From the NCBI RefSeq assembly GCF_003781945.1, contig NZ_RJJW01000001.1, positions 267,921 through 331,920 of the forward strand: a stretch of 64,000 bases of DNA. The letters run 5' to 3'. Below the pieces are notes generated by a model that saw nothing but the letters and a program-made list of their open reading frames with translations, did no database searches and was not told the origin of the DNA. This DNA is from Halorubrum sp. CSM-61 (GTDB lineage: Archaea > Halobacteriota > Halobacteria > Halobacteriales > Haloferacaceae). Positions 1-64,000 of this stretch are shown one piece after another (position 1 is the first letter of the stretch; each line of letters starts with the position of its first letter). Made by a program: the position numbers and the translations under genes.

Positions 1-47
1 CTTAAAACATCCGTCCGGCACGTTGAATATAGTTCGCGTAGGAGTTG

Positions 48-203
48 TCGGATTCATCCCCGCGCTGAAGCGCGAGGCTTTCCCCTCGAACTTCCGTAAC
101 CGACCCCACCCTACTTCGCTCGCCCTGAAGGGCTGGCTCGTTGAGGGTGTCGTCAGAACGCGTTGCGTTCTGACTGCTAACCAGAAATCTCCGATTTCTG
201 GTG
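48..203 (+). mobile_element. Hairpin comb resembling the right end of an IS200/IS605-type element
   Basis: Four short hairpins follow one another: 58-76 (CGCGCT/GCGCG around a GAA loop), 121-134 (GCCCT/GGGC, GAA loop), 152-174 (perfect 10-bp arms, 3-nt loop) and 181-201 (perfect 9-bp arms, 3-nt loop). A 'gattcatccc' followed by a GAA-loop hairpin is what I recall downstream of tnpB in haloarchaeal IS200/IS605 elements, where it overlaps the guide-like RNA. No transposase or TnpB reading frame is visible here; if tnpB exists it lies before base 1. The family assignment is inference, and a decayed end is equally possible. Confidence 0.4.
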
Positions 204-584
204 ATGGGGCTTTGATGTGGCCCTCGCCGTCAGTTGACGCGACGGGGCGTTTTGTGCGCCCCGCCTACCGAACGCCCTTCGAGGTCGACGAACCCACCAT
301 TTGGGGCCGGGCTACTGCGGCCCGTACTGCGCGGGACTTGTGCCAGCACAGCACTAACTGGTAGTACGGGAGGCTGCAACTTAACGGCTGCTCAGTACCA
401 TGTCGGTTTCCTCTCCGGCCTCACGGAGCGACCGGAGGGAGCGAGTAGGCCGGAGGCTCCACCTCGAAGTATGCTGAACAAGCGCAGCTCGGTACCGGTT
501 CTCGGGCCGAGTCGCATATAAACGGTATCGAGGCCGTTCGGTGACGCATAGACCCGTCGGAACCGGCGGTCGGTCCCCGAAGGG
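204..584. other. Gene-free stretch before the proteasome promoter
   Basis: No convincing reading frame: the two open stretches here have poor codon bias and no recognisable domain. One hairpin with perfect 9-bp arms (413-421 and 447-455) is present, and a GGGGCG/CGCCCC pair at about 244-261. It may be further remnant of the element at the left edge. The TATA-like 'ctttatc' near 589-595 belongs to the next gene. Confidence 0.4.
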
Positions 585-620
585 TTGCCTTTATCAGCGC
601 GCCGGGACTACGGTGGCGTA

Positions 621-1352
621 ATGCGAACACCGACTGGCGACCTCTCCGACGGGCCCGCCGCGGAACTCGGCCGCGACCAGCCCGTCTTCGGACCTGAGAT
701 CGGCGAGTTCGAACACAGCGAACGCCGCGCGGCGCAGGCCGACGGCGAGGGCGAGATGAAGACCGGCACCACGACGGTCGGCATCAAGACCGCCGACGGC
801 GTCGTGATGGCGACCGACATGCGCGCCTCGCTCGGCGGCATGGTCTCCTCGAAGGACGTCCAGAAGGTCGAGGAGGTCCATCCCCGCGGCGCGCTGACCA
901 TCGCCGGCTCCGTCTCCGCCGCACAGAACCTCATCTCGACGCTGAAGGCCGAGACGAGTCTCTACGAGACCCGCCGCGGCAAGGACATGTCCATGGAGGC
1001 GCTGTCGACGCTCACCGGGAACCTCCTCCGTTCCGGCGCGTTCTACATCGTCCAGCCGATCCTGGGCGGCGTCGACGACGAGGGCGCCCACATCTACTCC
1101 ATCGACGCCCTCGGCGGCACCACCGAGGAGGAGTACACCGTCACCGGCTCCGGTTCCCAGTACGCCCTCGGTGTCTTAGAACAGGAGTACCGCGACGACC
1201 TGACCGTCGACGAGGCGACCGATATCGCCGCGAAGGCGATCCAGTCCGCCGTCGAGCGCGACCTCGCGTCCGGTAACGGGATCAACGTGGCCGTCGTCAC
1301 CGACGACGGCGTCGACATCACCCGCTACAAGGACTTCGAAGACCTGCTGTAA
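621..1352 (+). CDS. psmB: Archaeal proteasome subunit beta
   Basis: Proteolytic subunit of the 20S proteasome, cytoplasmic. The 243-residue product has a 49-residue propeptide ending KTG, which autocatalysis should remove to expose Thr50. Counting Thr50 as residue 1, Asp66 and Lys82 fall exactly at the Asp17 and Lys33 positions of the active site. The fold continues through GSGSQYALGVLE to an acidic C-terminus. The ATG at 621 is chosen because a TATA-like 'ctttatc' lies about 27 bp upstream (leaderless) and the propeptide then has the usual length; an in-frame ATG at 585 lies before that box. Monocistronic by spacing. Confidence 0.95.
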   Translation: MRTPTGDLSDGPAAELGRDQPVFGPEIGEFEHSERRAAQADGEGEMKTGTTTVGIKTADGVVMATDMRASLGGMVSSKDVQKVEEVHPRGALTIAGSVSAAQNLISTLKAETSLYETRRGKDMSMEALSTLTGNLLRSGAFYIVQPILGGVDDEGAHIYSIDALGGTTEEEYTVTGSGSQYALGVLEQEYRDDLTVDEATDIAAKAIQSAVERDLASGNGINVAVVTDDGVDITRYKDFEDLL

Positions 1353-1459
1353 GGCGTTCCGGGAAACGTCCCCGACCCTCGTTCTGCGATCCACTTCGGT
1401 CCGGTCCGACCCGTTCCGTTCCGATTCCGCGTTCTCACGCCACCCCATACGACGACGGC

Positions 1460-2254
1460 CTAAGCGCCGCGATCCTCGACGGTGTCGGCGTCTTTGGCGT
1501 CGGTCTCGCTTCTCGCGTTCCCCACGTCCTTCGGCGACCGGATCCCGTCCCCCCAGTAGAACCGGGGGCCGAGGACGAGGTAGCCCACGGAGAGGAACAG
1601 CAGCGCGAACGCGAACCCCTCGCCGATCCACGCCGGGAGGAGAGAGGTTGCCATGTGACCGAGCGGCGTGAGGATCACGGCCGCCTGCACGACTCCCATC
1701 ACGAGCGCGTCCTGCGCGTGGAGGTCGGGATACGTGACGGTCGACCCCATCAGCAGCGCGAACGCGGCGGTCGCCGCCACGAGCAGCGCGGGGGCGGTGT
1801 AGCCGGCGATAACGGCCGCGGCGAGCACGGTGGCCGCCAGCGTCGTCGGCACGCCCACCGTCTCGCGCTCGTCCGCGTCGTAGGCCGTGTACATCCCGAG
1901 CCGGGCGACCGCCAGCGAGACGAACAGGGCCGCGGCGCCGAGCCCGGCGGCGACGAAGGTCGGGTCGGCCGCGAACGAGCGCGCGTCGAGGACGACGAAC
2001 GCCACGAGCGCGGCGGGCGCGACTCCGAACGACGCCACGTCCGCGAGCGAGTCGAGGTACGGCCCGGCGTCGGTGGAGCCGCGGTGGCGCGCCACGACCC
2101 CGTCCAGCCCGTCCGCGACCGCGGCGAGCAGGATGAGGCGGGCCGCGAGCCGAGGGTCGACGGCGGCGGCGACGACCGCGAGGAAGCCGACCGCCGCGTT
2201 CGCCACCGTCACCGCGTCCGCGAGCCCGAGCCGCCCGACGAACCGCAAATGCAT
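1460..2254 (-). CDS. CDP-alcohol phosphatidyltransferase (PssA-like, probable archaetidyl/phosphatidylserine synthase)
   Basis: Membrane enzyme transferring a phospho-lipid group from a CDP-activated lipid to a small alcohol. The signature D-x2-DG-x2-AR-x7-G-x3-D-x3-D is visible at about residues 45-70 (DGLDGVVAR then GPYLDSLAD), flanked by several hydrophobic helices; 264 aa matches the family. In haloarchaea the likely acceptor is serine, making archaetidylserine, but the sequence alone does not fix the acceptor. The ATG at 2254 gives an N-terminus just before the first helix. It faces away from the SPFH gene and shares a 141-bp intergenic region with it. Confidence 0.85.
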   Translation of the reverse strand: MHLRFVGRLGLADAVTVANAAVGFLAVVAAAVDPRLAARLILLAAVADGLDGVVARHRGSTDAGPYLDSLADVASFGVAPAALVAFVVLDARSFAADPTFVAAGLGAAALFVSLAVARLGMYTAYDADERETVGVPTTLAATVLAAAVIAGYTAPALLVAATAAFALLMGSTVTYPDLHAQDALVMGVVQAAVILTPLGHMATSLLPAWIGEGFAFALLFLSVGYLVLGPRFYWGDGIRSPKDVGNARSETDAKDADTVEDRGA

Positions 2255-2395
2255 ACGGGATCGGTCGCCGAGCCGGGTTTTAGGGTTTGTTATCTGCGGA
2301 GCGTGGGTCGGCTGTGGCGGCCGGGGAACGCGGTTCGCGAGGACCCGTCCGGCGTCGGGCGAAGTATTAAGAACGGGTTGGCCCAACTTCGGGGC

Positions 2396-3532
2396 ATGGA
2401 TCCGATTCCCCTCCAACTCGGTTTCGGCCTGGTGAGCGTCGGACTGCTCTTCCTGCTGCTCGTGGTCGTCACGCTCTGGCAGTCGTTCGAGATCGTCGAC
2501 GCCTACGAGAAGAAGACGCTCACCGTGTTCGGCGAGTACCGGAAGCTGCTCGAACCCGGGATCAACCTCATTCCGCCGTTCGTCTCTCGGACGTACCCGT
2601 TCGACATGCGGACCCAGACCCTGGACGTTCCCCGCCAAGAGGCGATCACGCGGGACAACTCGCCGGTGACCGCGGACGCGGTCGTCTACATCAAGGTGAT
2701 GGACGCCAAGAAGGCCTTCCTCGAAGTCGACGACTACAAGAAGGCCGTCTCGAACCTCGCTCAGACCACCCTCCGGGCCGTCCTCGGTGACATGGAGCTC
2801 GACGACACGCTGAACAAGCGGCAGGAGATCAACGCGAAGATCCGGAAGGAGCTGGACGAGCCGACCGACGAGTGGGGGATCCGCGTCGAGAGCGTCGAGG
2901 TCCGCGAGGTCAACCCCTCGAAAGACGTCCAGCAGGCGATGGAGCAGCAGACCTCCGCCGAGCGTCGCCGCCGCGCGATGATCCTCGAAGCGCAGGGGGA
3001 ACGCCGCTCCGCGGTCGAGCAGGCCGAGGGTGACAAGCAGTCGAACATCATCCGCGCGCAGGGTGAAAAGCAGTCGCAGATCCTCGAAGCGCAGGGGGAC
3101 GCCATTTCGACGGTCCTCCGTGCGCGGTCCGCGGAGTCGATGGGCGAGCGCGCCATCATCGAGCGCGGCATGGAGACCTTAGAGGAGATCGGAAAGGGCG
3201 AGTCCACCACGTTCGTGCTCCCGCAGGAGCTGACGAGTCTCGTCGGCCGCTACGGCAAGGCCCTCTCCGGGTCCGACGTACAGGAGATGGAGGGGCTCGA
3301 CGGCAAGGAGTTCGACGACGACACGCGCAAGATGCTCGGGCTCGACGACATCGACGAGATCCTCGGTCAGATCGAGGAGTCCGCGGAGATGGACGTCGAG
3401 GAGCTAGAGAAGGAGGCCGAGGCGGTCAAGGCCGGCGGCGCCGGCGCGGACATCAAGTCGGCCGACGAGGTCATCCAGGAGATGGACGAGGAGCCGGTCG
3501 ACGGCGACGTGGAGACCGAGCGCGAGAGCTGA
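2396..3532 (+). CDS. SPFH/Band 7 (stomatin-prohibitin) membrane protein
   Basis: A 378-residue protein with one N-terminal membrane helix (about 8-28), then an SPFH domain (about 30-200), then a long charged coiled coil with repeats of the EAQGE/RAQGEKQS type (about 200-265) and an acidic tail. Such proteins form oligomeric membrane scaffolds, often paired with NfeD-type partners. An NfeD-like gene is present in this window at 51864-52493, far away, so a partnership is only a guess. The ATG at 2396 sits about 25 bp after the AT-rich 'gtattaag'. Neighbours give no functional clue. Confidence 0.9.
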   Translation: MDPIPLQLGFGLVSVGLLFLLLVVVTLWQSFEIVDAYEKKTLTVFGEYRKLLEPGINLIPPFVSRTYPFDMRTQTLDVPRQEAITRDNSPVTADAVVYIKVMDAKKAFLEVDDYKKAVSNLAQTTLRAVLGDMELDDTLNKRQEINAKIRKELDEPTDEWGIRVESVEVREVNPSKDVQQAMEQQTSAERRRRAMILEAQGERRSAVEQAEGDKQSNIIRAQGEKQSQILEAQGDAISTVLRARSAESMGERAIIERGMETLEEIGKGESTTFVLPQELTSLVGRYGKALSGSDVQEMEGLDGKEFDDDTRKMLGLDDIDEILGQIEESAEMDVEELEKEAEAVKAGGAGADIKSADEVIQEMDEEPVDGDVETERES

Positions 3533-3665
3533 CCGCGGGAGTGAGGTCCTCGGCCGTTGTCGCGGACGGCCGTCGGGCGACCCACCGGTCGACGCCCGAG
3601 ACGCGAAACGGTCCGATACCGCCCCGAACGAAGTGCTTTTGTCGAGTCGACGATTATCCCGTATC

Positions 3666-4286
3666 GTGACCGACGGGATCGACGGGCGGAAGCGCGAGAC
3701 GCTCCGGCGGTTCGCCGCCATCGGAGCCGCCGCGCCGTTCGTCGGGACCGCGAGCGCCGAGCCCGGAGACGACGGAAGCGACGCCAACGAGACCCGCGAG
3801 GCGATCCGGGGATACGTGCCGACGACGCCGGGCGCTCACTTCTCGAAGCTCCGCGACGACCTCCGGCTCGGGACCGGCGAGGCGCAGCACCACCTGCGGA
3901 AGCTGGAGGAGGCCGGCGAGATCGAGTCGGCGAAGGACGCCGACTTCCGACGGTACTTCCCGGCCGATCGGTTCGACGACCTCGATAAGCGCGCGCTCGG
4001 GTACCTCCGGCGCGACACGCCCCGCGGGATGATCCTCGCGCTGTTGCGCGATCCGGAGTCGACCGGCGCGGAGCTGGCCGCAGACCTCGGCGTCTCCCGA
4101 CCGACCGTGAGCGCCGCCGCCGCCGACCTCGACGAGGCCGGGCTCCTCGACCGGACCGACGGCTACGCGCTGACCGAGCCGGAGCGGCTGCTCACGCTCG
4201 TGGTCCGGTACGCCGACTCCTTCGACGCTGACGCCGTCGCCTTCGCGGACGAGGCGGCGTCGCTGGTCGCGTACGACCCCTCCTGA
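3666..4286 (+). CDS. Winged-helix regulator with a signal-like N-terminus
   Basis: The 206-residue product has two winged helix-turn-helix regions: about residues 42-100 (HFSKLRDDL, TGEAQHHLRKLEEAG) and about 115-175 (ELAADLGVSRPTVSAAAADL). Before them, residues 8-32 read like an export signal or membrane tether (RKRETLRRFAAIGAAAPFVG), unusual for a DNA-binding protein. GTG at 3666 is preferred because a T-rich box (gcttttgtc, about 3633) lies near -28; an in-frame ATG at 3633 would lie inside that box. It is probably a MarR/ArsR-like repressor; the targets are unknown. No operon partner is evident. Confidence 0.75.
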   Translation: MTDGIDGRKRETLRRFAAIGAAAPFVGTASAEPGDDGSDANETREAIRGYVPTTPGAHFSKLRDDLRLGTGEAQHHLRKLEEAGEIESAKDADFRRYFPADRFDDLDKRALGYLRRDTPRGMILALLRDPESTGAELAADLGVSRPTVSAAAADLDEAGLLDRTDGYALTEPERLLTLVVRYADSFDADAVAFADEAASLVAYDPS

Positions 4287-4334
4287 GTCCGTCCTTCCGC
4301 CCACCGCCCGTTCGGTCCGGACAGAGACCGCCCG

Positions 4335-4589
4335 TCAGGCGGTGACCATCCACGTCGTTCCGGACGAGTAACCCCACTTCTCGACGTCGATTTCGGCGGC
4401 CGCGTCGACGACCGCGCTCATGTTCGCGCCGACCTCTTTCGCCGAGAGGTCGAGCTCGTCCGCGATCAGTCGCGACTTGAAGTACGTCTTGTCGGCGGCG
4501 TTCTCGCGGAGGTACCGCAGGATGCGCGCCTGTTTCGCGGAGAGGCCGGCTGGTTCGACGGCGACCGCGTCGGGTTGGACCGTGCTCAT
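4335..4589 (-). CDS. Small haloarchaeal HTH-like protein (DUF7123-like)
   Basis: An 84-residue protein. Residues 15-60 (AKQARILRYLRENAADKTYF, then LIADELDLSAKEVGANM) look like a compact winged helix, and the C-terminus ends in a WGYSSGTTWMV strand. I recall this as a widespread haloarchaeal family of unknown role (DUF7123), but that name rests on memory. A DNA-binding role is inferred from the fold. It is convergent with the preceding regulator and separated by 48 bp. The ATG at 4589 follows an AT-containing stretch about 25 bp upstream (cttatgca). Confidence 0.75.
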   Translation of the reverse strand: MSTVQPDAVAVEPAGLSAKQARILRYLRENAADKTYFKSRLIADELDLSAKEVGANMSAVVDAAAEIDVEKWGYSSGTTWMVTA

Positions 4590-4768
4590 ACCCGATACAG
4601 GTCGTACCCCTGCATAAGGCGGTTGGTAGACCGGGTTAACACGTCGCAGTCGTGCGGTTTTCCCGTTGATCGGCGCCGGAGGGACGGGTCGATCCCCGCC
4701 TTTCGGTACGATCCTCGAACGCCGACCTCGCGACGCCGCGATCCGATCAGTACGGGTCGGCGACAGGA

Positions 4769-5368
4769 TCAGTATAAGTCGGAGACGAACGGTCCGAAGG
4801 CACCGGCGACCGCGGTCGCGAGGGCGTCGGCGCGGGAGACCCGGCCGTTCGTGAGCGCGCCCGCGGCGCCACCCCGTCTCGCGACCCCGTTGGTGTCGAG
4901 AACGTCGTCCATCACGGGACCCAGTTCTTCCCCCTCGTCGACCCGGGCGGCGACGGCGGCGGGGAGTTCGAGGTTCGGGCCCGCGCCGCGCCCGACTCGG
5001 GAGCCGTCCGAGACGGCCGCCCACATCACGAGAAAGAGGCCGTCCGCGCCGTCGAAGCGGGCGACGCCGCCCTCGATGCCGACGCCGAGGTCGTACGCGT
5101 CCGGCCCCGCGTCGAAGACGGCCGCGGCCCGGTTCTCGGCGCCGGCGATCGTCTCGGCGTGGCCGGTCGGCTGTTCGCTCACGCCGGAGGGGACCGGGGC
5201 GGTCTCGACCGCGACCGTCTCCGGGTCGCCGGGAAGCCCGTCGAGGAGGTCCGGTTCGGTGTCGGGGGTCGCCGTTCCGGAGTCAGGATCGGGTTCGCCC
5301 GCGATACCGAGCGCCTGTTCCACCGCGCGCCGCTTCACCGGGTTTCCGCTGCCGACGCCGACTCGCAT
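4769..5368 (-). CDS. YjjX/DUF84-type inosine/xanthosine triphosphatase
   Basis: Likely house-cleaning phosphatase acting on ITP and XTP, so that deaminated purines are not used in RNA or DNA. The N-terminus MRVGVGSGNPVKRRAVEQAL is the family's substrate-binding strand-loop, and YDLGVGIEGGVARF with LFLVMWAAV are the conserved middle motifs. At 199 aa it is of normal length. It starts 20 bp after the stop of the upstream gene on the same strand, so both are probably cotranscribed. Function is by family resemblance. Confidence 0.8.
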   Translation of the reverse strand: MRVGVGSGNPVKRRAVEQALGIAGEPDPDSGTATPDTEPDLLDGLPGDPETVAVETAPVPSGVSEQPTGHAETIAGAENRAAAVFDAGPDAYDLGVGIEGGVARFDGADGLFLVMWAAVSDGSRVGRGAGPNLELPAAVAARVDEGEELGPVMDDVLDTNGVARRGGAAGALTNGRVSRADALATAVAGAFGPFVSDLY

Positions 5369-5388
5369 GGTCGCGGTTCGGCGGCGGG

Positions 5389-6165
5389 CTAGGAATAGGT
5401 CTCGATGTCGGGATGGAGAATCCCAGCCAGCCGCTCGACGCCGTCGATCAGGGCGGGGCTCGGCTGGTTCAGGAGGGAGTCGTCGATCACGTGGACGGGC
5501 GCGTCGACGGCCCAGTCGCGGCCCTCGACGGTCGCGGGGTCGATCCGGTCGCCGTGCCCGCAGACGTGGACGATCACGTGGTCGGGGTCCGCGCGCTCGA
5601 CGGCGGCGACGTCGACCTCGCGGGAGCGTTCGCCGGGCTCGACGAAGGGGTACCGCCCTCCGGCGGCGCGCACGGCGTCGGGGACCCAGTTGCCGGCGGC
5701 CATCGGGGGGTCGGACCACTCCTCGCAGTAGACGGTCGGCCGCGGGCGGTCCGCGACCGCCTCGCCGACCCGGTCGAGCCGCTCTCGGGCCTCGGAGGCG
5801 AGGCGCTCGCCGGCCTCGGGCCGATCCACGTCCGCGCCGCGGGTGGCGAAGGTCGCGACCGCCTCGTCGAGCGTCGCGGGCTCGCGGTGGCGGACGTCGA
5901 ACCCGCGGTCGCGGCAGTCGTCGGCGAGGTCGCTCTGGAGCCCGTCGCTGGTGAGGACGACGTCGGGATCGAGGGCGGCGGCGCGGTCGAGCTCCGGATT
6001 GAGCCAGCCGCCGACGGCGGCGGGCGCGTCGATGTCGTGCGCGTCGCCCGCCGCCTCCGAGGGATCGCAGTGGTGCGTGACGCCGACCAGGGTCTCGGCG
6101 CCGCCAAGGGCCGTCACGGTCGCGGTCGCGCTCGGCGCCAGCGAGACGACGCGGGGAGTGTTCAT
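5389..6165 (-). CDS. Cobalamin-binding-like protein (BtuF/helical-backbone receptor fold)
   Basis: A 258-residue protein beginning RVVSLAPSATATVTALGG, the typical start of BtuF-like substrate-binding domains, followed by LVGVTHHCDPSE and DVVLTSDGLQSDLA. It has no signal peptide, lipobox or Tat motif, so it should stay in the cytoplasm, unlike a true periplasmic receptor. Members of this cytoplasmic group occur near corrinoid or B12 genes, but none is adjacent here. The ATG at 6165 is chosen because homology begins at once; a longer in-frame start exists at 6243. It is the probable first gene of an operon with the phosphatase. Confidence 0.75.
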   Translation of the reverse strand: MNTPRVVSLAPSATATVTALGGAETLVGVTHHCDPSEAAGDAHDIDAPAAVGGWLNPELDRAAALDPDVVLTSDGLQSDLADDCRDRGFDVRHREPATLDEAVATFATRGADVDRPEAGERLASEARERLDRVGEAVADRPRPTVYCEEWSDPPMAAGNWVPDAVRAAGGRYPFVEPGERSREVDVAAVERADPDHVIVHVCGHGDRIDPATVEGRDWAVDAPVHVIDDSLLNQPSPALIDGVERLAGILHPDIETYS

Positions 6166-6368
6166 CGGATGCGGATCGGGCCGCCATCCGCCCAAGCGTT
6201 TCGGTCGCCGCGGGTCGCTGATCGAGCCGATCGCCGGAAACAAGTGATAGATCGTGTCCTTTCGTCGGGTTTCGGGCGACGCGTTCCGGTCGTTTTAAGT
6301 TTGGTTCCGTCGTCTATCGGGTAAGATCGCTCTCGGGCCGTGTTCAGTTACCGAGAGGGGGTTTAGCC

Positions 6369-7343
6369 ATGAGTGAACGATTACACACGCGGGGGAGTCG
6401 CTCCCGAACGGAGACGGACGAGGAGGAATCGGAACAGACCGACGAGACGCTGAGCTGTCCGGAGTGCGGCGGTAACGTCATCAACGACGAGGAGCACGGC
6501 GAGAGCGTCTGCGCCGACTGCGGGCTCGTCGTCGAGGCCGACTCCGTCGACCGCGGGCCGGAGTGGCGCGCGTTCGACTCCCGCGAGAAGGACGAGAAGA
6601 GCCGCGTCGGCGCCCCGACGACCAACACGATGCACGACAAGGGGCTCTCGACGAACATCGACTGGCGCGACAAGGACGCGTACGGTCGGTCGCTCGGCGC
6701 GCGCCAGCGCCAGAAGATGCAGCGGCTCCGCAAGTGGAACGAGCGGTTCCGCACCCGCGACTCCAAGGAGCGAAACCTCAAGCAGGCGCTCGGCGAGATC
6801 GACCGGATGGCCAGCGCACAGGGCCTCCCGGACAACGTCCGCGAGACCGCCTCCGTCATCTACCGCCGCGCGCTCGACGAGGACCTCCTCCCCGGCCGCT
6901 CCATCGAGGGCGTCTCCACCTCCTGCGTGTACGCCGCCGCCCGGATGGCCGGCGTCCCGCGCAGCCTCGACGAGATCGCCGACGTGTCCCGAGTCGAGAA
7001 GGCCGAGATCGCGCGGACGTACCGGTACGTCGTCCGCGAGCTCAAGCTCGAAGTGAAGCCGGCCGACCCCGAGCAGTACGTCCCCCGGTTCGCCTCCGAC
7101 CTCGAGCTCTCCGAGGAGTCCGAGATGCGCGCGAAGAGCCTCCTCCGCAACGCCAAGGAGAAGGGCGTCCACTCGGGCAAGTCGCCGGTGGGTCTCGCGG
7201 CCGCCGCCGTCTACGCCGCCGCGCTCCTCACCAACGAGAAGACGACGCAGGCCGCCGTCTCGGAGGTCGCCGACATCAGCGAGGTCACCATCCGGAACCG
7301 GTACCACGAGCTCCTCGAGGCCGAGGACGGCCTCGTCGCCTGA
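6369..7343 (+). CDS. tfb: Transcription initiation factor IIB (TFB)
   Basis: General factor that joins TBP on the promoter and recruits RNA polymerase. The 324 residues show an N-terminal zinc ribbon (Cys30, Cys33, Cys48, Cys51), a B-reader/linker region (GPEWRAFDSREKDEKSRVGA) and two cyclin-like repeats (about 125-215 and 220-320). The second repeat ends with the recognition helix region DISEVTIRNRYHELLE. Haloarchaea carry several TFBs, so which promoters this copy serves cannot be read here. A TATA-like 'gttttaag' lies about 75 bp upstream with a purine-rich 'gagagggggt' before ATG, suggesting a leadered mRNA. Confidence 0.95.
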   Translation: MSERLHTRGSRSRTETDEEESEQTDETLSCPECGGNVINDEEHGESVCADCGLVVEADSVDRGPEWRAFDSREKDEKSRVGAPTTNTMHDKGLSTNIDWRDKDAYGRSLGARQRQKMQRLRKWNERFRTRDSKERNLKQALGEIDRMASAQGLPDNVRETASVIYRRALDEDLLPGRSIEGVSTSCVYAAARMAGVPRSLDEIADVSRVEKAEIARTYRYVVRELKLEVKPADPEQYVPRFASDLELSEESEMRAKSLLRNAKEKGVHSGKSPVGLAAAAVYAAALLTNEKTTQAAVSEVADISEVTIRNRYHELLEAEDGLVA

Positions 7344-7358
7344 GCCGACCGACGACGC

Positions 7359-7364
7359 TTTTTT
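7359..7364 (+). terminator. Oligo-T tract after tfb
   Basis: Six consecutive T residues, 16-21 bp after the tfb stop codon, in otherwise GC-rich DNA. Archaeal RNA polymerase terminates at such tracts without needing a hairpin. Confidence 0.45.
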
Positions 7365-7444
7365 CACGCCGCCTTCCCGACGCCGCCGGTTCCGCGTTCC
7401 GCCGGACGCACACAGCTAAGTCCCCGGCCGCGGAACGCCCGCGT

Positions 7445-8149
7445 ATGTTCGAGCAGTTCGTCCTGACCGCGAGCACGGCCGACCTCTCGGAGGAGCCGCG
7501 CGCCCGCGAGCACGCCGACGCCGTCGAGTTCCGGATGGATCTGGCGAGCGACCCGCTCGGCCAGATCGACGCGTACGACGGCGAGCTCCCGCTGCTCGTC
7601 ACGAACCGCGCGTCGTGGGAGGGCGGCGAGGCCGACGACCTCGGCCGGTTCGACGCGCTCTCGACCGCGCTCGGGGACGAGGCGGTCGCCGCCGTCGACG
7701 TCGAGCTCGCGGCCCTCCGCGGCAACGCGCCCGAGGGCGAGCGGTCGCACGCGACCGCGCTTCGCGACACGGCTCGCGAGGAGGGAGTCAGCGTGGTCGT
7801 GTCGGTCCACGACTTCGAGTCGACGCCCGAGCCCGCCACGCTCGTCGACCTGCTCGCGGACGCGGCGAGCGAGGGCGACGTGGGGAAGCTGGCGACGACC
7901 GCGACCGGCCCTCGCGACGCGCTCGCGATGATCGAGGCGACTCACGAGGCGACCGCGGCCGGCCACCGCGTCGCGACGATGTGCATGGGCGAGCCCGGCC
8001 GCCACACCCGCGCGGTCACCCCGGTGTACGGCTCGAAGATCGGGTACGCGCCCGTCGATCCCGCGAACGCGACCGCGCCCGGACAGTACCCGCTCGCGAC
8101 GCTCAGGGAGCTCGTCGACGGGCTGCGAGACGGTGACACGGGCGAGTGA
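7445..8149 (+). CDS. aroD: 3-Dehydroquinate dehydratase, type I
   Basis: Shikimate pathway enzyme converting 3-dehydroquinate to 3-dehydroshikimate. The 234-residue TIM barrel shows the type I active site: Glu28 in AVEFRMD, His122 in VSVHDFE and the Schiff-base Lys148 in VGKLATT. The C-terminal PVYGSKIGYAPVD and APGQYPL are also family motifs. The ATG at 7445 begins directly on the first strand. It is transcribed alone after tfb, with a possible TATA in 'cacagctaag' about 30 bp upstream. Confidence 0.93.
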   Translation: MFEQFVLTASTADLSEEPRAREHADAVEFRMDLASDPLGQIDAYDGELPLLVTNRASWEGGEADDLGRFDALSTALGDEAVAAVDVELAALRGNAPEGERSHATALRDTAREEGVSVVVSVHDFESTPEPATLVDLLADAASEGDVGKLATTATGPRDALAMIEATHEATAAGHRVATMCMGEPGRHTRAVTPVYGSKIGYAPVDPANATAPGQYPLATLRELVDGLRDGDTGE

Positions 8150-8185
8150 CTACTTATAAGCAATCGACCGCAGTTGCGGTTGTTT

Positions 8186-9487
8186 GGCTCTGTTGAAGCC
8201 CTCAATAGGAGATATGTTCTGATCCTCTGTAGTCAATAGAAGGTAAGGTCAGAAGACATATACCAATACCGTCGGAAGCAAGACAACATGACAAAGCCCT
8301 CCCGAAGGCAGGTTCTTTCGGCCCTCTGTACGGGTAGTGGCGTCCTCCTCGCCGGCTGTACGGCGGCACCAAAAGCGTCGAACGACAAGAACGAAACCGC
8401 GACGACGGAAGGGGACGGTGAAACAACACCACCCGAATCTAACCAATCGGTTCCGAATTTCCCCGAGAACACCACCTCGAATGCGTGCCCACTGTTTGAT
8501 AGTACGGAACAGGTTGTCTGCTACGAGGCGGTCGATCCCGAAGCGATTCCAATCGTACTCGTTCCAGAGACCCAGTCAGTCCAACCGGATCAACCGGTTG
8601 GGTTCACGCTTCGGAATCGGAGTGAACAGCGGTTCGAGACCAACCACTACCACTGGCAACTGTACAAGCGCGTGGACGGCGACTGGCACTACATCGCGCC
8701 TGAGCACTGGCCGGAGCCGCTAACGCCGCTGGAGGCCGGCGACGAACACACGTGGACCGTAACGGTAGCAACCGATCGCGTTAGTGACGGGGATTCCATC
8801 GAACACGTAGAGGGGACAGAATCGCTCACGCTCGCCGGTCTCGGTGGCGGTCACTACGCGTTTGGGACCGACGGATGGTTCGCGGCCGCCTCCTACGAGG
8901 AGAGCATCGCACTCGCAACGGGGTTCGAGTTGAACGCCGATCAGCTACAGCTGACGCCGACGGCGGCGATCTCCGAGACGGAGTGGGACGGTGAAACGCT
9001 CGTCGCGCGTTCGACGCGCGGCGAATCAGACGGCGAAGATGACCAGCCGGACAAGTTCGTCCTCGAACGCGTCGACGGTTCCGAGACCGACGCAGAACGA
9101 GTCATCGCCGAGCAGGTCGTCCGCAACGACCAATTGCGCGACAGTATCGCACTGAGCCGGAGACACGACACCGATCGAGTCCAACTTGAGGAGTTCAGCA
9201 GTTCGATTCCCCCATTCGGGCTCCAAGAGACCCGCACGTACGAGTTCGAAGGCAACCGCTATCGAGTGACAGTAAGCGCAGGAGAATCGTCGTAGTGTTA
9301 GTCCTGAGCAATCTGCAGGTACAAACCGATTTACTTAGATCGGGATGTTGACCAATGAGGCACTGTGTTCCACGAGGACTTACGAATCGCTCAGTACAGG
9401 CGAAGCACAGATCGCTCAGTAAGCATCTCTCATCGACCGGCTGTTTCAGATGAGGATCTATCTGAAGAAGAGGATTTCAACAGAGCC
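8186..9487. mobile_element. Non-autonomous TIR-bounded module carrying one lipoprotein gene
   Basis: The ends are inverted repeats: 8186-8203 reads GGCTCTGTTGAAGCCCTC and the complement of 9470-9487 matches it at 16 of 18 positions. The bases outside are ggttgttt (8178-8185) and gattgttt (9488-9495), an 8-bp target repeat with one mismatch. IS6- and IS1595-type elements make 8-bp target duplications, and I recall GGCTCTGTTGAA ends from haloarchaeal IS elements; which family is uncertain. No transposase lies inside: the only gene is the lipoprotein at 8288-9295. An 11-bp direct repeat (atcgctcagta at about 9386 and 9411) lies near the right end. Local GC is lower than in the neighbours. Confidence 0.65.
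8288..9295 (+). CDS. Tat-exported lipoprotein with Ig-like region, unknown function
   Basis: A 335-residue protein. The N-terminus has a twin-arginine motif (SRRQVLSAL) and a lipobox LAGC with Cys24, so it should be folded before export and lipid-anchored outside. A Thr/Glu/Asn-rich linker follows (about 25-70). Residues 95-165 (QPVGFTLRNRSEQRF, then WQLYKRVDGDWHYIAP) resemble bacterial Ig-like or BsuPI-like domains. I do not recognise the full family. A TATA box (acatatac, about 8257) lies about 27 bp before ATG, inside the TIR-bounded module, so the gene moves with its own promoter. Codon use is less GC-rich than in flanking genes, a sign of transfer. Confidence 0.8.
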   Translation: MTKPSRRQVLSALCTGSGVLLAGCTAAPKASNDKNETATTEGDGETTPPESNQSVPNFPENTTSNACPLFDSTEQVVCYEAVDPEAIPIVLVPETQSVQPDQPVGFTLRNRSEQRFETNHYHWQLYKRVDGDWHYIAPEHWPEPLTPLEAGDEHTWTVTVATDRVSDGDSIEHVEGTESLTLAGLGGGHYAFGTDGWFAAASYEESIALATGFELNADQLQLTPTAAISETEWDGETLVARSTRGESDGEDDQPDKFVLERVDGSETDAERVIAEQVVRNDQLRDSIALSRRHDTDRVQLEEFSSSIPPFGLQETRTYEFEGNRYRVTVSAGESS

Positions 9488-9489
9488 GA

Positions 9490-9800
9490 TTGTTTATAAA
9501 CTAACACGGTGTGGCCGGCGCGTGCCTTCGAGGCCGCCCCGCGGCCGAGAAGCACGCGCGAGGGAGTCGGTGGTCCGGAGCGAAGCGGAGGACCACCGAC
9601 GAGGCTGGGGAGGCGTGAGGTGCGGGGCGGTCGCTGTCGGGTGGGACTCGAAGGGGCAGCCGCGAGGCGGGCGCAGGTGACGCAAGGACCGCAGGGAACG
9701 AGCGGAGCGAGTGACCGAGGACCGCAGCGAGCGTGCGCCCGCCTCGCGGCTGGGGCTTCGGTGGTGTTCAGTCCTGCAGCAATAGATGCGATTTATGAGC
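9490..9800 (+). ncRNA. Structured RNA element, copy 1 (one tail box)
   Basis: First of three related non-coding elements. A TATA box (tttataaa, 9493-9500) lies about 20 bp before the conserved ggcgcgtgcc. Stem 1 pairs 9519-9528 with 9549-9557. Stem 2 has perfect 11-bp arms (9566-9576 and 9590-9600). A GAGGCTGGGGAGG box and a GGGACTCGAAGGGGCAG box follow. Stem 3 has perfect 19-bp arms (9657-9675 and 9734-9752). One tail box (GGCTGGGGCTTCGGTGGTGT, from 9749) ends it. Arms differ from copies 2 and 3 but stay paired. Open frames across it are not conserved as proteins. The RNA identity is inferred; I know no named family for it. Confidence 0.6.
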
Positions 9801-9882
9801 CATCATCGAAGCCGTCGACCGCCTCCCCGTGCACCACGTATAGAGCCAAACCGCTTTACGACCGCCCCCGTAAGTGACGGCA

Positions 9883-10851
9883 ATGGCGACGTGCGACGTG
9901 TGCGGGGAGTACGAGAACCTCCCGTACCAGTGTAAACGGTGCGGCCAGACGTTCTGCGCCGAACACCGCCTGCCGGAGAACCACGACTGTCCGGGGCTCT
10001 CGCAGTGGAACGATCCGGGCGGCGTCTTCGACAGCGGGTTCGACGAGAGCGTGGAGGGATCGGGAGGCGGCGGTCGAACCGGCGGCCGCGCCTCCGGGGG
10101 CGTCGTCGGCCAGTTCAAACGCCGGTTCGACCGCGCGACCGGGACCGGCGGGTTCGTGAGCTTCTTCCGCAACAACGCGACGTACGCGGTCCTGCTCGCG
10201 ATGTGGCTCACCTTCGTCGCGCAGTGGGTCGCGCTGTTCGTCGGCGGTCGGGCGCTTCACGACACCCTGTTCGTGCTCCAGTCCGACGCCCTCGGCAACG
10301 TTTGGACGTGGGCCACCTCGGTGCTGTCACACTCCCCTGGGGTCCTGTTCCACATCATCGGCAACAGCATCGTGATCCTGTTCTTCGGTCCCCTCGTCGA
10401 GCGCGCGGTCGGATCGAAGAAGTTCGTCGCGTTCTTCTTCGGGGCGGGGATCCTCGCCGGCCTCGGCCACGTCCTGTTCGCGATCGCGACCGGCGCGCCG
10501 ACGACCGGGGTGCTCGGGGCCAGCGGCGCCGGCTTCGCGATCCTCGGCGTGCTGACCGTCTGGCGGCCGAACATGCAGGTGCTCCTCTTTTTCGTCATCC
10601 CCATGAAGATCAAGTATCTCACGTGGGGGATCGCGCTCGTCTCGGCGGTGCTCGTGATCCAGACCGGAACGGGCGGCGTCGGCGGCATCGCGCACCTCGC
10701 CCACCTGATCGGATTCGCGATCGGCCTCGCGTTCGGCAAGCGCAACGAGGGCCTCGCGCGGTCCGCGGGCGGCGCGGGCGGGATGCGAATGGGCGGCGCG
10801 CGCGGGCCTCGCGGCCCCGGTGGACCAGGCGGCCCCGGCGGGCGCTTTTAA
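9883..10851 (+). CDS. Rhomboid-family intramembrane protease with N-terminal AN1-type zinc finger
   Basis: The 322-residue protein begins with an AN1-like zinc finger (Cys4, Cys7, Cys17, Cys20, Cys25, His28, His34, Cys36), then a Gly-rich linker, then a six-helix rhomboid core (about 98-290). Catalytic features are HIIGN (His157, Asn161), Ser214 in GASGAGF and His274 in HLAHLIGF. Rhomboids cut membrane proteins within the bilayer; substrates are unknown. The ATG at 9883 is 28 bp after 'gctttacg', fitting a leaderless transcript; an in-frame GTG lies 9 bp earlier. Its stop codon abuts the next start, so it is translated with the endonuclease V gene. Confidence 0.88.
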   Translation: MATCDVCGEYENLPYQCKRCGQTFCAEHRLPENHDCPGLSQWNDPGGVFDSGFDESVEGSGGGGRTGGRASGGVVGQFKRRFDRATGTGGFVSFFRNNATYAVLLAMWLTFVAQWVALFVGGRALHDTLFVLQSDALGNVWTWATSVLSHSPGVLFHIIGNSIVILFFGPLVERAVGSKKFVAFFFGAGILAGLGHVLFAIATGAPTTGVLGASGAGFAILGVLTVWRPNMQVLLFFVIPMKIKYLTWGIALVSAVLVIQTGTGGVGGIAHLAHLIGFAIGLAFGKRNEGLARSAGGAGGMRMGGARGPRGPGGPGGPGGRF

Positions 10852-11775
10852 ATGACACCGGCGATCGATCCGGACGCCGTCGCTCGGCCGGAGTTCCTCC
10901 CCGATCCGACGCTCTCCCGCGCGGAGATGGAGTCGCTCCAGCGCGAGCTGGCGGCGACGGCGACGTTCGCGGACGACCACGGGATCGACCCGGCCGCGGT
11001 CGCGATCGACGAGCCCTCCGACCTGACAGGCGGACTGCCCGACCCACACCAAGAGACGCTTCCGGGGACGCACTCCGACGCCGGCGATTCCGACGCGCCG
11101 GTCGTCGTGGGGATCGATCAGGCCTTTCTGCTGCCCGACGACGGCGAGGACCGGGCCGTCTCCGCCGCGGTCGCGATCCGCGGCGGCGACGTGGTCGAGT
11201 ACGCGAGCGCGATCACGTCCCTCTCGATCCCGTACGTCCCGGGCCTGCTGTCGTTCCGTGAGGGAGAGGCGATGCTGGCGGCGCTCGACGCGCTCTCGGT
11301 CGAACCGGACCTGCTGGTGTGTGACGGCTCCGGCCGGATCCACTTCCGGGAGGCCGGGATCGCGACCCACGTCGGCGTGCTGCTGGACGTGCCGAGCGTG
11401 GGCGTCGCCAAGAGTCTGCTGTGCGGCGCGCCCGACGAGTCGACCGACGGGCGACCGCCGGGGTGGCGGACCCCGATCCGGGCGGACGCCTCGATGGAGA
11501 CGACGGGCGTGGACGACGGCGACGGCGGCGACGCCGGCAACGACACCGACGCCAACGGAGACATCCCAGCCGCCCCCGTCGTCGGCTACGCCTTCCAGTC
11601 CCGGCAGTACCCGAACAGCCGGCGCGTGAACCCCCTGTACGTGAGCCCCGGTCACCGGGTGTCGGCCGCGACGACCGTCGAGTTCGTCGCGGCGCTGTGT
11701 GCGGGCTACAAGCTCCCGGAGCCGACCCGGATCGCGGACGCGTACGCCGACGCGGTGAAGCGGGACGAGACGTGA
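10852..11775 (+). CDS. nfi: Endonuclease V (deoxyinosine repair nuclease)
   Basis: Nicks DNA near deoxyinosine or other deaminated bases to start repair. Visible motifs in order: GIDQAFL with Asp89, IPYVPGLLSFRE with Glu137, CDGSGRIHFREAGIATHVGV with Asp158 and His173, and GVAKSLL. The 307-residue length includes a longer N-terminus and an acidic insert (about 220-240) typical of halophile versions. It starts immediately after the rhomboid stop (TAA then ATG), indicating one operon. Why a membrane protease and a repair nuclease are coupled is not evident. Confidence 0.9.
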   Translation: MTPAIDPDAVARPEFLPDPTLSRAEMESLQRELAATATFADDHGIDPAAVAIDEPSDLTGGLPDPHQETLPGTHSDAGDSDAPVVVGIDQAFLLPDDGEDRAVSAAVAIRGGDVVEYASAITSLSIPYVPGLLSFREGEAMLAALDALSVEPDLLVCDGSGRIHFREAGIATHVGVLLDVPSVGVAKSLLCGAPDESTDGRPPGWRTPIRADASMETTGVDDGDGGDAGNDTDANGDIPAAPVVGYAFQSRQYPNSRRVNPLYVSPGHRVSAATTVEFVAALCAGYKLPEPTRIADAYADAVKRDET

Positions 11776-11886
11776 ACGCGAAGCGGAAACCGACCCGACG
11801 AGGGACGGAACTCGGCGACCGAACCCCCGTGCCATGGGTTGCCACAGGCAGGCGGTTTATATACGCTGGGCCGCGAACGCGAACGC

Positions 11887-12159
11887 ATGGGAGACGAGGA
11901 GACCGAGGGACCGATGTCTGCAGAGGAGTTCCGATCGCTGACGGACGGACTGGTTCGACAGAGCTCCGGCGGCGGGACCACCGTGTACAAGAACGCCGCG
12001 GGGGTCGGCTGTCCGAACCCCGACTGCGACCGCGGCGTCTTTCAGACGCTGTTCGTCAGCGACCACGGCTGGCAGCAGATCGGCGCGACCCGAGACGGGA
12101 TCGATCTCTGCCTCTGTAACACCGAGTCGAAGCGGCTCGTCTTCATCCACGACGAGTGA
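11887..12159 (+). CDS. Small zinc-ribbon-like protein (DUF7385-like)
   Basis: A 90-residue haloarchaeal protein with CPNPDC (Cys42 to Cys47) and a later CLC pair, likely a zinc site, and a conserved strand GVFQTLFVSDHGWQQI. I recall a haloarchaeal family of this type (DUF7385) with no known function. A strong TATA (tttatata, about 11857) lies about 27 bp before the ATG. The stop overlaps the GTG start of the next gene, so the two are coupled. Confidence 0.75.
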   Translation: MGDEETEGPMSAEEFRSLTDGLVRQSSGGGTTVYKNAAGVGCPNPDCDRGVFQTLFVSDHGWQQIGATRDGIDLCLCNTESKRLVFIHDE

Positions 12160-12464
12160 CCGCCGACGATGACGAAACAGTGAGCGACGAGTTCGATCCG
12201 GTCACCGCGTTACACGAACACCTCGCGGCCACCGAAGAGCGTCCCGTGGAGCGGGAGGCGGGCTGGCGGCTCGGCGAGGCACAGGCGCTGGCCGCGGAGA
12301 TCGCCGACGGCGGGGTCGACCGAGCGACCGTCATCGGACGAGCCGACGAGATCCGGACGCTACTCGCCGAAATCGACCGTACTGGCGACCGGGAGGCTGA
12401 TGACCACGTCGCCGCCGCACGAGAACTCGCGAACCGGATCGCGAATCGCACGGACGACGGGTGA
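12156..12464 (+). CDS. Hypothetical helical protein
   Basis: A 102-residue acidic, all-helical protein of unknown function (LHEHLAATEERPVEREAGWR, then repeated Ala/Glu-rich helices). The GTG start at 12156 overlaps the previous stop by 4 bp (GTGA), so expression should be translationally coupled to the small zinc protein. No motif suggests catalysis; a structural or partner-binding role is possible but not shown. Confidence 0.65.
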   Translation: MTADDDETVSDEFDPVTALHEHLAATEERPVEREAGWRLGEAQALAAEIADGGVDRATVIGRADEIRTLLAEIDRTGDREADDHVAAARELANRIANRTDDG

Positions 12465-12644
12465 ACGCCAGTAGCCGACGCGGCACCCCCACTTCGTATT
12501 ACTCGTCCGCCGCCGACGCTCCGCCGGCCTCCGCGGCGCATCGATTCGGATCGAGTTCCAACTCGATCGCCGCGGTCTCGTCCGGCGGCTCTCGCCGCGT
12601 CCGCGATGAACAGGTTTTAGCCGAGTGACCCGACAGATCGCGGC

Positions 12645-13412
12645 ATGGTCGAGGCGTTCGCGGTCGCCAGCGGGAAGGGCGGCACGGGGAAGACGACGAG
12701 CACGCTCGCGCTGGGGATGGCGCTCGCCGAGGAGCACGACGTCACCGTCGTCGACGCCGACACGGGGATGGCGAACCTGCTGTTCCACGCCGGGCTCGAC
12801 GACGCGGCGGTCACCCTCCACGACCTCCTCGTGGAGGGGACCGCGACGGCGGTCTCGGAGGCGACGTACGACCGCTTCGGGCTCTCCGTCGTCCCCTGCG
12901 GCACGTCGCTCGCCGGCTTCGAGGCGGCCGAGCCGGGTCGCCTCCGCGAGGTCGTCGCCGATCTCGCGAGCGACACCGACGTGCTGCTCCTCGACTCGCC
13001 GGCCGCGCTCGGCTCGAAGTCGGCGGTGTTACCGGTCGTCCTCGCCGACCGCGTCGTGGTCGTCGTCGAGCCGACGATCCCCGCGCTCTCCGACGGGCTG
13101 AAAGTACAGGAGTACGCGCGCTCGTACGGGACGGGGACGGCCGGCGTGCTGTTCAACAAGGTCCGCGACGACGCCGCCGACGTGGCCGATCAGGCCGAGA
13201 AGCGCTTCGGCGGCCCCGTCCTCGCCAACGTCCCCGACAGCGACGCCGTCAGGGCGGCGAGACGCGCCGGAGAGCCCCTGCTCGCGCACGCCCCCGAGAG
13301 CGAGCCGGCCGCCAGCTACCGGCGGGCCGCGGCCCGGCTCGACGTGCGCGACGGCGACGAGGGGGCCGTCGCCGACCGCTTCCGGAGCGCGGTCGTCCCC
13401 GACACGCCATGA
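12645..13412 (+). CDS. MinD/ParA-family P-loop ATPase
   Basis: The 255-residue protein has the deviant Walker A motif KGGTGKTTS (about 11-19), VVDADTGMANL (switch/Walker B region) and VLLLDSPAAL. Such ATPases position proteins or DNA; haloarchaea have several MinD paralogs, linked to archaellum and chemoreceptor placement. I see no C-terminal amphipathic membrane helix like bacterial MinD. The ATG at 12645 follows 'aggttttagc' at about -30. Its stop overlaps the next start (ATGA), so the downstream gene is a candidate partner. Confidence 0.88.
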   Translation: MVEAFAVASGKGGTGKTTSTLALGMALAEEHDVTVVDADTGMANLLFHAGLDDAAVTLHDLLVEGTATAVSEATYDRFGLSVVPCGTSLAGFEAAEPGRLREVVADLASDTDVLLLDSPAALGSKSAVLPVVLADRVVVVVEPTIPALSDGLKVQEYARSYGTGTAGVLFNKVRDDAADVADQAEKRFGGPVLANVPDSDAVRAARRAGEPLLAHAPESEPAASYRRAAARLDVRDGDEGAVADRFRSAVVPDTP

Positions 13413-14005
13413 CCGGGACCGCGGAGTCGCCGGAGCTCCGGATCCCCCGCGGGGACCTGCTGCGCTCCCGCGTCGTCTCCGACGTGGGCACGACGCTCGA
13501 CCGGGCGCTCGATCGCGAGCTGACCGGCTACGCGACCCTCGTGCCGCAGGAGACGCTCCTGCTGGAGGGCGACGCCCGCGGCGTCGTCACCTTCGCCGAC
13601 GGCGTCCCCGTGCTCGCGTACAACACGGTGAGCGACAGCGGCGGGCCGGACGCCCTCGCCGAGCTCGCGGTCCCGGGTCCCTACCGCGTCGAGCTGTACG
13701 CGGTCGACGACGGCGCGCTGGAGACCGCCCACGAGGAGGAGGCGCTCCGCGTCGCCCCGGGCGCCGCGGCGACCGAGCTCGCCGACGACCAGGCGCTCGC
13801 CGACCGCACCCGCGACGCGGCCCCCGACGAGCGGCTGGACGCCGGCGGCGACGAGGACGGCGACGCGGTCGCCGCGTTCCTCGAAGACGACGAGCGGATC
13901 GACGCGATCCGCGAGCAGGCGCGCTCGGAGGCGGCGGAGCGGGCCTCGGAGTGGGGGCTCGACGACGCGCTCGCGGAGACGGACGAGAGCGGGTTCGACG
14001 GGTGA
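13409..14005 (+). CDS. Conserved hypothetical protein coupled to the MinD-like ATPase
   Basis: A 198-residue acidic protein that I do not recognise. The first 105 residues look like a small alpha/beta domain (ELTGYATLVPQETLLLEGDA, RGVVTFADGVPVLAYNTV); the rest is charged helix ending in an Asp/Glu-rich tail. Its ATG overlaps the ATPase stop by 4 bp. Such tight coupling suggests it works with that ATPase, perhaps as cargo or adaptor. That role is inference from position only. Confidence 0.7.
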   Translation: MTGTAESPELRIPRGDLLRSRVVSDVGTTLDRALDRELTGYATLVPQETLLLEGDARGVVTFADGVPVLAYNTVSDSGGPDALAELAVPGPYRVELYAVDDGALETAHEEEALRVAPGAAATELADDQALADRTRDAAPDERLDAGGDEDGDAVAAFLEDDERIDAIREQARSEAAERASEWGLDDALAETDESGFDG

Positions 14006-14040
14006 CTCGCCACAGGGGTTAGGTCGCTCCGCGCCGTGTA

Positions 14041-14772
14041 ACGGATATCACCGTCCTCCGCCTCCTCTGCCTGACCGCGCCGAACGACTTCGCCGACTGG
14101 TACGCCGCGAGCCGCGCGTACACCCGCCACGTCGCCGAGGGGATGGGGTTCGAGGGGGTCGACGCGCTCGACGGGACGCGGATCGCTACCGACCTCCGCG
14201 AGGATCCCTCCGGGCTGTCGCCCGCGGCGGCCCGTTCCGTCGCGGCGACGCTGCTCGCCGACGGGCGGTTCTCCGAGCCGTACTGCGAGTGGCTCCCGAC
14301 GTGGTACGAGCTCGCCCTGATCGCGCCGGTCCGGTACGGGGAGTGGCGGCTCCGGCGAGTCGCCGCCGCGCTCGCGGACGCCGCGAGCGTGACCGTAACC
14401 GCGCCGCGGTTCTCGCGTCCGCGAGACGTGACGATCGACGGCAGACCTGCGCTCGCCCGCGTCTCCGGCTTCCGCGAGCGATTCCTGCTCGCCGACGCGC
14501 TGTTGCACTTGGAGTGGTTCGAGCACGCCGCGGCCGCCGACGGTATCGAGGTCCCGGCGGCGCTCGTCGACCGGACCCGCGAGGAGTCGCTGTCGTACTA
14601 CGGCGGCGACCGCGACTGCCTCTCCGATCCGGTGCGGCGGTTCCAGCGGCTGCTGTTCGCCGACGACGCGTGGGTGCGACGGGTCGACGAGAGCTACGGG
14701 CTCGACAGCGGCCTGTTCGGCCTCTGGGAGCGATTCCTCCGCGCGGAGCGGGAGCGGCTCGCGTCGACGTGA
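14041..14772 (+). CDS. Conserved hypothetical protein with no normal start codon at its natural N-terminus
   Basis: The open frame runs from a stop at 14020-14022 to 14772. Coding-like sequence (DITVLRLLCLTAPNDF onward) starts right after position 14041, where the codon is ACG. The only ATG/GTG/TTG in frame before residue 35 is absent; the first ATG is at 14143 (GMGFEGVDALDG). So either ACG (a changed ATG) or the internal ATG is used. The product would be 243 aa from ACG or 209 aa from the ATG. I do not recognise the family. It sits downstream of the MinD-like pair on the same strand. Confidence 0.6.
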   Translation, partial: TDITVLRLLCLTAPNDFADWYAASRAYTRHVAEGMGFEGVDALDGTRIATDLREDPSGLSPAAARSVAATLLADGRFSEPYCEWLPTWYELALIAPVRYGEWRLRRVAAALADAASVTVTAPRFSRPRDVTIDGRPALARVSGFRERFLLADALLHLEWFEHAAAADGIEVPAALVDRTREESLSYYGGDRDCLSDPVRRFQRLLFADDAWVRRVDESYGLDSGLFGLWERFLRAERERLAST

Positions 14773-15096
14773 CGGGTCGATCGAAAGATGGGGTGTCCCG
14801 AGAGGCGTTACAGGACCGGTAACACGTTATCGACCCTGTCGTTGAATCGGGAGGTAAGTATTCCAGTGGACGGGTCATACGAGAGTGTACGAGCCGTCGA
14901 CCGGTTCGTCGTTCCCCCGGGACGCTTCGGCCCTCTACCGCGTTTTCCGATCTCGCGTCCACCGGACACGACCAGTGGCGTCTCCGCCAGGTGCGTCCGA
15001 CCCCACTGCGATCACTCGGCCGCGAGTAATCTTTTATTCACAGTTGCACTGGCCGGAAGCTTCATAGGTCGGCTCTCGGATCCTCCGAACACACGA
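14773..15096. other. Gene-free region with the ppsA promoter
   Basis: About 320 bp without a supportable gene. It holds an AT-rich box (atcttttattcac, 15028-15040), the likely TATA for PEP synthase with a leader of roughly 30 nt. The rest has no clear repeat or hairpin. The PEP synthase frame stays open upstream to 14788, but nothing there resembles the enzyme. Confidence 0.45.
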
Positions 15097-17427
15097 ATGG
15101 CAGTACTCTGGCTCGAGGATGTCGATGCCGACGACGTCGGGACCGTCGGCGGGAAGGCGGCTTCGCTCGGTGAACTCATCGGCGCTGGGCTCCCGGTTCC
15201 GCCGGGGTTCACCGTCACGGCGGGCACGTACCGCTCCTTCATCGAGGAGTCGGGAATCGACGAGGAGCTGTTCGCCGCGGTCGACGTCGATCCAGAGGAC
15301 TCCGCCGCGCTTCGGGAGGCCGAAGAAACCGCGGCGGAGCTGATCTTGGAGACCCCGCTCCCCGACGACGTTCGCGACGAGATCGTCGAGAGATATCGGG
15401 CGATGGGCGACGACGCCGACGAGGCGTTCGTCGCGGTGCGCTCCTCGGCGACCGCCGAGGACCTCCCCGACTCCTCTTTTGCCGGCCAGCAGGAGACCTT
15501 CCTCAACGTCCGCGAGCGGGACCTGATCCGACGAGTGAAGGAGTGCTGGGCGTCGCTTTTCACCCAGCGCGCGATCTACTACCGGCAACAGCGGGGATTC
15601 CCGCACGCCGAGGTCGACATCGCGGTCGTGGTCCAGCGGATGGTCGACGCCGAGAAGTCCGGCGTGATGTTCACCAGCCACCCCTCGACCGGCGACCCGC
15701 AGATCACGATCGAGGCGGCCTGGGGACTCGGCGAGGCGGTCGTGTCCGGCACGGTCTCGCCGGACAACTACGTGTACGACCGCGAGCGGGCCACCGTCGA
15801 CGAGGTGACCGTCGCGGACAAGAAGGTCGAGATGGTCAAGGACGCGGAGACGGGCGAGACCGTCACGCTGGACGTCGACGACGAACGCCGGAACAGCCGG
15901 GTGCTCTCCGACGCGGAGATCGGGGAGCTCGTCGAGCTCGGGAAGCGCGTCGAGGACCACTACGGGACGCCCCAAGACGTGGAGTGGGCGATCTACGACG
16001 GCGAGATCTACATGCTGCAGTCCCGTCCGATCACGACGATCCAAGAGGACGCCGGGAGCGAGGGGGAGACCAGCGAGAGCGGATCCGCGGGGAGCGCGAG
16101 CGGTGACGGCGGAACGGGCGACGTCGCCGCCGATACCGCCGAGAGCGACGACGTGCTCGTCGACGGCCTCGGCGCCAGTCCCGGCGTCGTCTCGGGGACG
16201 GTCCGTATCGTCCACAAGCTCGACCACCTCGATCAGGTGCAGGAGGGCGACGTGATGGTGACCGAGATGACGATGCCGGACATGGTCCCCGCGATGAAGC
16301 GCGCCGCCGGGATCGTCACGGACGAGGGGGGCATGACGAGCCACGCCGCGATCATCTCGCGGGAGCTCGGCGTTCCGGCCGTCGTCGGCACCGGGAACGG
16401 GACGCGGCTCCTGAGCGACGGACAGAACGTGACGCTCGACGGCGACAAGGGGACCGTCCGCGCCGGCGCCGACGAGGGGGCCGAATCCGGTGAGGAGTTC
16501 GAGCCGATCGAGGCCGCGCGGCCGGAGACCCCCGTCAAGCCGATGACAGCGACGGAGGTGAAAGTGAACGTCTCGATTCCGGAGGCGGCCGAGCGCGCGG
16601 CGGCGACGGGCGCAGACGGCGTCGGCCTGCTCCGGATCGAACACATGGTGCTGTCGCTCGGGAAGACCCCCGAGAAGTACATCGCCGACCACGGTGCCCG
16701 CGCGTATCAGGACGAGCTTATCGAGGGCGTCCGCCGCGTCGCAGACGAGTTCTACCCGCGGCCGGTCAGAGTCCGGACCATCGACGCCCCGACGGACGAG
16801 TTCCGGGAGCTGGAGGGCGGCGAGGGCGAGCCGGCCGAACACAACCCGATGCTCGGCTGGCGCGGGACCCGCCGGAGCCTCGACAAGCCCGAGCCGTTCC
16901 GACAGGAGCTCGCGGCGTTCGCCCGGCTCTACGAGATGGGGTACGACAACCTGGAGGTGATGTTCCCCCTCGTCAACGACGCGAGCGACGTCGAGGGGAT
17001 CAAAGGACACATGCGCGAGTCCGGGATCGATCCCGAGACGCATCGGTGGGGCGTGATGATCGAGACCCCCGCGAGCGCGCTGCAGATCGAGGAGCTTGCG
17101 GCCGCCGGGATCGACTTCGCCTCCTTCGGGACGAACGACCTCACGCAGTACACGCTGGCGGTTGACCGCAACAACGAGCACGTCGCCGACCGGTTCGACG
17201 AGCTCCACCCGGCGGTGTTACAGCTCATCGGCGACACGATCGAGACGTGCCGGGAGCTCGGCGTCGACACCAGCATCTGCGGGCAGGCGGGGTCGAAGCC
17301 CGAGATGGTCGATTTCCTCGTCGAGGCGGGCGTCTCCTCGATCTCGGCGAACATCGACGCCGTGCGAGACGTGCAACACGAGGTCAAGCGGACCGAACAG
17401 CGACTCCTCCTCGACTCGGTCCGCTGA
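15097..17427 (+). CDS. ppsA: Phosphoenolpyruvate synthase
   Basis: Makes PEP from pyruvate and ATP for gluconeogenesis. The 776 residues show the N-terminal ATP-grasp domain (VGGKAASLGELI; RSSATAEDLPDSSFAGQQET), the swivelling phosphohistidine domain with His416 in GGMTSHAAIISREL, and a C-terminal PEP/pyruvate barrel with SICGQAGSKPEM. The acidic linker at about 315-350 is halophile-typical. ATG at 15097 gives the usual MxVLWL start; a much longer frame upstream lacks homology. With the pyruvate kinase at 52873, this window holds both directions of the PEP-pyruvate step. Confidence 0.95.
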   Translation: MAVLWLEDVDADDVGTVGGKAASLGELIGAGLPVPPGFTVTAGTYRSFIEESGIDEELFAAVDVDPEDSAALREAEETAAELILETPLPDDVRDEIVERYRAMGDDADEAFVAVRSSATAEDLPDSSFAGQQETFLNVRERDLIRRVKECWASLFTQRAIYYRQQRGFPHAEVDIAVVVQRMVDAEKSGVMFTSHPSTGDPQITIEAAWGLGEAVVSGTVSPDNYVYDRERATVDEVTVADKKVEMVKDAETGETVTLDVDDERRNSRVLSDAEIGELVELGKRVEDHYGTPQDVEWAIYDGEIYMLQSRPITTIQEDAGSEGETSESGSAGSASGDGGTGDVAADTAESDDVLVDGLGASPGVVSGTVRIVHKLDHLDQVQEGDVMVTEMTMPDMVPAMKRAAGIVTDEGGMTSHAAIISRELGVPAVVGTGNGTRLLSDGQNVTLDGDKGTVRAGADEGAESGEEFEPIEAARPETPVKPMTATEVKVNVSIPEAAERAAATGADGVGLLRIEHMVLSLGKTPEKYIADHGARAYQDELIEGVRRVADEFYPRPVRVRTIDAPTDEFRELEGGEGEPAEHNPMLGWRGTRRSLDKPEPFRQELAAFARLYEMGYDNLEVMFPLVNDASDVEGIKGHMRESGIDPETHRWGVMIETPASALQIEELAAAGIDFASFGTNDLTQYTLAVDRNNEHVADRFDELHPAVLQLIGDTIETCRELGVDTSICGQAGSKPEMVDFLVEAGVSSISANIDAVRDVQHEVKRTEQRLLLDSVR

Positions 17428-17509
17428 CGCGATCGCGTGAGGCGATCCGCGCGGGGCGAATGCACCCGGAGCGGAACGGGTAAGACCCTCCGCGGCAACG
17501 TTCCGTCGA

Positions 17510-18577
17510 ATGCAGCAGCCCGAGCCGCAGTCGTTCGACCGGGTGCTCTCCTCGATGTGCACCGAGCCGCATCCCGCGGCCCGCGCGGCGGCCGAGCGAT
17601 TCCTCGCGACGAATCCGGGCGATCCGGCCACGTACGAGACAGTCGCGTCGCTGGAGGAGCGCGCGGTCGAACTGCTCGCGACGCTCGCGGATCACCCGAC
17701 GCCGACCGACGCCGCGGGGTACGTCACCTCCGGCGGTACCGAGGCGAACGTGCAGGCGGTTCGGTCGGCGCGGAACCGTCACGACGCGGGCGACGTGAAC
17801 GTCATCGTCCCCGAGAGCGGCCACTTCTCGTTTCACAAGGCCGCGGAGATGCTCGACGTCGAGCTCCGGACCGTGCCCGTCGGCGACGACTTCCGCGCCC
17901 GGACCGACGCGGTCGAAGCGGCCGTCGACTCGTCGACGGCGCTGGTCGTCGGCGTCGCCGGGAGCACGGAGTACGGTCGGGTCGATCCGATCCCGGAGCT
18001 CGCTCGGATCGCGCACGAGGCGGACGCTCTGATGCACGTCGACGCGGCGTGGGGCGGGTTCGTGCTCCCCTTCGCCGACGGCGAGTGGTCGTTCGGCGAC
18101 GCCCCCGTCGACACGCTGACGGTCGACCCCCACAAGTTCGGACAGGCGGCGGTGCCGGCCGGCGGGCTGCTCGCCCGCGACGACGCGGCGCTGGACGCCC
18201 TCGCGGTCGACACACCCTACCTGGAGACGCGGTCGCAGGCCACGCTGACGGGCACGCGGAGCGGCGCGGGCGTCGCCGGGGCGGTGGCCGCGATGGAGGC
18301 GCTGTGGCCGGACGGCTACCGCGACGCGGTCGAGCGCGCGACCGACAACGCCGAGTGGCTCGCGGCGGCGCTCGACGAGCGCGGGTACGACGTGGTCGAG
18401 CCGGAGCTCCCGCTCGTCGCCGCGGCGCTCCCGGAGACCGAGTTCGGCGCGCTGCGCGAGGCGGGCTGGAAGGTCTCGCGGACGGCTCGCGGCGAACTGC
18501 GCGTCGTCTGCATGCCTCACGTGACGCGGGAGGCGCTCCGGGCATTCGTGGCCGACCTCGATCGGATCCGAGAGTAA
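17510..18577 (+). CDS. mfnA: PLP-dependent tyrosine/aspartate decarboxylase (MfnA family)
   Basis: A 355-residue group II decarboxylase. The PLP lysine is Lys209 in VDPHKFGQ; the conserved His in [12 protein letters not shown] and DAAWGGF are also visible. In archaea the family makes tyramine for methanofuran or beta-alanine (from aspartate) for CoA. Haloarchaea lack methanofuran, so aspartate decarboxylation for CoA is the likelier job (inference). ATG at 17510 begins 82 bp after ppsA on the same strand; cotranscription is possible but not certain. Confidence 0.88.
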
Positions 18578-18786
18578 GGGACAGAACGATGCCGTAGCTG
18601 ACGGGGAACCCGCGTAGCGGAGCGGTCGGAGTGGCGAACAGGCGGCGCTTCTCGATCCCGGGCGGCTCGCCGCGCGACCGCCTCGACCGCGCCGGGACGG
18701 GAGTCAGTTCACGGGACGGTTGGTTCCGGTATCCGGGATAAATCGTCGGAACGGTCTTTTTCACCGATACCGCGGCCACGCCCGCC

Positions 18787-19449
18787 GTGATCCCCTTCAG
18801 CGACCTCTCCCGCGCCGCCTACTGTCCGCGACAGCTCTACTACGCGCGCCGCGACGACGACCGGGACGTCCCCGGCGACGCGAGGGCTCGGATCGACATC
18901 GCCTTCCGGTACCCGGCGCTCGTCGACGCGCCGGATTCGACGCTCCGGCGGCTCCCGATCCGTCGGTCGCCCGCCGCGTACCGTCGGAACCTCGCGCGGC
19001 TTCGCGAGCGCGACGACTACGACCGGCTCGCCGACCCGGATCACGAGCGCGTCTTCCGGTCCGGAAAGGACTGTCACGGGACGGTCCACAAGGTGCTCGC
19101 AGGCGAGACGGGATCTGTTCCTCCGGTCCCCACAGTCGTCTCACCGGGCGAGCCGCCGGAGAACGGCGTCTGGGAGCCGCAGGCGGTCAGGGCCGTCGCC
19201 GTCGCCAAGGCGGTCGCGTGGGAGCGCGAGCGCGAGGTGCCGCGCGCGCTGCTCGAGTACCCGAGCGTCGGGACCGTCCGCGAGGTCCGGCTCACGACGC
19301 GGAAGAAGGCCGCCTACCGGCGGGCGCTCCGGGCCGTCCGCGCGATCGACGGCCCGCCGTCGCGCGTCGACGACGACCGGTGTTCCGCCTGCGACTACCG
19401 GGACCGATGCGGCACCGGACGGCGGTCGTTCCGATCGCTGCTGGGGTGA
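18787..19449 (+). CDS. Orphan Cas4-like PD-(D/E)XK nuclease with Fe-S cysteines
   Basis: The 220-residue protein has the Cas4/RecB cysteine pattern: Cys13 in AAYCPRQLYY, then Cys199, Cys202 and Cys208 in CSACDYRDRC, which in Cas4 bind a 4Fe-4S cluster. Between them are a PQAVRAVAVAKAVAW segment and EVRLTTRKKAAYRRAL, like the Cas4 C-terminal core, though the catalytic lysine is not obvious to me. There is no CRISPR array or other cas gene in the window. GTG at 18787 is chosen because 'gtctttttc' lies at about -28. A repair or end-processing role is likely, unproven. Confidence 0.75.
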   Translation: MIPFSDLSRAAYCPRQLYYARRDDDRDVPGDARARIDIAFRYPALVDAPDSTLRRLPIRRSPAAYRRNLARLRERDDYDRLADPDHERVFRSGKDCHGTVHKVLAGETGSVPPVPTVVSPGEPPENGVWEPQAVRAVAVAKAVAWEREREVPRALLEYPSVGTVREVRLTTRKKAAYRRALRAVRAIDGPPSRVDDDRCSACDYRDRCGTGRRSFRSLLG

Positions 19450-19454
19450 GGTCT

Positions 19455-19898
19455 CTACGGCGAGAAGGAGGTGCCGCACTCGCGACAGATGAACCGGAAC
19501 CGGCCCTCGTCGGTCAGCTCGGTGGCGTGCGTGCGCTCCTCGCCGCACTCGCGGCACTCGATCACGGATTCGATCTGGTCCCAATCGTGGCGCGCGCCCG
19601 GTGCGCCGAACGCCCACGCGACGACCTCCTCGTCGGCGTCCTCGCGCACGAAGCCGGACTGGAACTCGCCCGGCGCGAACCGGATCAGCTCGTCGGCCTC
19701 GACGTCGACCCGCTCGCGCTCGCGGCCCACCTCGAAGGTGGCGGTGCCCGAGAGCACGTAGAACACCTCCTCTTGGTCGCCGTGCGTGTGGAGTCCGCCC
19801 GAGAAGGCGTCGCCGGGGGCGAGCTCGAAGTAGTTCATCGCGACGTGCTCGGTGTCGAGCACCCTCGAGACCGGTTTTCGCACGTCGTGAACGCCCAT
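19455..19898 (-). CDS. Cupin-domain protein with C-terminal zinc ribbon
   Basis: A 147-residue protein: a small-molecule-binding cupin barrel (GGLHTHGDQEEVFYVLSG gives the metal-binding His/Glu motif; later PGEFQSGF) followed by two CRECG pairs that should hold zinc. The ligand or reaction is not evident. The ATG at 19898 gives a compact cupin start. It converges with the Cas4-like gene, with only 5 bp between stops. Confidence 0.82.
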   Translation of the reverse strand: MGVHDVRKPVSRVLDTEHVAMNYFELAPGDAFSGGLHTHGDQEEVFYVLSGTATFEVGRERERVDVEADELIRFAPGEFQSGFVREDADEEVVAWAFGAPGARHDWDQIESVIECRECGEERTHATELTDEGRFRFICRECGTSFSP

Positions 19899-20070
19899 CG
19901 GTTCGTGACGACGTCGACGTCGTCGATCGCGGTTTTCCGCATACTCGCCCGTCCGAGGGCGGCCGTATAACCGTGTCCCCGCCTCGGATCCGCGTCTCGG
20001 GGTCCGCGTTCGGTCAAAGCTGTCGAAACCCGACGACTTATCAGTGTGTGACTCGTCGGCACGCACACGA

Positions 20071-20151
20071 ATGACACGAGACGATCGTGGTCGTTCGGAG
20101 GATAGAGGAAGTCGCCTCGCGGCGGCTGGCCGCGAAATTCTCCGGCGATAA
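20071..20151 (+). CDS. Leaderless 26-residue upstream ORF ahead of the LeuA-family gene
   Basis: ATG at 20071 lies about 28 bp after a TATA-like 'acttatcag' (20036-20044), the exact geometry of a leaderless haloarchaeal start. It opens a 26-codon frame (MTRDDRGRSEDRGSRLAAAG, then REILRR) that ends at TAA 20149-20151. It is rich in Arg (8 of 26). The synthase gene downstream is in another frame and has no good start near the TATA. A leader peptide or regulatory uORF is inferred; it is too short for homology. Confidence 0.45.
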   Translation: MTRDDRGRSEDRGSRLAAAGREILRR

Positions 20152-20221
20152 CGACTCCGGGGCGCGACCGCCCCGCGGCGGTACCGGCCCCGAACCCACC
20201 GACGAGCCGACGGACACCCTT

Positions 20222-21772
20222 TTGACCCGAACACCACTCACCACACTCGACGAGGTACAGCTGTTAGACACCACCCTGCGCGACGGCGAGCAGATGCCGG
20301 GCGTCTCGTTGACGCCGGCCGAGAAGGTCGACGTCGCCCGCGAGCTCGACGCCGCCGGGATGCACCTGATCGAGGCCGGCTCGGCGTGCACCTCGGAGGG
20401 CGAGCGCGAGGCGATCCGCCGGGTGGCCGGCGAGGGGCTCGACGCGACCGTGACGAGCTTCGCCCGCGGCGTGAAGCGGGACGTCGACCACGCGCTCGAC
20501 TGCGGCGTCGACGGGATCAACCTCGTCGTCCCCGCGTCGGACAAACACGTCGAGACGAAGGTCGGGTCGACCCGCGACGACGTGGTCGAGCGGACGGTCG
20601 AACTCGTCGAGTACGCCACGGACCACGGGCTGTGGGTCGAGGTGCTCGGCGAGGACGGCTCCCGGGCCGACCTCGACTACCTCGAACGCCTGCTCGGGGC
20701 GGGTCTCGACGCCGGCGCCGACCGGATCTGCTACTGCGACACCGTCGGCGCGGCCGACCCCGAGCGCACCGCGGCGGTCGTCTCCCGGCTCGCCGACCGC
20801 GGGCCGACGAGCCTCCACACCCACGACGACCTCGGCTTCGGGGTGGCCAACGTCCACGCCGGGCTGAAGGCGGGCGCCGACACCGTCCACGGGACCGTCA
20901 TGGGCGTCGGCGAGCGCGCCGGCAACGTCGCCCTCGAAGAAGTCGCCATCGCGCTCGACCGGTCGTACGGCGTCGACACCGTCGAGCTGGAGCGGCTCTA
21001 CCGGCTCTGCCGGACCGTCTCGGAGGCGACCGGCGTCGCGCTCCCGCCGAACAAGGCGGTCTGCGGCGCCAACGCCTTCGCCCACGAGTCGGGGATTCAC
21101 ACCGACGGGACGCTGAAGGACGGGACGATGTACGAGCCGTACCCGCCGGAGACGGTGGGGCGGGAGCGCCGGCTCGTCCTCGGCAAGCACGCCGGGCGCG
21201 CCGGGGTCAAGGCGGCCCTCGCCGAACACGACGTGGCGGTCGACGACGACGAGCTGAGCGAGGTCGTGAGCCGCGTGAAGGAGCTCGGCGACCGCGGGAA
21301 GCGCGTCACCGACGCCGACCTCCTCGCGATCACCGAGGACGTGCAGGGCCGCGAGCGCGACCGCTACGTCGAGCTCGTCGACCTGTCGGCCACCTCCGGC
21401 GGGAACCTCCCGACGGCCTCGGTCCGGCTCCGCGTCGGCGACGAGGAGCGCGTCGCCTCCGGGACCGGGTCGGGCCCCGTCGACGCCGGGTTGGAGGCGG
21501 TCCGGGCCGCGCTGGCCGGCGACGGCGCCGGGGAGGGCGTCTCCTTCGAGCTCGATTCCTACCACGTCGACGCGATCACGGGCGGGACCGACGCGGTCGT
21601 CACCGTCGAGGTCGACCTCTCGCGGGGCGACCGGTCCGTGAGCGTCTCCTCGACCGACGCCGACATTACCCGCGCCAGCGTCGTCGCGATGGTGGACGGG
21701 TTGGACCGTCTGCTCTCCGCGGCCGCCGAGGACGGGTCGGCGCCGGACGCGGTCTCGCTCGCCGACGACTGA
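20222..21772 (+). CDS. LeuA-family alpha-isopropylmalate/citramalate-type synthase
   Basis: Condenses acetyl-CoA with a 2-oxoacid at the entry to leucine or isoleucine synthesis. The barrel begins VQLLDTTLRDGEQMPGVSLT and has SLHTHDDLGFGVANVHAG and GVGERAGNVALEE; FAHESGIHTDG marks the linker. A C-terminal LeuA regulatory domain (about 385-500) is present, so end-product inhibition is expected. Which oxoacid is used cannot be read safely. The start is unclear: TTG 20222 sits just before the conserved region, GTG 20087 would add 45 residues of poor coding character. A GC hairpin (ggggc/gcccc, about 20158-20195) precedes it. Confidence 0.82.
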   Translation: MTRTPLTTLDEVQLLDTTLRDGEQMPGVSLTPAEKVDVARELDAAGMHLIEAGSACTSEGEREAIRRVAGEGLDATVTSFARGVKRDVDHALDCGVDGINLVVPASDKHVETKVGSTRDDVVERTVELVEYATDHGLWVEVLGEDGSRADLDYLERLLGAGLDAGADRICYCDTVGAADPERTAAVVSRLADRGPTSLHTHDDLGFGVANVHAGLKAGADTVHGTVMGVGERAGNVALEEVAIALDRSYGVDTVELERLYRLCRTVSEATGVALPPNKAVCGANAFAHESGIHTDGTLKDGTMYEPYPPETVGRERRLVLGKHAGRAGVKAALAEHDVAVDDDELSEVVSRVKELGDRGKRVTDADLLAITEDVQGRERDRYVELVDLSATSGGNLPTASVRLRVGDEERVASGTGSGPVDAGLEAVRAALAGDGAGEGVSFELDSYHVDAITGGTDAVVTVEVDLSRGDRSVSVSSTDADITRASVVAMVDGLDRLLSAAAEDGSAPDAVSLADD

Positions 21773-21854
21773 GGACGGAACGACAGGGCTGACAGAGCGG
21801 GCGGGCCGCCGTCGTCTGACGAGGTTTTTAAGCGATGCCGCCCGAACGGCGTCC

Positions 21855-22166
21855 GTGAGCGTCGTCGTCGCGGTGAAACCCTCCGCCCGAAAGCGAAACG
21901 CGAAGGTGGGCCGACTCGTCTTCGAGGACGGCTCCCGCCACGCGTTCGAGAGCCGCGCGGCCGCCGAGCGCTGGGCCGGCGATCTCTCGACGGGCGACGG
22001 CCACGTCTGGGTCGCGAGCGCGCACCCCCGCGACGGCGACGACGCCGACCTCTACCTCGTCTCGCGGGCGACCAACGCGAAGCTGGAGGCCGCTTACGAC
22101 AAGCGCCGACGGCGGCTCCGCGGCGACACCACGCCCGAGCAGGAGTCTCTCGGCGGGGAGCCGTAG
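21855..22166 (+). CDS. Hypothetical basic-ended small protein
   Basis: A 103-residue protein of unknown function. The N-terminal half looks like a small beta domain (VGRLVFEDGSRHAFESRAAA); the C-terminal half has a basic helix (LEAAYDKRRRRLRGD). GTG at 21855 is supported by a TATA-like 'gtttttaag' about 28 bp upstream. It is followed by tRNA-Ser on the opposite strand. The basic tail would allow nucleic-acid contact, which is only a guess. Confidence 0.7.
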   Translation: MSVVVAVKPSARKRNAKVGRLVFEDGSRHAFESRAAAERWAGDLSTGDGHVWVASAHPRDGDDADLYLVSRATNAKLEAAYDKRRRRLRGDTTPEQESLGGEP

Positions 22167-22244
22167 GCGATGTCCCTCAACGGGAAGCCGTAGGGAGTCG
22201 ATCGGGAGAGTCCGGTCGCTACCGAACTGAGCGTCCGAAAGAAG

Positions 22245-22329
22245 CGCCGAGGCGGAGATTTGAACTCCGGTGTCCGAATGGACAGTAGATTTCGAATCTA
22301 CCGCCTTGGCCAGGCTAGGCTACCTCGGC
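22245..22329 (-). tRNA. tRNA-Ser (anticodon CGA)
   Basis: The complement folds as a class II tRNA: 7-bp acceptor stem (GCCGAGG/CCTCGGC), D arm, anticodon arm GTAGA/TCTAC with loop TTCGAAA giving anticodon CGA, a long variable arm (TGTCC/GGACA) typical of serine tRNAs, and a T arm CGGAG-TTCAAAT-CTCCG. The discriminator base is G and no CCA is encoded. It reads UCG codons. Confidence 0.95.
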
Positions 22330-22462
22330 TCGTTTTTCGGTTGGCCGGTTTCGCTGTTATGCGTTTCGATCGCCGGCGGCGACTCGGGTCGGCCAGTGCT
22401 CCGTGATCGACGAATCCGCCTCCGCCGACAACGCTTTTCGGCGCGGATCGCGTGGGGGCGGT

Positions 22463-23425
22463 ATGGACGTCCCCGAAGCCGCGGCGGCCTGTTCCCGCGT
22501 CGTCGACGAGGTCGGCGGCGCGGTCGTGGCCGACCGCGAGTTCCTCGACCGCGTCACGCTCGGCATCCTCACCCGCGGGCACGTCCTCTTGGAGGACGTG
22601 CCCGGCACCGGCAAGACCCTCTCGGCGCGCTCGTTCGCGACCGCGCTCGGCTTGGAGTTCTCGCGGGTCCAGTTCACTCCCGACCTCCTCCCGAGCGACG
22701 TGACCGGGACCAACGTGTTCGACGAGCGCGACGGCTCCTTCTCGTTTTCCCCCGGTCCGATCTTCGCGAACGTCGTGCTCGCGGACGAGATCAACCGCGC
22801 ACCGCCGAAGACGCAGGCCGCCCTGCTGGAGGCGATGGAGGAGGGACAGGTGACCGTCGACGGGGAGACCCACGAGCTCCCGGACCCCTTCTACGTCATC
22901 GCGACGCAGAACCCGGTCGAGAGCGAGGGCGCGTTCCCCCTCCCCGAGGCCCAGCTCGACCGATTCGCGATCAAGACATCCATCGGCTACCCCGACGACG
23001 AGGGGGAGATCGAACTGCTCCGTCGGCGGGCGGGTCGGGTCGCGCAGGCGCCGACCGTCGAGCGCGTGCTCGATCCGGGCGCCGTGGCGGACCTCCGCGA
23101 GGTCCCCGAAACGATCCGCGTCGACGACGACCTCTTGGAGTACGTGGCCTCGATCGCCCGCGCGACCCGCGAGGACCGCCGCGTCGACGTCGGCGTCTCC
23201 CCGCGCGGCACCCAGCGGCTCTTCGAGACGTCGCGGGCCGCCGCGGTCGTCGCCGGTCGGGAGTTCGTCACGCCCGACGACGTGAAGCGCGTCGCGGAGC
23301 CGGCGCTGGCTCACCGGCTCGTGTTGACCCCGGACGCCGCCGTCAACGACGCCGACAAGCGCGACGTGATCGCCGACGTGCTCGACCGGGTCGCGGTGCC
23401 GACGGTGGACGCGGTCGAGGCGTAA
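22463..23425 (+). CDS. MoxR-type AAA+ ATPase
   Basis: A 320-residue chaperone-like ATPase. Walker A is GHVLLEDVPGTGKT (about 40-53), Walker B is VVLADEINRAPPKTQAALLE, sensor 1 is YVIATQNPVE, and a lid domain follows. MoxR proteins usually act with DUF58 or von Willebrand A proteins encoded alongside, helping cofactor insertion or complex assembly. No such partner is adjacent here: the next gene is convergent pyrE. The ATG at 22463 is about 28 bp after 'cgcttttcg', so it was preferred to the ATG at 22403. Confidence 0.9.
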   Translation: MDVPEAAAACSRVVDEVGGAVVADREFLDRVTLGILTRGHVLLEDVPGTGKTLSARSFATALGLEFSRVQFTPDLLPSDVTGTNVFDERDGSFSFSPGPIFANVVLADEINRAPPKTQAALLEAMEEGQVTVDGETHELPDPFYVIATQNPVESEGAFPLPEAQLDRFAIKTSIGYPDDEGEIELLRRRAGRVAQAPTVERVLDPGAVADLREVPETIRVDDDLLEYVASIARATREDRRVDVGVSPRGTQRLFETSRAAAVVAGREFVTPDDVKRVAEPALAHRLVLTPDAAVNDADKRDVIADVLDRVAVPTVDAVEA

Positions 23426-23443
23426 GTTCGGGAGAGAAAGGCG

Positions 23444-23992
23444 CTACTCCGCGTCCCGCTCGGCCAGCAGTTCGGTCGCCGTGAGCAGCGACTCCAGTTC
23501 GATGTCGTGGTCGGCCAGCAGTTCCTCGGCGCCCTCCTCGCGGTCGACGACCACGAGCACGCGGTTCACCGTCGCGCCGGCCTCGCGGAGCGCCTCGACG
23601 GCGTCGACCGCGGACTGCCCGGTCGTGGCGATGTCCTCCAACACGACGACCTCCTCGCCCTCGTCGAGCCGGCCCTCGATGCGGTTGCCCGTGCCGTACT
23701 CCTTCGCCTGCTTGCGCGCGATGACGTACGGGCGGCCCATCTCGGCGGCCGTGACGGCCACGAGCGGGACCGCGCCCAGCGCGACGCCCGCGAGCTTCGC
23801 GTCCGTGTCGGCGAGCCGGGCGGCGAACGCCTCGCTCACGAGTCGGAGCGCGTCGGGGTCGGTCTCGAAGAGGTACTTGTCGACGTAGTAGTCGCTCGTT
23901 CCGCCGTGCGAGAGCTCGAACTCGCCGAACCGGACGGCGTCGGCCGCCCGCAGCGCGGCGATCAGCTCGCTCCGTCGCTCGTCGTCGGTCAT
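23444..23992 (-). CDS. pyrE: Orotate phosphoribosyltransferase
   Basis: Joins orotate and PRPP to form OMP in pyrimidine synthesis. The 182-residue product has the PRPP-binding motif [14 protein letters not shown] (about 120-133) and the flexible-loop lysines in [16 protein letters not shown]; the start [15 protein letters not shown] is family-typical. A TATA (gtttataatc, about 24015-24024) lies about 28 bp upstream of the ATG on this strand, so the mRNA should be leaderless. It converges with the MoxR gene, 18 bp between stops. Confidence 0.95.
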
Positions 23993-24108
23993 ACCGAGAT
24001 AGCGCGCGGCGGCGATTATAAACGGGTCGGAACGCGAGCGATACCGGGAGTAGGTATTGCAGATCGGTGGCGGCGAGACCGTACTTAAACGAACTGTGAG
24101 CGGCAGCG

Positions 24109-24460
24109 ACGATCACTTATAGAGTGCCGTACGGTGGCGCGTGCCTCCGAGCGGCCGACAGGCCGCGAGGAGTACGCGCGAGGGACGCGGCGACCGAAGG
24201 GAGCCGCGAGGCTGGGGAGGTGTGAGGCTGCGGTGCCGTGCGGTGCGGGTGGACTCAAAGGGGCAGCCGCGAGGCCGACGCAGGCGACGTAAGCACCGCA
24301 GCGAAGGAGCGATAGCGACTGAGCGAGGAGCACAGCGAGCGTGCGTCGGCCTCGCGGCTGGGGCTTTGTAGGTCTTGGCCGTCGATCTGCAGTCAACCGC
24401 CTATAACCGAGCGGCTGGGGCTTTGTAGGTCTTGGCCGCAGAGCCGTCGATCACGGAGAG
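24109..24460 (+). ncRNA. Structured RNA element, copy 2 (two tail boxes)
   Basis: Same architecture as the copy at 9490. It opens with 'gatcacttatag' (24111-24122), close to the start of the third copy. Stem 1 (cgcgtgcctcc with ggagtacgcg, about 24139-24179) needs a G-U pair, sensible only in RNA from this strand. Stem 2 pairs 24186-24191 with 24203-24208. Stem 3 has perfect 19-bp arms (24264-24282 and 24342-24360), with several bases changed on both sides relative to copy 1. Two tail boxes (GGCTGGGGCTTTGTAGGTCT at about 24356 and 24413) repeat with a 57-bp period. No protein-coding signal. Confidence 0.6.
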
Positions 24461-24578
24461 ACACCCGTCAGCAACACCACTCGATCACTGATAAACAACC
24501 GAGCCACCACAGCGATTCACAACAGCATCTCACGCTCGGATCAACATATTCACTACAGGCCGTCACGAACCGGGGTGT

Positions 24579-25214
24579 ATGAGCACGGACGACGTCTCGC
24601 GGCGCACGTTCATTCGGACCGCCGGCGGCGCGGCCGGCGTCGCTGGGGCGACGGCGGCGACGGGGACCGCGGCGGCACAGGAGGAACAGCCGGTCTGGCC
24701 GAGCGGGGCCGAGGGGAACGTCGGATCGTACGAGGACGCCCGCGGCGAGAGCGAAGTCACCGTCCAGGTCGGGGCCGGTGACCAGGGGCTCGCCTTCGAT
24801 CCGACGCTGCTGTGGGTCGATCCCGGCACGACGATCACGTGGGAGTGGACCGGTGCGGGCGGCGCCCACAACGTCGTCACCGTCGAAGACGGCGGCCCAG
24901 CCAGCCTCGACAGCGGCGACCCGGTCGGCGAGGAAGGGTACACCTACGAGTACGAGACGAGCGAGGAGGACGCGGGGATCACGCACTACCACTGCGTGCC
25001 GCACACCACGACCGGGATGCACGGCGGCCTCGCCGTCGGCGAGGACGTCGAGACCGAGTCCGCCGGCGGAGGGGGCGGCGGCTCCGACGCCGTGTTCGTC
25101 CCGCAGGGCGCCCGCGCGCTCAGCGTCGCGACGTTCGTCGCGATGGTGAGCACGCTCGGACTCGCCTTCGTCTTCATGAAGTACGGCGGCACGATCACGG
25201 GAGACGAGGAGTAG
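24579..25214 (+). CDS. Halocyanin-like blue copper protein, Tat-exported and membrane-anchored
   Basis: An electron carrier on the outer face of the membrane. The 211-residue protein has a Tat motif (SRRTFIRTA), a cupredoxin domain (about 55-155) and a Gly-rich linker, then a C-terminal membrane helix (SVATFVAMVSTLGLAFVF). Copper ligands: His in GAHNVV, then Cys, His and Met in HYHCVPHTTTGMHG. It likely passes electrons between respiratory complexes, as halocyanin does. It stands alone about 120 bp after RNA element copy 2. The stop at 25214 is followed by a convergent gene. Confidence 0.9.
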   Translation: MSTDDVSRRTFIRTAGGAAGVAGATAATGTAAAQEEQPVWPSGAEGNVGSYEDARGESEVTVQVGAGDQGLAFDPTLLWVDPGTTITWEWTGAGGAHNVVTVEDGGPASLDSGDPVGEEGYTYEYETSEEDAGITHYHCVPHTTTGMHGGLAVGEDVETESAGGGGGGSDAVFVPQGARALSVATFVAMVSTLGLAFVFMKYGGTITGDEE

Positions 25215-25277
25215 TTGTCCGTCGCGCTCGGCGCAGTCCGGTTGTCCGCCGCGGTCGCGCGGTCCCCGTTTTCGCTG

Positions 25278-26327
25278 TTACTCTCCGTTTAAAAGGTCCC
25301 GGTACGTGTCGACGACCCGATCGAGTACGGCGTCGTGGTCGTAAGCGGCGAAGTCGCGCTCGACGGACTTCCTGTCGAGGTCGCCGACCGCGACGAACTC
25401 GTCGGCGAGCTCGGCCGGGCTCGTGACGAGCCGCCCGCGCCGGTATCCCTCCACGAGCTCGTGAGCGCTGGAGTCCGCCTGATACTCGACGAGGGCGACG
25501 CAGCCGCACGCCAGCGCCCACAGCAGGTCGGTCGCGAACGTCTCCCACGTCGCCGTCGCCACCGCGACGTGGGTCCCCTTGAACAGCTCGACCCGCTCGC
25601 GGAGCGGCAGGTCCCCGAGGAACGACACCCGGTCGTCGATCCGGAGGTCGCTCGCCGTCGACTCGATCCGGGCGCGCTCCGGGCCGTCGCCGACGATAGC
25701 CGCGGTCCAGTCGCGGTCGCGGAGCTCCGCGAGCCCGAGGAGGAACGTCTCGACGTTGGCGTGGCGGTCCAGCCGCCGGGCGTACACCGCGTCGAACCGG
25801 TCGTCGACGCCGGCCTCCTCGACGAGGTCGAAGTCGATGCTCTCGGGGATCACCTGCACGTCCTCGCCGGCGGCGCCGTGCTCGCGGACCCGCGTCTTCG
25901 TCGTCCGCGAGGGGGTCGTGACGACGTCGGCCCGCCGGGCGAGGGGCCGGTACCGCCGGCGGGAGTCGGCGGGGTGGTCGCGCCACCAGTCGACGACCAC
26001 GGGCGTCCGCGAGAGGGTCCCCCCGACGGTCGCGGCGATCCCGGGCGTCGGCGGGGTGTTGACCGCGTGGATCACGTCGGGGGCGACCCAGCGGAGCGCG
26101 GGCGGGAGGCGAGCCGCGAACGCCGACGGCGACGGCTCGACGGTCACCGACCGATACGTGATCCCCTCCTCGTCGAAGACGTCGTGGTCGCCGCCCCACC
26201 AGCGGGCGCAGAGCCAGACCACGTCGTGGCCGCGGTCGGCGAGCCCGCGGGCGAACCGTCGCGTCCGCGACCGCGCCGGCGTGTCGCCGTGACTGGGTGC
26301 GAAAAGCGAGACGAACGCGACGCGCAT
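25278..26327 (-). CDS. Glycosyltransferase, family 4 (GT-B fold)
   Basis: A 349-residue retaining glycosyltransferase. The N-terminal Rossmann domain begins MRVAFVSLFAPSHGDTPARS; the C-terminal donor-binding domain has VIPESIDFD, AIVGDGPERARIE, FLGDLP and ATWETFATDLLWALACG, with the conserved Glu near the nucleotide-sugar site. It probably builds surface glycans or glycolipids; donor and acceptor are unknown. The ATG at 26327 gives the standard start. It diverges from the S9 peptidase, 156 bp apart. Confidence 0.87.
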   Translation of the reverse strand: MRVAFVSLFAPSHGDTPARSRTRRFARGLADRGHDVVWLCARWWGGDHDVFDEEGITYRSVTVEPSPSAFAARLPPALRWVAPDVIHAVNTPPTPGIAATVGGTLSRTPVVVDWWRDHPADSRRRYRPLARRADVVTTPSRTTKTRVREHGAAGEDVQVIPESIDFDLVEEAGVDDRFDAVYARRLDRHANVETFLLGLAELRDRDWTAAIVGDGPERARIESTASDLRIDDRVSFLGDLPLRERVELFKGTHVAVATATWETFATDLLWALACGCVALVEYQADSSAHELVEGYRRGRLVTSPAELADEFVAVGDLDRKSVERDFAAYDHDAVLDRVVDTYRDLLNGE

Positions 26328-26483
26328 ACGCCGACCGGACGGCTGGGGCGGATAAAAAGACACGGCATCCGGCGGGCGACGGCGGGCCGACGGCAGGCCG
26401 CCACGGCCGAGCGCGCGGATCGCGGCCGTGCGACCCGTTCCCCCACCCGAAACGGTTTCACACCGCGCGGTGAACCGGACCCC

Positions 26484-28382
26484 ATGCACCAGTACGACAT
26501 CGAGCGATACCTCAACGTGCGGAACGCCGGCGGGGCGGATCTGGGCCCCAACGGGCGGCTCTCCTTCCTGTTGAACACGACCGGCACCGGACAGGTGTGG
26601 TCGCTCGACGAACCCCTCGGGTGGCCCGAACAGCACACGTTCTTCGAGGAGTCGGTCTCCTTCGTCGACTCCTCACCGCAGCGCGCGGAGGCCGTCTTCG
26701 GCATGGACGAGGGCGGCAACGAGCGCGCCCAGCTGTACCTGCTCAACTACGAGTCGGGCGAGATCACCGACCTCACCGACCGCCCGGAGGCGAAACACCG
26801 GTGGGGCGGCTGGGACGGCGAGGGCGACCGCTTCGCGTTCGCCTCGAACCGCCGCGACGAGGCCGTCTTCGACGTGTACGTCCAAGACCGGGACGCGACC
26901 GGCGACGACGCCGAGCTGGTGTACGAGGGCGACGGCTGGCTCTCCGTCGCCGGCTGGTCGCCGAGCGACGACCGGCTGATCGTCCACGAGGCGCACTCCT
27001 CGTTCGACCACGACGTGTATACCCTCGATCTCGACTCCGGCGGCCTGACCCACCACACGCCCCACGAGGGGGACGTCCGCTACGGCAGCCCGGAGTGGGG
27101 GCCCGACGGCGAGGGGCTCTACCTCGTCACCGACCGCGACAGCGACACGCTGCGCTTGGAGCGACTCGACCTCGCCACCGACGAGTTCTCGGTCGTCGCG
27201 TCGGGGGAGGGCCCGGGGCGCGAGAGCGGTGCGGGCGCGGACGAGGAAGACGGGGAGGCAAAGCGAGGCGACGCCTCCCCCGTGAAGCCCGGCGGCGACG
27301 ACGGCTGGAACGTGGACGGCGTCGCGGTCCACGAGGAGTCCCGCCGCGTGGTCTACTCGCGTAACGTCGACGGCTACACCGAGATCACGGTCGGCGAGCT
27401 GGTCGAGGCCGACCGGATCGACCCGTTCCCGACCCCCGACCTCCCGAGGGGCGTCGCCGGCGGCGTGAGCTTCGGCCCGGACGGGAACCGCTTCGCGATC
27501 ACCGCGACCGGCAGCACCCACAACGCGAACGCGTACGTCGTCGACGCGACGACCGGCGAGACGGAGCGCTGGACCGCCGCCTCGACCGCCGGCATCCCGC
27601 CGGAGACGTTCGTCGAGCCGGAGCTGGTCCACTACCCGACGTTCGACGGCCGGGAGATCCCGGCGTTCTTCTCGGTTCCGGCGGCGAAATCACCCGAGGA
27701 GGGCTACCCGGTGGTCGTCGACATCCACGGCGGCCCCGAGTCGCAGCGCCGGCCCTCCTTCGCCTCGGTCAAGCAGTACCTGCTGAACAACGGTTACGCC
27801 GTGTTCGAGCCGAACGTCCGCGGCTCCTCGGGGTACGGGAAGGCGTACTCCGCGCTCGACGACGTCGAAAAGCGGATGGACTCGGTCGCGGACATCCGGG
27901 CCGGCGTGGAGTGGCTCCACGACCACCCCGAGGTCGACCCCGACCGCGTCGTCGCGATGGGCGGCTCCTACGGCGGGTTCATGGTGCTCGCGGCGCTGAC
28001 CGAGTACCCCGAGCTGTGGGCCGCCGGCGTCGACGTGGTCGGCATCGCGAACTTCGTGACGTTCTTAGAGAACACCGGCGACTGGCGCCGCGAGCTCCGG
28101 GAGGCGGAGTACGGGTCGCTCGACGAGGACCGGGAGTTCCTCGAGTCGATCTCGCCGATCAACAACATCGAGGCGATCGAGTCGCCGCTGTTCGTCCTCC
28201 ACGGCGCGAACGACCCGCGGGTCCCGGTGGGCGAGGCCGAGCAGATCGTCGAAGAGGCGCGCGAGCAGGGCGTCCCCGTACGGAAGCTGATCTTCGACGA
28301 CGAGGGACACGGCTTCGCGAAGCTGGAGAACCGCATCGAGGCGTACCGCGCGGTCGTCGACTTCCTCGCGGAGCACGTCTGA
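26484..28382 (+). CDS. S9-family prolyl oligopeptidase / acylaminoacyl-peptidase-like serine peptidase
   Basis: A 632-residue peptidase. The N-terminal half is a WD40-like beta-propeller that screens substrates by size; the C-terminal alpha/beta hydrolase has the Ser in GGSYGGFM, Asp in GANDPRVP and His in EGHGF. An acidic insert (about 245-275) lies between blades and contains a DNA hairpin (ggggaggc/gcctcccc, 27252-27280). No signal peptide, so it acts on cytoplasmic peptides. The start at 26484 is shortly after the promoter region shared with the glycosyltransferase. Confidence 0.9.
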   Translation: MHQYDIERYLNVRNAGGADLGPNGRLSFLLNTTGTGQVWSLDEPLGWPEQHTFFEESVSFVDSSPQRAEAVFGMDEGGNERAQLYLLNYESGEITDLTDRPEAKHRWGGWDGEGDRFAFASNRRDEAVFDVYVQDRDATGDDAELVYEGDGWLSVAGWSPSDDRLIVHEAHSSFDHDVYTLDLDSGGLTHHTPHEGDVRYGSPEWGPDGEGLYLVTDRDSDTLRLERLDLATDEFSVVASGEGPGRESGAGADEEDGEAKRGDASPVKPGGDDGWNVDGVAVHEESRRVVYSRNVDGYTEITVGELVEADRIDPFPTPDLPRGVAGGVSFGPDGNRFAITATGSTHNANAYVVDATTGETERWTAASTAGIPPETFVEPELVHYPTFDGREIPAFFSVPAAKSPEEGYPVVVDIHGGPESQRRPSFASVKQYLLNNGYAVFEPNVRGSSGYGKAYSALDDVEKRMDSVADIRAGVEWLHDHPEVDPDRVVAMGGSYGGFMVLAALTEYPELWAAGVDVVGIANFVTFLENTGDWRRELREAEYGSLDEDREFLESISPINNIEAIESPLFVLHGANDPRVPVGEAEQIVEEAREQGVPVRKLIFDDEGHGFAKLENRIEAYRAVVDFLAEHV

Positions 28383-28399
28383 GACGAAGAGCCGACTCG

Positions 28400-28409
28400 C
28401 TTTTAAAAG
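28400..28409. terminator. Bidirectional T/A-rich terminator between convergent genes
   Basis: The palindrome cttttaaaag lies between the S9 peptidase stop and the stop of the convergent aldo/keto reductase, offering an oligo-T tract on both strands. The gap is only 42 bp. Confidence 0.4.
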
Positions 28410-28424
28410 AAACTCGTCGCCCGC

Positions 28425-29255
28425 CTACCAGTCGGGGCCGAAGTCCGGGTTCAGTTGGCGGTCGGTCCGGCCGAGGTCGTCGATTTGTTGGATGTCCTCG
28501 TCGTCCAGTTCGAGCCCGAGGCTCGCCCAGTTGTCGGCGATGTGGTCCTCGCCGGTCGCCTTCGGGATGGCGGTGACCCCTTTCTCGCGGAGCCACGCGA
28601 GGCTCACCTGCGCCGCGCTGACGCCGTGTTTCTCGGCGATCTCTCCGATCGTCGGATCGTCGAGGATCTTCCCGCGGGCGAGCGGGGAGTAGCCGACGAG
28701 TTCGACGCCGTTGGCGTCGGCGTACTCGCGGAGCTCCTCCTGCCGGAGCAGCGGGTGACACTCCACCTGGTTCGCGAACGGCGCCTCGCCGAGAACGTCG
28801 GTCGCGGCGTCGAGGTGCTCCGGCTCGAAGTTCGAGACGCCGATCCGGTCGATCAGACCGTCGTCGCGGAGCTCCGCGAACGCGGGCAGCGTCTCCCCGG
28901 GGTCGTACTCGCCGGCCGGCCAGTGGACGTACAGCAGGTCGGCGTACTCGGTGTCGAGCTTCTGGAGGCTCTCGCGGGTCGACGCGGCCACGTCCTCGGG
29001 CGCGAGGTTGTCGATCCACACCTTCGTCGCGAGGAACACGTCGTCGCGGTCCACGTCCGCGGCGGCGATCCCCTCGCCCACGGCGGCCTCGTTGCCGTAG
29101 ATCTGGGCCGTGTCGACGTGGCGGTAGCCCGCCTCCAACGCCGTTTTGACGGACTCCGTACACTGCGCGGGGTCGTCGTTCTCCCACGTCCCGAGCCCGA
29201 GCACCGGCATCCCGTCGCTGGTCGGTACGTCGAAGGACTGCGGTTCCTGTGACAT
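28425..29255 (-). CDS. Aldo/keto reductase
   Basis: A 276-residue NADPH-dependent reductase of carbonyl compounds. Motifs: GLGTWEN at the start, YRHVDTAQIYGNEAAVGEGI with the catalytic Asp and Tyr, ATKVW with the Lys, VHWPAGEYD with the His, IGVSNFEPEHL, and CHPLLRQEEL. The C-terminal AIPKATGEDHIADN binds the cofactor phosphate. Substrate is unknown; the sequence is closest in feel to the AKR5-type dicarbonyl or sugar reductases. Single gene by spacing. Confidence 0.9.
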   Translation of the reverse strand: MSQEPQSFDVPTSDGMPVLGLGTWENDDPAQCTESVKTALEAGYRHVDTAQIYGNEAAVGEGIAAADVDRDDVFLATKVWIDNLAPEDVAASTRESLQKLDTEYADLLYVHWPAGEYDPGETLPAFAELRDDGLIDRIGVSNFEPEHLDAATDVLGEAPFANQVECHPLLRQEELREYADANGVELVGYSPLARGKILDDPTIGEIAEKHGVSAAQVSLAWLREKGVTAIPKATGEDHIADNWASLGLELDDEDIQQIDDLGRTDRQLNPDFGPDW

Positions 29256-29376
29256 ACGCGAACGTAGTCGCGTGAGGGGAAAGTCGCTTGCGGTCCCGGC
29301 GGTCGAAGCCGCCGCGGGAGAGGTGAGGAGGGGGTGGAGGAGGAGGGAGAGAGGAACGAGCCCGAGCGCCCGCCGG

Positions 29377-31908
29377 TCAGTCGTCCAGCAGCGCCCGCGA
29401 GGAGTTCGCCACGACGAGGAGGCTGGAGGCGCCCATCGCGATCGCGGCGAACAGCGGATTCAGGAGGCCGGTCACCGCGAGCGGGATGGCGACCGCGTTG
29501 TAACAGAACGCCCAGCCGATGTTCCCCTTCACGCGCCGGCCCGCGGCACGCGAGAGCTCGAAGACCGTCGCCACGGAGCCGAGGTCGTCGTCGACGATCG
29601 CCACGTCGGCCGCGTCGGCCGCCATCGCGGTCCCCCCGCCGAGCGCGACGCCGAGGTCGGCGGCGGCGAGCGCGGGCGCGTCGTTGGTCCCGTCGCCGAC
29701 CATCACGGTCCGCCCGCGCGCCTTCAGCCGCTCGACCGTCTCGGCTTTCCCCTCGGGCGGGACGCCCGCGAACACCGACGAGATCGCGTCGTGCTCGCCG
29801 AAGACGGTCGCCGCGCGCTCGTCGTCGCCCGTCAGCACGACCACCTCGACGCCCGAGTCGGCGAGCTCCGTCACGGTCTCCTCCCACCCCTCGCGCAGCT
29901 CGTCTCCCACCACGACGACCCCCTCCGCGGCGCCGTCTCGGCCGACCGCGACCGGAACGCGTCCCACGTCGCGGGCCGCAGAGACCGCCTCGCGGATCCC
30001 GTCGGGGACCGTCCATCCCCGCTCGTCGAACAGGTCCGGATGGCCGACGACGACCTCGACGCCGTCGACGACGCCGGAGACCCCGCGGGCGTGGCTCTCG
30101 AAGTCGGTGACGGCGAGCGCGTCGCCCGCGTCGTCGGCGTCCGCCGCCTTCACCTCCCCGCCGTCGGCGACCGCCGGCGACCCGGCGCCGGAGTCCGACG
30201 CGGATTCGGGGGCTCTCGGGGCGCCGTCGCCCGCGCGCGCCGCGGCGATGGCCTGCCCCACCGGGTGCGCCGAGCGCTCCTCGATCGCGGCGGCGAGCCG
30301 GAGCAGGTCGTCGTCGACGTCGGCGGAGACCACCCGCATCTCGCCGGTGGTGAGCGTCCCCGTCTTGTCGAAGACGACGGTGTCGGCGCCGCGGAGGCGC
30401 TCGAAGACGGTGTCGTCGAAGATCACGATGGACCGCTCCAATGCGTCGCGGATCCCGGCGGCGACCGCCAGCGGGGTCGCGAGCCCGAGCGCGCACGGGC
30501 ACGAGACGATGAGCACCGTGAGCCCGACGAGCATCGCCTCCGTGACCCCGTTTCCGAGCGCGAGGTTCGCGCCGGAGGCGAGGAGCGCGACCGCGAGCAC
30601 GACCGGGACGAATATCGTCGCCAGCCGGTCGGCGAGCTTCTGGACCCCGTGGTTCCCGCTCTGGAGGTCCCAGACGAGCTCGGCAACGCGGTCGAGGCTC
30701 GAGGTCGCGTCCGGGCCGACTTCGACCGTCAGCGAGCCGTCCGCGACCACGGAGCCGCCGATCGCGGCGTCGCCGGGCGTCTTCCGGACCGGCATCGACT
30801 CGCCCGTGACGACCGACTCGTCGACGGCGGCGTCGCCCGCGACCGCCTCGCCGTCGACCGGGATCCGCTCGCCGACGCGCACGAGCAGGCGGTCGCCGGG
30901 CGCGAGGTCGTCGATGGCGACCTCCTCGGTCTCGCTTGCGTTTGCCCCGGCGCCGTCGACGTCCCCCTCACCGACCAGCCGCCGGGCGCTGTCGACCTGC
31001 ACCGCGGTGAGATCGGAGAGGAGCTCGGTCGAGCGCTTCTTGATCGAGTCCTCGTAGTGGTTGCCGACGGTGACGATCACGATGATCGCGACCGTCACGT
31101 CGTAGTAGATGGACGGCGACTCGACGAAGATCACGGCGAGCGTGCTGTAGACGTACGCGCTGAGCGCCGCGATCGCGACGAGCAGGTCCATGTTCGGCGA
31201 CCGCGTCCTCGCGCTGACGTACGCCCCTCTGAGTATCGGCTTCCCGGTGACGAACAGGACCACCGTCGTCAACACGGCGATCACGATGAAGAAGTACGTC
31301 CCCGAGGTGGAGGCCATCGCCTGGTTGAGATACTCCAGGGTGCGCTCGTTGTAGAAGGGGAACGCGAAGTACGTCGGGTAGATGATGACGATGTACTGGA
31401 GCATGACCGCCATCCCGACGAGCACGCCGGCCGCGAGCCGCGCCGTCGCCATGTTGTCCGCCTGCCGGCGCGAGAAGGCGTCGTCGCGGTCGTACGCGCT
31501 GTAGCCGAGCCCGCTCACCGCCTCCGAGAGGTCCTCGACTGAGACCGCGTCGGGGTCGTGGTCGATCCGCACCGTGTCCGTGACGTAGCTCGCGCTGGCG
31601 GCGCTGACGCCCTCTGTGTCGGTCGCGACCGTCTCGATGAACGCCTCGCAGGTGGCGCAGTGCATCCCGTCGACCTCGAGGAAGGTAGCCTCGTGGTCGG
31701 CCGGGACCTCGGTGTCGGATCCGCTCGTGTCGGCCTCGTTCCCCTCCTCCTGCCGCCGTTCTCGCACCGCCTCCGCGTCGACGTCGACGTCGCCGAGCGT
31801 CTCGTACACGTCCCGGCAGCCGGTACAGCAGAACGCGTTGCCCTCGTCGTCGGCCACGTCGACGCCCTCGGTCGGGAGCTCACAGAGCGTGCAGTCGGGC
31901 GCGCTCAT
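29377..31908 (-). CDS. Heavy-metal P1B-type ATPase, CcoI/CtpA-like copper exporter
   Basis: An 843-residue copper pump of the kind that supplies cytochrome oxidase assembly. An N-terminal cysteine-rich region (CTLCE, then FCCTGC, residues 6-31) precedes an HMA domain with Cys84 and Cys87 (GMHCATC). Eight helices carry the CPC motif (Cys470, Cys472); the phosphorylation Asp514 is in DKTGT, with HP in SAHPVGQ and GDGTNDAPAL. The start ATG is 3 bp after the stop of the SafE-like gene, as in bacterial ccoGHIS clusters. Export of copper to the outer face is inferred from the family. Confidence 0.9.
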   Translation of the reverse strand: MSAPDCTLCELPTEGVDVADDEGNAFCCTGCRDVYETLGDVDVDAEAVRERRQEEGNEADTSGSDTEVPADHEATFLEVDGMHCATCEAFIETVATDTEGVSAASASYVTDTVRIDHDPDAVSVEDLSEAVSGLGYSAYDRDDAFSRRQADNMATARLAAGVLVGMAVMLQYIVIIYPTYFAFPFYNERTLEYLNQAMASTSGTYFFIVIAVLTTVVLFVTGKPILRGAYVSARTRSPNMDLLVAIAALSAYVYSTLAVIFVESPSIYYDVTVAIIVIVTVGNHYEDSIKKRSTELLSDLTAVQVDSARRLVGEGDVDGAGANASETEEVAIDDLAPGDRLLVRVGERIPVDGEAVAGDAAVDESVVTGESMPVRKTPGDAAIGGSVVADGSLTVEVGPDATSSLDRVAELVWDLQSGNHGVQKLADRLATIFVPVVLAVALLASGANLALGNGVTEAMLVGLTVLIVSCPCALGLATPLAVAAGIRDALERSIVIFDDTVFERLRGADTVVFDKTGTLTTGEMRVVSADVDDDLLRLAAAIEERSAHPVGQAIAAARAGDGAPRAPESASDSGAGSPAVADGGEVKAADADDAGDALAVTDFESHARGVSGVVDGVEVVVGHPDLFDERGWTVPDGIREAVSAARDVGRVPVAVGRDGAAEGVVVVGDELREGWEETVTELADSGVEVVVLTGDDERAATVFGEHDAISSVFAGVPPEGKAETVERLKARGRTVMVGDGTNDAPALAAADLGVALGGGTAMAADAADVAIVDDDLGSVATVFELSRAAGRRVKGNIGWAFCYNAVAIPLAVTGLLNPLFAAIAMGASSLLVVANSSRALLDD

Positions 31909-31911
31909 GGG

Positions 31912-32763
31912 CTAGTGGCCCCCCGCGGCCGCGGCGTCGATCGGGTTCCAGAAGGGGAGGCTCGGGTGCGGCACGTGGACCCCGACCGCCATCAGCCCGT
32001 GCGCGAACAGGACGTAGCCGAGCGCCACGAAGGCGACGCCGAGCAGGCGGTGGACCCGGCGACGGTGGACCGCGTCCACGCTCTCGATGACGGTCCCGTA
32101 CAGGAAGACGGCGGGCATCGTGCCGACGCCGAGCGCGCCCAGCGCGACCCCGCCGCTGACGGCGGAGCCGCTGGCGAACGCGTAGAGGTACGCCGGGTAG
32201 AGGATCGGACACGGGAGCAGCCCGTGGACCGCGCCGAGCCCGACGATCCCGGGACCGTTGGCGAGCCGGTCGACGTGGCCCGTGAGCCAACCGGTGACCC
32301 GGTCGAGGCCGGGGAGGTGGACCCCGCCGGTCGCGCCGCCGAGGGCGTACCGGATCCCGACGAGGATCACGGCCGCGCCGACGGCGAGGCCGACGACGCC
32401 GCGGACCGCCTCCGCCGCGCCGGTCAGCGTCGCGGTCGTGACGAGGACGAACCCGCCCAGCGCGCCGAGCGCCGCGCCGATGGTCGCGTAGCTCGCGGCG
32501 CGCCCGAGGTTGAACAGCGCGTGCTGGCGGACCTCGTAGGTCGTGAGGTGGCTCCCGCGCCGGTCGGCGGTTCGACCGGTTCCGGAGTTGCGGGTCCGTT
32601 CGGTCGCGGCGCTCCCGCCGTCGGCGCGCTCGCTCCCCGACCGCATCCGGCCGGCGTACACCGTGACGAGCGGGCCGCACATCCCGATGCAGTGGGCGCC
32701 GCCGAGCAGCCCGATGGCGAGGAACAGCAGGACGTCGGTCCCGAGGAGCGTCGAGATGGTCAT
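31912..32763 (-). CDS. SafE/UreH-like transmembrane protein (CcoH-type cluster partner)
   Basis: A 283-residue membrane protein with a first helix containing [12 protein letters not shown], the Met/Cys/His motif typical of the SafE family linked to cytochrome oxidase copper handling. Further helices follow (about 95-115, 125-145, 170-200, 205-225, 245-265). A second LLPCPILYP motif has a Cys-Pro. It is cotranscribed with the CcoI-like ATPase (3-bp gap). A role in copper import or chaperoning for oxidase maturation is inferred. A charged loop (about 40-75) is halophile-specific. Confidence 0.82.
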
Positions 32764-32851
32764 TCGTGTCAGTTACCGCGAGTTGGTGTCGCGCGCGCTA
32801 ATGGGTTTCGTCGACCGGAAGGCGGGGGAGACGGGTCGGGGGTCTCGCACG

Positions 32852-33277
32852 TCACTCCTCCACGAACACGGTCGCATACATCCCGCCGGTCTCGTGCGGG
32901 ATACAGACGTAGTCGTAGCGCCCGGCCACCTCGAAGGTGTGCGAGAATCGATCGCCGCTCTCCAAGGCGCCGCCGAACTCGTCGTGCCACGCGGTCCGGG
33001 CGGTCCGCTCGTCGTCGAAGCCGCCGGAGGCGAAGTAGTCGGCCGCATCGGGAATGCCGCCCTCGTAGGCCGTGACGGTGTGTGTTCGCGAACTCGTGTT
33101 CTCCCAGACCACGGCGTCGCCGACGGAGACGGTCAGCTCTGCGGGTCGGAACGCGTCCGCGACCATCCCCACGTCGTAGCCGGGGTCGCCGTCGACGGCC
33201 GAACAGCCGGCGAGGGCGGTCGTCGCCGCGACGCCCCCGGCCGCGCCGACCCGTCGGAGGAACCGTCTGCGATGCAT
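32852..33277 (-). CDS. Cupredoxin (plastocyanin-like) Tat lipoprotein
   Basis: A 141-residue copper protein with Tat motif ([10 protein letters not shown]) and a lipobox ending LAGC, so it is lipid-anchored outside. Ligands: His in [10 protein letters not shown], then Cys, His and Met in [11 protein letters not shown]. The ATG at 33277 is used because the Tat motif begins at residue 2. It lies 88 bp upstream of the SafE-like gene on the same strand, so it belongs to the same copper block. It may carry electrons or hand copper to the oxidase. Confidence 0.87.
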
Positions 33278-33448
33278 ACCCGACCTGAGGGCTCCGGTCG
33301 TTTCAATACCGCGGTCGACCCCGTCGCGTGGGAATCGTCCGCCTCGGCGTCTCCCGCAGCGGTCGAGCGCGGCGGTCGAGCGCGGCGATGGGCGGTCGAC
33401 GACGCCCGAGAGACAAGCGCTAAACCCGCGGCGGCGGTGTGTCGGGGT

Positions 33449-33787
33449 ATGAAACAGGCCATCGTCGCCCGCACCGACATCGGGATGGGCGAGGGGAAGC
33501 TCGCCGCGCAGGTCGCGCACGCGTCGCTGTCGGCGTACCAGGACGCGGGACGGCGCGCCCGCAAGAAGTGGCAGGGCGAGGGACAGAAGAAGGTGGTCCT
33601 CAAGGGCGACTCCGAGAGCCAGCTGTTCGAGCTGGCCGACAAGGCCGACAAGGAGGGGATCCCGTACGCGATCGTCCGCGACGCGGGCCACACCCAGCTG
33701 GAGCCGGGGACCGTCACCGCGCTCGCCGTGGGGCCCGCCCGCGACGACACCGTCGACCGCGTGACCGGCGACCTCTCGTTGTACTAG
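33449..33787 (+). CDS. pth2: Peptidyl-tRNA hydrolase, Pth2 type
   Basis: Releases stalled peptidyl-tRNA so tRNAs can be recycled. The 112-residue product shows the Pth2 motifs [26 protein letters not shown] and [19 protein letters not shown]. The ATG at 33449 has a TATA-like 'gcgctaaac' about 28 bp upstream. The TAG stop is followed at once by the truD ATG, so the two tRNA-related genes share a transcript. Confidence 0.95.
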
Positions 33788-35209
33788 ATGCCGCCCTCGA
33801 CCCCCCTCCGCGAGGCGCACCCGGCCGAGCGCGCCGCGGGCATCGACCACTACGTCAGCGACGCCGACGGGATCGGCGGTCGGCTCCGCGAGTCGCCCGA
33901 GGACTTCCGCGTCCGCGAGCTGGAGGCGTTCGAGCCGGAGCCGCTCGGCGCGGACCCGGGAAGCTACCCCGAGCTCGTCGTCCGCGTCACGCTCCGCGAC
34001 TGGGACACGAACGACTTCGCGCGGCGGATCTCCGACGCGCTACAGATTAGCCGCGAGCGCGTCTCGTGGGCGGGGACGAAGGACAAGCGCGCCGTCACCA
34101 CGCAGCTGTTCACGCTCCGCGAGGTCGACCCCGACGACCTCCCCGAGATCCGCGGCGCCGAGATCGAGCCCCTCGGCCGGGCGGGTCGCGGGCTCTCGTT
34201 CGGGGACCTCGCGGGCAACGCCTTCGAGATCCGAGTCGCCGAGACGGTCCCGGAAGCCCCCGAGCGCGTCGCCGACGCGGTGAGCGACCTGCGGGCGTTC
34301 GGAGGCGACGGGGGAAAGGCGACGGTCAGCGGCCCGGACGGCATCGACGCGGCCGCCGTCGGCGTCCCCAACTACTTCGGCCAGCAGCGCTTCGGGAGCC
34401 GGCGCCCCGTCACCCACCGCGTCGGGCTCGCGGTCGTCCGCGAGGACTTCCGCGAGGCGGTGCGGCTGTACGCCGGCAACCCCGCGGAGACGGAGCCCGA
34501 CGACACCCGCGCCGCACGCGACCGCGTCGACGCCGCGTTCGATACCGACGGCGACTGGGAGGCGTGCCTCGACGCGATCCCGGGGAAGCTCCGGTTCGAG
34601 CGCTCGATGGTCCACCGGCTCGCCGAGCGCGGCGTGGCCCCCGACGCGCCGCCGGACGGCGAGGACTGGCGGCACGCGCTGGAGGCGGTCCCCTCGAACC
34701 TCCAGCGGCTCTTCGTCAACGCCGCGCAGTCGTTCCTCTTCAACCGGATCGTGAGCGAGCGCCTGCGCCGCGGGCTCCCGTTCGACCGCCCCGTCGCCGG
34801 CGACGTGGTCTGTTTCGCCGACGGCGACGCCCCCGACGAGCTGTACGCGCCCGACACAGACCGGCTCCAGCGGGTCGACGAGGACCGCGTCTCCGTCGTC
34901 ACGCGCCACTGCGAGCGCGGGCGGGCGTTCGTCACCGCGCCCCTCGTCGGTACGGAGACCGAACTCGGCGACGGCGAGCCGGGCGAGATCGAGCGCGAGA
35001 TCCTCGCCGCCGCCGGGGTCGAGCCCGGCGACTTCGCGCTCCCCGGCGAGTTCGACTCGTCGGGCACCCGCCGGGCGATCCTCCTCCGGAGCGACCTCGA
35101 CGTGACGTTCGACGACGGGGACCCGCGGTTCGCGTTCGCGCTCCCGAGCGGGTCGTACGCGACCGTGTTGCTCCGAGAGTTCACGAAGAGCGGGCCGCTC
35201 GACCTCTGA
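33788..35209 (+). CDS. truD: tRNA pseudouridine(13) synthase TruD
   Basis: Converts U13 of certain tRNAs to pseudouridine. The 473-residue protein has the catalytic Asp99 in [10 protein letters not shown], the [20 protein letters not shown] motif and the [11 protein letters not shown] motif of the family. Acidic inserts lengthen it relative to bacterial TruD. It begins directly after the pth2 stop codon (no gap), implying translational coupling. Confidence 0.93.
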
Positions 35210-35334
35210 TCGGTGCTCGCTCTCCGCATATCGATCCGAGTTCGTGCATTGTTAGGAGAATTTAGCGGCCAAAAACACCACGACACTGCGTTCCGTTCCG
35301 AGCCGTTTTTGTGCGGGAGCCGCCAACCGGAGCC

Positions 35335-35889
35335 ATGACCCGGATCGTCGTCATCGACCTCCACGGCCAGTTCACCCACCTCGAACGGCGGGCGCTCCGC
35401 GACGTGGGCGTCGACACCGAGATCGTCTCGGCCGACACGCCCCCCGCGGAGATCGACGCCGACGGCATCGTCCTCTCCGGCGGCCCAGACATGGACCGCG
35501 TCGGCAACGCCCCGGACTACCTCGACCTGGACGTCCCCGTGCTCGGCATCTGCCTCGGGATGCAGCTGATCGCGGTCGAGCGCGGCGGCGCGGTCGGCGG
35601 CGGCGACTACGGCGGCTACGCCGACGTCGACGTGGAGATCGTCGACGACGAGGACCCGCTCGTCGGTTCGCTGGCCCCCGAGACGCGCGTCTGGGCCTCC
35701 CACGCGGACGAGGTGGTCGAGGTCCCCGAGGGGTTCGTCCGGACCGCGACCTCCGACGTCTGCGACGTGGAGGCGATGTCGAACGCCGACGCGGGGCTGT
35801 ACGGCGTCCAGTGGCACCCCGAGGTCGCGCACACCGAGCGCGGCGAGGAAGTGTTCGAGAACTTCGTCGCGATCTGCGAGTCCGCGTAG
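35335..35889 (+). CDS. guaAA: GMP synthase, glutamine amidotransferase subunit
   Basis: Class I glutamine amidotransferase that supplies ammonia to the separate ATPase subunit of archaeal GMP synthase. The 184 residues show the nucleophile Cys73 in GICLGMQ and the His/Glu pair in QWHPEVAHTE. Residues 45-52 (VLSGGPDM) form the oxyanion region. A T-rich box (ccgttttt, about 35303) lies close to -27 from the ATG. The ATPase subunit is not in the window. Confidence 0.92.
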   Translation: MTRIVVIDLHGQFTHLERRALRDVGVDTEIVSADTPPAEIDADGIVLSGGPDMDRVGNAPDYLDLDVPVLGICLGMQLIAVERGGAVGGGDYGGYADVDVEIVDDEDPLVGSLAPETRVWASHADEVVEVPEGFVRTATSDVCDVEAMSNADAGLYGVQWHPEVAHTERGEEVFENFVAICESA

Positions 35890-35899
35890 GGAAAGAGGC

Positions 35900-36325
35900 C
35901 TAGTCTCCGATGTGCGCCGTCAACACCGGGAGCTCGCTGTGTCGCACGACCCGCTCGGCGACCGAGCCGGCCGTGACGAAGCGTCCGATCCCGGTGCGGC
36001 CGTGGGTCCCCATCACGATCAGATCGACCCCGTAGTCGGCCGCGGCGTCGAGGATCTCCTCGTGGGGGCGTCCGCGCCGGAGGTGGCGCTCGGCCGCCAC
36101 GTCCCGCTCCGCGGCCGCCTCGGCGACCGCGTCGAGCGCGCGCTCGCCGCGCTCCTCCTCGCGCTCGACGACGAGGTCCCATTCGTCGGCGCCCGCGATC
36201 CCCTCGTCGACGACGAACAGCGCGTGAATCCGCGCGCCGGTCAGCGCGGCGAGACCGCAGGCCTGCTCGATCGCGGCGTCGCTCCCGGGGCTCCCGTCGG
36301 TCGGACAGAGGATCGCGTCGTACAT
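35900..36325 (-). CDS. Universal stress protein (UspA family)
   Basis: A 141-residue alpha/beta nucleotide-binding protein. It starts MYDAILCPTDGSPGSDAAIE and ends with the ATP-type motif GTHGRTGIGRFVTAGSVAERV, so it should bind ATP rather than AMP. Haloarchaea carry many paralogs; the role of this one is unknown. An in-frame GTG 15 bp upstream (36340) is possible, but family members start at MYD. Convergent with guaAA. Confidence 0.9.
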   Translation of the reverse strand: MYDAILCPTDGSPGSDAAIEQACGLAALTGARIHALFVVDEGIAGADEWDLVVEREEERGERALDAVAEAAAERDVAAERHLRRGRPHEEILDAAADYGVDLIVMGTHGRTGIGRFVTAGSVAERVVRHSELPVLTAHIGD

Positions 36326-36397
36326 GTCGGTCTGACCCACGATCCGATAGGTGTTAACGGTTAGCGAGGAATCGGCCGACCTCCGCCGACCGAGGGG

Positions 36398-36595
36398 TCA
36401 GAGCCGGTATCGGTGAACGCGCTCGGTCCCGCAGCTCGGGCACTCCCGACGGTACTCGACCGTCGCGCCCGTCGTCACCGCGTCCCACGATCCCTCCTCG
36501 TCGACGAACCCGCACTCCTCGCAGGCGTGCGGCCGCCCGTCGAGCCGCGCGCGGAGCCGATCGAACGCGGACGTACCGCCGTAGCTGGATGACAT
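36398..36595 (-). CDS. Small zinc-finger protein, HVO_0649-like
   Basis: A 65-residue protein. SSSYGGTSAFDRLRARL leads into two zinc-binding pairs, CEEC and CPSC, spaced by a strand with WDAVTTGATVEYRR. I recall this as a haloarchaeal HVO_0649-type zinc finger, of unknown function. An AT-rich tract (aataaaacgattaataat, complement, about 36610-36630) supplies the promoter. The ATG at 36595 is used because homology starts there. Confidence 0.8.
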   Translation of the reverse strand: MSSSYGGTSAFDRLRARLDGRPHACEECGFVDEEGSWDAVTTGATVEYRRECPSCGTERVHRYRL

Positions 36596-36723
36596 ACGGT
36601 ACCAATACACAATAAAACGATTAATAATTATCGATCAGTCAGATCGTCGATACGGACCGCGCTACCGGTGCGTGCCGCTCTCCGTCTCGATCAAGGTGGC
36701 GGTCGGAAAAAGGACGCGCCGCC

Positions 36724-37026
36724 CTACGCCTCGAACAGCTCGTCGACCGCCTCGCCGGCGGTCTCGGCCGCCTCGCGGGCGACGGCGTCCGGGTCGGGGT
36801 CGTCGGGGGCGTTCAGGTAGACGTCGACGTCGAGGACGCCCTCCTCGAACGTGACCGTCACGTCCAGGTCGGTCACCGCCGACTGGTCGTAGTGGGCGAA
36901 CACGACGCCCTCGGCCGCCTCCGCGGCGGTGCGGACGACCTCGTCGTCCGTGGGCTCGGCGGCGCCGCCCTCGCTGCCCGCGTCACGCGACTCGCCGGTC
37001 GATTCGTCGCTCGATCCGTCGGACAT
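36724..37026 (-). CDS. DUF3194 protein downstream of prefoldin beta
   Basis: A 100-residue acidic protein. After a Ser/Gly/Glu-rich start, residues 35-75 (GVVFAHYDQSAVTDLDVTVT) look like a small beta-sheet domain. DUF3194 proteins are regularly found directly after the prefoldin beta gene in archaea; the function is unknown. Only 6 bp separate it from pfdB, so one operon is likely. Confidence 0.8.
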   Translation of the reverse strand: MSDGSSDESTGESRDAGSEGGAAEPTDDEVVRTAAEAAEGVVFAHYDQSAVTDLDVTVTFEEGVLDVDVYLNAPDDPDPDAVAREAAETAGEAVDELFEA

Positions 37027-37032
37027 CGGCGC

Positions 37033-37431
37033 TTACGCGCCGCCCGCGCCCGGACCGCCCGGACCCATCGGGCCGCCGCCGCCGGCGCCGCCCTGGAGCA
37101 TCTGCTGGAGCTCGCCCTGCAGGTCGTCGAACTGCTCCTGTACGCGCTCCTCCTGCTTCTCGAGCTGCTCGACGCGGACTTCGAGGGAGTCGACCTTGTC
37201 CTCGAGGTCGTCGTAGGCGGACTCGTAGTCCGTCTCGACGAGGACCTCGCCGATCTCGCGGTACATCCCGGCGTCCTCGTCGACGTCTTCGAGGGCGTCG
37301 AGGGCCGTCTTGGACTCGTTGAGCGCGGACTGCGCCTGCTCCTTCTGCTCGGCGACCTGCTGTGCGGTCTCCTGTAACTCCTGCAGCTCCTCGATCTTCT
37401 CCTGTGCCTCGGGCGGCATGTTCCCTTGCAT
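37033..37431 (-). CDS. pfdB: Prefoldin subunit beta
   Basis: Part of the hexameric chaperone that hands unfolded proteins to the thermosome. The 132-residue protein is two long coiled-coil helices (about 8-50 and 75-115) with a short beta-hairpin between ([20 protein letters not shown]), then a Gly/Pro-rich tail. First gene of a pair with the DUF3194 protein. Confidence 0.93.
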
Positions 37432-37533
37432 GGGCGCAACGAGGCGTCCCGGACGGAAAAACCCCCGACTTCTCCGCCGGCGATCGATTCGACGCGTACA
37501 GCGCCGGAGAGGCGTGAAAACGACGTGTCGACG

Positions 37534-37818
37534 CTACTCCCGACCGCCCGCTTCGCCGACGCGCTCGGCCACCTCGATCAGCCGCGACCAGCTGTTGATC
37601 CCGGCGCGGAGGGCGACGAGGTCGTCGGCGACGACGCGGACCCTGACCGCGTCGCCGTCGCGGGAGACGGTGGCGGCGGAGCGGGCGTCGTCGATCTCGC
37701 CGACCTCGGGGTCGAGCGCGTCGCCGACGAGGCGCGCGCGCCGCTCGGAGGGGTAGCGGAACGAGAGGACCGTCTCGTGCGCGCGGTCGGCGGTCGCGGT
37801 GACGGGGTCGGAAGTCAC
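37534..37818 (-). CDS. pcc1: KEOPS complex subunit Pcc1
   Basis: Dimerisation subunit of KEOPS, which makes the t6A modification on tRNAs. The 94-residue protein shows the Pcc1 fold: RAHETVLSFRYPSERRARLV, then RVRVVADDLVALRAGINSWS. It follows rpoP and L37Ae on the same strand with a 38-bp gap, an order common in archaea, and is itself followed by prefoldin beta. Confidence 0.88.
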   Translation of the reverse strand: MTSDPVTATADRAHETVLSFRYPSERRARLVGDALDPEVGEIDDARSAATVSRDGDAVRVRVVADDLVALRAGINSWSRLIEVAERVGEAGGRE

Positions 37819-37856
37819 GGTGACGAACGGGGACGGGTCGGGATCCGAACGCGGGG

Positions 37857-37991
37857 TTACTCGACGTTGACTTCCTTCACGTCGCCGCCGCGCTCCTTTA
37901 AGAGGACGCGGTGGCCGCAGTACGGGCAGCGCACGCCGCCGTACTCGTCGAGGGTGACGTCGCGCTTACAGCGGGAGCACTTGTAGCTCAT
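37857..37991 (-). CDS. rpoP: DNA-directed RNA polymerase subunit P (Rpb12-like)
   Basis: Smallest zinc-binding subunit of archaeal RNA polymerase, 44 residues. The four cysteines are in CSRC and CPYC, flanking a TLDEYGGV strand, with HRVLLKER next. The start ATG is 4 bp after the L37Ae stop, so they are coexpressed. Confidence 0.92.
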
Positions 37992-37995
37992 CGCC

Positions 37996-38262
37996 TTACT
38001 CCTCGTCGGCGAGCGCGGCGCGGATGGAGCGGCGGACGGTGCGACCGCCGGGCGTCTCGGGGCGGTACGCGCCGCCGGTGAACGTCTCGCCGGTCTCCTC
38101 GTTCACCCAGATGCCGGTGCCCTTGCGGGTGACGTCGTCGCCGTCGACGGTGGCGTTCTGCATCTCCTCTTCGATGTCCTGAACCCGCTTGCGGGAGACC
38201 CGACCGTAGCGAGCGCCGAATCGGCCCGCACTGCCGGTGCTTCGTGCCTTGTCCTCAGCCAT
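37996..38262 (-). CDS. rpl37ae: Ribosomal protein L37Ae lacking its zinc-finger cysteines
   Basis: An 88-residue large-subunit protein. [18 protein letters not shown] and the [14 protein letters not shown] tail are clear L37Ae features. Most archaeal and eukaryotic L37Ae carry two CxxC pairs between these blocks; here the middle reads [18 protein letters not shown] then NEETGETF, with no cysteine at all. The fold must hold without zinc, perhaps by salt-dependent packing. It heads the rpoP and pcc1 group. Confidence 0.88.
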
Positions 38263-38378
38263 AGTGACTCCCTCTACCGCCAGCGCGCGTAAAAAGGCTA
38301 CGAGTCGGGGGCGTCGGAGGGGGACGAGGAACCGGCGGAACGCAGAAGCTTGAAACGCGCCGCCGGCCACGAACGCGT

Positions 38379-38849
38379 ATGGACGCGGACCGTCGGATCG
38401 CCGCCGTCGAGGAGGTCCCCGAGGACAGCACGCTGCTCGTGACGCTGCGACCGGTCGACGCCGACGCGGTCGACGCCGGCGAGGGCGACGTTGGCGAGGC
38501 CGAAGACGGGACGCCCGAGGCCGAGGCGATCCTCACGCGGGCGGCCGGCGAGGTGCGCGCGTTCCGCAACTACTGTCAACACTGGACCGACGTGCGCCTC
38601 GACAAGGACGACGGGGCGTTCGTCCGCGACGGCGAGGTGTTCTGCCAGAAGCACGGCGCCACCTTCGAGGCCGACGGTGGCTACTGCAACTTCGGGCCCT
38701 GCGAGGGGGCCGTCCTGGAGACGGTCGACGTGACCGTCGAGGGCGACGCGGTGTACCTCGCCGACGACGCCTACGAGTTCGTCCGACTCGGCCACGCGAC
38801 CCGCGACGACGACGCCGGGGACTCGCGGATCGACTTCACGGGGAACTGA
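38379..38849 (+). CDS. Rieske [2Fe-2S] ferredoxin-like protein
   Basis: A 156-residue soluble Rieske protein. Cluster ligands: Cys and His in NYCQHWTD, then Cys and His in [25 protein letters not shown] block follows. There is no signal peptide or membrane helix, so it is probably a cytoplasmic electron carrier or the small part of an oxygenase, not the bc-complex subunit. No oxygenase gene is adjacent. Single gene by spacing. Confidence 0.85.
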
Positions 38850-38918
38850 GAGCGCAGAGACGACAGCGCCTCTTTGTGCAACGCGGACGCATTTATCCGG
38901 GGCCGACGAACGACGGGT

Positions 38919-39905
38919 ATGAGCGATTCGAAGCCCTCCAGGCGCCGAGTGCTCGCCGGCGGTCTCGCCGCGGCGGCGGGCGCGGTCGCCGGCTGTCTCG
39001 ACGGCTCGGTGACGGGCGGCCCCGCGGACGACGACGGCGACGACCGGGTCCTCGCGCTCGCCCTCAGCGACGCGGGGGACTCCCTCCGTGACAGCGCCGT
39101 CGTCGATCCCGCGGAGGCCGGTCGGGGATGGGACGAGGCGGCGTTCGCGGCCGCCCGCGACGGGGAGGAGTACACCACCCAGTACCGGAGGCCGTTTCCG
39201 GTCACGCCCGACGACCCGGCGTACGCCCTCCACGAGGGGACGTACTACCGGCTGAGTTCCGTCGTCGTCGACGAGGCGGAAGCGACCCGGCCCGTGCTCC
39301 GGCTGTTCGAGGTCGACGATGCCGACGGGGTCGACGCCGTCGAGAAAGACGTCCTCCCGGAGGGCGACCGCCGCGCCGTCGAGAGCGCGCACTTCGCGGC
39401 GCGGGCGCGGGGGAACTCGGGGGGCGTGCCGGTCGGACTCGTGGAGCGCGGGGGCTACGTCTACCGCGACGCGGACGCGATCGACGCGAGCGAGCTGCTC
39501 GCGGCGGACGGACCGGACCGCGTCGCGTACCGGGACTCCGTCTACCGAGTCGAGGTCGCCCGCGAGCGGTTCCACGAGCCCGTGCACCGCGCCGTCGCCG
39601 AGCCGGTCGCGGAGTCGCCGGAGCGGATGGAAGCGATCCTCCGCGCGCGCACGGTCGGCGCGCGGATCGACCGCGACGACCTCTCCGACGACGCCCGACA
39701 GGTGATCGAGGCCGCCCGACACGACGGATACGAGGAGTCGCACCCCTTCTCGGACGGATACGCCGAGGTCCTCCGAGCGCTTCACGAGCGACCCTACCTC
39801 GACGGTAACATTCGAAAAGACGCGGGGTGGAGCGAGTCGGGCTCGGAGCGGGTCCGCTACGAGGACCGGTACTACGACTACCGACTCCGGTTTCTGCCGG
39901 CCTGA
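38919..39905 (+). CDS. Tat-exported lipoprotein of unknown function
   Basis: A 328-residue protein. A Tat motif (SRRRVLAGGL) and lipobox VAGC place it outside the cell, lipid-anchored. The mature part is acidic, with repeated Tyr/Arg-rich strands (EYTTQYRRPF, EGTYYRLSSVVVD, ERVRYEDRYYDYRLRF). I do not recognise the family. A TATA (catttatcc, about 38889) lies about 27 bp before the ATG. Confidence 0.75.
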   Translation: MSDSKPSRRRVLAGGLAAAAGAVAGCLDGSVTGGPADDDGDDRVLALALSDAGDSLRDSAVVDPAEAGRGWDEAAFAAARDGEEYTTQYRRPFPVTPDDPAYALHEGTYYRLSSVVVDEAEATRPVLRLFEVDDADGVDAVEKDVLPEGDRRAVESAHFAARARGNSGGVPVGLVERGGYVYRDADAIDASELLAADGPDRVAYRDSVYRVEVARERFHEPVHRAVAEPVAESPERMEAILRARTVGARIDRDDLSDDARQVIEAARHDGYEESHPFSDGYAEVLRALHERPYLDGNIRKDAGWSESGSERVRYEDRYYDYRLRFLPA

Positions 39906-39925
39906 AGCCGGCCCGTGCCACCCCG

Positions 39926-40372
39926 TCAGAACCGCGTCCGACCGCTCGCCCCGCCCGCGTCGTCCCGACCGAGCGCCTTCTTCAGGAAGCTCATCCAGCG
40001 CTTCTGGTCGGCCGCCTCCTGCCGTTTCGCCTCCGTCTCCGGGTCGGGCGCGCCGAGCCCTTCCAGGGCGTCGAGCGCCCGGTCGATCCCGATGATCGAG
40101 GCCGCCAGCTCCTCGCCGCGGTCGTAGCTCACCTCGTTCTCCTCGATGGGTTCGAGCCGCGCTAAGCGCTCGCGCCGGAGGTTCCGCTTCGCCCGCTCGA
40201 CCCGGTCGCGCTCGCCGGGCGGGACCGTGTCGCGGCGCTTGATCTCGAAGACGAACGACCGCAGTTCGATCGGCTCCCCCTGGATCTCGATCTCCTCGGG
40301 GATGTCCGCGCCCACCGTCGCCGCCTCGCGGTTGACGCGTTCTAAGAGCCCCTTCCGCTCGTACTCCTTCAC
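39926..40372 (-). CDS. DUF5788-like helical protein
   Basis: A 148-residue, highly charged helical protein, starting VKEYERKGLLERVNREAATV and ending in a basic tail (KRWMSFLKKALGRDDAGG). I recall it as a haloarchaeal DUF5788 family with no known role. GTG at 40372 is chosen because the conserved part begins there; the frame upstream is rich in Arg/Pro and looks non-coding. It lies 80 bp downstream of the histidine kinase on the same strand. Confidence 0.75.
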   Translation of the reverse strand: MKEYERKGLLERVNREAATVGADIPEEIEIQGEPIELRSFVFEIKRRDTVPPGERDRVERAKRNLRRERLARLEPIEENEVSYDRGEELAASIIGIDRALDALEGLGAPDPETEAKRQEAADQKRWMSFLKKALGRDDAGGASGRTRF

Positions 40373-40452
40373 GCCCGACCGGTAGGGCGCGGTCGCACTT
40401 CGCTCCTTCGCCGCGGCAGGACCTCCGCGTGAGACCGCGGATTCGGTCCGAA

Positions 40453-41505
40453 CTACGTCGCGTCGGTCGGCCGGTCTCTGGGCGGGAGGTAGAAGCGAAC
40501 GCGGTTGCCGCGCGGTTCGCGTCGCTCGAACGTCAGTTCGCCGCCGAGAGATTCGATACACCACTTCATCACGAACAGCCCGACGCCGGTTCCGTGACGC
40601 GTGCTCGTCAGTTCGGAGAACGCGTCGAGCGCGTCGATCTCGACCCGCGGGATGTACGGATTCGTGTCGGCGACGCGGATCTCGACGCGACCGGTGTTGG
40701 GAGAGGGGTGAACCGTCACCTCGACGGTGGGGTCCGGCTCGTCGGCGTGACGAGCGGCGTTCTCGAGTGCGTGACGAAGCGCGTGGTCGAATGCGGCGTC
40801 GACGTGAACCCACATCGGCCGCCGCTCTTCGACGACGAACTCCGCGTCGGGATACGTCGGTTCGAGGACCGCGACGACGTCGCGAACGGCGTCGCCAGCC
40901 GGTCGGTACGAACGGTACGTCTCGGACTGCACGGCGGCCTGCTGGATCTCCTTGACCGACGTCGCGACCGTCCCCAGATCCAGCGCCGTCGAGCGGGCCT
41001 TCTCCGCGGCGTCGCGAACGGCATCGCGTTCGGTTTCCCGTAGAACCTCGCCGGAGTAGCCGACGAGCTTGTTCGCCTCGTTCCGGAGGTTGTGGCGGAG
41101 CACTCGCCAGAACAACGTCTCCCGTCGGCTCGCCGCGTAGTGGTCGGTGACGTCGCGGACCTCGGCGAGGACGTGCTCGTCTCGTCCCCGGCTCCACGTC
41201 GAGAGCGACACGCGGACCCACGTCAGCTCGCCGTCCGCCCGCTTGATGCGCCACGGAAATCGCTGGGGCTCGCCGCGCGCCGCGTCGCGGAGCCGTTCGG
41301 CGAAGTCCGCCTCCGAGAACCGATAGGTGTTGGCGGTGTAGCGACCGGGCGGCATCTCTCGCAGCTCGTCCGTCGCGTATCCGAACAGCGACTCGAACCG
41401 GTCGTTCGTCCGCTCGATCGTCGCGTCTTCGGCGTCGTACAGCGCGATCGCCAGAGAGAGCGCGTCGTACTCCGACGGAAATCGTCCCCGTGGTTCCGCG
41501 GCCAT
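40453..41505 (-). CDS. PAS-domain sensor histidine kinase
   Basis: A 350-residue soluble two-component kinase. A PAS domain (about 15-125) with a PAC-like end (WVRVSLSTWSRGRDEHV) leads into the H-box VLRHNLRNEANKLVGY with the phospho-His, an N-box ENAARHAD and G-box GVGLFVMKWCIESLGG. No membrane helix, so the cue is internal (redox, light or ligand). No response regulator is adjacent, a common orphan arrangement in haloarchaea. A TATA (gatatatat, complement, about 41550) is some 45 bp upstream, so a short leader is likely. Confidence 0.88.
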   Translation of the reverse strand: MAAEPRGRFPSEYDALSLAIALYDAEDATIERTNDRFESLFGYATDELREMPPGRYTANTYRFSEADFAERLRDAARGEPQRFPWRIKRADGELTWVRVSLSTWSRGRDEHVLAEVRDVTDHYAASRRETLFWRVLRHNLRNEANKLVGYSGEVLRETERDAVRDAAEKARSTALDLGTVATSVKEIQQAAVQSETYRSYRPAGDAVRDVVAVLEPTYPDAEFVVEERRPMWVHVDAAFDHALRHALENAARHADEPDPTVEVTVHPSPNTGRVEIRVADTNPYIPRVEIDALDAFSELTSTRHGTGVGLFVMKWCIESLGGELTFERREPRGNRVRFYLPPRDRPTDAT

Positions 41506-41622
41506 GTGCGTGATGCTGACCGGCAGCGGAACATGGCTCTTGGTAAGAGCGATATATATCCCTCTATCGCCACGGGGAGCGTCGAAGGCAGGGGTTAACT
41601 CGCCGGCGCCGCAAACTATCCC

Positions 41623-42435
41623 ATGGAATCGCTCGAAGCCGAGCTCGAACGCGCCCGCGACCTCGATCCCGGGGACCTCGCCGACGCCATCGAGTCGATC
41701 GGCTTCGAGTGCACGCGCTGTGGCGGCTGCTGTACGGGGTACGCCCCCGACGAGCCGGGCGGCGCGCCGGCGGGAGAAGGGCACGGGGAGGACGACGCGG
41801 ACGCCGCCAGCTGCCACGGCGGCGAGGGCGACCACCGCGACGTCCCGGCCGATCCCGACACCGACGACGACCGCGAACCCCACACGGCCACCGTCTTCCC
41901 GGACGAGGTCCGCGCGGTCGCCGACGCCGCCGAGGCGGAGTTCGGCGAGTCGTACGACTGGCGTGACGTCGCCCGCCCGATGCCGTTCGGGCTCTCCGAG
42001 GGCGACGACGGCGAGCCCGCGGGCGAGACGTTCGAGTGGGCGCTCGCGACCGACGACTGCGGCGACTGCACCTTCTACGAGGAGACGGGCGGGCAGGGGG
42101 CCTGTACCGTCCACGACGCCCGCCCGCTCATCTGTCGGACCTATCCGTTCAGCGTCGCGCTGGAGGGGACGAACCAGCCGATGGGCGAGGCGGTGGACGA
42201 GGCGGGCGTCGTCCGCGCCCACGAGTGCGAGGGACTCGGCCGCGATATCTCCCGCGAGGACGCCGAGGGGCTGGCCGCGTCGCTCAAGGAGCGCGCGGTC
42301 CGCGAGCTGGAGGAGGCGATCGGCGTGCGCGACGGCTACGACCCGACCGCGGCCGGGCGCGCCGAGAGCGACGCGGTCGTCTTCGACTCCGAGGGACCGA
42401 AGGAGGCGGACGGGACGCCGATCGACGGGGACTGA
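41623..42435 (+). CDS. YkgJ-family cysteine-cluster protein
   Basis: A 270-residue protein with the Fe-S or zinc-binding cysteine cluster: CTRCGGCC at about 30-37, then CGDCTFYE, GACTVHDARPLICRTYPF and a later HECEG. An acidic, His/Cys-containing insert (about 44-90) separates the clusters. Related proteins bind an Fe-S cluster, but no precise role is known. It diverges from the histidine kinase (118 bp gap). Confidence 0.83.
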   Translation: MESLEAELERARDLDPGDLADAIESIGFECTRCGGCCTGYAPDEPGGAPAGEGHGEDDADAASCHGGEGDHRDVPADPDTDDDREPHTATVFPDEVRAVADAAEAEFGESYDWRDVARPMPFGLSEGDDGEPAGETFEWALATDDCGDCTFYEETGGQGACTVHDARPLICRTYPFSVALEGTNQPMGEAVDEAGVVRAHECEGLGRDISREDAEGLAASLKERAVRELEEAIGVRDGYDPTAAGRAESDAVVFDSEGPKEADGTPIDGD

Positions 42436-42447
42436 CAGTCAGATACC

Positions 42448-43353
42448 TCAGACCGCGTCGAGCGCCGCGTCGACGTCGTCGGCGATCGCCTCGCGCCCCG
42501 CCGCGTCGGGGAGGGTGAGCGGCGGCCGGACCCGCGGGTCCGGGATGAAGCCGCGGTGCGCGGCCGCGACCTTCGCGGCGGGCGCGAAGCCGTGCTCGGC
42601 GCACCGGGCGAAGAGCGGGGCGATCGCCTCCCGGTGGAGCGCCAGCGCGCGGCCGTCGTCGCCGGCGCGGAGCGCCTCGCCGAGCGCGACGAACGCCTCG
42701 GGGATCACCTGCGAGAGCGCGTTGATTCCGCCGTCGACGCCGAGCGACGCGGTGGGGTAGAGCTGGGCGTCGACGCCCTGGAAGACGGTAAAGGAGTCGG
42801 GGGTCCGACGGAGGGCGGCGTCGAGCCCGGTGAGGTCGCCGGACGTGTCCTTCAGCCCGACGACCGACTCGTGGCCGGCGAGGTCGGCGACGACGTCGGG
42901 GTCGATCGGCTCGCCGACCGTCGCCGGGATGTCGTACAGGTAGACCGGGACCGGAGCGTCGTCGGCGACCCGCTCGAAGAAGGCCCGCTGCCCGTCGGGC
43001 CCCGTCGAGGTGTGGAAGTACGGGAGCGTGACGAGCCCCGCGTCGGCGCCCGCCTCGTCGGCGAACCGAAGGCGGTCGCGCACGCCCGAGACGCTGGTGT
43101 CCGCCGCGCCGGCGATCACGGGGACGCGGCCGTCGGCCGCGTCGACGACGGTCTCGATCGCGGTTCGCCGCTCCGCGTCGGTGAGACTGGCGAACTCGCC
43201 GGTCGTTCCGCAGGGGACGATCCCGTCGAGGCCGGCGTCGACCAGCGTCTCGACGTGGTTCGCGAGCGCGTCGACGTCGACGCCGCCGTCGGCGTCGAAC
43301 GGCGTGACGATCGGGGACGAGACGGCGCCGTAGGGGAAGTCCGGTTCGGTCAT
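42448..43353 (-). CDS. DapA-family aldolase (dihydrodipicolinate synthase or KDG aldolase-like)
   Basis: A 301-residue TIM barrel with Schiff-base Lys168 in VVGLKDTSGD and Tyr140 in VYLYDIPA; GTTGEFASLT is the pyruvate-binding loop. The family condenses or cleaves pyruvate compounds: lysine synthesis or sugar-acid degradation. The neighbours do not decide between these. The TTGEFASLT loop (not TTGES) slightly favours a KDG or other non-lysine aldolase, with low confidence. Confidence 0.85.
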   Translation of the reverse strand: MTEPDFPYGAVSSPIVTPFDADGGVDVDALANHVETLVDAGLDGIVPCGTTGEFASLTDAERRTAIETVVDAADGRVPVIAGAADTSVSGVRDRLRFADEAGADAGLVTLPYFHTSTGPDGQRAFFERVADDAPVPVYLYDIPATVGEPIDPDVVADLAGHESVVGLKDTSGDLTGLDAALRRTPDSFTVFQGVDAQLYPTASLGVDGGINALSQVIPEAFVALGEALRAGDDGRALALHREAIAPLFARCAEHGFAPAAKVAAAHRGFIPDPRVRPPLTLPDAAGREAIADDVDAALDAV

Positions 43354-43448
43354 GGGTCACGGTTCGGCGGGCCGCGAGAAAGGCCTTGGTCCGGTGGCGA
43401 CGGTTGCCGGTGGCGGAGCGGGGCGGGCCGAGGCGGGCAGAGCCGCGA

Positions 43449-44549
43449 TCAGTCCGACTCGACCGGGTCGCCGTCGGAGACGGTCGCGTCGTTCCGTCCC
43501 CGATACCGGTCTCGGAGCGCGAGCGCGAGCGCGCCGAGCCCGAGGAGGAGGACCAGCAGGTCGACGATTCCGCCGACCCACGGGACCAGTCCGATCAGGG
43601 CGACGCCGACGACGCCGAGCAGGAGCGCGGCCCACCGGTTCGGCCTGCCGAGGCGGTCGAGCACCCACGATCCGAGGGCGTACCGCCCGTACACGGAGCC
43701 GACCCAGAGCGCGACGACGTAGGCCACGATTCCGACGAGCGCGAGCGGGATTCCGACGATCGTGACCGCCACGAGCGCGAGCGCGATAGGGGTGACGACC
43801 AGCGCGAGGAGGCCGACCCCGCCGCTGAGGAGGGACCTGTCGGCGACTCGGTCCGCGACACCGCGCGAGAACCGCGGGAACGCGAGTAGGAGAACCGCGC
43901 CCAACGCGAGGTTGACCGCGACGCCGTACGCGGGCCCGACCCACGAGGGCAGGAAGTCGCCGCCGCCGATCCCGGCTCCCCCCTCGCCGCCGAGGCTCGG
44001 ATCCTCGACGACGCCGCCGGCGACCGTCGCGTCCGGGCTCTCGGTGAACGACTCCGCGTCGTATCTGAACTCGCCGCCGACGTCGGCGTTGGGTCCGAGC
44101 GTGACCGAGTCGGCGGCCGCCCTGACGTCTCCGCCGACCGCGCCGTCGACGCTGACCGAGCCCGCGCCGACGTCCAGCGACCCGCCGATCCGACCGGTCT
44201 CCGTCAGTTCGAAGGAGCCGGCGCCGACCTCGACGTCGCCGTCGACCGTCCCGTCGACGACCACGGTCCCGGCCGCGGCCTGGACGTTCCCGCCGACGCG
44301 GCCAGACTCGGCGATCCGGATCGACCCGGCCGCGCCGGAGAGGTCCCCTTCGACGGTGCCGTACACGACGACGGTCGCGGCCGCGGTCTCGACGCTGTCG
44401 ACCGTCTCCCCCTCGTCGACGATCACGGAGCCGGACGGCCCCTGTACCGACTGGGCCGCCGCGATCCCCGTCGCGAGCGGTGAGAGGAGCGCCACGAGCG
44501 CGAGCGCGACGGCGACGCGACGGCGAGCGCCGCTGTCTGAGAGAGCCAT
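43449..44549 (-). CDS. Exported bactofilin-like repeat domain fused to membrane helices
   Basis: A 366-residue protein. A signal peptide (about 1-32, LVALLSPLATGIAAAQ) precedes a right-handed beta-helix of short V/D/G repeats (VVVYGTVEGDLSG, VVVDGTVDGDVEVG; about 35-180) like bactofilins. Then come at least four membrane helices (about 210-340) and a charged tail. The polymer-forming domain would face outside, the reverse of cytoplasmic bactofilins. The ATG at 44549 is used because the signal peptide starts there. Role unknown; a surface or membrane scaffold is possible. Confidence 0.8.
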   Translation of the reverse strand: MALSDSGARRRVAVALALVALLSPLATGIAAAQSVQGPSGSVIVDEGETVDSVETAAATVVVYGTVEGDLSGAAGSIRIAESGRVGGNVQAAAGTVVVDGTVDGDVEVGAGSFELTETGRIGGSLDVGAGSVSVDGAVGGDVRAAADSVTLGPNADVGGEFRYDAESFTESPDATVAGGVVEDPSLGGEGGAGIGGGDFLPSWVGPAYGVAVNLALGAVLLLAFPRFSRGVADRVADRSLLSGGVGLLALVVTPIALALVAVTIVGIPLALVGIVAYVVALWVGSVYGRYALGSWVLDRLGRPNRWAALLLGVVGVALIGLVPWVGGIVDLLVLLLGLGALALALRDRYRGRNDATVSDGDPVESD

Positions 44550-44580
44550 ACCCGGGGAATCTACGCCGGAGCACATATGT

Positions 44581-45999
44581 CTATTCGTCAACTTTTGTGA
44601 ACGGATCGCGGTCGTCGAGCGGTTCGTCTCGCGAGAAGGCTCGCACGCGCACCGGACCGTCCGGCCGGGTGTTCGCGCTCGCCCGGAGCGACAGGTCGGT
44701 CGTCACCGGCTCCAGTCGAACCCGACGGAGGAGCGTCGCGACCGCGAGCCGGAGCTCCTGACGCGCGAATCGCATTCCGATGCAGTGGCGCGGCCCGCCG
44801 CCGAACGGGAAATACGCGTACTCGGGACGCTCGCCGATCGCCGGACCGGGGCGGTCGTCGCCGTGCGCGATGCCGCCCTCGACATCGCGCAGCCAGCGCT
44901 CGGGGCGGTACGTCTCGGGGTCGTCCCACCACCGCCCGTCGCGGTGGACCGCCCACGGGGAGAGCGTGAGCACGACGCCGGCCGGAACGCGATACCCGTC
45001 GAGCGAGACCGGTTCGGTCGGTTCTCTGAAGAAGGAGTGGACCGGCGGGTACGAACGGAGCGCCTCGTCGACCGCCGCGGTCAACAGGGGGCACTCACGG
45101 AGGTCGGCGGGCGTCGGGTCGCCGTCGAGCGCCGCCGCCTCCGCGTGAACTCGCGCCTGAAAATCGGGTGTGTCGGCGAGGCAGTAGAGCGCGTACGTCA
45201 GCCCGAGGGCGCTCGTCTCGTGGCCGGCGAAGAGGAACGTCACCGCGTTATCGACCAGCTCGTCGTCGTCGAGCGCCCCCAGCTCCGCGGCCGCGACGAG
45301 CGTGCCGAGGAGGTCGTCCGCCGCGGCGGGATCGGTCGGCGGGTCGACGGCGCGCCGGTCGGCGACGACACCCCGGATCGCCTCGCGGAGGGCGTCGAGG
45401 CGCCGGCGGTATCGGCGGTTCGTCGGGGTCGGGAGCCACTCGGGCAGGAACGAGGTCGGCCGACGCATGTCGAATCGCTCGGTGATGGCCTCGGCTGCCT
45501 CGCGGACGGTCTCGCGCTCGCGCTCGATATCGGTTCCGAGCAGGCTCTCCGCGAGGACGACGAACGCGTACTCCGTCGACGCCGCGTGCGCGTCGACGAC
45601 CGCGCCGTCCTCCCACGATTCAGCCGTCGCACGGGCGCGTTCGACCATCGAGTCGCCGTAGGCGGCGACGCGCTCGCGGAAGAAGGCCGACCGGATCGCC
45701 GCGCGCTGCTCGCGCCACGCCTCCCCCTCGGCGAGGAACAGCCCGTCGCCGAGGAGGCCCCCGAGCTGCTCGCGGGGCATTTCGCCTTTCACGAACCGAT
45801 CGTGGTCCGCGACGAGGACCCGTCTGATCGCCTCGGGATCGCTCACGAGGTAGCTCTCCGTGCCGAACACGTCGTACCGGACGACCCCGCCGTGTCCGGA
45901 TCGACGCTCGTAGAACCCGAGCGCGTCGCTCGCGAGCTCGCGGACGTTGCCGAGCACCGGGAGCCCGCCGGGATCCGGCGGGCGCGTCGTCCCATCCAT
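44581..45999 (-). CDS. Cytochrome P450
   Basis: A 472-residue monooxygenase. Oxygen-binding AGHETSALGL (I helix), ExxR in DEALRSYPP, and the heme loop FPFGGGPRHCIGMRFA with ligand Cys406. No membrane anchor. Haloarchaeal P450s of this kind may act on carotenoids or fatty acids; the substrate cannot be read here. It is divergent from a Bat-like regulator, 106 bp apart, with a perfect inverted repeat between the two starts, so that regulator may control it. Confidence 0.92.
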   Translation of the reverse strand: MDGTTRPPDPGGLPVLGNVRELASDALGFYERRSGHGGVVRYDVFGTESYLVSDPEAIRRVLVADHDRFVKGEMPREQLGGLLGDGLFLAEGEAWREQRAAIRSAFFRERVAAYGDSMVERARATAESWEDGAVVDAHAASTEYAFVVLAESLLGTDIERERETVREAAEAITERFDMRRPTSFLPEWLPTPTNRRYRRRLDALREAIRGVVADRRAVDPPTDPAAADDLLGTLVAAAELGALDDDELVDNAVTFLFAGHETSALGLTYALYCLADTPDFQARVHAEAAALDGDPTPADLRECPLLTAAVDEALRSYPPVHSFFREPTEPVSLDGYRVPAGVVLTLSPWAVHRDGRWWDDPETYRPERWLRDVEGGIAHGDDRPGPAIGERPEYAYFPFGGGPRHCIGMRFARQELRLAVATLLRRVRLEPVTTDLSLRASANTRPDGPVRVRAFSRDEPLDDRDPFTKVDE

Positions 46000-46032
46000 A
46001 CGAACGGATCGCGGTGGGAGACCGCTGAGTCT

Positions 46033-46053
46033 TTACACGCATCCATCCGTGTA
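46033..46053. promoter_or_regulatory. Inverted repeat TACACG-N8-CGTGTA between the divergent P450 and Bat-like genes
   Basis: Perfect 6-bp arms at 46034-46039 and 46048-46053, touching the TATA (cttataag) of the Bat-like gene. The site lies in the activator position for that gene and near -35 for the P450 promoter. A dimeric regulator, perhaps the Bat-like protein itself, is a candidate. Confidence 0.45.
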
Positions 46054-46105
46054 CTTATAAGCAAACGCTGGTGGGTTCAAGTGACGGTCGGCCGTATCGA
46101 CGAGT

Positions 46106-46756
46106 ATGCGATACGTTCGCGCGGAGTTCGCGTTTCCCCCGTCGGTCCGACATCCGATGCACGGCTTCCTCGACGAGGGCGACGGCTGGCGCACCGAGCT
46201 GTTGACGTGGCGGCGACTCCCCGACGAAACGCTCGTCACGCTGTTCCGCGTCGTCGCCCCCCGAGAGCGATACCTCGAGCGACTGCGGACCGTCGATTCG
46301 ATCGATCGGTTCGAGACTGCCCCCGGCGACGACGCCTTCTATCTGAAGGCGTACGAGCGGCTCGGCGGGCCGCTGGAGGCGTTTCTCGGAGCGTTCGTCG
46401 ACACGGAGTTCCTCTCTGTACCCCCGGTCGTGTACCGATCGGGCGGTCGGTTGTCGTTCGGGCTGATCGGCCCGCCGAACCAGTTACGGGGTGTCCTCTC
46501 CGCGGTTCCGGACCCCATCGATGTCACGATCGAGCGTATCGGATCGTACGGCGGCGGCCAGCGGTTGGCCGGCGTCGGCCTCACGGAGCGCCAGCGAGAG
46601 GCGCTCCGCGCCGCGCACCGCGCCGGGTACTACGACGTGCCCCGGTCCGGTTCGGTCGCCGACGTCGCCGAGGCGATCGGGTGTTCGCCGTCGACGGCCG
46701 GCGCCCACCTCCGGAAGGGAGAGGCGGCGCTGGTCGGCGCCTCCCTCGACGGGTGA
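46106..46756 (+). CDS. Bat-like (bacterioopsin-activator-type) HTH-10 transcription factor
   Basis: A 216-residue regulator. The N-terminal part (about 1-150) is a sensor-like domain; the C-terminal part has the HTH-10 motif (GLTERQREALRAAHRAGYYD, then VADVAEAIGCSPSTAGAHL), as in the bacterioopsin activator group. Its ligand is unknown. The TATA (cttataag, 46054-46061) is about 50 bp before the ATG, so a short leader is likely. Divergent from the P450, which is the obvious candidate target. Confidence 0.85.
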   Translation: MRYVRAEFAFPPSVRHPMHGFLDEGDGWRTELLTWRRLPDETLVTLFRVVAPRERYLERLRTVDSIDRFETAPGDDAFYLKAYERLGGPLEAFLGAFVDTEFLSVPPVVYRSGGRLSFGLIGPPNQLRGVLSAVPDPIDVTIERIGSYGGGQRLAGVGLTERQREALRAAHRAGYYDVPRSGSVADVAEAIGCSPSTAGAHLRKGEAALVGASLDG

Positions 46757-46816
46757 GCCGAGCGTGTCGGCGGTACAACTATACAGGTTCGCTCCCACGT
46801 TTCGCTGGAGTCTACT

Positions 46817-47233
46817 ATGGAGATCTCAGAGAAGCTCCTTTGTCTGTTCAGCGCCGACGTTCGCGAGGAAAACGGCGAGTACGTCGTGGAGGTCCCGCGA
46901 CGCGAGATCGAGACCGGCTCGCTGGAGCCGGGCGAGACGTACCGCGTCGCGCTCATCGATCGGTCCGAGTCGGAGGCGACCGAGGCGGCCGACGAGGGCG
47001 TCGACGCCTCGGCGTCCCGCGCCGACGACGGCCCGCAGCCCCCCGTCGAGCCCGGCGAGATGCGCTACGTCGAGATCGAGGACCTCGGGAAGCAGGGCGA
47101 CGGGATCGCCCGCGTCGAGCGCGGGTACGTGATCATCGTCCCGGACACGGAGGTCGGCGAGCGCGTGAAAATCGAGGTAACGGAGGTCAAATCGAACTTC
47201 GCGGTCGGCGAAGTCGTCGAGGAGTCGGCGTAG
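46817..47233 (+). CDS. TRAM-domain RNA-binding protein
   Basis: A 138-residue protein whose C-terminal 60 residues (VEIEDLGKQGDGIARVERGY, then RVKIEVTEVKSNFAVGEVV) form a TRAM beta-barrel, which binds RNA; single-TRAM proteins act as archaeal cold-shock RNA chaperones. The N-terminal half has an acidic insert. It stands alone between the Bat-like gene and a convergent methyltransferase. Confidence 0.88.
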   Translation: MEISEKLLCLFSADVREENGEYVVEVPRREIETGSLEPGETYRVALIDRSESEATEAADEGVDASASRADDGPQPPVEPGEMRYVEIEDLGKQGDGIARVERGYVIIVPDTEVGERVKIEVTEVKSNFAVGEVVEESA

Positions 47234-47234
47234 C

Positions 47235-47990
47235 TCACTCGGCGTCCGCGTCGGCGGCGTCATCGCTGTCGGTAGAGTCCCCGGAGACCCGAGCGTCCCA
47301 GTAGGAGACGGACGCCACGTAGTCGCCCGGGATCGTGTCGCCGACGAGCTCGTCGATCGCCCGGAACGGCTTCGCGACGGGGCCGGGAAGCTCGCGGTAG
47401 AAGCCGTACGGCAGCACGAAGTCGTGTTCCTCGCTCGCGAGCGTCAGGTCCGCCGCGCGGAGCATGTCGACGACCTGCCGCTCGGAGTAGAGCCGAGAGC
47501 CCATCGGGAGCAGCCACGTGTACAGCGTCCGCAGGCTGCGGCTGTTGAACGTGTCGAAGAACACCTGATCGGCGCTGACGCGGCGCAGCTCGCGGGCGAA
47601 CGGTACCGGGTCGTCCATCAGGTGGAAGAATCGCATCGCGACCACCGAGTCGAAGTGGTCGTCCGGGAACGGGAGCCGGGAGGCGTCGCCGCGGACGAAC
47701 TCCACCGTGTCGGAGAGCCCCGACTCGGCCGCGTTCTGGCGGCCCTGTTCGAGCATCTCGCGGGAGATGTCGAGCCCGACGATGTCGGCGCCCCGGTCCG
47801 CGAGCATGGTCGTGAACCGGCCGGTGCCGCAGGCGACCTCCAGCACGCGGTGTCCCTCCTCGATCGGTCCGAGCGCCGAGAGCACCGCCTCCTTCTCGCG
47901 CCGGTCGATGAGCTCCCCGCCGCCGGAAAACCGTACGTCCTCGTACTCCTCCGCGACCTCGTCGGCCTGGTACCAGTCCTGTCCCTTCAC
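47235..47990 (-). CDS. Class I SAM-dependent methyltransferase
   Basis: A 251-residue enzyme with the SAM-binding motif I VLEVACGTGRFTTMLA (about 48-63), motif II IVGLDISREML and RGDASRLPFPDDHFD. The substrate is unknown; the family includes quinone, lipid and small-molecule methylases. The GTG at 47990 is 27 bp after 'cggttttgtc', a leaderless geometry. The stop is 1 bp from the convergent TRAM gene stop. Confidence 0.86.
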   Translation of the reverse strand: MKGQDWYQADEVAEEYEDVRFSGGGELIDRREKEAVLSALGPIEEGHRVLEVACGTGRFTTMLADRGADIVGLDISREMLEQGRQNAAESGLSDTVEFVRGDASRLPFPDDHFDSVVAMRFFHLMDDPVPFARELRRVSADQVFFDTFNSRSLRTLYTWLLPMGSRLYSERQVVDMLRAADLTLASEEHDFVLPYGFYRELPGPVAKPFRAIDELVGDTIPGDYVASVSYWDARVSGDSTDSDDAADADAE

Positions 47991-48121
47991 GTTGTGCGTA
48001 CTGCACACCCGACCGACAAAACCGTACTGGATGCGGTCGGCGCCTACTCGGCGTCGACGGCGTCGACGACCGAGGGAGGGACGGCCGGTCGAGCGGGAGG
48101 TCAGTCGACGAGCCGATCCGG

Positions 48122-48514
48122 TCAGCCGCTCGTCGCCACGTTCTCGGCCGGGATCTTCACGATGACTCGCGGCCCGGACTCCTCGCCGTGGTGCGGGTAC
48201 TCGTCGACGTCGAAGTACCGCCGCGCGAGCTCGTCGATGTGCTCGGCCGCGCCCTCCTCGGTGAGCTCCGCCTCGCCGCGTACCGAGACGTACCGGTAGG
48301 GGTCGGTCGGGTCGAGCACGCTCACGCCCACCTCGGGGTTTCGGCGGACGTTCCGCTCCTTCTGCCGGCCGCGAGCCGTGTTGACGAGGACGTACTCGCG
48401 GTCCTCGTGGTCCACCCACACCGGCGTGACGTGCGGCGTCCCGTCCGGCATCACCGTCGCGAAGTGGGCGTACGATTCCGATTCGAAGATGTCGACGTGC
48501 GACTCGGGAATCAT
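48122..48514 (-). CDS. PPOX-class flavin/F420-dependent oxidoreductase
   Basis: A 130-residue split-barrel protein of the pyridoxamine-phosphate-oxidase superfamily (HFATVMPDGTPHVTPVWVDH, RNPEVGVSVLDPTDPYRYVSVRG). In haloarchaea these usually bind F420 or FMN and reduce or sense small molecules. Reaction unknown. Single gene by spacing. Confidence 0.85.
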   Translation of the reverse strand: MIPESHVDIFESESYAHFATVMPDGTPHVTPVWVDHEDREYVLVNTARGRQKERNVRRNPEVGVSVLDPTDPYRYVSVRGEAELTEEGAAEHIDELARRYFDVDEYPHHGEESGPRVIVKIPAENVATSG

Positions 48515-48666
48515 CGACCGTTCGTACGCGCCACCGCGCCAAAACGTCCATGATCGATCGGGATTGACGGTCGGCCGAACTGTGATATTAACACATTATA
48601 TTATTCCAATCGAATTGCCCTATATGTAGCCAACCTTTACCAATAGGCGTAGATTGGACATGAGAC

Positions 48667-48939
48667 ATGAGTACCAGTCCCGCGGAGACCGCTGACCAGG
48701 ACCGTCTGTCGGAAGCCGAGTACCGCGATCGCTTGCGCGAGCTCCCCCCGAGCGCCAAGCTCGTCGCGAAGGTACTGGAGGGCGACGCTCCCCTCTCGCA
48801 GGGCGGCCTCGCCGACGAGTCGCTGCTCCCCGACCGGACCGTCCGCTACGCGCTCAACCGCTTGGAAGAGGAGGGTCTCGTCGACTCCCGCTACAGCTTC
48901 AAGGACGCGCGCAAGCAGGTGTACTACCTGACGGTCTGA
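48667..48939 (+). CDS. Small winged-helix (MarR-like) regulator
   Basis: A 90-residue DNA-binding protein. Residues 25-88 (LPPSAKLVAKVLEGDAPLSQ, then DRTVRYALNRLEEEGLV) form one winged helix with no ligand domain. The AT-rich region 48590-48660, including 'acctttacc', supplies the promoter. Targets unknown. Confidence 0.85.
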   Translation: MSTSPAETADQDRLSEAEYRDRLRELPPSAKLVAKVLEGDAPLSQGGLADESLLPDRTVRYALNRLEEEGLVDSRYSFKDARKQVYYLTV

Positions 48940-49039
48940 TCGGTCACCCCGTCCGGACCTTCGCCGACCGGTCGCGACGCGGCCGCGCCGCCGACCCGCA
49001 CAGAGCCCTTTTTAATCCTCGGCCTCGATACCCGACCGT

Positions 49040-50128
49040 ATGGACCTCTCGGTCGTCGTTCCCACGCTCAACGGGCGGGATCGGTTGGCCGCCTGCCTCG
49101 ACGCGCTGGCGGCCCACGCCCCCGAGGCGGAGGTGATCGTCGCCAACGGCCCCTCCGCCGACGGCACCACCGGGATGGTGCGGGACCGCGAGGACGTGGA
49201 CGTGCTGGTGGAGATATCCGACCGCACGGTCAACGTCGCCCGCAACGCCGGCATCGAGGTCGCCACCGGGGACGCGGTCGCGCTCGTCGACTACGACAAC
49301 CGGATCGGGGAGGGATGGCTCGACGCCGTCCGCGACGGGCTCGCCGACGCGGACGTCGTGACGGGACCGGTGATCCCGATCGACCCGGAAGGGGGAGCGG
49401 AGCGCGGCGGCGGGGCGGATTCCGATAGCGACGGCGAGCGCGACGACGACGAGGCCCGCGACGGAGAAGCCTCCGACGGAGAGGCCTCCGACGGAGAGGC
49501 CCGCGACGGGCCGGAGCGCCGGTCCATCGCTGGCACCGAGGTGACCTACTTCGAGGGGGGCAACGTCGCCTTCCGGCGGGACGCGCTCCGCGATCTGGAC
49601 GGCTTCGACGAGTACCTCAACACCGGCGGCGCGCGCGACGCGGCCCACCGGCTGGCGCAGATGGGGCGGACCGTGGCGTGGCGCGAGGCCATGGCGGTCG
49701 CCGAGGAGCTCCCGAGCCCGACGGCGGCCGACGGCGGGCGCAGCGCCCGCGAGTGGGGGTGGAAGTACCGGGCGCTCGCGTACCGCCTCCTGAAGAACTA
49801 CGGCGTCCGTCCGTCAGTGATCGCGCGGGCCGGGACGCACGCGGTGACCGACGCCGTCGGGGCCGCCGGCGACGTGCTCCGCGGCGAGTCGACGCCGTCG
49901 CGGTGGGCCGCCACCGGCCGCGACGTGATCTTCGGACTCGCCGGCGGGAGCTCCGACGGCCTCGTCGCGCGGAGCCGGGATCGGAGCCCCGCCCGGAACC
50001 CGAACGGCATCTCGACGCGCGCCGACCGCGCCGTCGCGAAGTACGACCGGCGAGCGTCGGCGGCGGACGCGGAAGGGGACGGGGAGGAGGCGGGCGGAGA
50101 GGGAGACGGGAGGAAGGCGGAGGAGTGA
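49040..50128 (+). CDS. Glycosyltransferase family 2 with an acidic repeat insert
   Basis: A 362-residue GT-A enzyme: MDLSVVVPTLNGRDRLAACL, VIVANGPSADGTTGM, then DYDNRIG in place of the usual DDD metal site. The middle carries an acidic insert (about residues 118-158) built partly from four 15-bp DNA repeats (49451-49510) giving EARDG/EASDG units. No membrane helices seen. It probably adds sugars to lipid or surface glycans; acceptor unknown. Confidence 0.85.
   Translation: MDLSVVVPTLNGRDRLAACLDALAAHAPEAEVIVANGPSADGTTGMVRDREDVDVLVEISDRTVNVARNAGIEVATGDAVALVDYDNRIGEGWLDAVRDGLADADVVTGPVIPIDPEGGAERGGGADSDSDGERDDDEARDGEASDGEASDGEARDGPERRSIAGTEVTYFEGGNVAFRRDALRDLDGFDEYLNTGGARDAAHRLAQMGRTVAWREAMAVAEELPSPTAADGGRSAREWGWKYRALAYRLLKNYGVRPSVIARAGTHAVTDAVGAAGDVLRGESTPSRWAATGRDVIFGLAGGSSDGLVARSRDRSPARNPNGISTRADRAVAKYDRRASAADAEGDGEEAGGEGDGRKAEE
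49451..49510 (+). repeat. Four tandem 15-bp repeats inside the glycosyltransferase gene
   Basis: Units at 49451, 49466, 49481 and 49496 each read roughly GARGCCYSCGACGGA, encoding E-A-[RS]-D-G. The period keeps the reading frame, so copy number may vary without loss of function. Confidence 0.8.
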
Positions 50129-50204
50129 CCCCCAATCGGTGGTGCGGACCGGCCGACCGTCCCCGCGCCTTTTAACCTCGGCCGCCGCCAACGACCGGTA
50201 ACGA

Positions 50205-51023
50205 ATGGGACTCACGAAGCGGATCATCCCCTGTATCGACGTCGACCTCGACGACGACGGGGACGCGGCGGTGTACACGGGCGTCAACTTCGAGAACCTG
50301 GAGTACACCGGCGACCCGGTCGAGCTGGCGAAGAAGTACAACGCCGCGGGCGCCGACGAGTTCGTCTTCCTCGACATCACCGCGAGCGCCGAGGGGCGCG
50401 AGACGATGCTCGACGTGGTGAACGCGGTCGCCGACGAGTGTTTCATCCCCCTCACGGTCGGCGGCGGCATCCGCACCACGGCCGACATCAAGGAGACGCT
50501 CCGGGCGGGCGCGGACAAGGTGTCGATCACGACCGGCGCCCTCGAACGCCCCGAACTCATCGAGGAGGGCGCCGCGGCGTTCGGCAGCCAGTGCATCGTC
50601 ATCTCCGTCGACGCCCGCCGCCGGTACGACGATGAGGGCGAGCACTTCTACGAGGACGAGGACGGCGAGCGGGTGTGGTTCGAGTGCACCAAGAAGGGCG
50701 GCCGCGAGGGCACCGGCATCGACGCCGTCTCGTGGGCGATCGAGGCGGAGGAGCGCGGCGCGGGCGAGCTGTTCGTCAACTCCATCGACAAGGACGGGAC
50801 GAAGGACGGCTACGACGTCCCGCTGATGAAGGCGGTCGGCGAGGCCGTCTCGACCCCGCTCATCGCCTCCTCCGGCTGCGGCGGTCCCGAGGACATGCAC
50901 GAGGTGTTCACCGAGGCGAACGCCGACGCGGGGCTCGCGGCCTCCATCTTCCACTTCGGCGACTACTCGATCGAGGAGACGAAGCGGTACCTCGACGAGC
51001 GCGGCGTGCCCGTCCGGCTGTAG
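50205..51023 (+). CDS. hisF: Imidazole glycerol phosphate synthase subunit HisF
   Basis: Cyclase subunit of histidine synthesis, forming imidazole-glycerol phosphate and AICAR with HisH. The 272-residue barrel has Asp11 in [30 protein letters not shown] and [18 protein letters not shown] (ccttttaacc, about 50166) lies about 30 bp before the ATG. HisH is not in the window. Confidence 0.94.
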
Positions 51024-51149
51024 GGGGAGCTCGGATCCGGCAAGTGGTTTACTCGGGTTTTGGTTAATTCGCATCAGCTATGACGGTTGTTTCGTCGATG
51101 GCGATCGAAAACCAATACTTATTATCCGATCGGGAGCGAATCGGCACGT

Positions 51150-51332
51150 ATGTCCACGTCATCGACGCGCATCCGTGCCGAGCAGTCGGAGCTCGTCTGT
51201 AAGGGGACCGACGGCGACGCCGACGACGAGGAGGTGACGTTCTTCGAGGCGGACCGCGATCCCGACGAGCGGACGACCCGGTGGATCACGGTCCGCGCGT
51301 CGGACTGCGTGCCGGCCGACGAGTGGCGATAA
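51150..51332 (+). CDS. Small DUF7511-like protein
   Basis: A 60-residue protein ending TTRWITVRASDCVPADEWR, like the small haloarchaeal DUF7511 proteins I recall that end in a TTWIT...W/MR motif. Function unknown. ATG at 51150 lies about 26 bp after 'acttattatc'. RNA element copy 3 follows on the other strand. Confidence 0.7.
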   Translation: MSTSSTRIRAEQSELVCKGTDGDADDEEVTFFEADRDPDERTTRWITVRASDCVPADEWR

Positions 51333-51404
51333 GACTGACGTATTGATTTTTGTGCGTTCTCTGTGGAATACCGTGTACGGCGAGCGTTCAGCGCGTACTT
51401 ATAA

Positions 51405-51822
51405 GTGAACTCCGGTGACTCTGCGGTGAAGACCTCCAAAGCCCCAGCCGCTCGGCTGTACGTGATCGACGATTCCGCGGAGAACACCTCCAAAGCCCCA
51501 GCCGCTCGGCTGTACGTGATCGACGATTCCGCGGAGAACACCTCCAAAGCCCCAGCCGCGAGGACTCGAAGGGCTCGCTGCGGTCCTCGGTCGCTCGCAG
51601 CGCTCGCTCCCTGTGGTCCTTGCATCGCCCGTCTTCGTCCTCGCGACTGCCCCTTTGAGTCCCACCCGACCGCACAGCACCGCAGCCTCACGCCTCCCCA
51701 GCCTCGCGGTTCGCGCTCTGCGAGCGCTCACCGCGTCCCTCGCGCGTGCTCCTCGCGGCCGCCTTCGGCGGCCACTCGGAGGCACGCGCCGCCGCTGCCG
51801 GTTTATAAGTGATTGTCGCTGG
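51405..51822 (-). ncRNA. Structured RNA element, copy 3 (three tail boxes, inverted)
   Basis: Same family as the copies at 9490 and 24109, read on the minus strand. It starts from a TATA (51802-51809; complement cacttataaacc) and folds into stem 1 (cgcgtgcctcc with ggagcacgcg), stem 2 (51705-51710 with 51730-51735) and stem 3 (51553-51565 with 51637-51649), the last with one G-U pair. Three tail boxes follow at 51537-51560, 51483-51506 and 51429-51452, spaced exactly 54 bp; two units are identical. The open frame across them repeats an 18-residue unit and is most likely spurious. Confidence 0.6.
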
Positions 51823-51863
51823 TTCTCAATCGCTCAACTATCGAATCGCCGTCGCCCTCGCCG

Positions 51864-52493
51864 TCACTCGCGTTCGGTCTCGGTCTCTCGCTCGTCAGCG
51901 TCGGCGTCGGAGTTCTGCGCCTTCTGCTGAGCCTCCCGCTGCGCCTCCTTCCGGGCCCTGTCCGCGGCGAGCTCCCTGTCGATGTCGTCCTCGACGTACC
52001 CCATCGACTCCACGGTGACGACGTTACCGCCGCCGGGATCGACGACCATCACCTCCTCGCCCTCCTCGATCGTCCCCTCGATCGAGCGCGCGGAGTAGTG
52101 GGGGTTGAAGCCGCCGCCGGAGAGCTTCACCTCGCCGCCGGCGGTGGTCACCCGCTCGGTGACGGTCCCGGTCTTCCCCTTCAGCGCGTCGCTGTCGCTC
52201 GTCTGTCGCTGGCCCTTCCCGCCGTACAGGTCGAACTCGTGGTAGCCGTAGAAGGCCGCCGCGCCGAACACGAGCGTCAGGAGCGCCATTACCAGGGTCA
52301 GCCCCGCGCCGACGACCCCGAGCGACGTGAGGAGGAGGCCGCCGAGCCCCGCTCCGATCAGCGCGATCCCGATCACGATGAAGTTCGCGCCCGGAGCGAG
52401 CGCCTCCGCCATCGAGAGCAACAGCCCGGCCGTCAACAACAGCAGGGGGAGCGTGTCCGGAGCGAAGAGCCCGGACTGCGCGAGCACGTCCAT
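51864..52493 (-). CDS. NfeD-like membrane protein
   Basis: A 209-residue protein: membrane helices at about 15-30, 38-55 and 60-80, then a soluble OB-fold NfeD domain (DALKGKTGTVTERVTTAGGE, EEGEEVMVVDPGGGNVVTVE), then a charged coiled coil. NfeD proteins pair with SPFH proteins in membrane-scaffold and protein-quality functions; an SPFH gene lies at 2396 in this window, but not adjacent. Confidence 0.87.
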   Translation of the reverse strand: MDVLAQSGLFAPDTLPLLLLTAGLLLSMAEALAPGANFIVIGIALIGAGLGGLLLTSLGVVGAGLTLVMALLTLVFGAAAFYGYHEFDLYGGKGQRQTSDSDALKGKTGTVTERVTTAGGEVKLSGGGFNPHYSARSIEGTIEEGEEVMVVDPGGGNVVTVESMGYVEDDIDRELAADRARKEAQREAQQKAQNSDADADERETETERE

Positions 52494-52544
52494 GTCCGGA
52501 CGTACGGCCCCGGCGGTATAAGTGGTGGTGCGAAACGCCGACGG

Positions 52545-52802
52545 TCAGAACCCGACGAAGAGGACGCCGATCGTGAGCACGACGCCGAGCGCGACGAAGA
52601 CGGCGTGCTCGGCGTCGATCGACCCGGGCTCGATCGGCTCACTCTCGGGCGTGTGGGTGTCCTCGGTGACGCCGCCGGGACCCACGTCGTCGACGGCGAA
52701 CCGCCACTCGCTCTCGTCGTCGTTGTCCCCGCCTTCGGCCTCGTCCGGACGGGTCTCGTTCGCCCGGCTCCGCACGTCGTCGCGGTCGTCGTCGCTGCTC
52801 AT
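52545..52802 (-). CDS. Small membrane-anchored protein (DUF7312-like)
   Basis: An 85-residue protein with an acidic soluble part (WRFAVDDVGPGGV) and one C-terminal membrane helix (AVFVALGVVLTIGVLFVGF). I recall a haloarchaeal family of this layout (DUF7312) with no known role. ATG at 52802 is used over an upstream in-frame ATG (52823) since the conserved part starts later. It lies upstream of the NfeD-like gene on the same strand, 51 bp away. Confidence 0.72.
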   Translation of the reverse strand: MSSDDDRDDVRSRANETRPDEAEGGDNDDESEWRFAVDDVGPGGVTEDTHTPESEPIEPGSIDAEHAVFVALGVVLTIGVLFVGF

Positions 52803-52872
52803 GCCCGCGGCTAGGCGGCTCATCAGTAAATGGCTGGCGGGTGGGACGGCGGCCTCCTGGGTCCCGTCCGCC

Positions 52873-54630
52873 CTACCGCTTCCGCGCCGCCGCGATCACG
52901 TCGCCGTCGTAGACCACGCCGCGCTCGCCGTCGACGGTCACCACGGTCCCGTCGGTCACGCTCTCGGGGAGCCGCGCGCCCGAGACCATCGGGACGCCGA
53001 GCTCGCGGGCGATCACCGCGGGATACCCGGTCATCCCCTCGCGGGCGTCGACGATTCCGGCGACCGCGTCCAGATCGCCCGTGAACTCGCCCTCGAAGCC
53101 GGGGCCGAGCGCCACGATCGACCCCTCGGGGACCTCGCTCAGGTCGCCGTCGGCGGTCCGGTACACCGGGGCCGCGACGCTGCCGGCGACGACCGCCTTG
53201 CCGGTCACGAGCGTCTCGGCGGCGACGTGGACCTTGAGCGTGTTCGTCGTGTTCGTCCCCTCGAACTCGGTCAGCATGCCGGAGAGCACGACGAGGGTAT
53301 CGCCCGACTTCGCCCCGCCGCGGTCGAGCGCGGCGTCGACCGCGTTGTCGAGGATCGTCTCCATGTCGTGGGCGTACTCGGTCAGCACGGGGCGGACGCC
53401 CCACGAGAGCGCGAGCTGCCGCCGGACGCGGTCGTTCGGCGTGGTCGCGACCACGGGGACGCCGGGTCGGAACATCGCCGTCTTTCGGGCGGTGAACCCG
53501 GACTCCGAGACGGCGACGACCGTGGAGGCGCCGATGTCGCGCGCGAGGTAGCGCGCGGATCGAGCCAGCGCCTCGGTCCGCGAGCCCTCCGCGGCGGTCG
53601 GGACGCGCTGTTCGCGCGTCTCCGCGTACTCGTCGCTGGACTCGACCTCCCGGACGATCCGGTCCATCGTCTCGACGACGTTGACCGGGTCGTCGCCGAT
53701 GGCGGTCTCGCCGGAGAGCATCACGGCGTCGGTGCCGTCGAGGACCGCGTTCGCCACGTCGGACGCCTCCGCGCGGGTCGGCCGGCGGGAGGAGACCATC
53801 GAGTCGAGCATCTCCGTCGCCGTGATGACGGGGACGCCCGCGTTGACGCACTTGCGGATGATCCGCTTTTGGATCACCGGCACGTCCTCCAGCGGGCACT
53901 CCACGCCGAGGTCGCCGCGGGCGACCATCACGCCGTCGGCGGCGTCGACGATCCCGTCGAGGTTCTCGACCGCGCCGGCGCGCTCGATCTTCGCGACGAT
54001 CGGGATGTCGTCGCCGCCGCGCTCCTCTAACGCGTCCGCGATCTGGTAGACGTCCTCGGCGTTGCGCACGAACGAGGCCGCGACGAAGTCGGCGTTCGCC
54101 CGCGCCGCGAGGTCGAGTTCGGCCTCGTCCTCGGCGGTGACGAGGTCCACGTCGATGGCGACGCCGGGGAGGTTGACGCCCTTCCGCGAGCTGAGCTTCC
54201 CGCCGGAGACGACGGTGGCGACCACGGCCTCTCCGTCGACGCGCTCGACCCGGCACTCGATCCGGCCGTCGTCGAGGAGGACCGTGTCGCCCGGCCCGGC
54301 AGCCGCGATCGAGTGAGTGAGGCCGACGCGCTCGGGGGTGGCGTCGTCGCCCTCGACGAAGGTCACCTCGGACCCGGTCGCGAGCCGGATCGGCTCGTCG
54401 AGCTCGGCGGTCCGGACCTCCGGGCCCTTCAGGTCGACCATCACCGCGAGGGGGTCGTCGATCTCGTCGTCGACGGCGCGGGCGCGTTCGATGACCGCTT
54501 CCCGGTGGTCCGTCGTCCCGTGGCTGGCGTTCAGCCGGACGACGGACATCCCCGCCTCCGCGAGGCCGCGGATCGTGTCCCGGTCGTCCGACGCGGGACC
54601 GATCGTACAGACGATCTTGGCGTTTCGCAT
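52873..54630 (-). CDS. pyk: Pyruvate kinase with C-terminal PEP-utilising domain
   Basis: Last step of glycolysis, ADP plus PEP to ATP plus pyruvate. The 585 residues show MRNAKIVCTIGPASDDRDTI, the active-site block VARGDLGVECPLEDVPVIQK, ITATEMLDSMVSSRRPTRAE and the extra C-terminal PEP-utilising domain (about 480-580) found in some archaeal and Bacillus-type enzymes. ATG at 54630 is the standard start. The gene stands alone. Confidence 0.94.
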   Translation of the reverse strand: MRNAKIVCTIGPASDDRDTIRGLAEAGMSVVRLNASHGTTDHREAVIERARAVDDEIDDPLAVMVDLKGPEVRTAELDEPIRLATGSEVTFVEGDDATPERVGLTHSIAAAGPGDTVLLDDGRIECRVERVDGEAVVATVVSGGKLSSRKGVNLPGVAIDVDLVTAEDEAELDLAARANADFVAASFVRNAEDVYQIADALEERGGDDIPIVAKIERAGAVENLDGIVDAADGVMVARGDLGVECPLEDVPVIQKRIIRKCVNAGVPVITATEMLDSMVSSRRPTRAEASDVANAVLDGTDAVMLSGETAIGDDPVNVVETMDRIVREVESSDEYAETREQRVPTAAEGSRTEALARSARYLARDIGASTVVAVSESGFTARKTAMFRPGVPVVATTPNDRVRRQLALSWGVRPVLTEYAHDMETILDNAVDAALDRGGAKSGDTLVVLSGMLTEFEGTNTTNTLKVHVAAETLVTGKAVVAGSVAAPVYRTADGDLSEVPEGSIVALGPGFEGEFTGDLDAVAGIVDAREGMTGYPAVIARELGVPMVSGARLPESVTDGTVVTVDGERGVVYDGDVIAAARKR

Positions 54631-54739
54631 GTCGCCGGATTCGGCGCAGGGGCGGAAAAAGGCATACGGTTGAGTCGAGGGCGAGTGAACGTTCGTGATC
54701 GTTTCTCGGGCCTCCGGCAGCGATCCCGGCGTGGGCGAC

Positions 54740-55246
54740 TCAGGGCGTGAGCGAGACCGACAGCGCGAGGGCGGCGACACCGATTCCGAGGAACAGCCGG
54801 TTCGCGCGGGGATTCGCCGCCGGGGTCAGATCGAAGGTGACGTGCCACTTCAAGATCGGTCGGAACGGCCGGATCCCCATCGGCGTGATCGCGTCGCCGG
54901 CGACGTGCGAGCAGAGGGAGAGGGTCGCGACGCCCCCGACGAAGGCCGGAGTCCACGGGGGGAGGGCGGTTTCGCCGCCTGCTGCGAAGACCGTCCAGTC
55001 GCCCGCGGAGAGTGCGACCGCGGCCGCGAGCGCCGCGAACGCGCCCGCCGCGACCGCGAACGCGACCGTGTGCGTCGGGCCGCGGTGCGCGACCGGCATC
55101 CGGTGATCGAGGTCGGGGACGGTCGAGAACCCGACGGCGACCGCCGCGCCGAGGGCCGCCAGTTCGGGCTCGCCCGCGGCTCGGACCGCCGCCGCGACGG
55201 GCGCGTACGCGAGCAGCGCGATCCCGACGTGGCCCCGCCAGTGCAT
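54740..55246 (-). CDS. Membrane metal-dependent hydrolase-like protein (YdjM/DUF457 type)
   Basis: A 168-residue protein with about four membrane helices and conserved polar motifs in the family's order: HVGIALLAY, VPDLDHRMP, HRGPTHT and HVAGDAIT. The family is annotated as membrane-bound metal-dependent hydrolase, with little biochemistry. Single gene. Confidence 0.82.
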   Translation of the reverse strand: MHWRGHVGIALLAYAPVAAAVRAAGEPELAALGAAVAVGFSTVPDLDHRMPVAHRGPTHTVAFAVAAGAFAALAAAVALSAGDWTVFAAGGETALPPWTPAFVGGVATLSLCSHVAGDAITPMGIRPFRPILKWHVTFDLTPAANPRANRLFLGIGVAALALSVSLTP

Positions 55247-55343
55247 GCGAGACGCTCGGAGGAAGCCGGTGAAAAGTCCGTCGAGGGAGGGGAAGGCGTC
55301 AGCGGGGGATCGGAGGGAATCGCCGATCGCGGAGCGCGGCGCC

Positions 55344-56279
55344 TCAGTCGTCCGCCGGCGCGGGGGCGCTCCCGGTCGACAGGCTCACCTCGGGGCCGTC
55401 GACGCCGAGCTCGTCGAGGGCGCTCTGGGCGGCCTTCTTCCCGGAGACCAGCATCGCGCCGAACGTCGGGCCCATCCGCGGGAGGCCGTGGGCGGTCGCG
55501 ACCGCCATGCCGGAGGCGATCAGGCCGTCGTGGACGACGCCGGTGTGCTCGACCACGGCGTCCTCGCTCTCGCCGACCCACATCGAGTCGTGCCCGGGCG
55601 AGTCGTGGCCGGGCGCGCCGTACTCCCCGTCGCCGGTCTGGTCCATCCCGGTGTTGTGCTCCTTCGCGTGCTCGATGCCGGGCGCGGAGAGGACGCCGCG
55701 CTCGTCGAGCTTGCTGATCGCGACCGCGTCGTGGCCGGTCGCGTCGATCACGAGGTCGGACTCCACCGCGATGGGGTCGACGCAGGTAATCTCGCGGGGG
55801 AGCGCGTGGACCGGCGTCCAGTTCATCACGATCCCGCCGACCTCGTGGTCCTCGCGGACGACCAGGTCGGTGAACTCGGTCATGTTCTGGACGCGCGCCC
55901 CGGCGTCGCAGGCCGCCTTGATCAGCCCCGAACAGGCCTCCGGTCCGGCGGCGGTGTAGAGCCCGTCCACGTCCTCGACCGGGTCGTAGTCCACGTCGAG
56001 GTCGTCGAGGATCTCCTGGGCCGGGTCCCGGACCGTCACCGTGTTCATCAGGAACCCGCCGAGCCAGAACCCGCCGCCGAGGTAGTTGTTCTTCTCGACG
56101 ATCATCACCTTCACGCCGCGCTCGGCCAGCTCCTTGGCCGCCATCAGCCCGGAGGGGCCGCCGCCGAGGATGATCACGTCCGACTCCGTGAAGTCGAGGA
56201 ACCCGTCGGTCCACTCGTTGCCGATCGCCTTCGTCACGTCGGTCTCGCTCACGTCGCTGAAGCCGTCGAATCCGTGCAT
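55344..56279 (-). CDS. thi4: Thi4 thiazole synthase (suicide, Cys-dependent type)
   Basis: Makes the thiazole of thiamine from NAD and glycine. The 311-residue FAD/NAD-fold protein begins [19 protein letters not shown] and has [20 protein letters not shown]. Cys166 in EITCVDP aligns with the sulfur-donor cysteine of yeast and Haloferax Thi4, whereas methanogen enzymes have His and use sulfide, so this copy should donate its own sulfur and act once. A perfect 12-bp palindrome (56287-56298) lies between TATA and start, a candidate ThiR site. Confidence 0.9.
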
Positions 56280-56286
56280 ACAACCA

Positions 56287-56298
56287 AGTAATATTACT
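56287..56298. promoter_or_regulatory. Palindrome AGTAATATTACT just upstream of thi4
   Basis: A perfect 12-bp palindrome centred about 14 bp before the thi4 start, overlapping the probable transcription start of a leaderless mRNA. In Haloferax, ThiR controls thi4; this site is a plausible target for such a regulator, which is not encoded in the window. Confidence 0.5.
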
Positions 56299-56480
56299 AA
56301 GTAGTGAAAGGCGTTGCGGTCCGGGCGGCGTCGTCGTGTCGAATCGGAACTTCGATTCGACCGCGTGTCGAAGGCGGTCCGCGGCGCTCCGAGGAATCGA
56401 CTCGATAGACGGACGAACCGCTCTCGGCGGCGAAACGGCGGTCACCGACGACTCGGTGACTAGGGAAAAAGCGCGTCGCG

Positions 56481-58634
56481 TCAGTCGTCGGCGGCGACGC
56501 GGTCGGCGAACTGCGGGAGCTCGTCGTCGAGCAGCGCCACGGTCGCAAGCCGGATCGCGTGGGGCCACCCGAGCGGCGCCGCGCTGTCCGGCGTCCCGTC
56601 GTCGAAGAACTGCTCGGGGAGGTACGTCGTCGGTTCACAGAGCGATCCCCCGGGCGAGACGTGCGCGAGCAGCTCCCGAGCGCGCTCGACCATCTCCGCC
56701 GCGCGCGGGTCGTCGCGGGCGGCGAGCAGGACGGCGAGCTCGGCGCAGGCGTTCGCGCCCCACGCGGTCGAGACCGTCCACACCTTCTCGGAGCGCTGGT
56801 CGGCCCGGCGCCAGCCGTCGCCCTCGTACCGGACCAGGCCGGCGATCTCGTCGCTCTCGTGCGCGAGCCCGTCGACGACCGTCTCCACGTGCGAGACCAG
56901 CCGGTCGAGGCGCTCGGCGTCGACCGCGCCGGCCTCGCCGGTTTCGTCCGCGTCGTCGCCGTTCTCACTCCCCTCGCCCCCACCGAGCGCGTCGAACGAC
57001 CGGTGCGCGCTCGCCAGCGACAGCGTCGAGGAGTCGAGCCGGTCGTCGATCGCCCCCTCCGGCGTCTCGCGGAGCGCGTAACAGCCGCGCTCGGGAACCC
57101 ACAGGTCGTCGAGTGCGTCGTACACCCGCGCCGCCTGATCGCGGGCGTGGCCGGCGAGGTCCGCGGGGAGGGCGGCGGGGTCGAGGTCCGCGTTCGAACC
57201 GAGCGCGTCCGTCTCCAGCCCCTCGCCGTGGAGCGCGAGCTCGCTGTACGCCTCCAGGAACGTCGCCGCCGTGTGCGCGAAACGCCCGGCGCTGTCCTCC
57301 CACGCGTTCTGGCAGACGACCGGGCGGCCGTCCGCCTCCAGCGTCTCGTCGAGCCCGGCGAGCGCGGCCACGAGGGTCCGATCGAGCCCCTCGGCGTCGA
57401 CGCCCGCGGCGCGCGCCTGCGCGAGGTAGGCGATGACGCTGCCGGTCTGGTCGGCCTGGTAGTCCACGTCGGGCCCGTCCTCGATGCGCGCGTTCGCCCA
57501 GCCGGGCGCCAAGGCCCCGCTCCGGGGCCACACGCGGTGCGGCCACGAGCCGTCGGGGCGCTGAGTGGCGACGTACATCTCGGCCGAGCGCGCGTGCCAG
57601 TCGTCGAGCCCGAGCCCGAGTCGGTCGTCGGCGTCGAGCGCGAACGTCGATATCTCGGCGTCGTCGCGGAACCACGTGTAGCCGTAGCCGCCGGAGGTCG
57701 CGTAGAAGGGGTCGAAGTCGGGGCCGGCGATCCGGAGCCCGGACTCCGCCGAGAGCAGCGAGAGCACCCGGAGGTCGGCGACGACCGACTCGCGGGCCGG
57801 GACCGATTCCGGGACCGAGGGGGTCGTCTCGCCCGCGGCCGCGGCGAGCGCGTCGGGGGAGTCGAGGTCGGCGAAGAGCTCGTCGAGCCGGCCGCGGGCC
57901 GCCTCGCGCGTCGTCTCCTCGCGGTCGGTCAGCAGGGTGCCGACGGTGGCGACGCCGCCTTCGAAGGGCACGTCGGCGATGACCTCGCCGGAGAGCCGCT
58001 CCTCCTCGTAGCGGTCGCCGTCGCGGTCGCGGGGGAGGTCGGTGGGCGCGTCGTCGATCAGCTCGGGGAACGTCGCCGGGAGCTGGCCCCGCAGGTCGGC
58101 GAAGCCGGTGTCGCTCGCGAGGAAGTCGCGCTCGTCGGCGTGGTACACCTCGACCGCGTCGTCGTACCGGAGCTGCCCGACCCGGTCGTCGCGCCCGTCG
58201 GGCGCGAACCGGGCGTAGACGACGAGCGAGAGGTCGTCGGGGTCGACGTTCGCGTGGCCGTCGTCGCCCGCGTCGAACGCCGCGCGCGTGAGGTGGGCGT
58301 CGCCGACCGTCGCGTCGTGGCGGGTCAGTGTCCCGTGGTCGGTCTCGTGGACGGTCTCGATCAGGGTCGTGTCGCCGACGTAGCGCTGCTCGGTCGCGAC
58401 CTCGTCGAGCCACGTGACCTCGTCGCCGACCGCGAGGCCGATGCGGGAGCGGACGAGCCCCGTCAGCCCGGTCAGCGGGTAGCCGAAATCGCGGACCTCG
58501 CCCCCGGCGTCGACGTGGACGAGCCGCCCCTCACCGCCCGAGAACCGACCGGTGACGGTCCGGCGTTCGCCGGGGAACCGAGTGTCGTGCCCGGTGTTTC
58601 GCTTGTAGTCGTCGAGCGCGTCGCGGAGTTGCAT
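56481..58634 (-). CDS. GH15 glucoamylase-like glycoside hydrolase
   Basis: A 717-residue cytoplasmic enzyme. An N-terminal beta-sandwich (about 1-260) precedes the GH15 (alpha/alpha)6 barrel: YGYTWFRDDAEIST with the substrate-binding Trp-Arg-Asp, CQNAWEDSAGRFAHTAATFL with the Glu, and WSTA-like VWTVSTAWGANACAE near the end. No signal peptide, so it should act on intracellular maltodextrin, trehalose or glycogen-like glucans. Divergent from a TrmB-type sugar regulator, which likely controls it. The start at 58634 is leaderless-compatible. Confidence 0.88.
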   Translation of the reverse strand: MQLRDALDDYKRNTGHDTRFPGERRTVTGRFSGGEGRLVHVDAGGEVRDFGYPLTGLTGLVRSRIGLAVGDEVTWLDEVATEQRYVGDTTLIETVHETDHGTLTRHDATVGDAHLTRAAFDAGDDGHANVDPDDLSLVVYARFAPDGRDDRVGQLRYDDAVEVYHADERDFLASDTGFADLRGQLPATFPELIDDAPTDLPRDRDGDRYEEERLSGEVIADVPFEGGVATVGTLLTDREETTREAARGRLDELFADLDSPDALAAAAGETTPSVPESVPARESVVADLRVLSLLSAESGLRIAGPDFDPFYATSGGYGYTWFRDDAEISTFALDADDRLGLGLDDWHARSAEMYVATQRPDGSWPHRVWPRSGALAPGWANARIEDGPDVDYQADQTGSVIAYLAQARAAGVDAEGLDRTLVAALAGLDETLEADGRPVVCQNAWEDSAGRFAHTAATFLEAYSELALHGEGLETDALGSNADLDPAALPADLAGHARDQAARVYDALDDLWVPERGCYALRETPEGAIDDRLDSSTLSLASAHRSFDALGGGEGSENGDDADETGEAGAVDAERLDRLVSHVETVVDGLAHESDEIAGLVRYEGDGWRRADQRSEKVWTVSTAWGANACAELAVLLAARDDPRAAEMVERARELLAHVSPGGSLCEPTTYLPEQFFDDGTPDSAAPLGWPHAIRLATVALLDDELPQFADRVAADD

Positions 58635-58900
58635 TACGGGAGTACAATACCCCTCCGTGTATGAAGTTTTGGTGTAATCATTATTCATTCGTTTGTAGAA
58701 CGGGAACGCTCGAGTCGGGGCGCCGTCGGGAGCCCGGATGCGCGAACCCGTCTGTACGAGTCCGGTCCGCCGCGGCCGACGGAGAAGTCGCGGTCGAGAG
58801 CATCGCAGTCCTGCGGTAGTCGACCGTTCACGGGACGCTCGCCGCGGCGGCGGCGGTCGAGACGACCCTTATAAGTGAGTGCCTCGCGCATCCCCGTCAC

Positions 58901-60004
58901 ATGGACGACCGGACGCTGAACGATCTTCTCCGCCGGTTCGGGCTCTCGGACAAGGAGGTGGACACGTACCTCAGTCTCTTGGCGCACGGCGAGGCGAAGG
59001 CGAGCACCGTCGCCGACGCCGCCGGCGTGTCGAAACGCTACGTCTACAGCGTGAGCGAGTCGCTCGCGGAGCGCGGCTTCGTCGAGGTGAACGACCACGT
59101 CGTGCCGACGACGATCCGCGCGAACCCGCCGGACGAGGTGATAAACCGGCTCCGCTCGGACGTGGACGCGATCCGCCCCGGCTTAGAGGAGCGCTTCTCG
59201 CGCGTGGAGCGACAGACCGAGCAGTTCGAGGTGATCAAGTCCCGGGTGACGGTGATAAAGCGGATCCGGTCGCTGCTCGCGGACGCCGACGACGAGGCGG
59301 CGCTGTCGATCACCGCCGACCACCTCGCCGAGATCCGCGACTCGCTCGTCGAGGCGGTCGACCGCGGCGTCTTAGTGCTGCTCATCGTCTCCGACGCGGG
59401 CGGCGCGGAGGACATCGAGGGCGGACTCGAGGGCGTCGCCAGCGTCGTCCGGACGTGGGGCGAGGCGATGCCGACGCTGCTCACCGTCGACTCCGCGGCC
59501 GGGGTCGTCGCTCCGCCCGAGCTGTTGCGCCGGTCCGACACCGACCGACAGGCGATCCGCTTCTCGCAGGAGCAGCTCGCGCCGGTGATCGTCGGCTCGT
59601 TCCTCGGGAACTACTGGCCGGCCGCGAACGAGGTCGCGACCGCGCCGCCCGCGCCGCTCCCGGTCGAGTACGCGAACTTCAGGCACACGGTCCTGCAGGC
59701 GACGCTCCGGCTCCGGGCCGGGGAGACTCCTCGCGTCACCGTGGGCGGTCGGTGGACCGACGCCGACGAGCCGGTCGAGGTCAGCGGCCGCGTCGTCGAC
59801 TCGAAACAGGGGATGGTGGAGCCGACGACCAACGAGTTCCCGGTCGAGCACTCGCTCGTCGTCGAGACCGACGACGGCGAGACGGTCACGGTCGGGGGAC
59901 AGGGCGCCTTCGTGGAGGACGTGGAGGCCGACCTCGTTCGGATCGAGGCGGAGGAGGACGAGTCCGACGAGGCGGACGCGACGGAGGAACCCACAGAGGA
60001 GTGA
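58901..60004 (+). CDS. TrmB-family transcription regulator
   Basis: A 367-residue regulator. The N-terminal winged helix (about 8-85: NDLLRRFGLSDKEVDTYLSL, then VADAAGVSKRYVYSVSESL) is followed by a coiled-coil linker (about 95-120) and a TrmB sugar-binding domain (about 130-350). TrmB proteins bind maltose, trehalose or glucose and switch sugar and gluconeogenic genes. Divergent from the glucoamylase, its likely target. The TATA (cttataag, 58869-58876) lies about 28 bp before ATG. Confidence 0.9.
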   Translation: MDDRTLNDLLRRFGLSDKEVDTYLSLLAHGEAKASTVADAAGVSKRYVYSVSESLAERGFVEVNDHVVPTTIRANPPDEVINRLRSDVDAIRPGLEERFSRVERQTEQFEVIKSRVTVIKRIRSLLADADDEAALSITADHLAEIRDSLVEAVDRGVLVLLIVSDAGGAEDIEGGLEGVASVVRTWGEAMPTLLTVDSAAGVVAPPELLRRSDTDRQAIRFSQEQLAPVIVGSFLGNYWPAANEVATAPPAPLPVEYANFRHTVLQATLRLRAGETPRVTVGGRWTDADEPVEVSGRVVDSKQGMVEPTTNEFPVEHSLVVETDDGETVTVGGQGAFVEDVEADLVRIEAEEDESDEADATEEPTEE

Positions 60005-61018
60005 CTACGACCGGATCGCCGCGCTGGCGAGCCCGACCGGGCCGTCGTCGGAGCCGGCGGAGAGGGTGACTTCCCACCCCTCGTCGACGGCGGCGATCCG
60101 GACCGCTCCCGGCCGGCGGCCGGGTTCCGTCCGGCGGTACAGTTCTACCACGAGCGGCAGCGTCGGGAACCGCCCGTTGCGTGGGGAGAAGGCGTACTCG
60201 GACACCAGCACCGTCGCGCTCTTCCCCGTCGCGTCGGACTCGCGGGCGTACCCGTCGACGACGCCGACCCCCGCGAGGCGGTCGAACGCGGCGCCGACGG
60301 GATCGTCCGCGGAGGCGGGCGGGAGCCCCGCCGCCGCGGCCGACAGCACCGACGCCTGCTCGGCGGGGGAGAGCCGCCGGTGGAGAACGTCGGCCATCGC
60401 TTCGAGGAGACACAGACAGAGGTCGTCCGGATCGCCCACGCGCTCGGCGAACTCGAAGTACGCGTCCATCACCGCCGACTCGGCGTCGCCGTGCCCGCCC
60501 GCCGACAGCGCCTCGAACACCGCGGCCGCGGCCTCGTGGCAGAACTCGACGCGGTCGCGGCCGCGGTCGTCCCGAACGGTGTCACCGTCGCTCGGCTCGC
60601 TGGGGCCGTCTCGGTCGCACCGACCGCCGGCTCGCCCGTCCGCTTCCACCGCGGGATCGGAGAGGCTCCACTCGGACGCCTCCGCGGCCGAGAACCGCCG
60701 CACGTCGTGTGGTACGTCGTGCGTGTTGTCCCGATTTCCGGCGTCGCCGCCGGGTTCGGTCGCCGAACCGTCGTCCGCGAACTCCTGTCGGACGATCACG
60801 TCGTAGTACGGCAGCCGCGGGTCGTACCGCCGGAGCGCGTCGCGGTACTGCTCGGTGGCGCGCGCCGCGGCCCGCGCGACGGCGCGGCTCTCGAACCGGA
60901 GCCCGGCCGCCGGGACCGGTCGGTCGCCGTACCGCGCGCAGACGAGCGAGTACTCGCCCGTCTCGCTCGCGAGCGATTCGATGTGGTCGCTGATCTCGAG
61001 TAGCGTCGTTCCGATCAC
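60005..61018 (-). CDS. Conserved haloarchaeal protein (DUF7551/7552-like)
   Basis: A 337-residue protein. The N-terminal part (LLEISDHIESLASETGEYSL, then CARYGDRPVPAAGLRFESRA) is a small domain I recall in haloarchaeal DUF7552 proteins; the rest is helical, with EFCHEAAAAVFEALSAGG, and ends in beta strands. Function unknown. GTG start at 61018. It is 23 bp downstream of the FAD oxidoreductase on the same strand and may be the last gene of the iron operon. Confidence 0.72.
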   Translation of the reverse strand: MIGTTLLEISDHIESLASETGEYSLVCARYGDRPVPAAGLRFESRAVARAAARATEQYRDALRRYDPRLPYYDVIVRQEFADDGSATEPGGDAGNRDNTHDVPHDVRRFSAAEASEWSLSDPAVEADGRAGGRCDRDGPSEPSDGDTVRDDRGRDRVEFCHEAAAAVFEALSAGGHGDAESAVMDAYFEFAERVGDPDDLCLCLLEAMADVLHRRLSPAEQASVLSAAAAGLPPASADDPVGAAFDRLAGVGVVDGYARESDATGKSATVLVSEYAFSPRNGRFPTLPLVVELYRRTEPGRRPGAVRIAAVDEGWEVTLSAGSDDGPVGLASAAIRS

Positions 61019-61041
61019 GTGGTGTCACCTCCGCGCGCGGC

Positions 61042-61884
61042 TTACTCCTCCAGGCTCGGATGGGTCTCCTGCGGGTCCGGGTGCGGCGCCGCGAACCGGT
61101 CTCGGATCGCCTCGCGGGACTCCTCCTCGCGCTCGCGTCGCTCGTCCGCGTCGATCTCCTCGCAGCCCGGCGGTACCTCCCTGCCGCGATCGGTGAAGTA
61201 CCCCTCGGACGCGACCCAGTCGTGGTAGAACCCGCGGTCGTCCTCCTCCAATATCGTCACGCCGACCTCGGCGCCGTGGCCCGCACACACCGCCGCTTGA
61301 TGCGATTTCTCCGCGAGCCGACCGGCCGCGTACAGCCCGTCGACGCCGGTCCGTCCGCGCTCGTCGGTGTCGACGTACGACTTCCCGCGGTCGAGGATCC
61401 CGACGCCCTCGACGCCGTCGAGGTAGCCGACCTCGTTCTTCGTCGCCGCGACGACGTACCGGGTCCGGATCAGGTCGCTGTCGCCGGCGAGCGGTTCGCC
61501 GTCGCCGCCGTCGCCGCCGTCGACCTCGACGACGAACCGGGCGCCGTCCGGCGCGTCGGAACCGTCCTCGCTCCCGGCGTCTTCGCCCTCACCGACCGCC
61601 GTCACGCGCGTCGCCCGGCCGTCGAACCGGTCGGCGCCCGCGGTCGCGGCCTGCTCGGCGAGGAGGTCGAGCAGCCGCCGGGCGTCCACGCCGAGCGGGA
61701 AGCCGGGGAAGTTCTCCAGGTGCGCGTTCCGTCGGAGGAGCGATCCGCCGTCGTCGATCACGAGCGTGTCGAGCCCCTGCCGGGCCGTGAACACGGCCGC
61801 GGAGAGCCCGGCGACGCCCCCGCCGACGACGACCACGTCGCGGGAGCCGTGCTCACGATCTGCGGACGTCTCGTCGCCGCTCAT
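61042..61884 (-). CDS. FAD/NAD(P)-dependent oxidoreductase, thioredoxin-reductase-like
   Basis: A 280-residue flavoprotein: VVVVGGGVAGLSAAVFTARQ binds FAD, and GVDGLYAAGRLAEKSHQAAV is the second FAD motif. The CxxC of true thioredoxin reductase is absent. In an iron-uptake operon it may reduce ferric siderophore or a flavin to release iron (inference). Its ATG overlaps the stop of a 35-residue ORF (ATGA). Confidence 0.85.
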   Translation of the reverse strand: MSGDETSADREHGSRDVVVVGGGVAGLSAAVFTARQGLDTLVIDDGGSLLRRNAHLENFPGFPLGVDARRLLDLLAEQAATAGADRFDGRATRVTAVGEGEDAGSEDGSDAPDGARFVVEVDGGDGGDGEPLAGDSDLIRTRYVVAATKNEVGYLDGVEGVGILDRGKSYVDTDERGRTGVDGLYAAGRLAEKSHQAAVCAGHGAEVGVTILEEDDRGFYHDWVASEGYFTDRGREVPPGCEEIDADERREREEESREAIRDRFAAPHPDPQETHPSLEE

Positions 61885-61988
61885 CGGTCGATCCCCCGTT
61901 CGAGTCGCGAGTCGTCGCTGTCGATCGCCATACCCAACGGCGTGCACGGACCGTCGTAGTCGCTTCGGTCGGGGTGAACCGCGCTCAT
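61881..61988 (-). CDS. 35-residue protein, translationally coupled on both sides
   Basis: A short frame, MSAVHPDRSDYDGPCTPLGM then AIDSDDSRLERGIDR, between a 58-residue ORF and the oxidoreductase. Its ATG overlaps the previous TGA by 4 bp and its own TGA overlaps the next ATG by 4 bp. This tight chaining and a GPC motif make it likely real. Function unknown; a metal-binding or adaptor role is a guess. Confidence 0.55.
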   Translation of the reverse strand: MSAVHPDRSDYDGPCTPLGMAIDSDDSRLERGIDR

Positions 61989-62161
61989 CGCCGGACTCGA
62001 ACCGGTCTTTCCGCCGCGATGAACGGCTCGTCGCGGTCGGCGGCCGCGAACGCGAGGTCGCCGTCGGCGCCGCGTTCGACCCGCCACGTCGGGAGGACCG
62101 GCACGTCGTACTCCGTCGGGTCGCCGAAGGCGGCCGCGACCGTCCACTCGCGGGCGCGCAT
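61985..62161 (-). CDS. 58-residue protein in the iron operon
   Basis: The ATG follows the stop of the iron-binding protein gene with no gap (TAG then ATG). The product starts MRAREWTVAAAFGDPTEYDV, includes PVLPTWRVERGADG, and has good codon bias. Its TGA overlaps the 35-residue ORF start. Unknown function, apparently cytoplasmic. Confidence 0.6.
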   Translation of the reverse strand: MRAREWTVAAAFGDPTEYDVPVLPTWRVERGADGDLAFAAADRDEPFIAAERPVRVRR

Positions 62162-63385
62162 CTACGGGTCCCCGTTGATGATCTCCGCGACTCGTTGACG
62201 ATCGAACAACTGCTCGTCACCGGTGACGGGGCCGAACTCCTCCGGATACAGCTGCTTCGCGGCCCGTTCGGTCAAGAAGAGGTTGTGGATCGGTCCCTGA
62301 TAGAGGTAGCCGCCGCGGTACACGCGACCATCTTGAACCGCCGTGAGCTCGCTTCCGACGGAGTGATCCTGCATGTACGCGAGGACGGTGTCGCGGAACT
62401 CTTCCGGCGATTTCCGCTCGTGTCCGCGGACGAGGATCACGTCCGGATCCACTTCGAGCAGGTTCTCGTAGTCGAGCTCCCCGCGGTTCGTGGTGCTGAG
62501 GTTCTCGACGTCCGTTCCCGCGAGCGCGTCGGTCACGCCCAGATCGAGCCACTGCTTCTTGCTCGTCCCCTTGTCGACCAGTCGGTACGGCGAGAAGGTC
62601 TCCGGCTCGTCGGTTCCCTCGAACGTCAGGAACACGCTCGGCCGATCGTCTGCGGACGGAAGGCGCGACTGCACGTCGGCGATGAACGACTCGTGGAGCT
62701 CGGCGAACGCCTCGTAGCGCTCGCGTTCGTCGAACGCCGCCGCGACCCGCTCGAACGCCTCGTACAGCGTGTAGTACCGATAGTCGTGCCACCCGTCCGA
62801 CCGCCGGAAGATCAGGTTGCCGAAGAAGGGAGCGACGTTATCCCGGATTTCCGCGACGTCGTCTTCTCCCCAATCGAACCAGTTGACGAGCATCTGCGGG
62901 TCATAAAAGTGGATATCGGCGTCGAGCTCGTAGAACTGCTCTTTCGTCCTGACCTCCGGGTGCGCCTCGATCGGGCCCCGATCCATGTCGACTCCGGGGA
63001 GCTCGTCGTAGACGTACGTGTAGTACCGGTCGGCGTTGCCGACGCCGGCCAGCCCGTCGCCCTTCCCCAGCGCGACGGCCATGTCCGCGAAGCCGCCGTC
63101 GTACGCGACCCACCGCTCCGGGACCGACTCGAAGGTCACCTCACCGACCGGTTCCATGGAGGCGGTGTACGGGAGATCGTCGGACTCCTCGCTCTGGGCG
63201 TCCGATTCGGTCGGAGCCGTCGAGGCGGCCTCCGTGTCGTCGTCCCTGCCGGCGCTCTCCGCGCCGTCACCGCCGTCGCCGCCTCCGACGCAGCCGGCGA
63301 GTACGCCGCCGAGGGCGACGGTTCCGCCGTACTTCGCGAACGCCCTGCGGGTCGATTCTCCGTGTGCCGCGTCGTCTCTGACCAT
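62162..63385 (-). CDS. Siderophore/iron ABC transporter substrate-binding lipoprotein
   Basis: Captures ferric siderophore outside the cell for an ABC importer. The 407-residue protein has a Tat-type start (STRRAFAKYGGT), a lipobox LAGC with a Gly/Asp/Ser linker, and a helical-backbone metal receptor domain (about 75-400) including LTFEGTDEPETFSPYRLVD and DVILVRGHERKSPEEF. Two perfect TTTAGG-N4-CCTAAA operators flank its TATA, so it should be shut down by an iron-loaded DtxR-type repressor. It heads the operon with the small proteins and the oxidoreductase. Confidence 0.9.
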   Translation of the reverse strand: MVRDDAAHGESTRRAFAKYGGTVALGGVLAGCVGGGDGGDGAESAGRDDDTEAASTAPTESDAQSEESDDLPYTASMEPVGEVTFESVPERWVAYDGGFADMAVALGKGDGLAGVGNADRYYTYVYDELPGVDMDRGPIEAHPEVRTKEQFYELDADIHFYDPQMLVNWFDWGEDDVAEIRDNVAPFFGNLIFRRSDGWHDYRYYTLYEAFERVAAAFDERERYEAFAELHESFIADVQSRLPSADDRPSVFLTFEGTDEPETFSPYRLVDKGTSKKQWLDLGVTDALAGTDVENLSTTNRGELDYENLLEVDPDVILVRGHERKSPEEFRDTVLAYMQDHSVGSELTAVQDGRVYRGGYLYQGPIHNLFLTERAAKQLYPEEFGPVTGDEQLFDRQRVAEIINGDP

Positions 63386-63388
63386 GCT

Positions 63389-63440
63389 TTTAGGCCAGCC
63401 TAAACAAATAAAACCGTTCCGATCTTTAGGCCGACCTAAA
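63389..63440. promoter_or_regulatory. Two DtxR-type iron operators flanking a TATA box
   Basis: TTTAGGCCAGCCTAAA (63389-63404) and TTTAGGCCGACCTAAA (63425-63440), both 6-bp arms with 4-bp spacers, centres 36 bp apart. Between them lies 'caaataaaacc' (63405-63415), the likely TATA for the iron-binding protein gene on the minus strand. The motif matches the iron-dependent repressor (SirR/Idr) sites known from haloarchaea. Confidence 0.75.
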
Positions 63441-63478
63441 ACACAGCGGTCCCGGATCGCATCCTCCCCTTCGATCAG

Positions 63479-64000
63479 CTACTCGTGTCGCGCCCGGAGG
63501 GGGGTGACGCGCGGCCCGTTCTCGGTCTGGACCACGTCGGCGTCGACGCGGAACACGTCCGCGAGCAGCTCCTCGGTGACGATCTCCTCGGGGGCGCCGC
63601 GGGCGCGGATCTCGCCGTCCTTGAGCGCGACCATCCGGTCGGCGAGCCGGGCGGCCTGCTCGATGTCGTGGAGCACGACGACGACGGTCACGTCGCTCTC
63701 GTCGCGGAGGGTCTCGATGATCTCCATCACCTCCATCTGGTGGTGCATGTCGAGGAACGTCGTCGGCTCGTCGAGGAGGAGCACGTCGGTGTCCTGCGCG
63801 AGGACCATCGCGATCCACGCCAGCTGCTTCTGCCCGCCGCTGAGGCTCCCGACCTCGCGGTCGCGCAGGTGCCCGCAGCCGGCCAGCTCGATCGCCTCCT
63901 CGACCGCGACCGCGTCCGCCTCGGTCGTCCGCTCGAAGAACCCGCGGTGCGGGTAGCGACCGTGGTACACGAGGTCCTCGACGGTGATGCTGTTCGGCGA
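63479..64000 (-). CDS. Iron(III) ABC transporter ATP-binding protein (partial)
   Basis: The C-terminal 173 residues of an importer ATPase, FecE/BtuD type; the start lies beyond base 64000. Seen: the signature LSGGQKQLAWIAMVLAQD, Walker B DVLLLDEPTTFLD, the H-loop VVVLHDIEQ and a C-terminal RVDADVVQTENGPRV. Walker A is outside the window. It lies upstream of the binding-protein gene on the same strand, which has its own promoter, 93 bp between them. Confidence 0.9.
   Translation of the reverse strand, partial: SPNSITVEDLVYHGRYPHRGFFERTTEADAVAVEEAIELAGCGHLRDREVGSLSGGQKQLAWIAMVLAQDTDVLLLDEPTTFLDMHHQMEVMEIIETLRDESDVTVVVVLHDIEQAARLADRMVALKDGEIRARGAPEEIVTEELLADVFRVDADVVQTENGPRVTPLRARHE

Follow-up and report, generated by a model that had tools for sequence, protein, structure and literature searches.

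In Streptococcus pneumoniae, BOX elements are folded, modular intergenic repeats present in about 100 copies, one module of which varies in tandem. They are over-represented between convergent genes, open frames run through their modules, and the predicted RNA folds show few pairs between the variable module and the remainder (PMC3049150). BrickBuilt of Porphyromonas gingivalis is made of 23-nt units without spacers and has 19 copies in one species (PMC4596501). REP sequences are 20-40 bp long with GTAG or CGTC tags (PMC3733652). As for haloarchaea, many short transposase-free mobile repeats (MITEs, PATEs and SMRs) are known from Haloquadratum, many palindrome-bearing IS605 derivatives are carried by the group (PMC3119063), and expressed omega RNAs have been found (PMC12558985).

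Here we analysed a window of 64,000 nt from Halorubrum sp. CSM-61 that holds three copies of an intergenic element, and compared 60 sampled stretches of the same genome and 82 stretches of named genomes. The element is about 400 bp long. Its 5' part carries, in order, a TATA-like CTTATAAA, GCGGTGGCGCG, hairpins P2 and P3, and the internal box GAGGCTGGGGAGGCGTGAGG; its 3' part carries GGGACTCAAAGGGGCAG, a long arm, the tail box and a spacer that usually ends in TTATAA. A tail unit, that is, the conserved box plus its spacer, measures 45-75 nt, and the long hairpin P4 about 125 nt. Copy 3 sits downstream of hisF. The features are listed below, with scores from cmsearch for R1, a covariance model built from Halorubrum copies alone.

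9472..9487, plus strand: copy 1, IS6-type end GGATTTCAACAGAGCC, immediately upstream of the element
9643..9767, plus strand: copy 1, P4 hairpin including the single tail box (R1, 126.9 bits)
9746-9765, plus strand: copy 1, single tail box (2 mismatches)
24046..24067, plus strand: copy 2, inner terminal inverted repeat of the MITE-borne (class A) form
24250..24375, plus strand: copy 2, P4 hairpin including the first tail box (R1, 133.1 bits)
24354-24373, plus strand: copy 2, first tail box, 3' strand of P4
24411-24430, plus strand: copy 2, second tail box (period 57 bp)
51394..51407, minus strand: copy 3, TTATAA-like motif closing the last tail unit
51432-51451, minus strand: copy 3, third tail box, distal, with diverged spacer (period 54 bp)
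51486-51505, minus strand: copy 3, second tail box, an extra unit (period 54 bp)
51538..51663, minus strand: copy 3, P4 hairpin spanning GGGACTCAAAGGGGCAG (51647-51663) through the first tail box (R1, 138 bits, E 3.8e-25)
51540-51559, minus strand: copy 3, first (structural) tail box, 3' strand of P4
51686..51705, minus strand: copy 3, internal box GAGGCTGGGGAGGCGTGAGG, conserved in the family
51706..51735, minus strand: copy 3, hairpin P3 with covarying arms (limits approximate)
51736..51795, minus strand: copy 3, 5' strand of a possible P1 (GCGGCG) and hairpin P2
51800..51811, minus strand: copy 3, TATA-like CACTTATAAACC bordering the element on its 5' side, a putative promoter

The first-pass annotation had described the tail box as occurring once, twice and three times in the three copies, with periods of 57 bp in copy 2 and 54 bp in copy 3. 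The box positions bear this out, with six occurrences of ACCTCCAAAGCCCCAGCCGC on either strand where shuffled sequence expects 0, and the CCGC.GA and GTCGATCACG blocks said to be common to copies 2 and 3 are present. Two units of copy 3 had been called identical; units 1 and 2 indeed match at 53 bases but differ at the first (1/54), against 20 differences in 54 between units 2 and 3. The likeness of the tail box to the internal GGCTGGGGAGG box proved to be real but only partial. The box does not end the element, as had been thought: each unit continues into a spacer, usually closing with a TTATAA-like motif.

The first tail box and hairpin P4

The first tail box closes P4 as its 3' strand; it is not a free binding site, and no other tail box is needed for this hairpin. 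At the base of P4, CTCAAAG...CAGCCGC pairs with GCGGCTG...CTTTGGAG. The arm above consists of short covarying helices split by near-invariant purines, with some GA steps, and tandem G-A pairs may form between these helices. In an alignment of 39 copies, 99.5% of the P4 cells are paired compared with 86.8% after shuffling, and two-sided compensatory changes occur in 17 of 33 pairs. Such compensatory cells number 154 against 38 +/- 6 in shuffled alignments, a count reached by 0 of 500 shuffles, and the signal was never approached when the columns of this alignment were slid by one to three. With an alignment-free test of the first ten P4 pairs, 95.5% were canonical, compared with 78.3% for shuffled partners (z 20).

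In the covariation table of the same 39 copies, about 36 G-U cells stand against 3 A-C cells, an excess that speaks for a sense strand folded on itself rather than for a palindrome at work in duplex DNA. Both marks of a structured RNA, compensatory changes and sense-strand wobble pairs, are therefore found in P4. The folded molecule would presumably be a sense-strand RNA, or else single-stranded DNA.

The consensus fold energy of 55 cores was -178, compared with -93 +/- 7 in column-shuffled alignments, and the arms of P3 covary across copies (z 14.6). The closing pair of P1 (GCGGTG/CACCGC) is conserved, yet its covariation was not above that of shuffles. At two loci (L024 and L160), the inner segment of the P4 arm runs in the opposite orientation to that of the other copies, as if recombination between both arms had flipped it.

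The extra boxes behave differently from the first one. In elements that have at least two boxes, the six-base stem segment just before a tail box is paired with the 5' arm of the same element in 95% of cells for the first box and in 53% for the second and third; before the second box, positions 3-4 of this segment are paired in only 2%. The extra boxes in Halorubrum carry a fixed GAGC prefix, which mismatches the element-specific arm.

Extra boxes at orthologous loci

It had been proposed from the window alone that the unit is a true tandem repeat, and that random decay of box number without a common register in other genomes would speak against it. When tail units were counted in other genomes, including other genera, we found 1 to 6 boxes in a conserved register; thus the tandem repeat stands, although distal copies do decay. 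The neighbouring spacers are near-identical copies, which distinguishes the tail from a CRISPR array with its identical repeats and unrelated spacers.

The decay is polar. Mean mismatches are 0.06-0.09 in the body-proximal box of the own-genome and named sets and reach about 1.8 in later boxes. The first box is better kept than the last in 22 versus 1 cases of the own genome and 38 versus 1 of the named genomes, two sets that were selected by exact boxes and so favour intact ones, and in 8 versus 0 cases at the hisF locus, where loci were taken without that selection. Among the extra units of many arrays, the box GGCTGGGGCTTTGGAGG is kept better than the spacers; this is partly due to the selection of loci by exact boxes, with some function being possible.

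Of 29 other Halorubrum species sampled at the hisF locus, 17 have the element in place. It is oriented against hisF and forms arrays of 1-4 boxes with periods of 51, 57, 69 and others; cut-down remnants of the element and empty sites are seen in further species. Two loci (L171 and L162) show precise-looking internal deletions, which remove all or most of the element body and join the TATA-like start to the tail box. The last unit is common to several species. Standing alone as a single box, it is intact or almost intact (L159, L168 and L180; L152 with 2 changes), and it is usually degenerate as an extra (L154, L158, L160, L161 and L169), with L155 and L157 as exceptions. Fourteen further orthologous locus pairs differ in box number, unit length or both. 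Because unit number differs at orthologous sites, the array turns over at fixed sites. Orthologous loci with 1-4 tail units are a ready test set for the growth of a structured repeat.

We favour reading the extra boxes as a minisatellite formed from the 3' end of the element. We think it probable that one tail box closes P4, that the extra boxes are 3'-end reiterations decaying outward, and that box number is mostly neutral. The extra units are tandem reiterations of the 3' end (box, spacer and TTATAA), and the array would gain and lose units beside the body by unequal recombination or slippage, together with gene conversion between copies. Distal units would drift while turnover happens near the body, and box number would then be a by-product, mostly neutral, and not a dosage device. 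The pairing, the covariation, the polarity and the turnover at orthologous sites are the steps of this scheme that were directly observed.

Mobility and distribution

According to a simple coding-score gene caller, 150 of 157 copies are intergenic, and convergent placement is commonest (50 of the 124 copies with both neighbours called). Eighteen copies in the own genome have an inner left repeat GGGAGTGGGTAT, mostly with a matching ATACCCACTCCCG at the right (class A). Their inner ends read GGGAGT...ACTCCCG, and several of them are nested within longer GGCTCTGTTGAAAT-type ends. An end of the GGCTCTGTTGAAAT type adjoins an ORF that scores 148 bits against the model of IS6 transposases (cut-off 125), and the end upstream of copy 1, GGATTTCAACAGAGCC, matches ends found adjoining an IS6 transposase. 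From the sequence of their ends, class A copies look like IS6-derived MITEs carrying the hairpin core. Terminal inverted repeats related to a host transposon were found in class A only; most copies, including copies 1 and 3 of the window, are without them, and the copies without inner terminal repeats next to the core (class B) are the majority. An IS6 family transposase (L019:1675-2319, minus strand) lies directly beside one element copy, and its end resembles the outer ends of class A. The element may spread non-autonomously, with some copies carried inside an IS6-type MITE. It would be tolerated mainly between genes and, if functional, would act as a folded sense-strand RNA.

The own genome gave about 210 box-core matches, compared with 0 in the reversed control. 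The box was found in 49 of 52 genomes of the genus and almost nowhere outside it in exact form. Of 292 haloarchaeal genomes, 186 hold the 5' strand of P4, GGGACTSAAAGGGGC, and they represent 50 of 77 genera. Many have 1-2 copies per genome, and Halorubrum reaches about 140. R1 detected the window copies (127-138 bits) and copies of other families with up to 101 bits (E 7.5e-18), and its matches cover 20 of 28 genera of the family. Six distant, mostly partial plasmid matches led to copies in Halobaculum, Salinirubellus and Halorussus; the six plasmid records checked have no annotated feature beneath the element. The P4 strands of Halobaculum and Salinirubellus read GGGACTGAAAGGGGC (or close) and GGGGGCTTTCGAGG, where the C-G beside AAAG/CTTT at the P4 base is swapped to G-C, a compensatory change. 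The haloarchaeal copies searched against Rfam gave no match at E<=1, all hits being sub-threshold and due to chance, no exact box was found in viral contigs and no match among phage records, and the motif is not described in the open-access literature searched.

Some genera show variations of the plan. One genus has head-to-head element pairs with P4 5' strands about 46 bp apart and similar tails at each outer end (L199 and L201). Other genera (L187, L190, L193-L196, L202 and L203) have a variant P4 on the same GAAAG/CTTTC base, whose arm is unrelated and contains conserved CTAT...GGATATG or GAATATC segments. In one genus (L193, L194 and L196), short tandem repeats of the CGGTGACACAATCCACCG type lie upstream of the hairpin, so that the 5' side of the element can carry a small array of its own.

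Alternative readings and known repeats

The first-pass annotation had suggested that variable box number could set dosage, every box binding a protein or RNA and the number tuning the effect. The register held over 1-6 copies, the greater conservation of box than spacer within units and the tandem boxes of nine other genera agree with such a role. On the other hand, pairing already explains the first box, and the extra boxes ignore the stem and decay with distance from the hairpin. The last hisF unit, which is mostly intact in the structural role but mostly degenerate as an extra, also argues against dosage, as do the single box of 43 of 154 elements and the GGAGG part, which is not kept in other genera (GGGGGCTTTCTGG and GGGGGCTTTCACC). 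We therefore consider dosage unlikely. A Shine-Dalgarno mimic was dropped, since other genera replace the GGAGGTG of the box. The extra boxes retain the part complementary to the constant CAAAG..CAGCC, and in one genus (g30) about 12 nt of the arm recur in them, as would be the case if any extra box may take over from the first in pairing with the 5' strand of a switchable hairpin; given the mismatch of the fixed GAGC of the Halorubrum extras with the element-specific arm (the 2% pairing at positions 3-4), such a switch is very doubtful. The P4 hairpin might also be the end of an IS200/IS605-type element (omega RNA or PATE) that TnpA/TnpB mobilise, as palindrome-bearing IS605 derivatives are numerous in haloarchaea (PMC3119063) and haloarchaeal omega RNAs are expressed (PMC12558985). 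However, the hairpin lies within 1.5 kb of only 2 of 18 TnpB/Y1 loci of the own genome, a background level, as about 2 are expected from the density of 139 P4-strand matches in 3.7 Mb, and the ends of class A are of IS6 type, which makes this origin extremely improbable.

The bias of unit length towards triplets poses a concrete puzzle. In three Halorubrum sets, the length is divisible by three in 42/46, 143/146 and 16/16 cases (201/208 in total), and in nine other genera the same holds for 43 of 58 listed periods and 13 of 19 genus-by-period classes (p 0.0019), although shared descent reduces the independent events behind all these counts. In 27 of 30 other-genus loci fetched, the P4 5' strand lies upstream of the tandem boxes. 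Neutral reiteration gives no explanation for the bias, which counts against our preferred reading of the extra boxes as decaying 3'-end copies. If a ribosome reads the tail in an open frame (AAGALEVF...) through the units, their lengths must be 3n; this frame is the best by codon-position composition, mildly coding-like, and has few internal stops. Against it, close unit pairs change at codon positions 1/2/3 in 44/63/68 cases with no third-position excess, and 34 of 129 units (26% of 57-nt units) end with a stop in the best frame. The distance between the P4 5' strand and the box is evenly spread modulo 3, so no frame enters from upstream, and inspection by eye revealed no conserved start codon. 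As codon-position entropy, stops, substitutions and composition were weak or mixed, coding was rejected as the main reading; in view of the 3n lengths it is kept as a quite improbable rival. A further possibility, which we raise tentatively and hold to be rather improbable, is an unnamed structured RNA spread over the class Halobacteria, with a long purine-rich hairpin that functions in the cell and a 3' end reiterated three nucleotides at a time, owing to a tail that is read or handled in triplets; if true, its copies per genome would range from one to well over a hundred. The element might be a selfish repeat of great success, or else an RNA that has been overlooked.

Finally, the element shares with BOX a single tandem-variable module in a folded intergenic repeat, here in 1-6 boxes, as well as the convergent-gene placement, open frames through the modules and a variable module that barely pairs with the rest. 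This likeness rests on the plan and not on sequence relation. BOX varies the middle boxB (PMC3049150), whereas the haloarchaeal variable module is at the 3' end, and BOX is nearly confined to one species group, whereas the hairpin occurs in 50 of the 77 genera sampled. Like BrickBuilt, an intergenic MITE holding a tandem array of short units (PMC4596501), the element bears a tandem array, but its units are 45-75 nt long, consist of box plus spacer and are attached to a covarying hairpin. Class A copies, MITE-like with IS6-type ends, resemble the Haloquadratum repeats, unlike the class B majority without terminal inverted repeats, and association with an IS605 transposase is absent. High-copy intergenic hairpins are also known as REP/BIME palindromes (PMC3733652); the haloarchaeal hairpin differs in its length of about 125 nt within an element of about 400 bp and in its foot, the invariant GGGACTSAAAGGGGC without a GTAG or CGTC tag. 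In its plan, the element is most like BOX and BrickBuilt, though by module position, host and range it belongs to neither, and its class-wide spread and covariation are closer to those of an RNA family.
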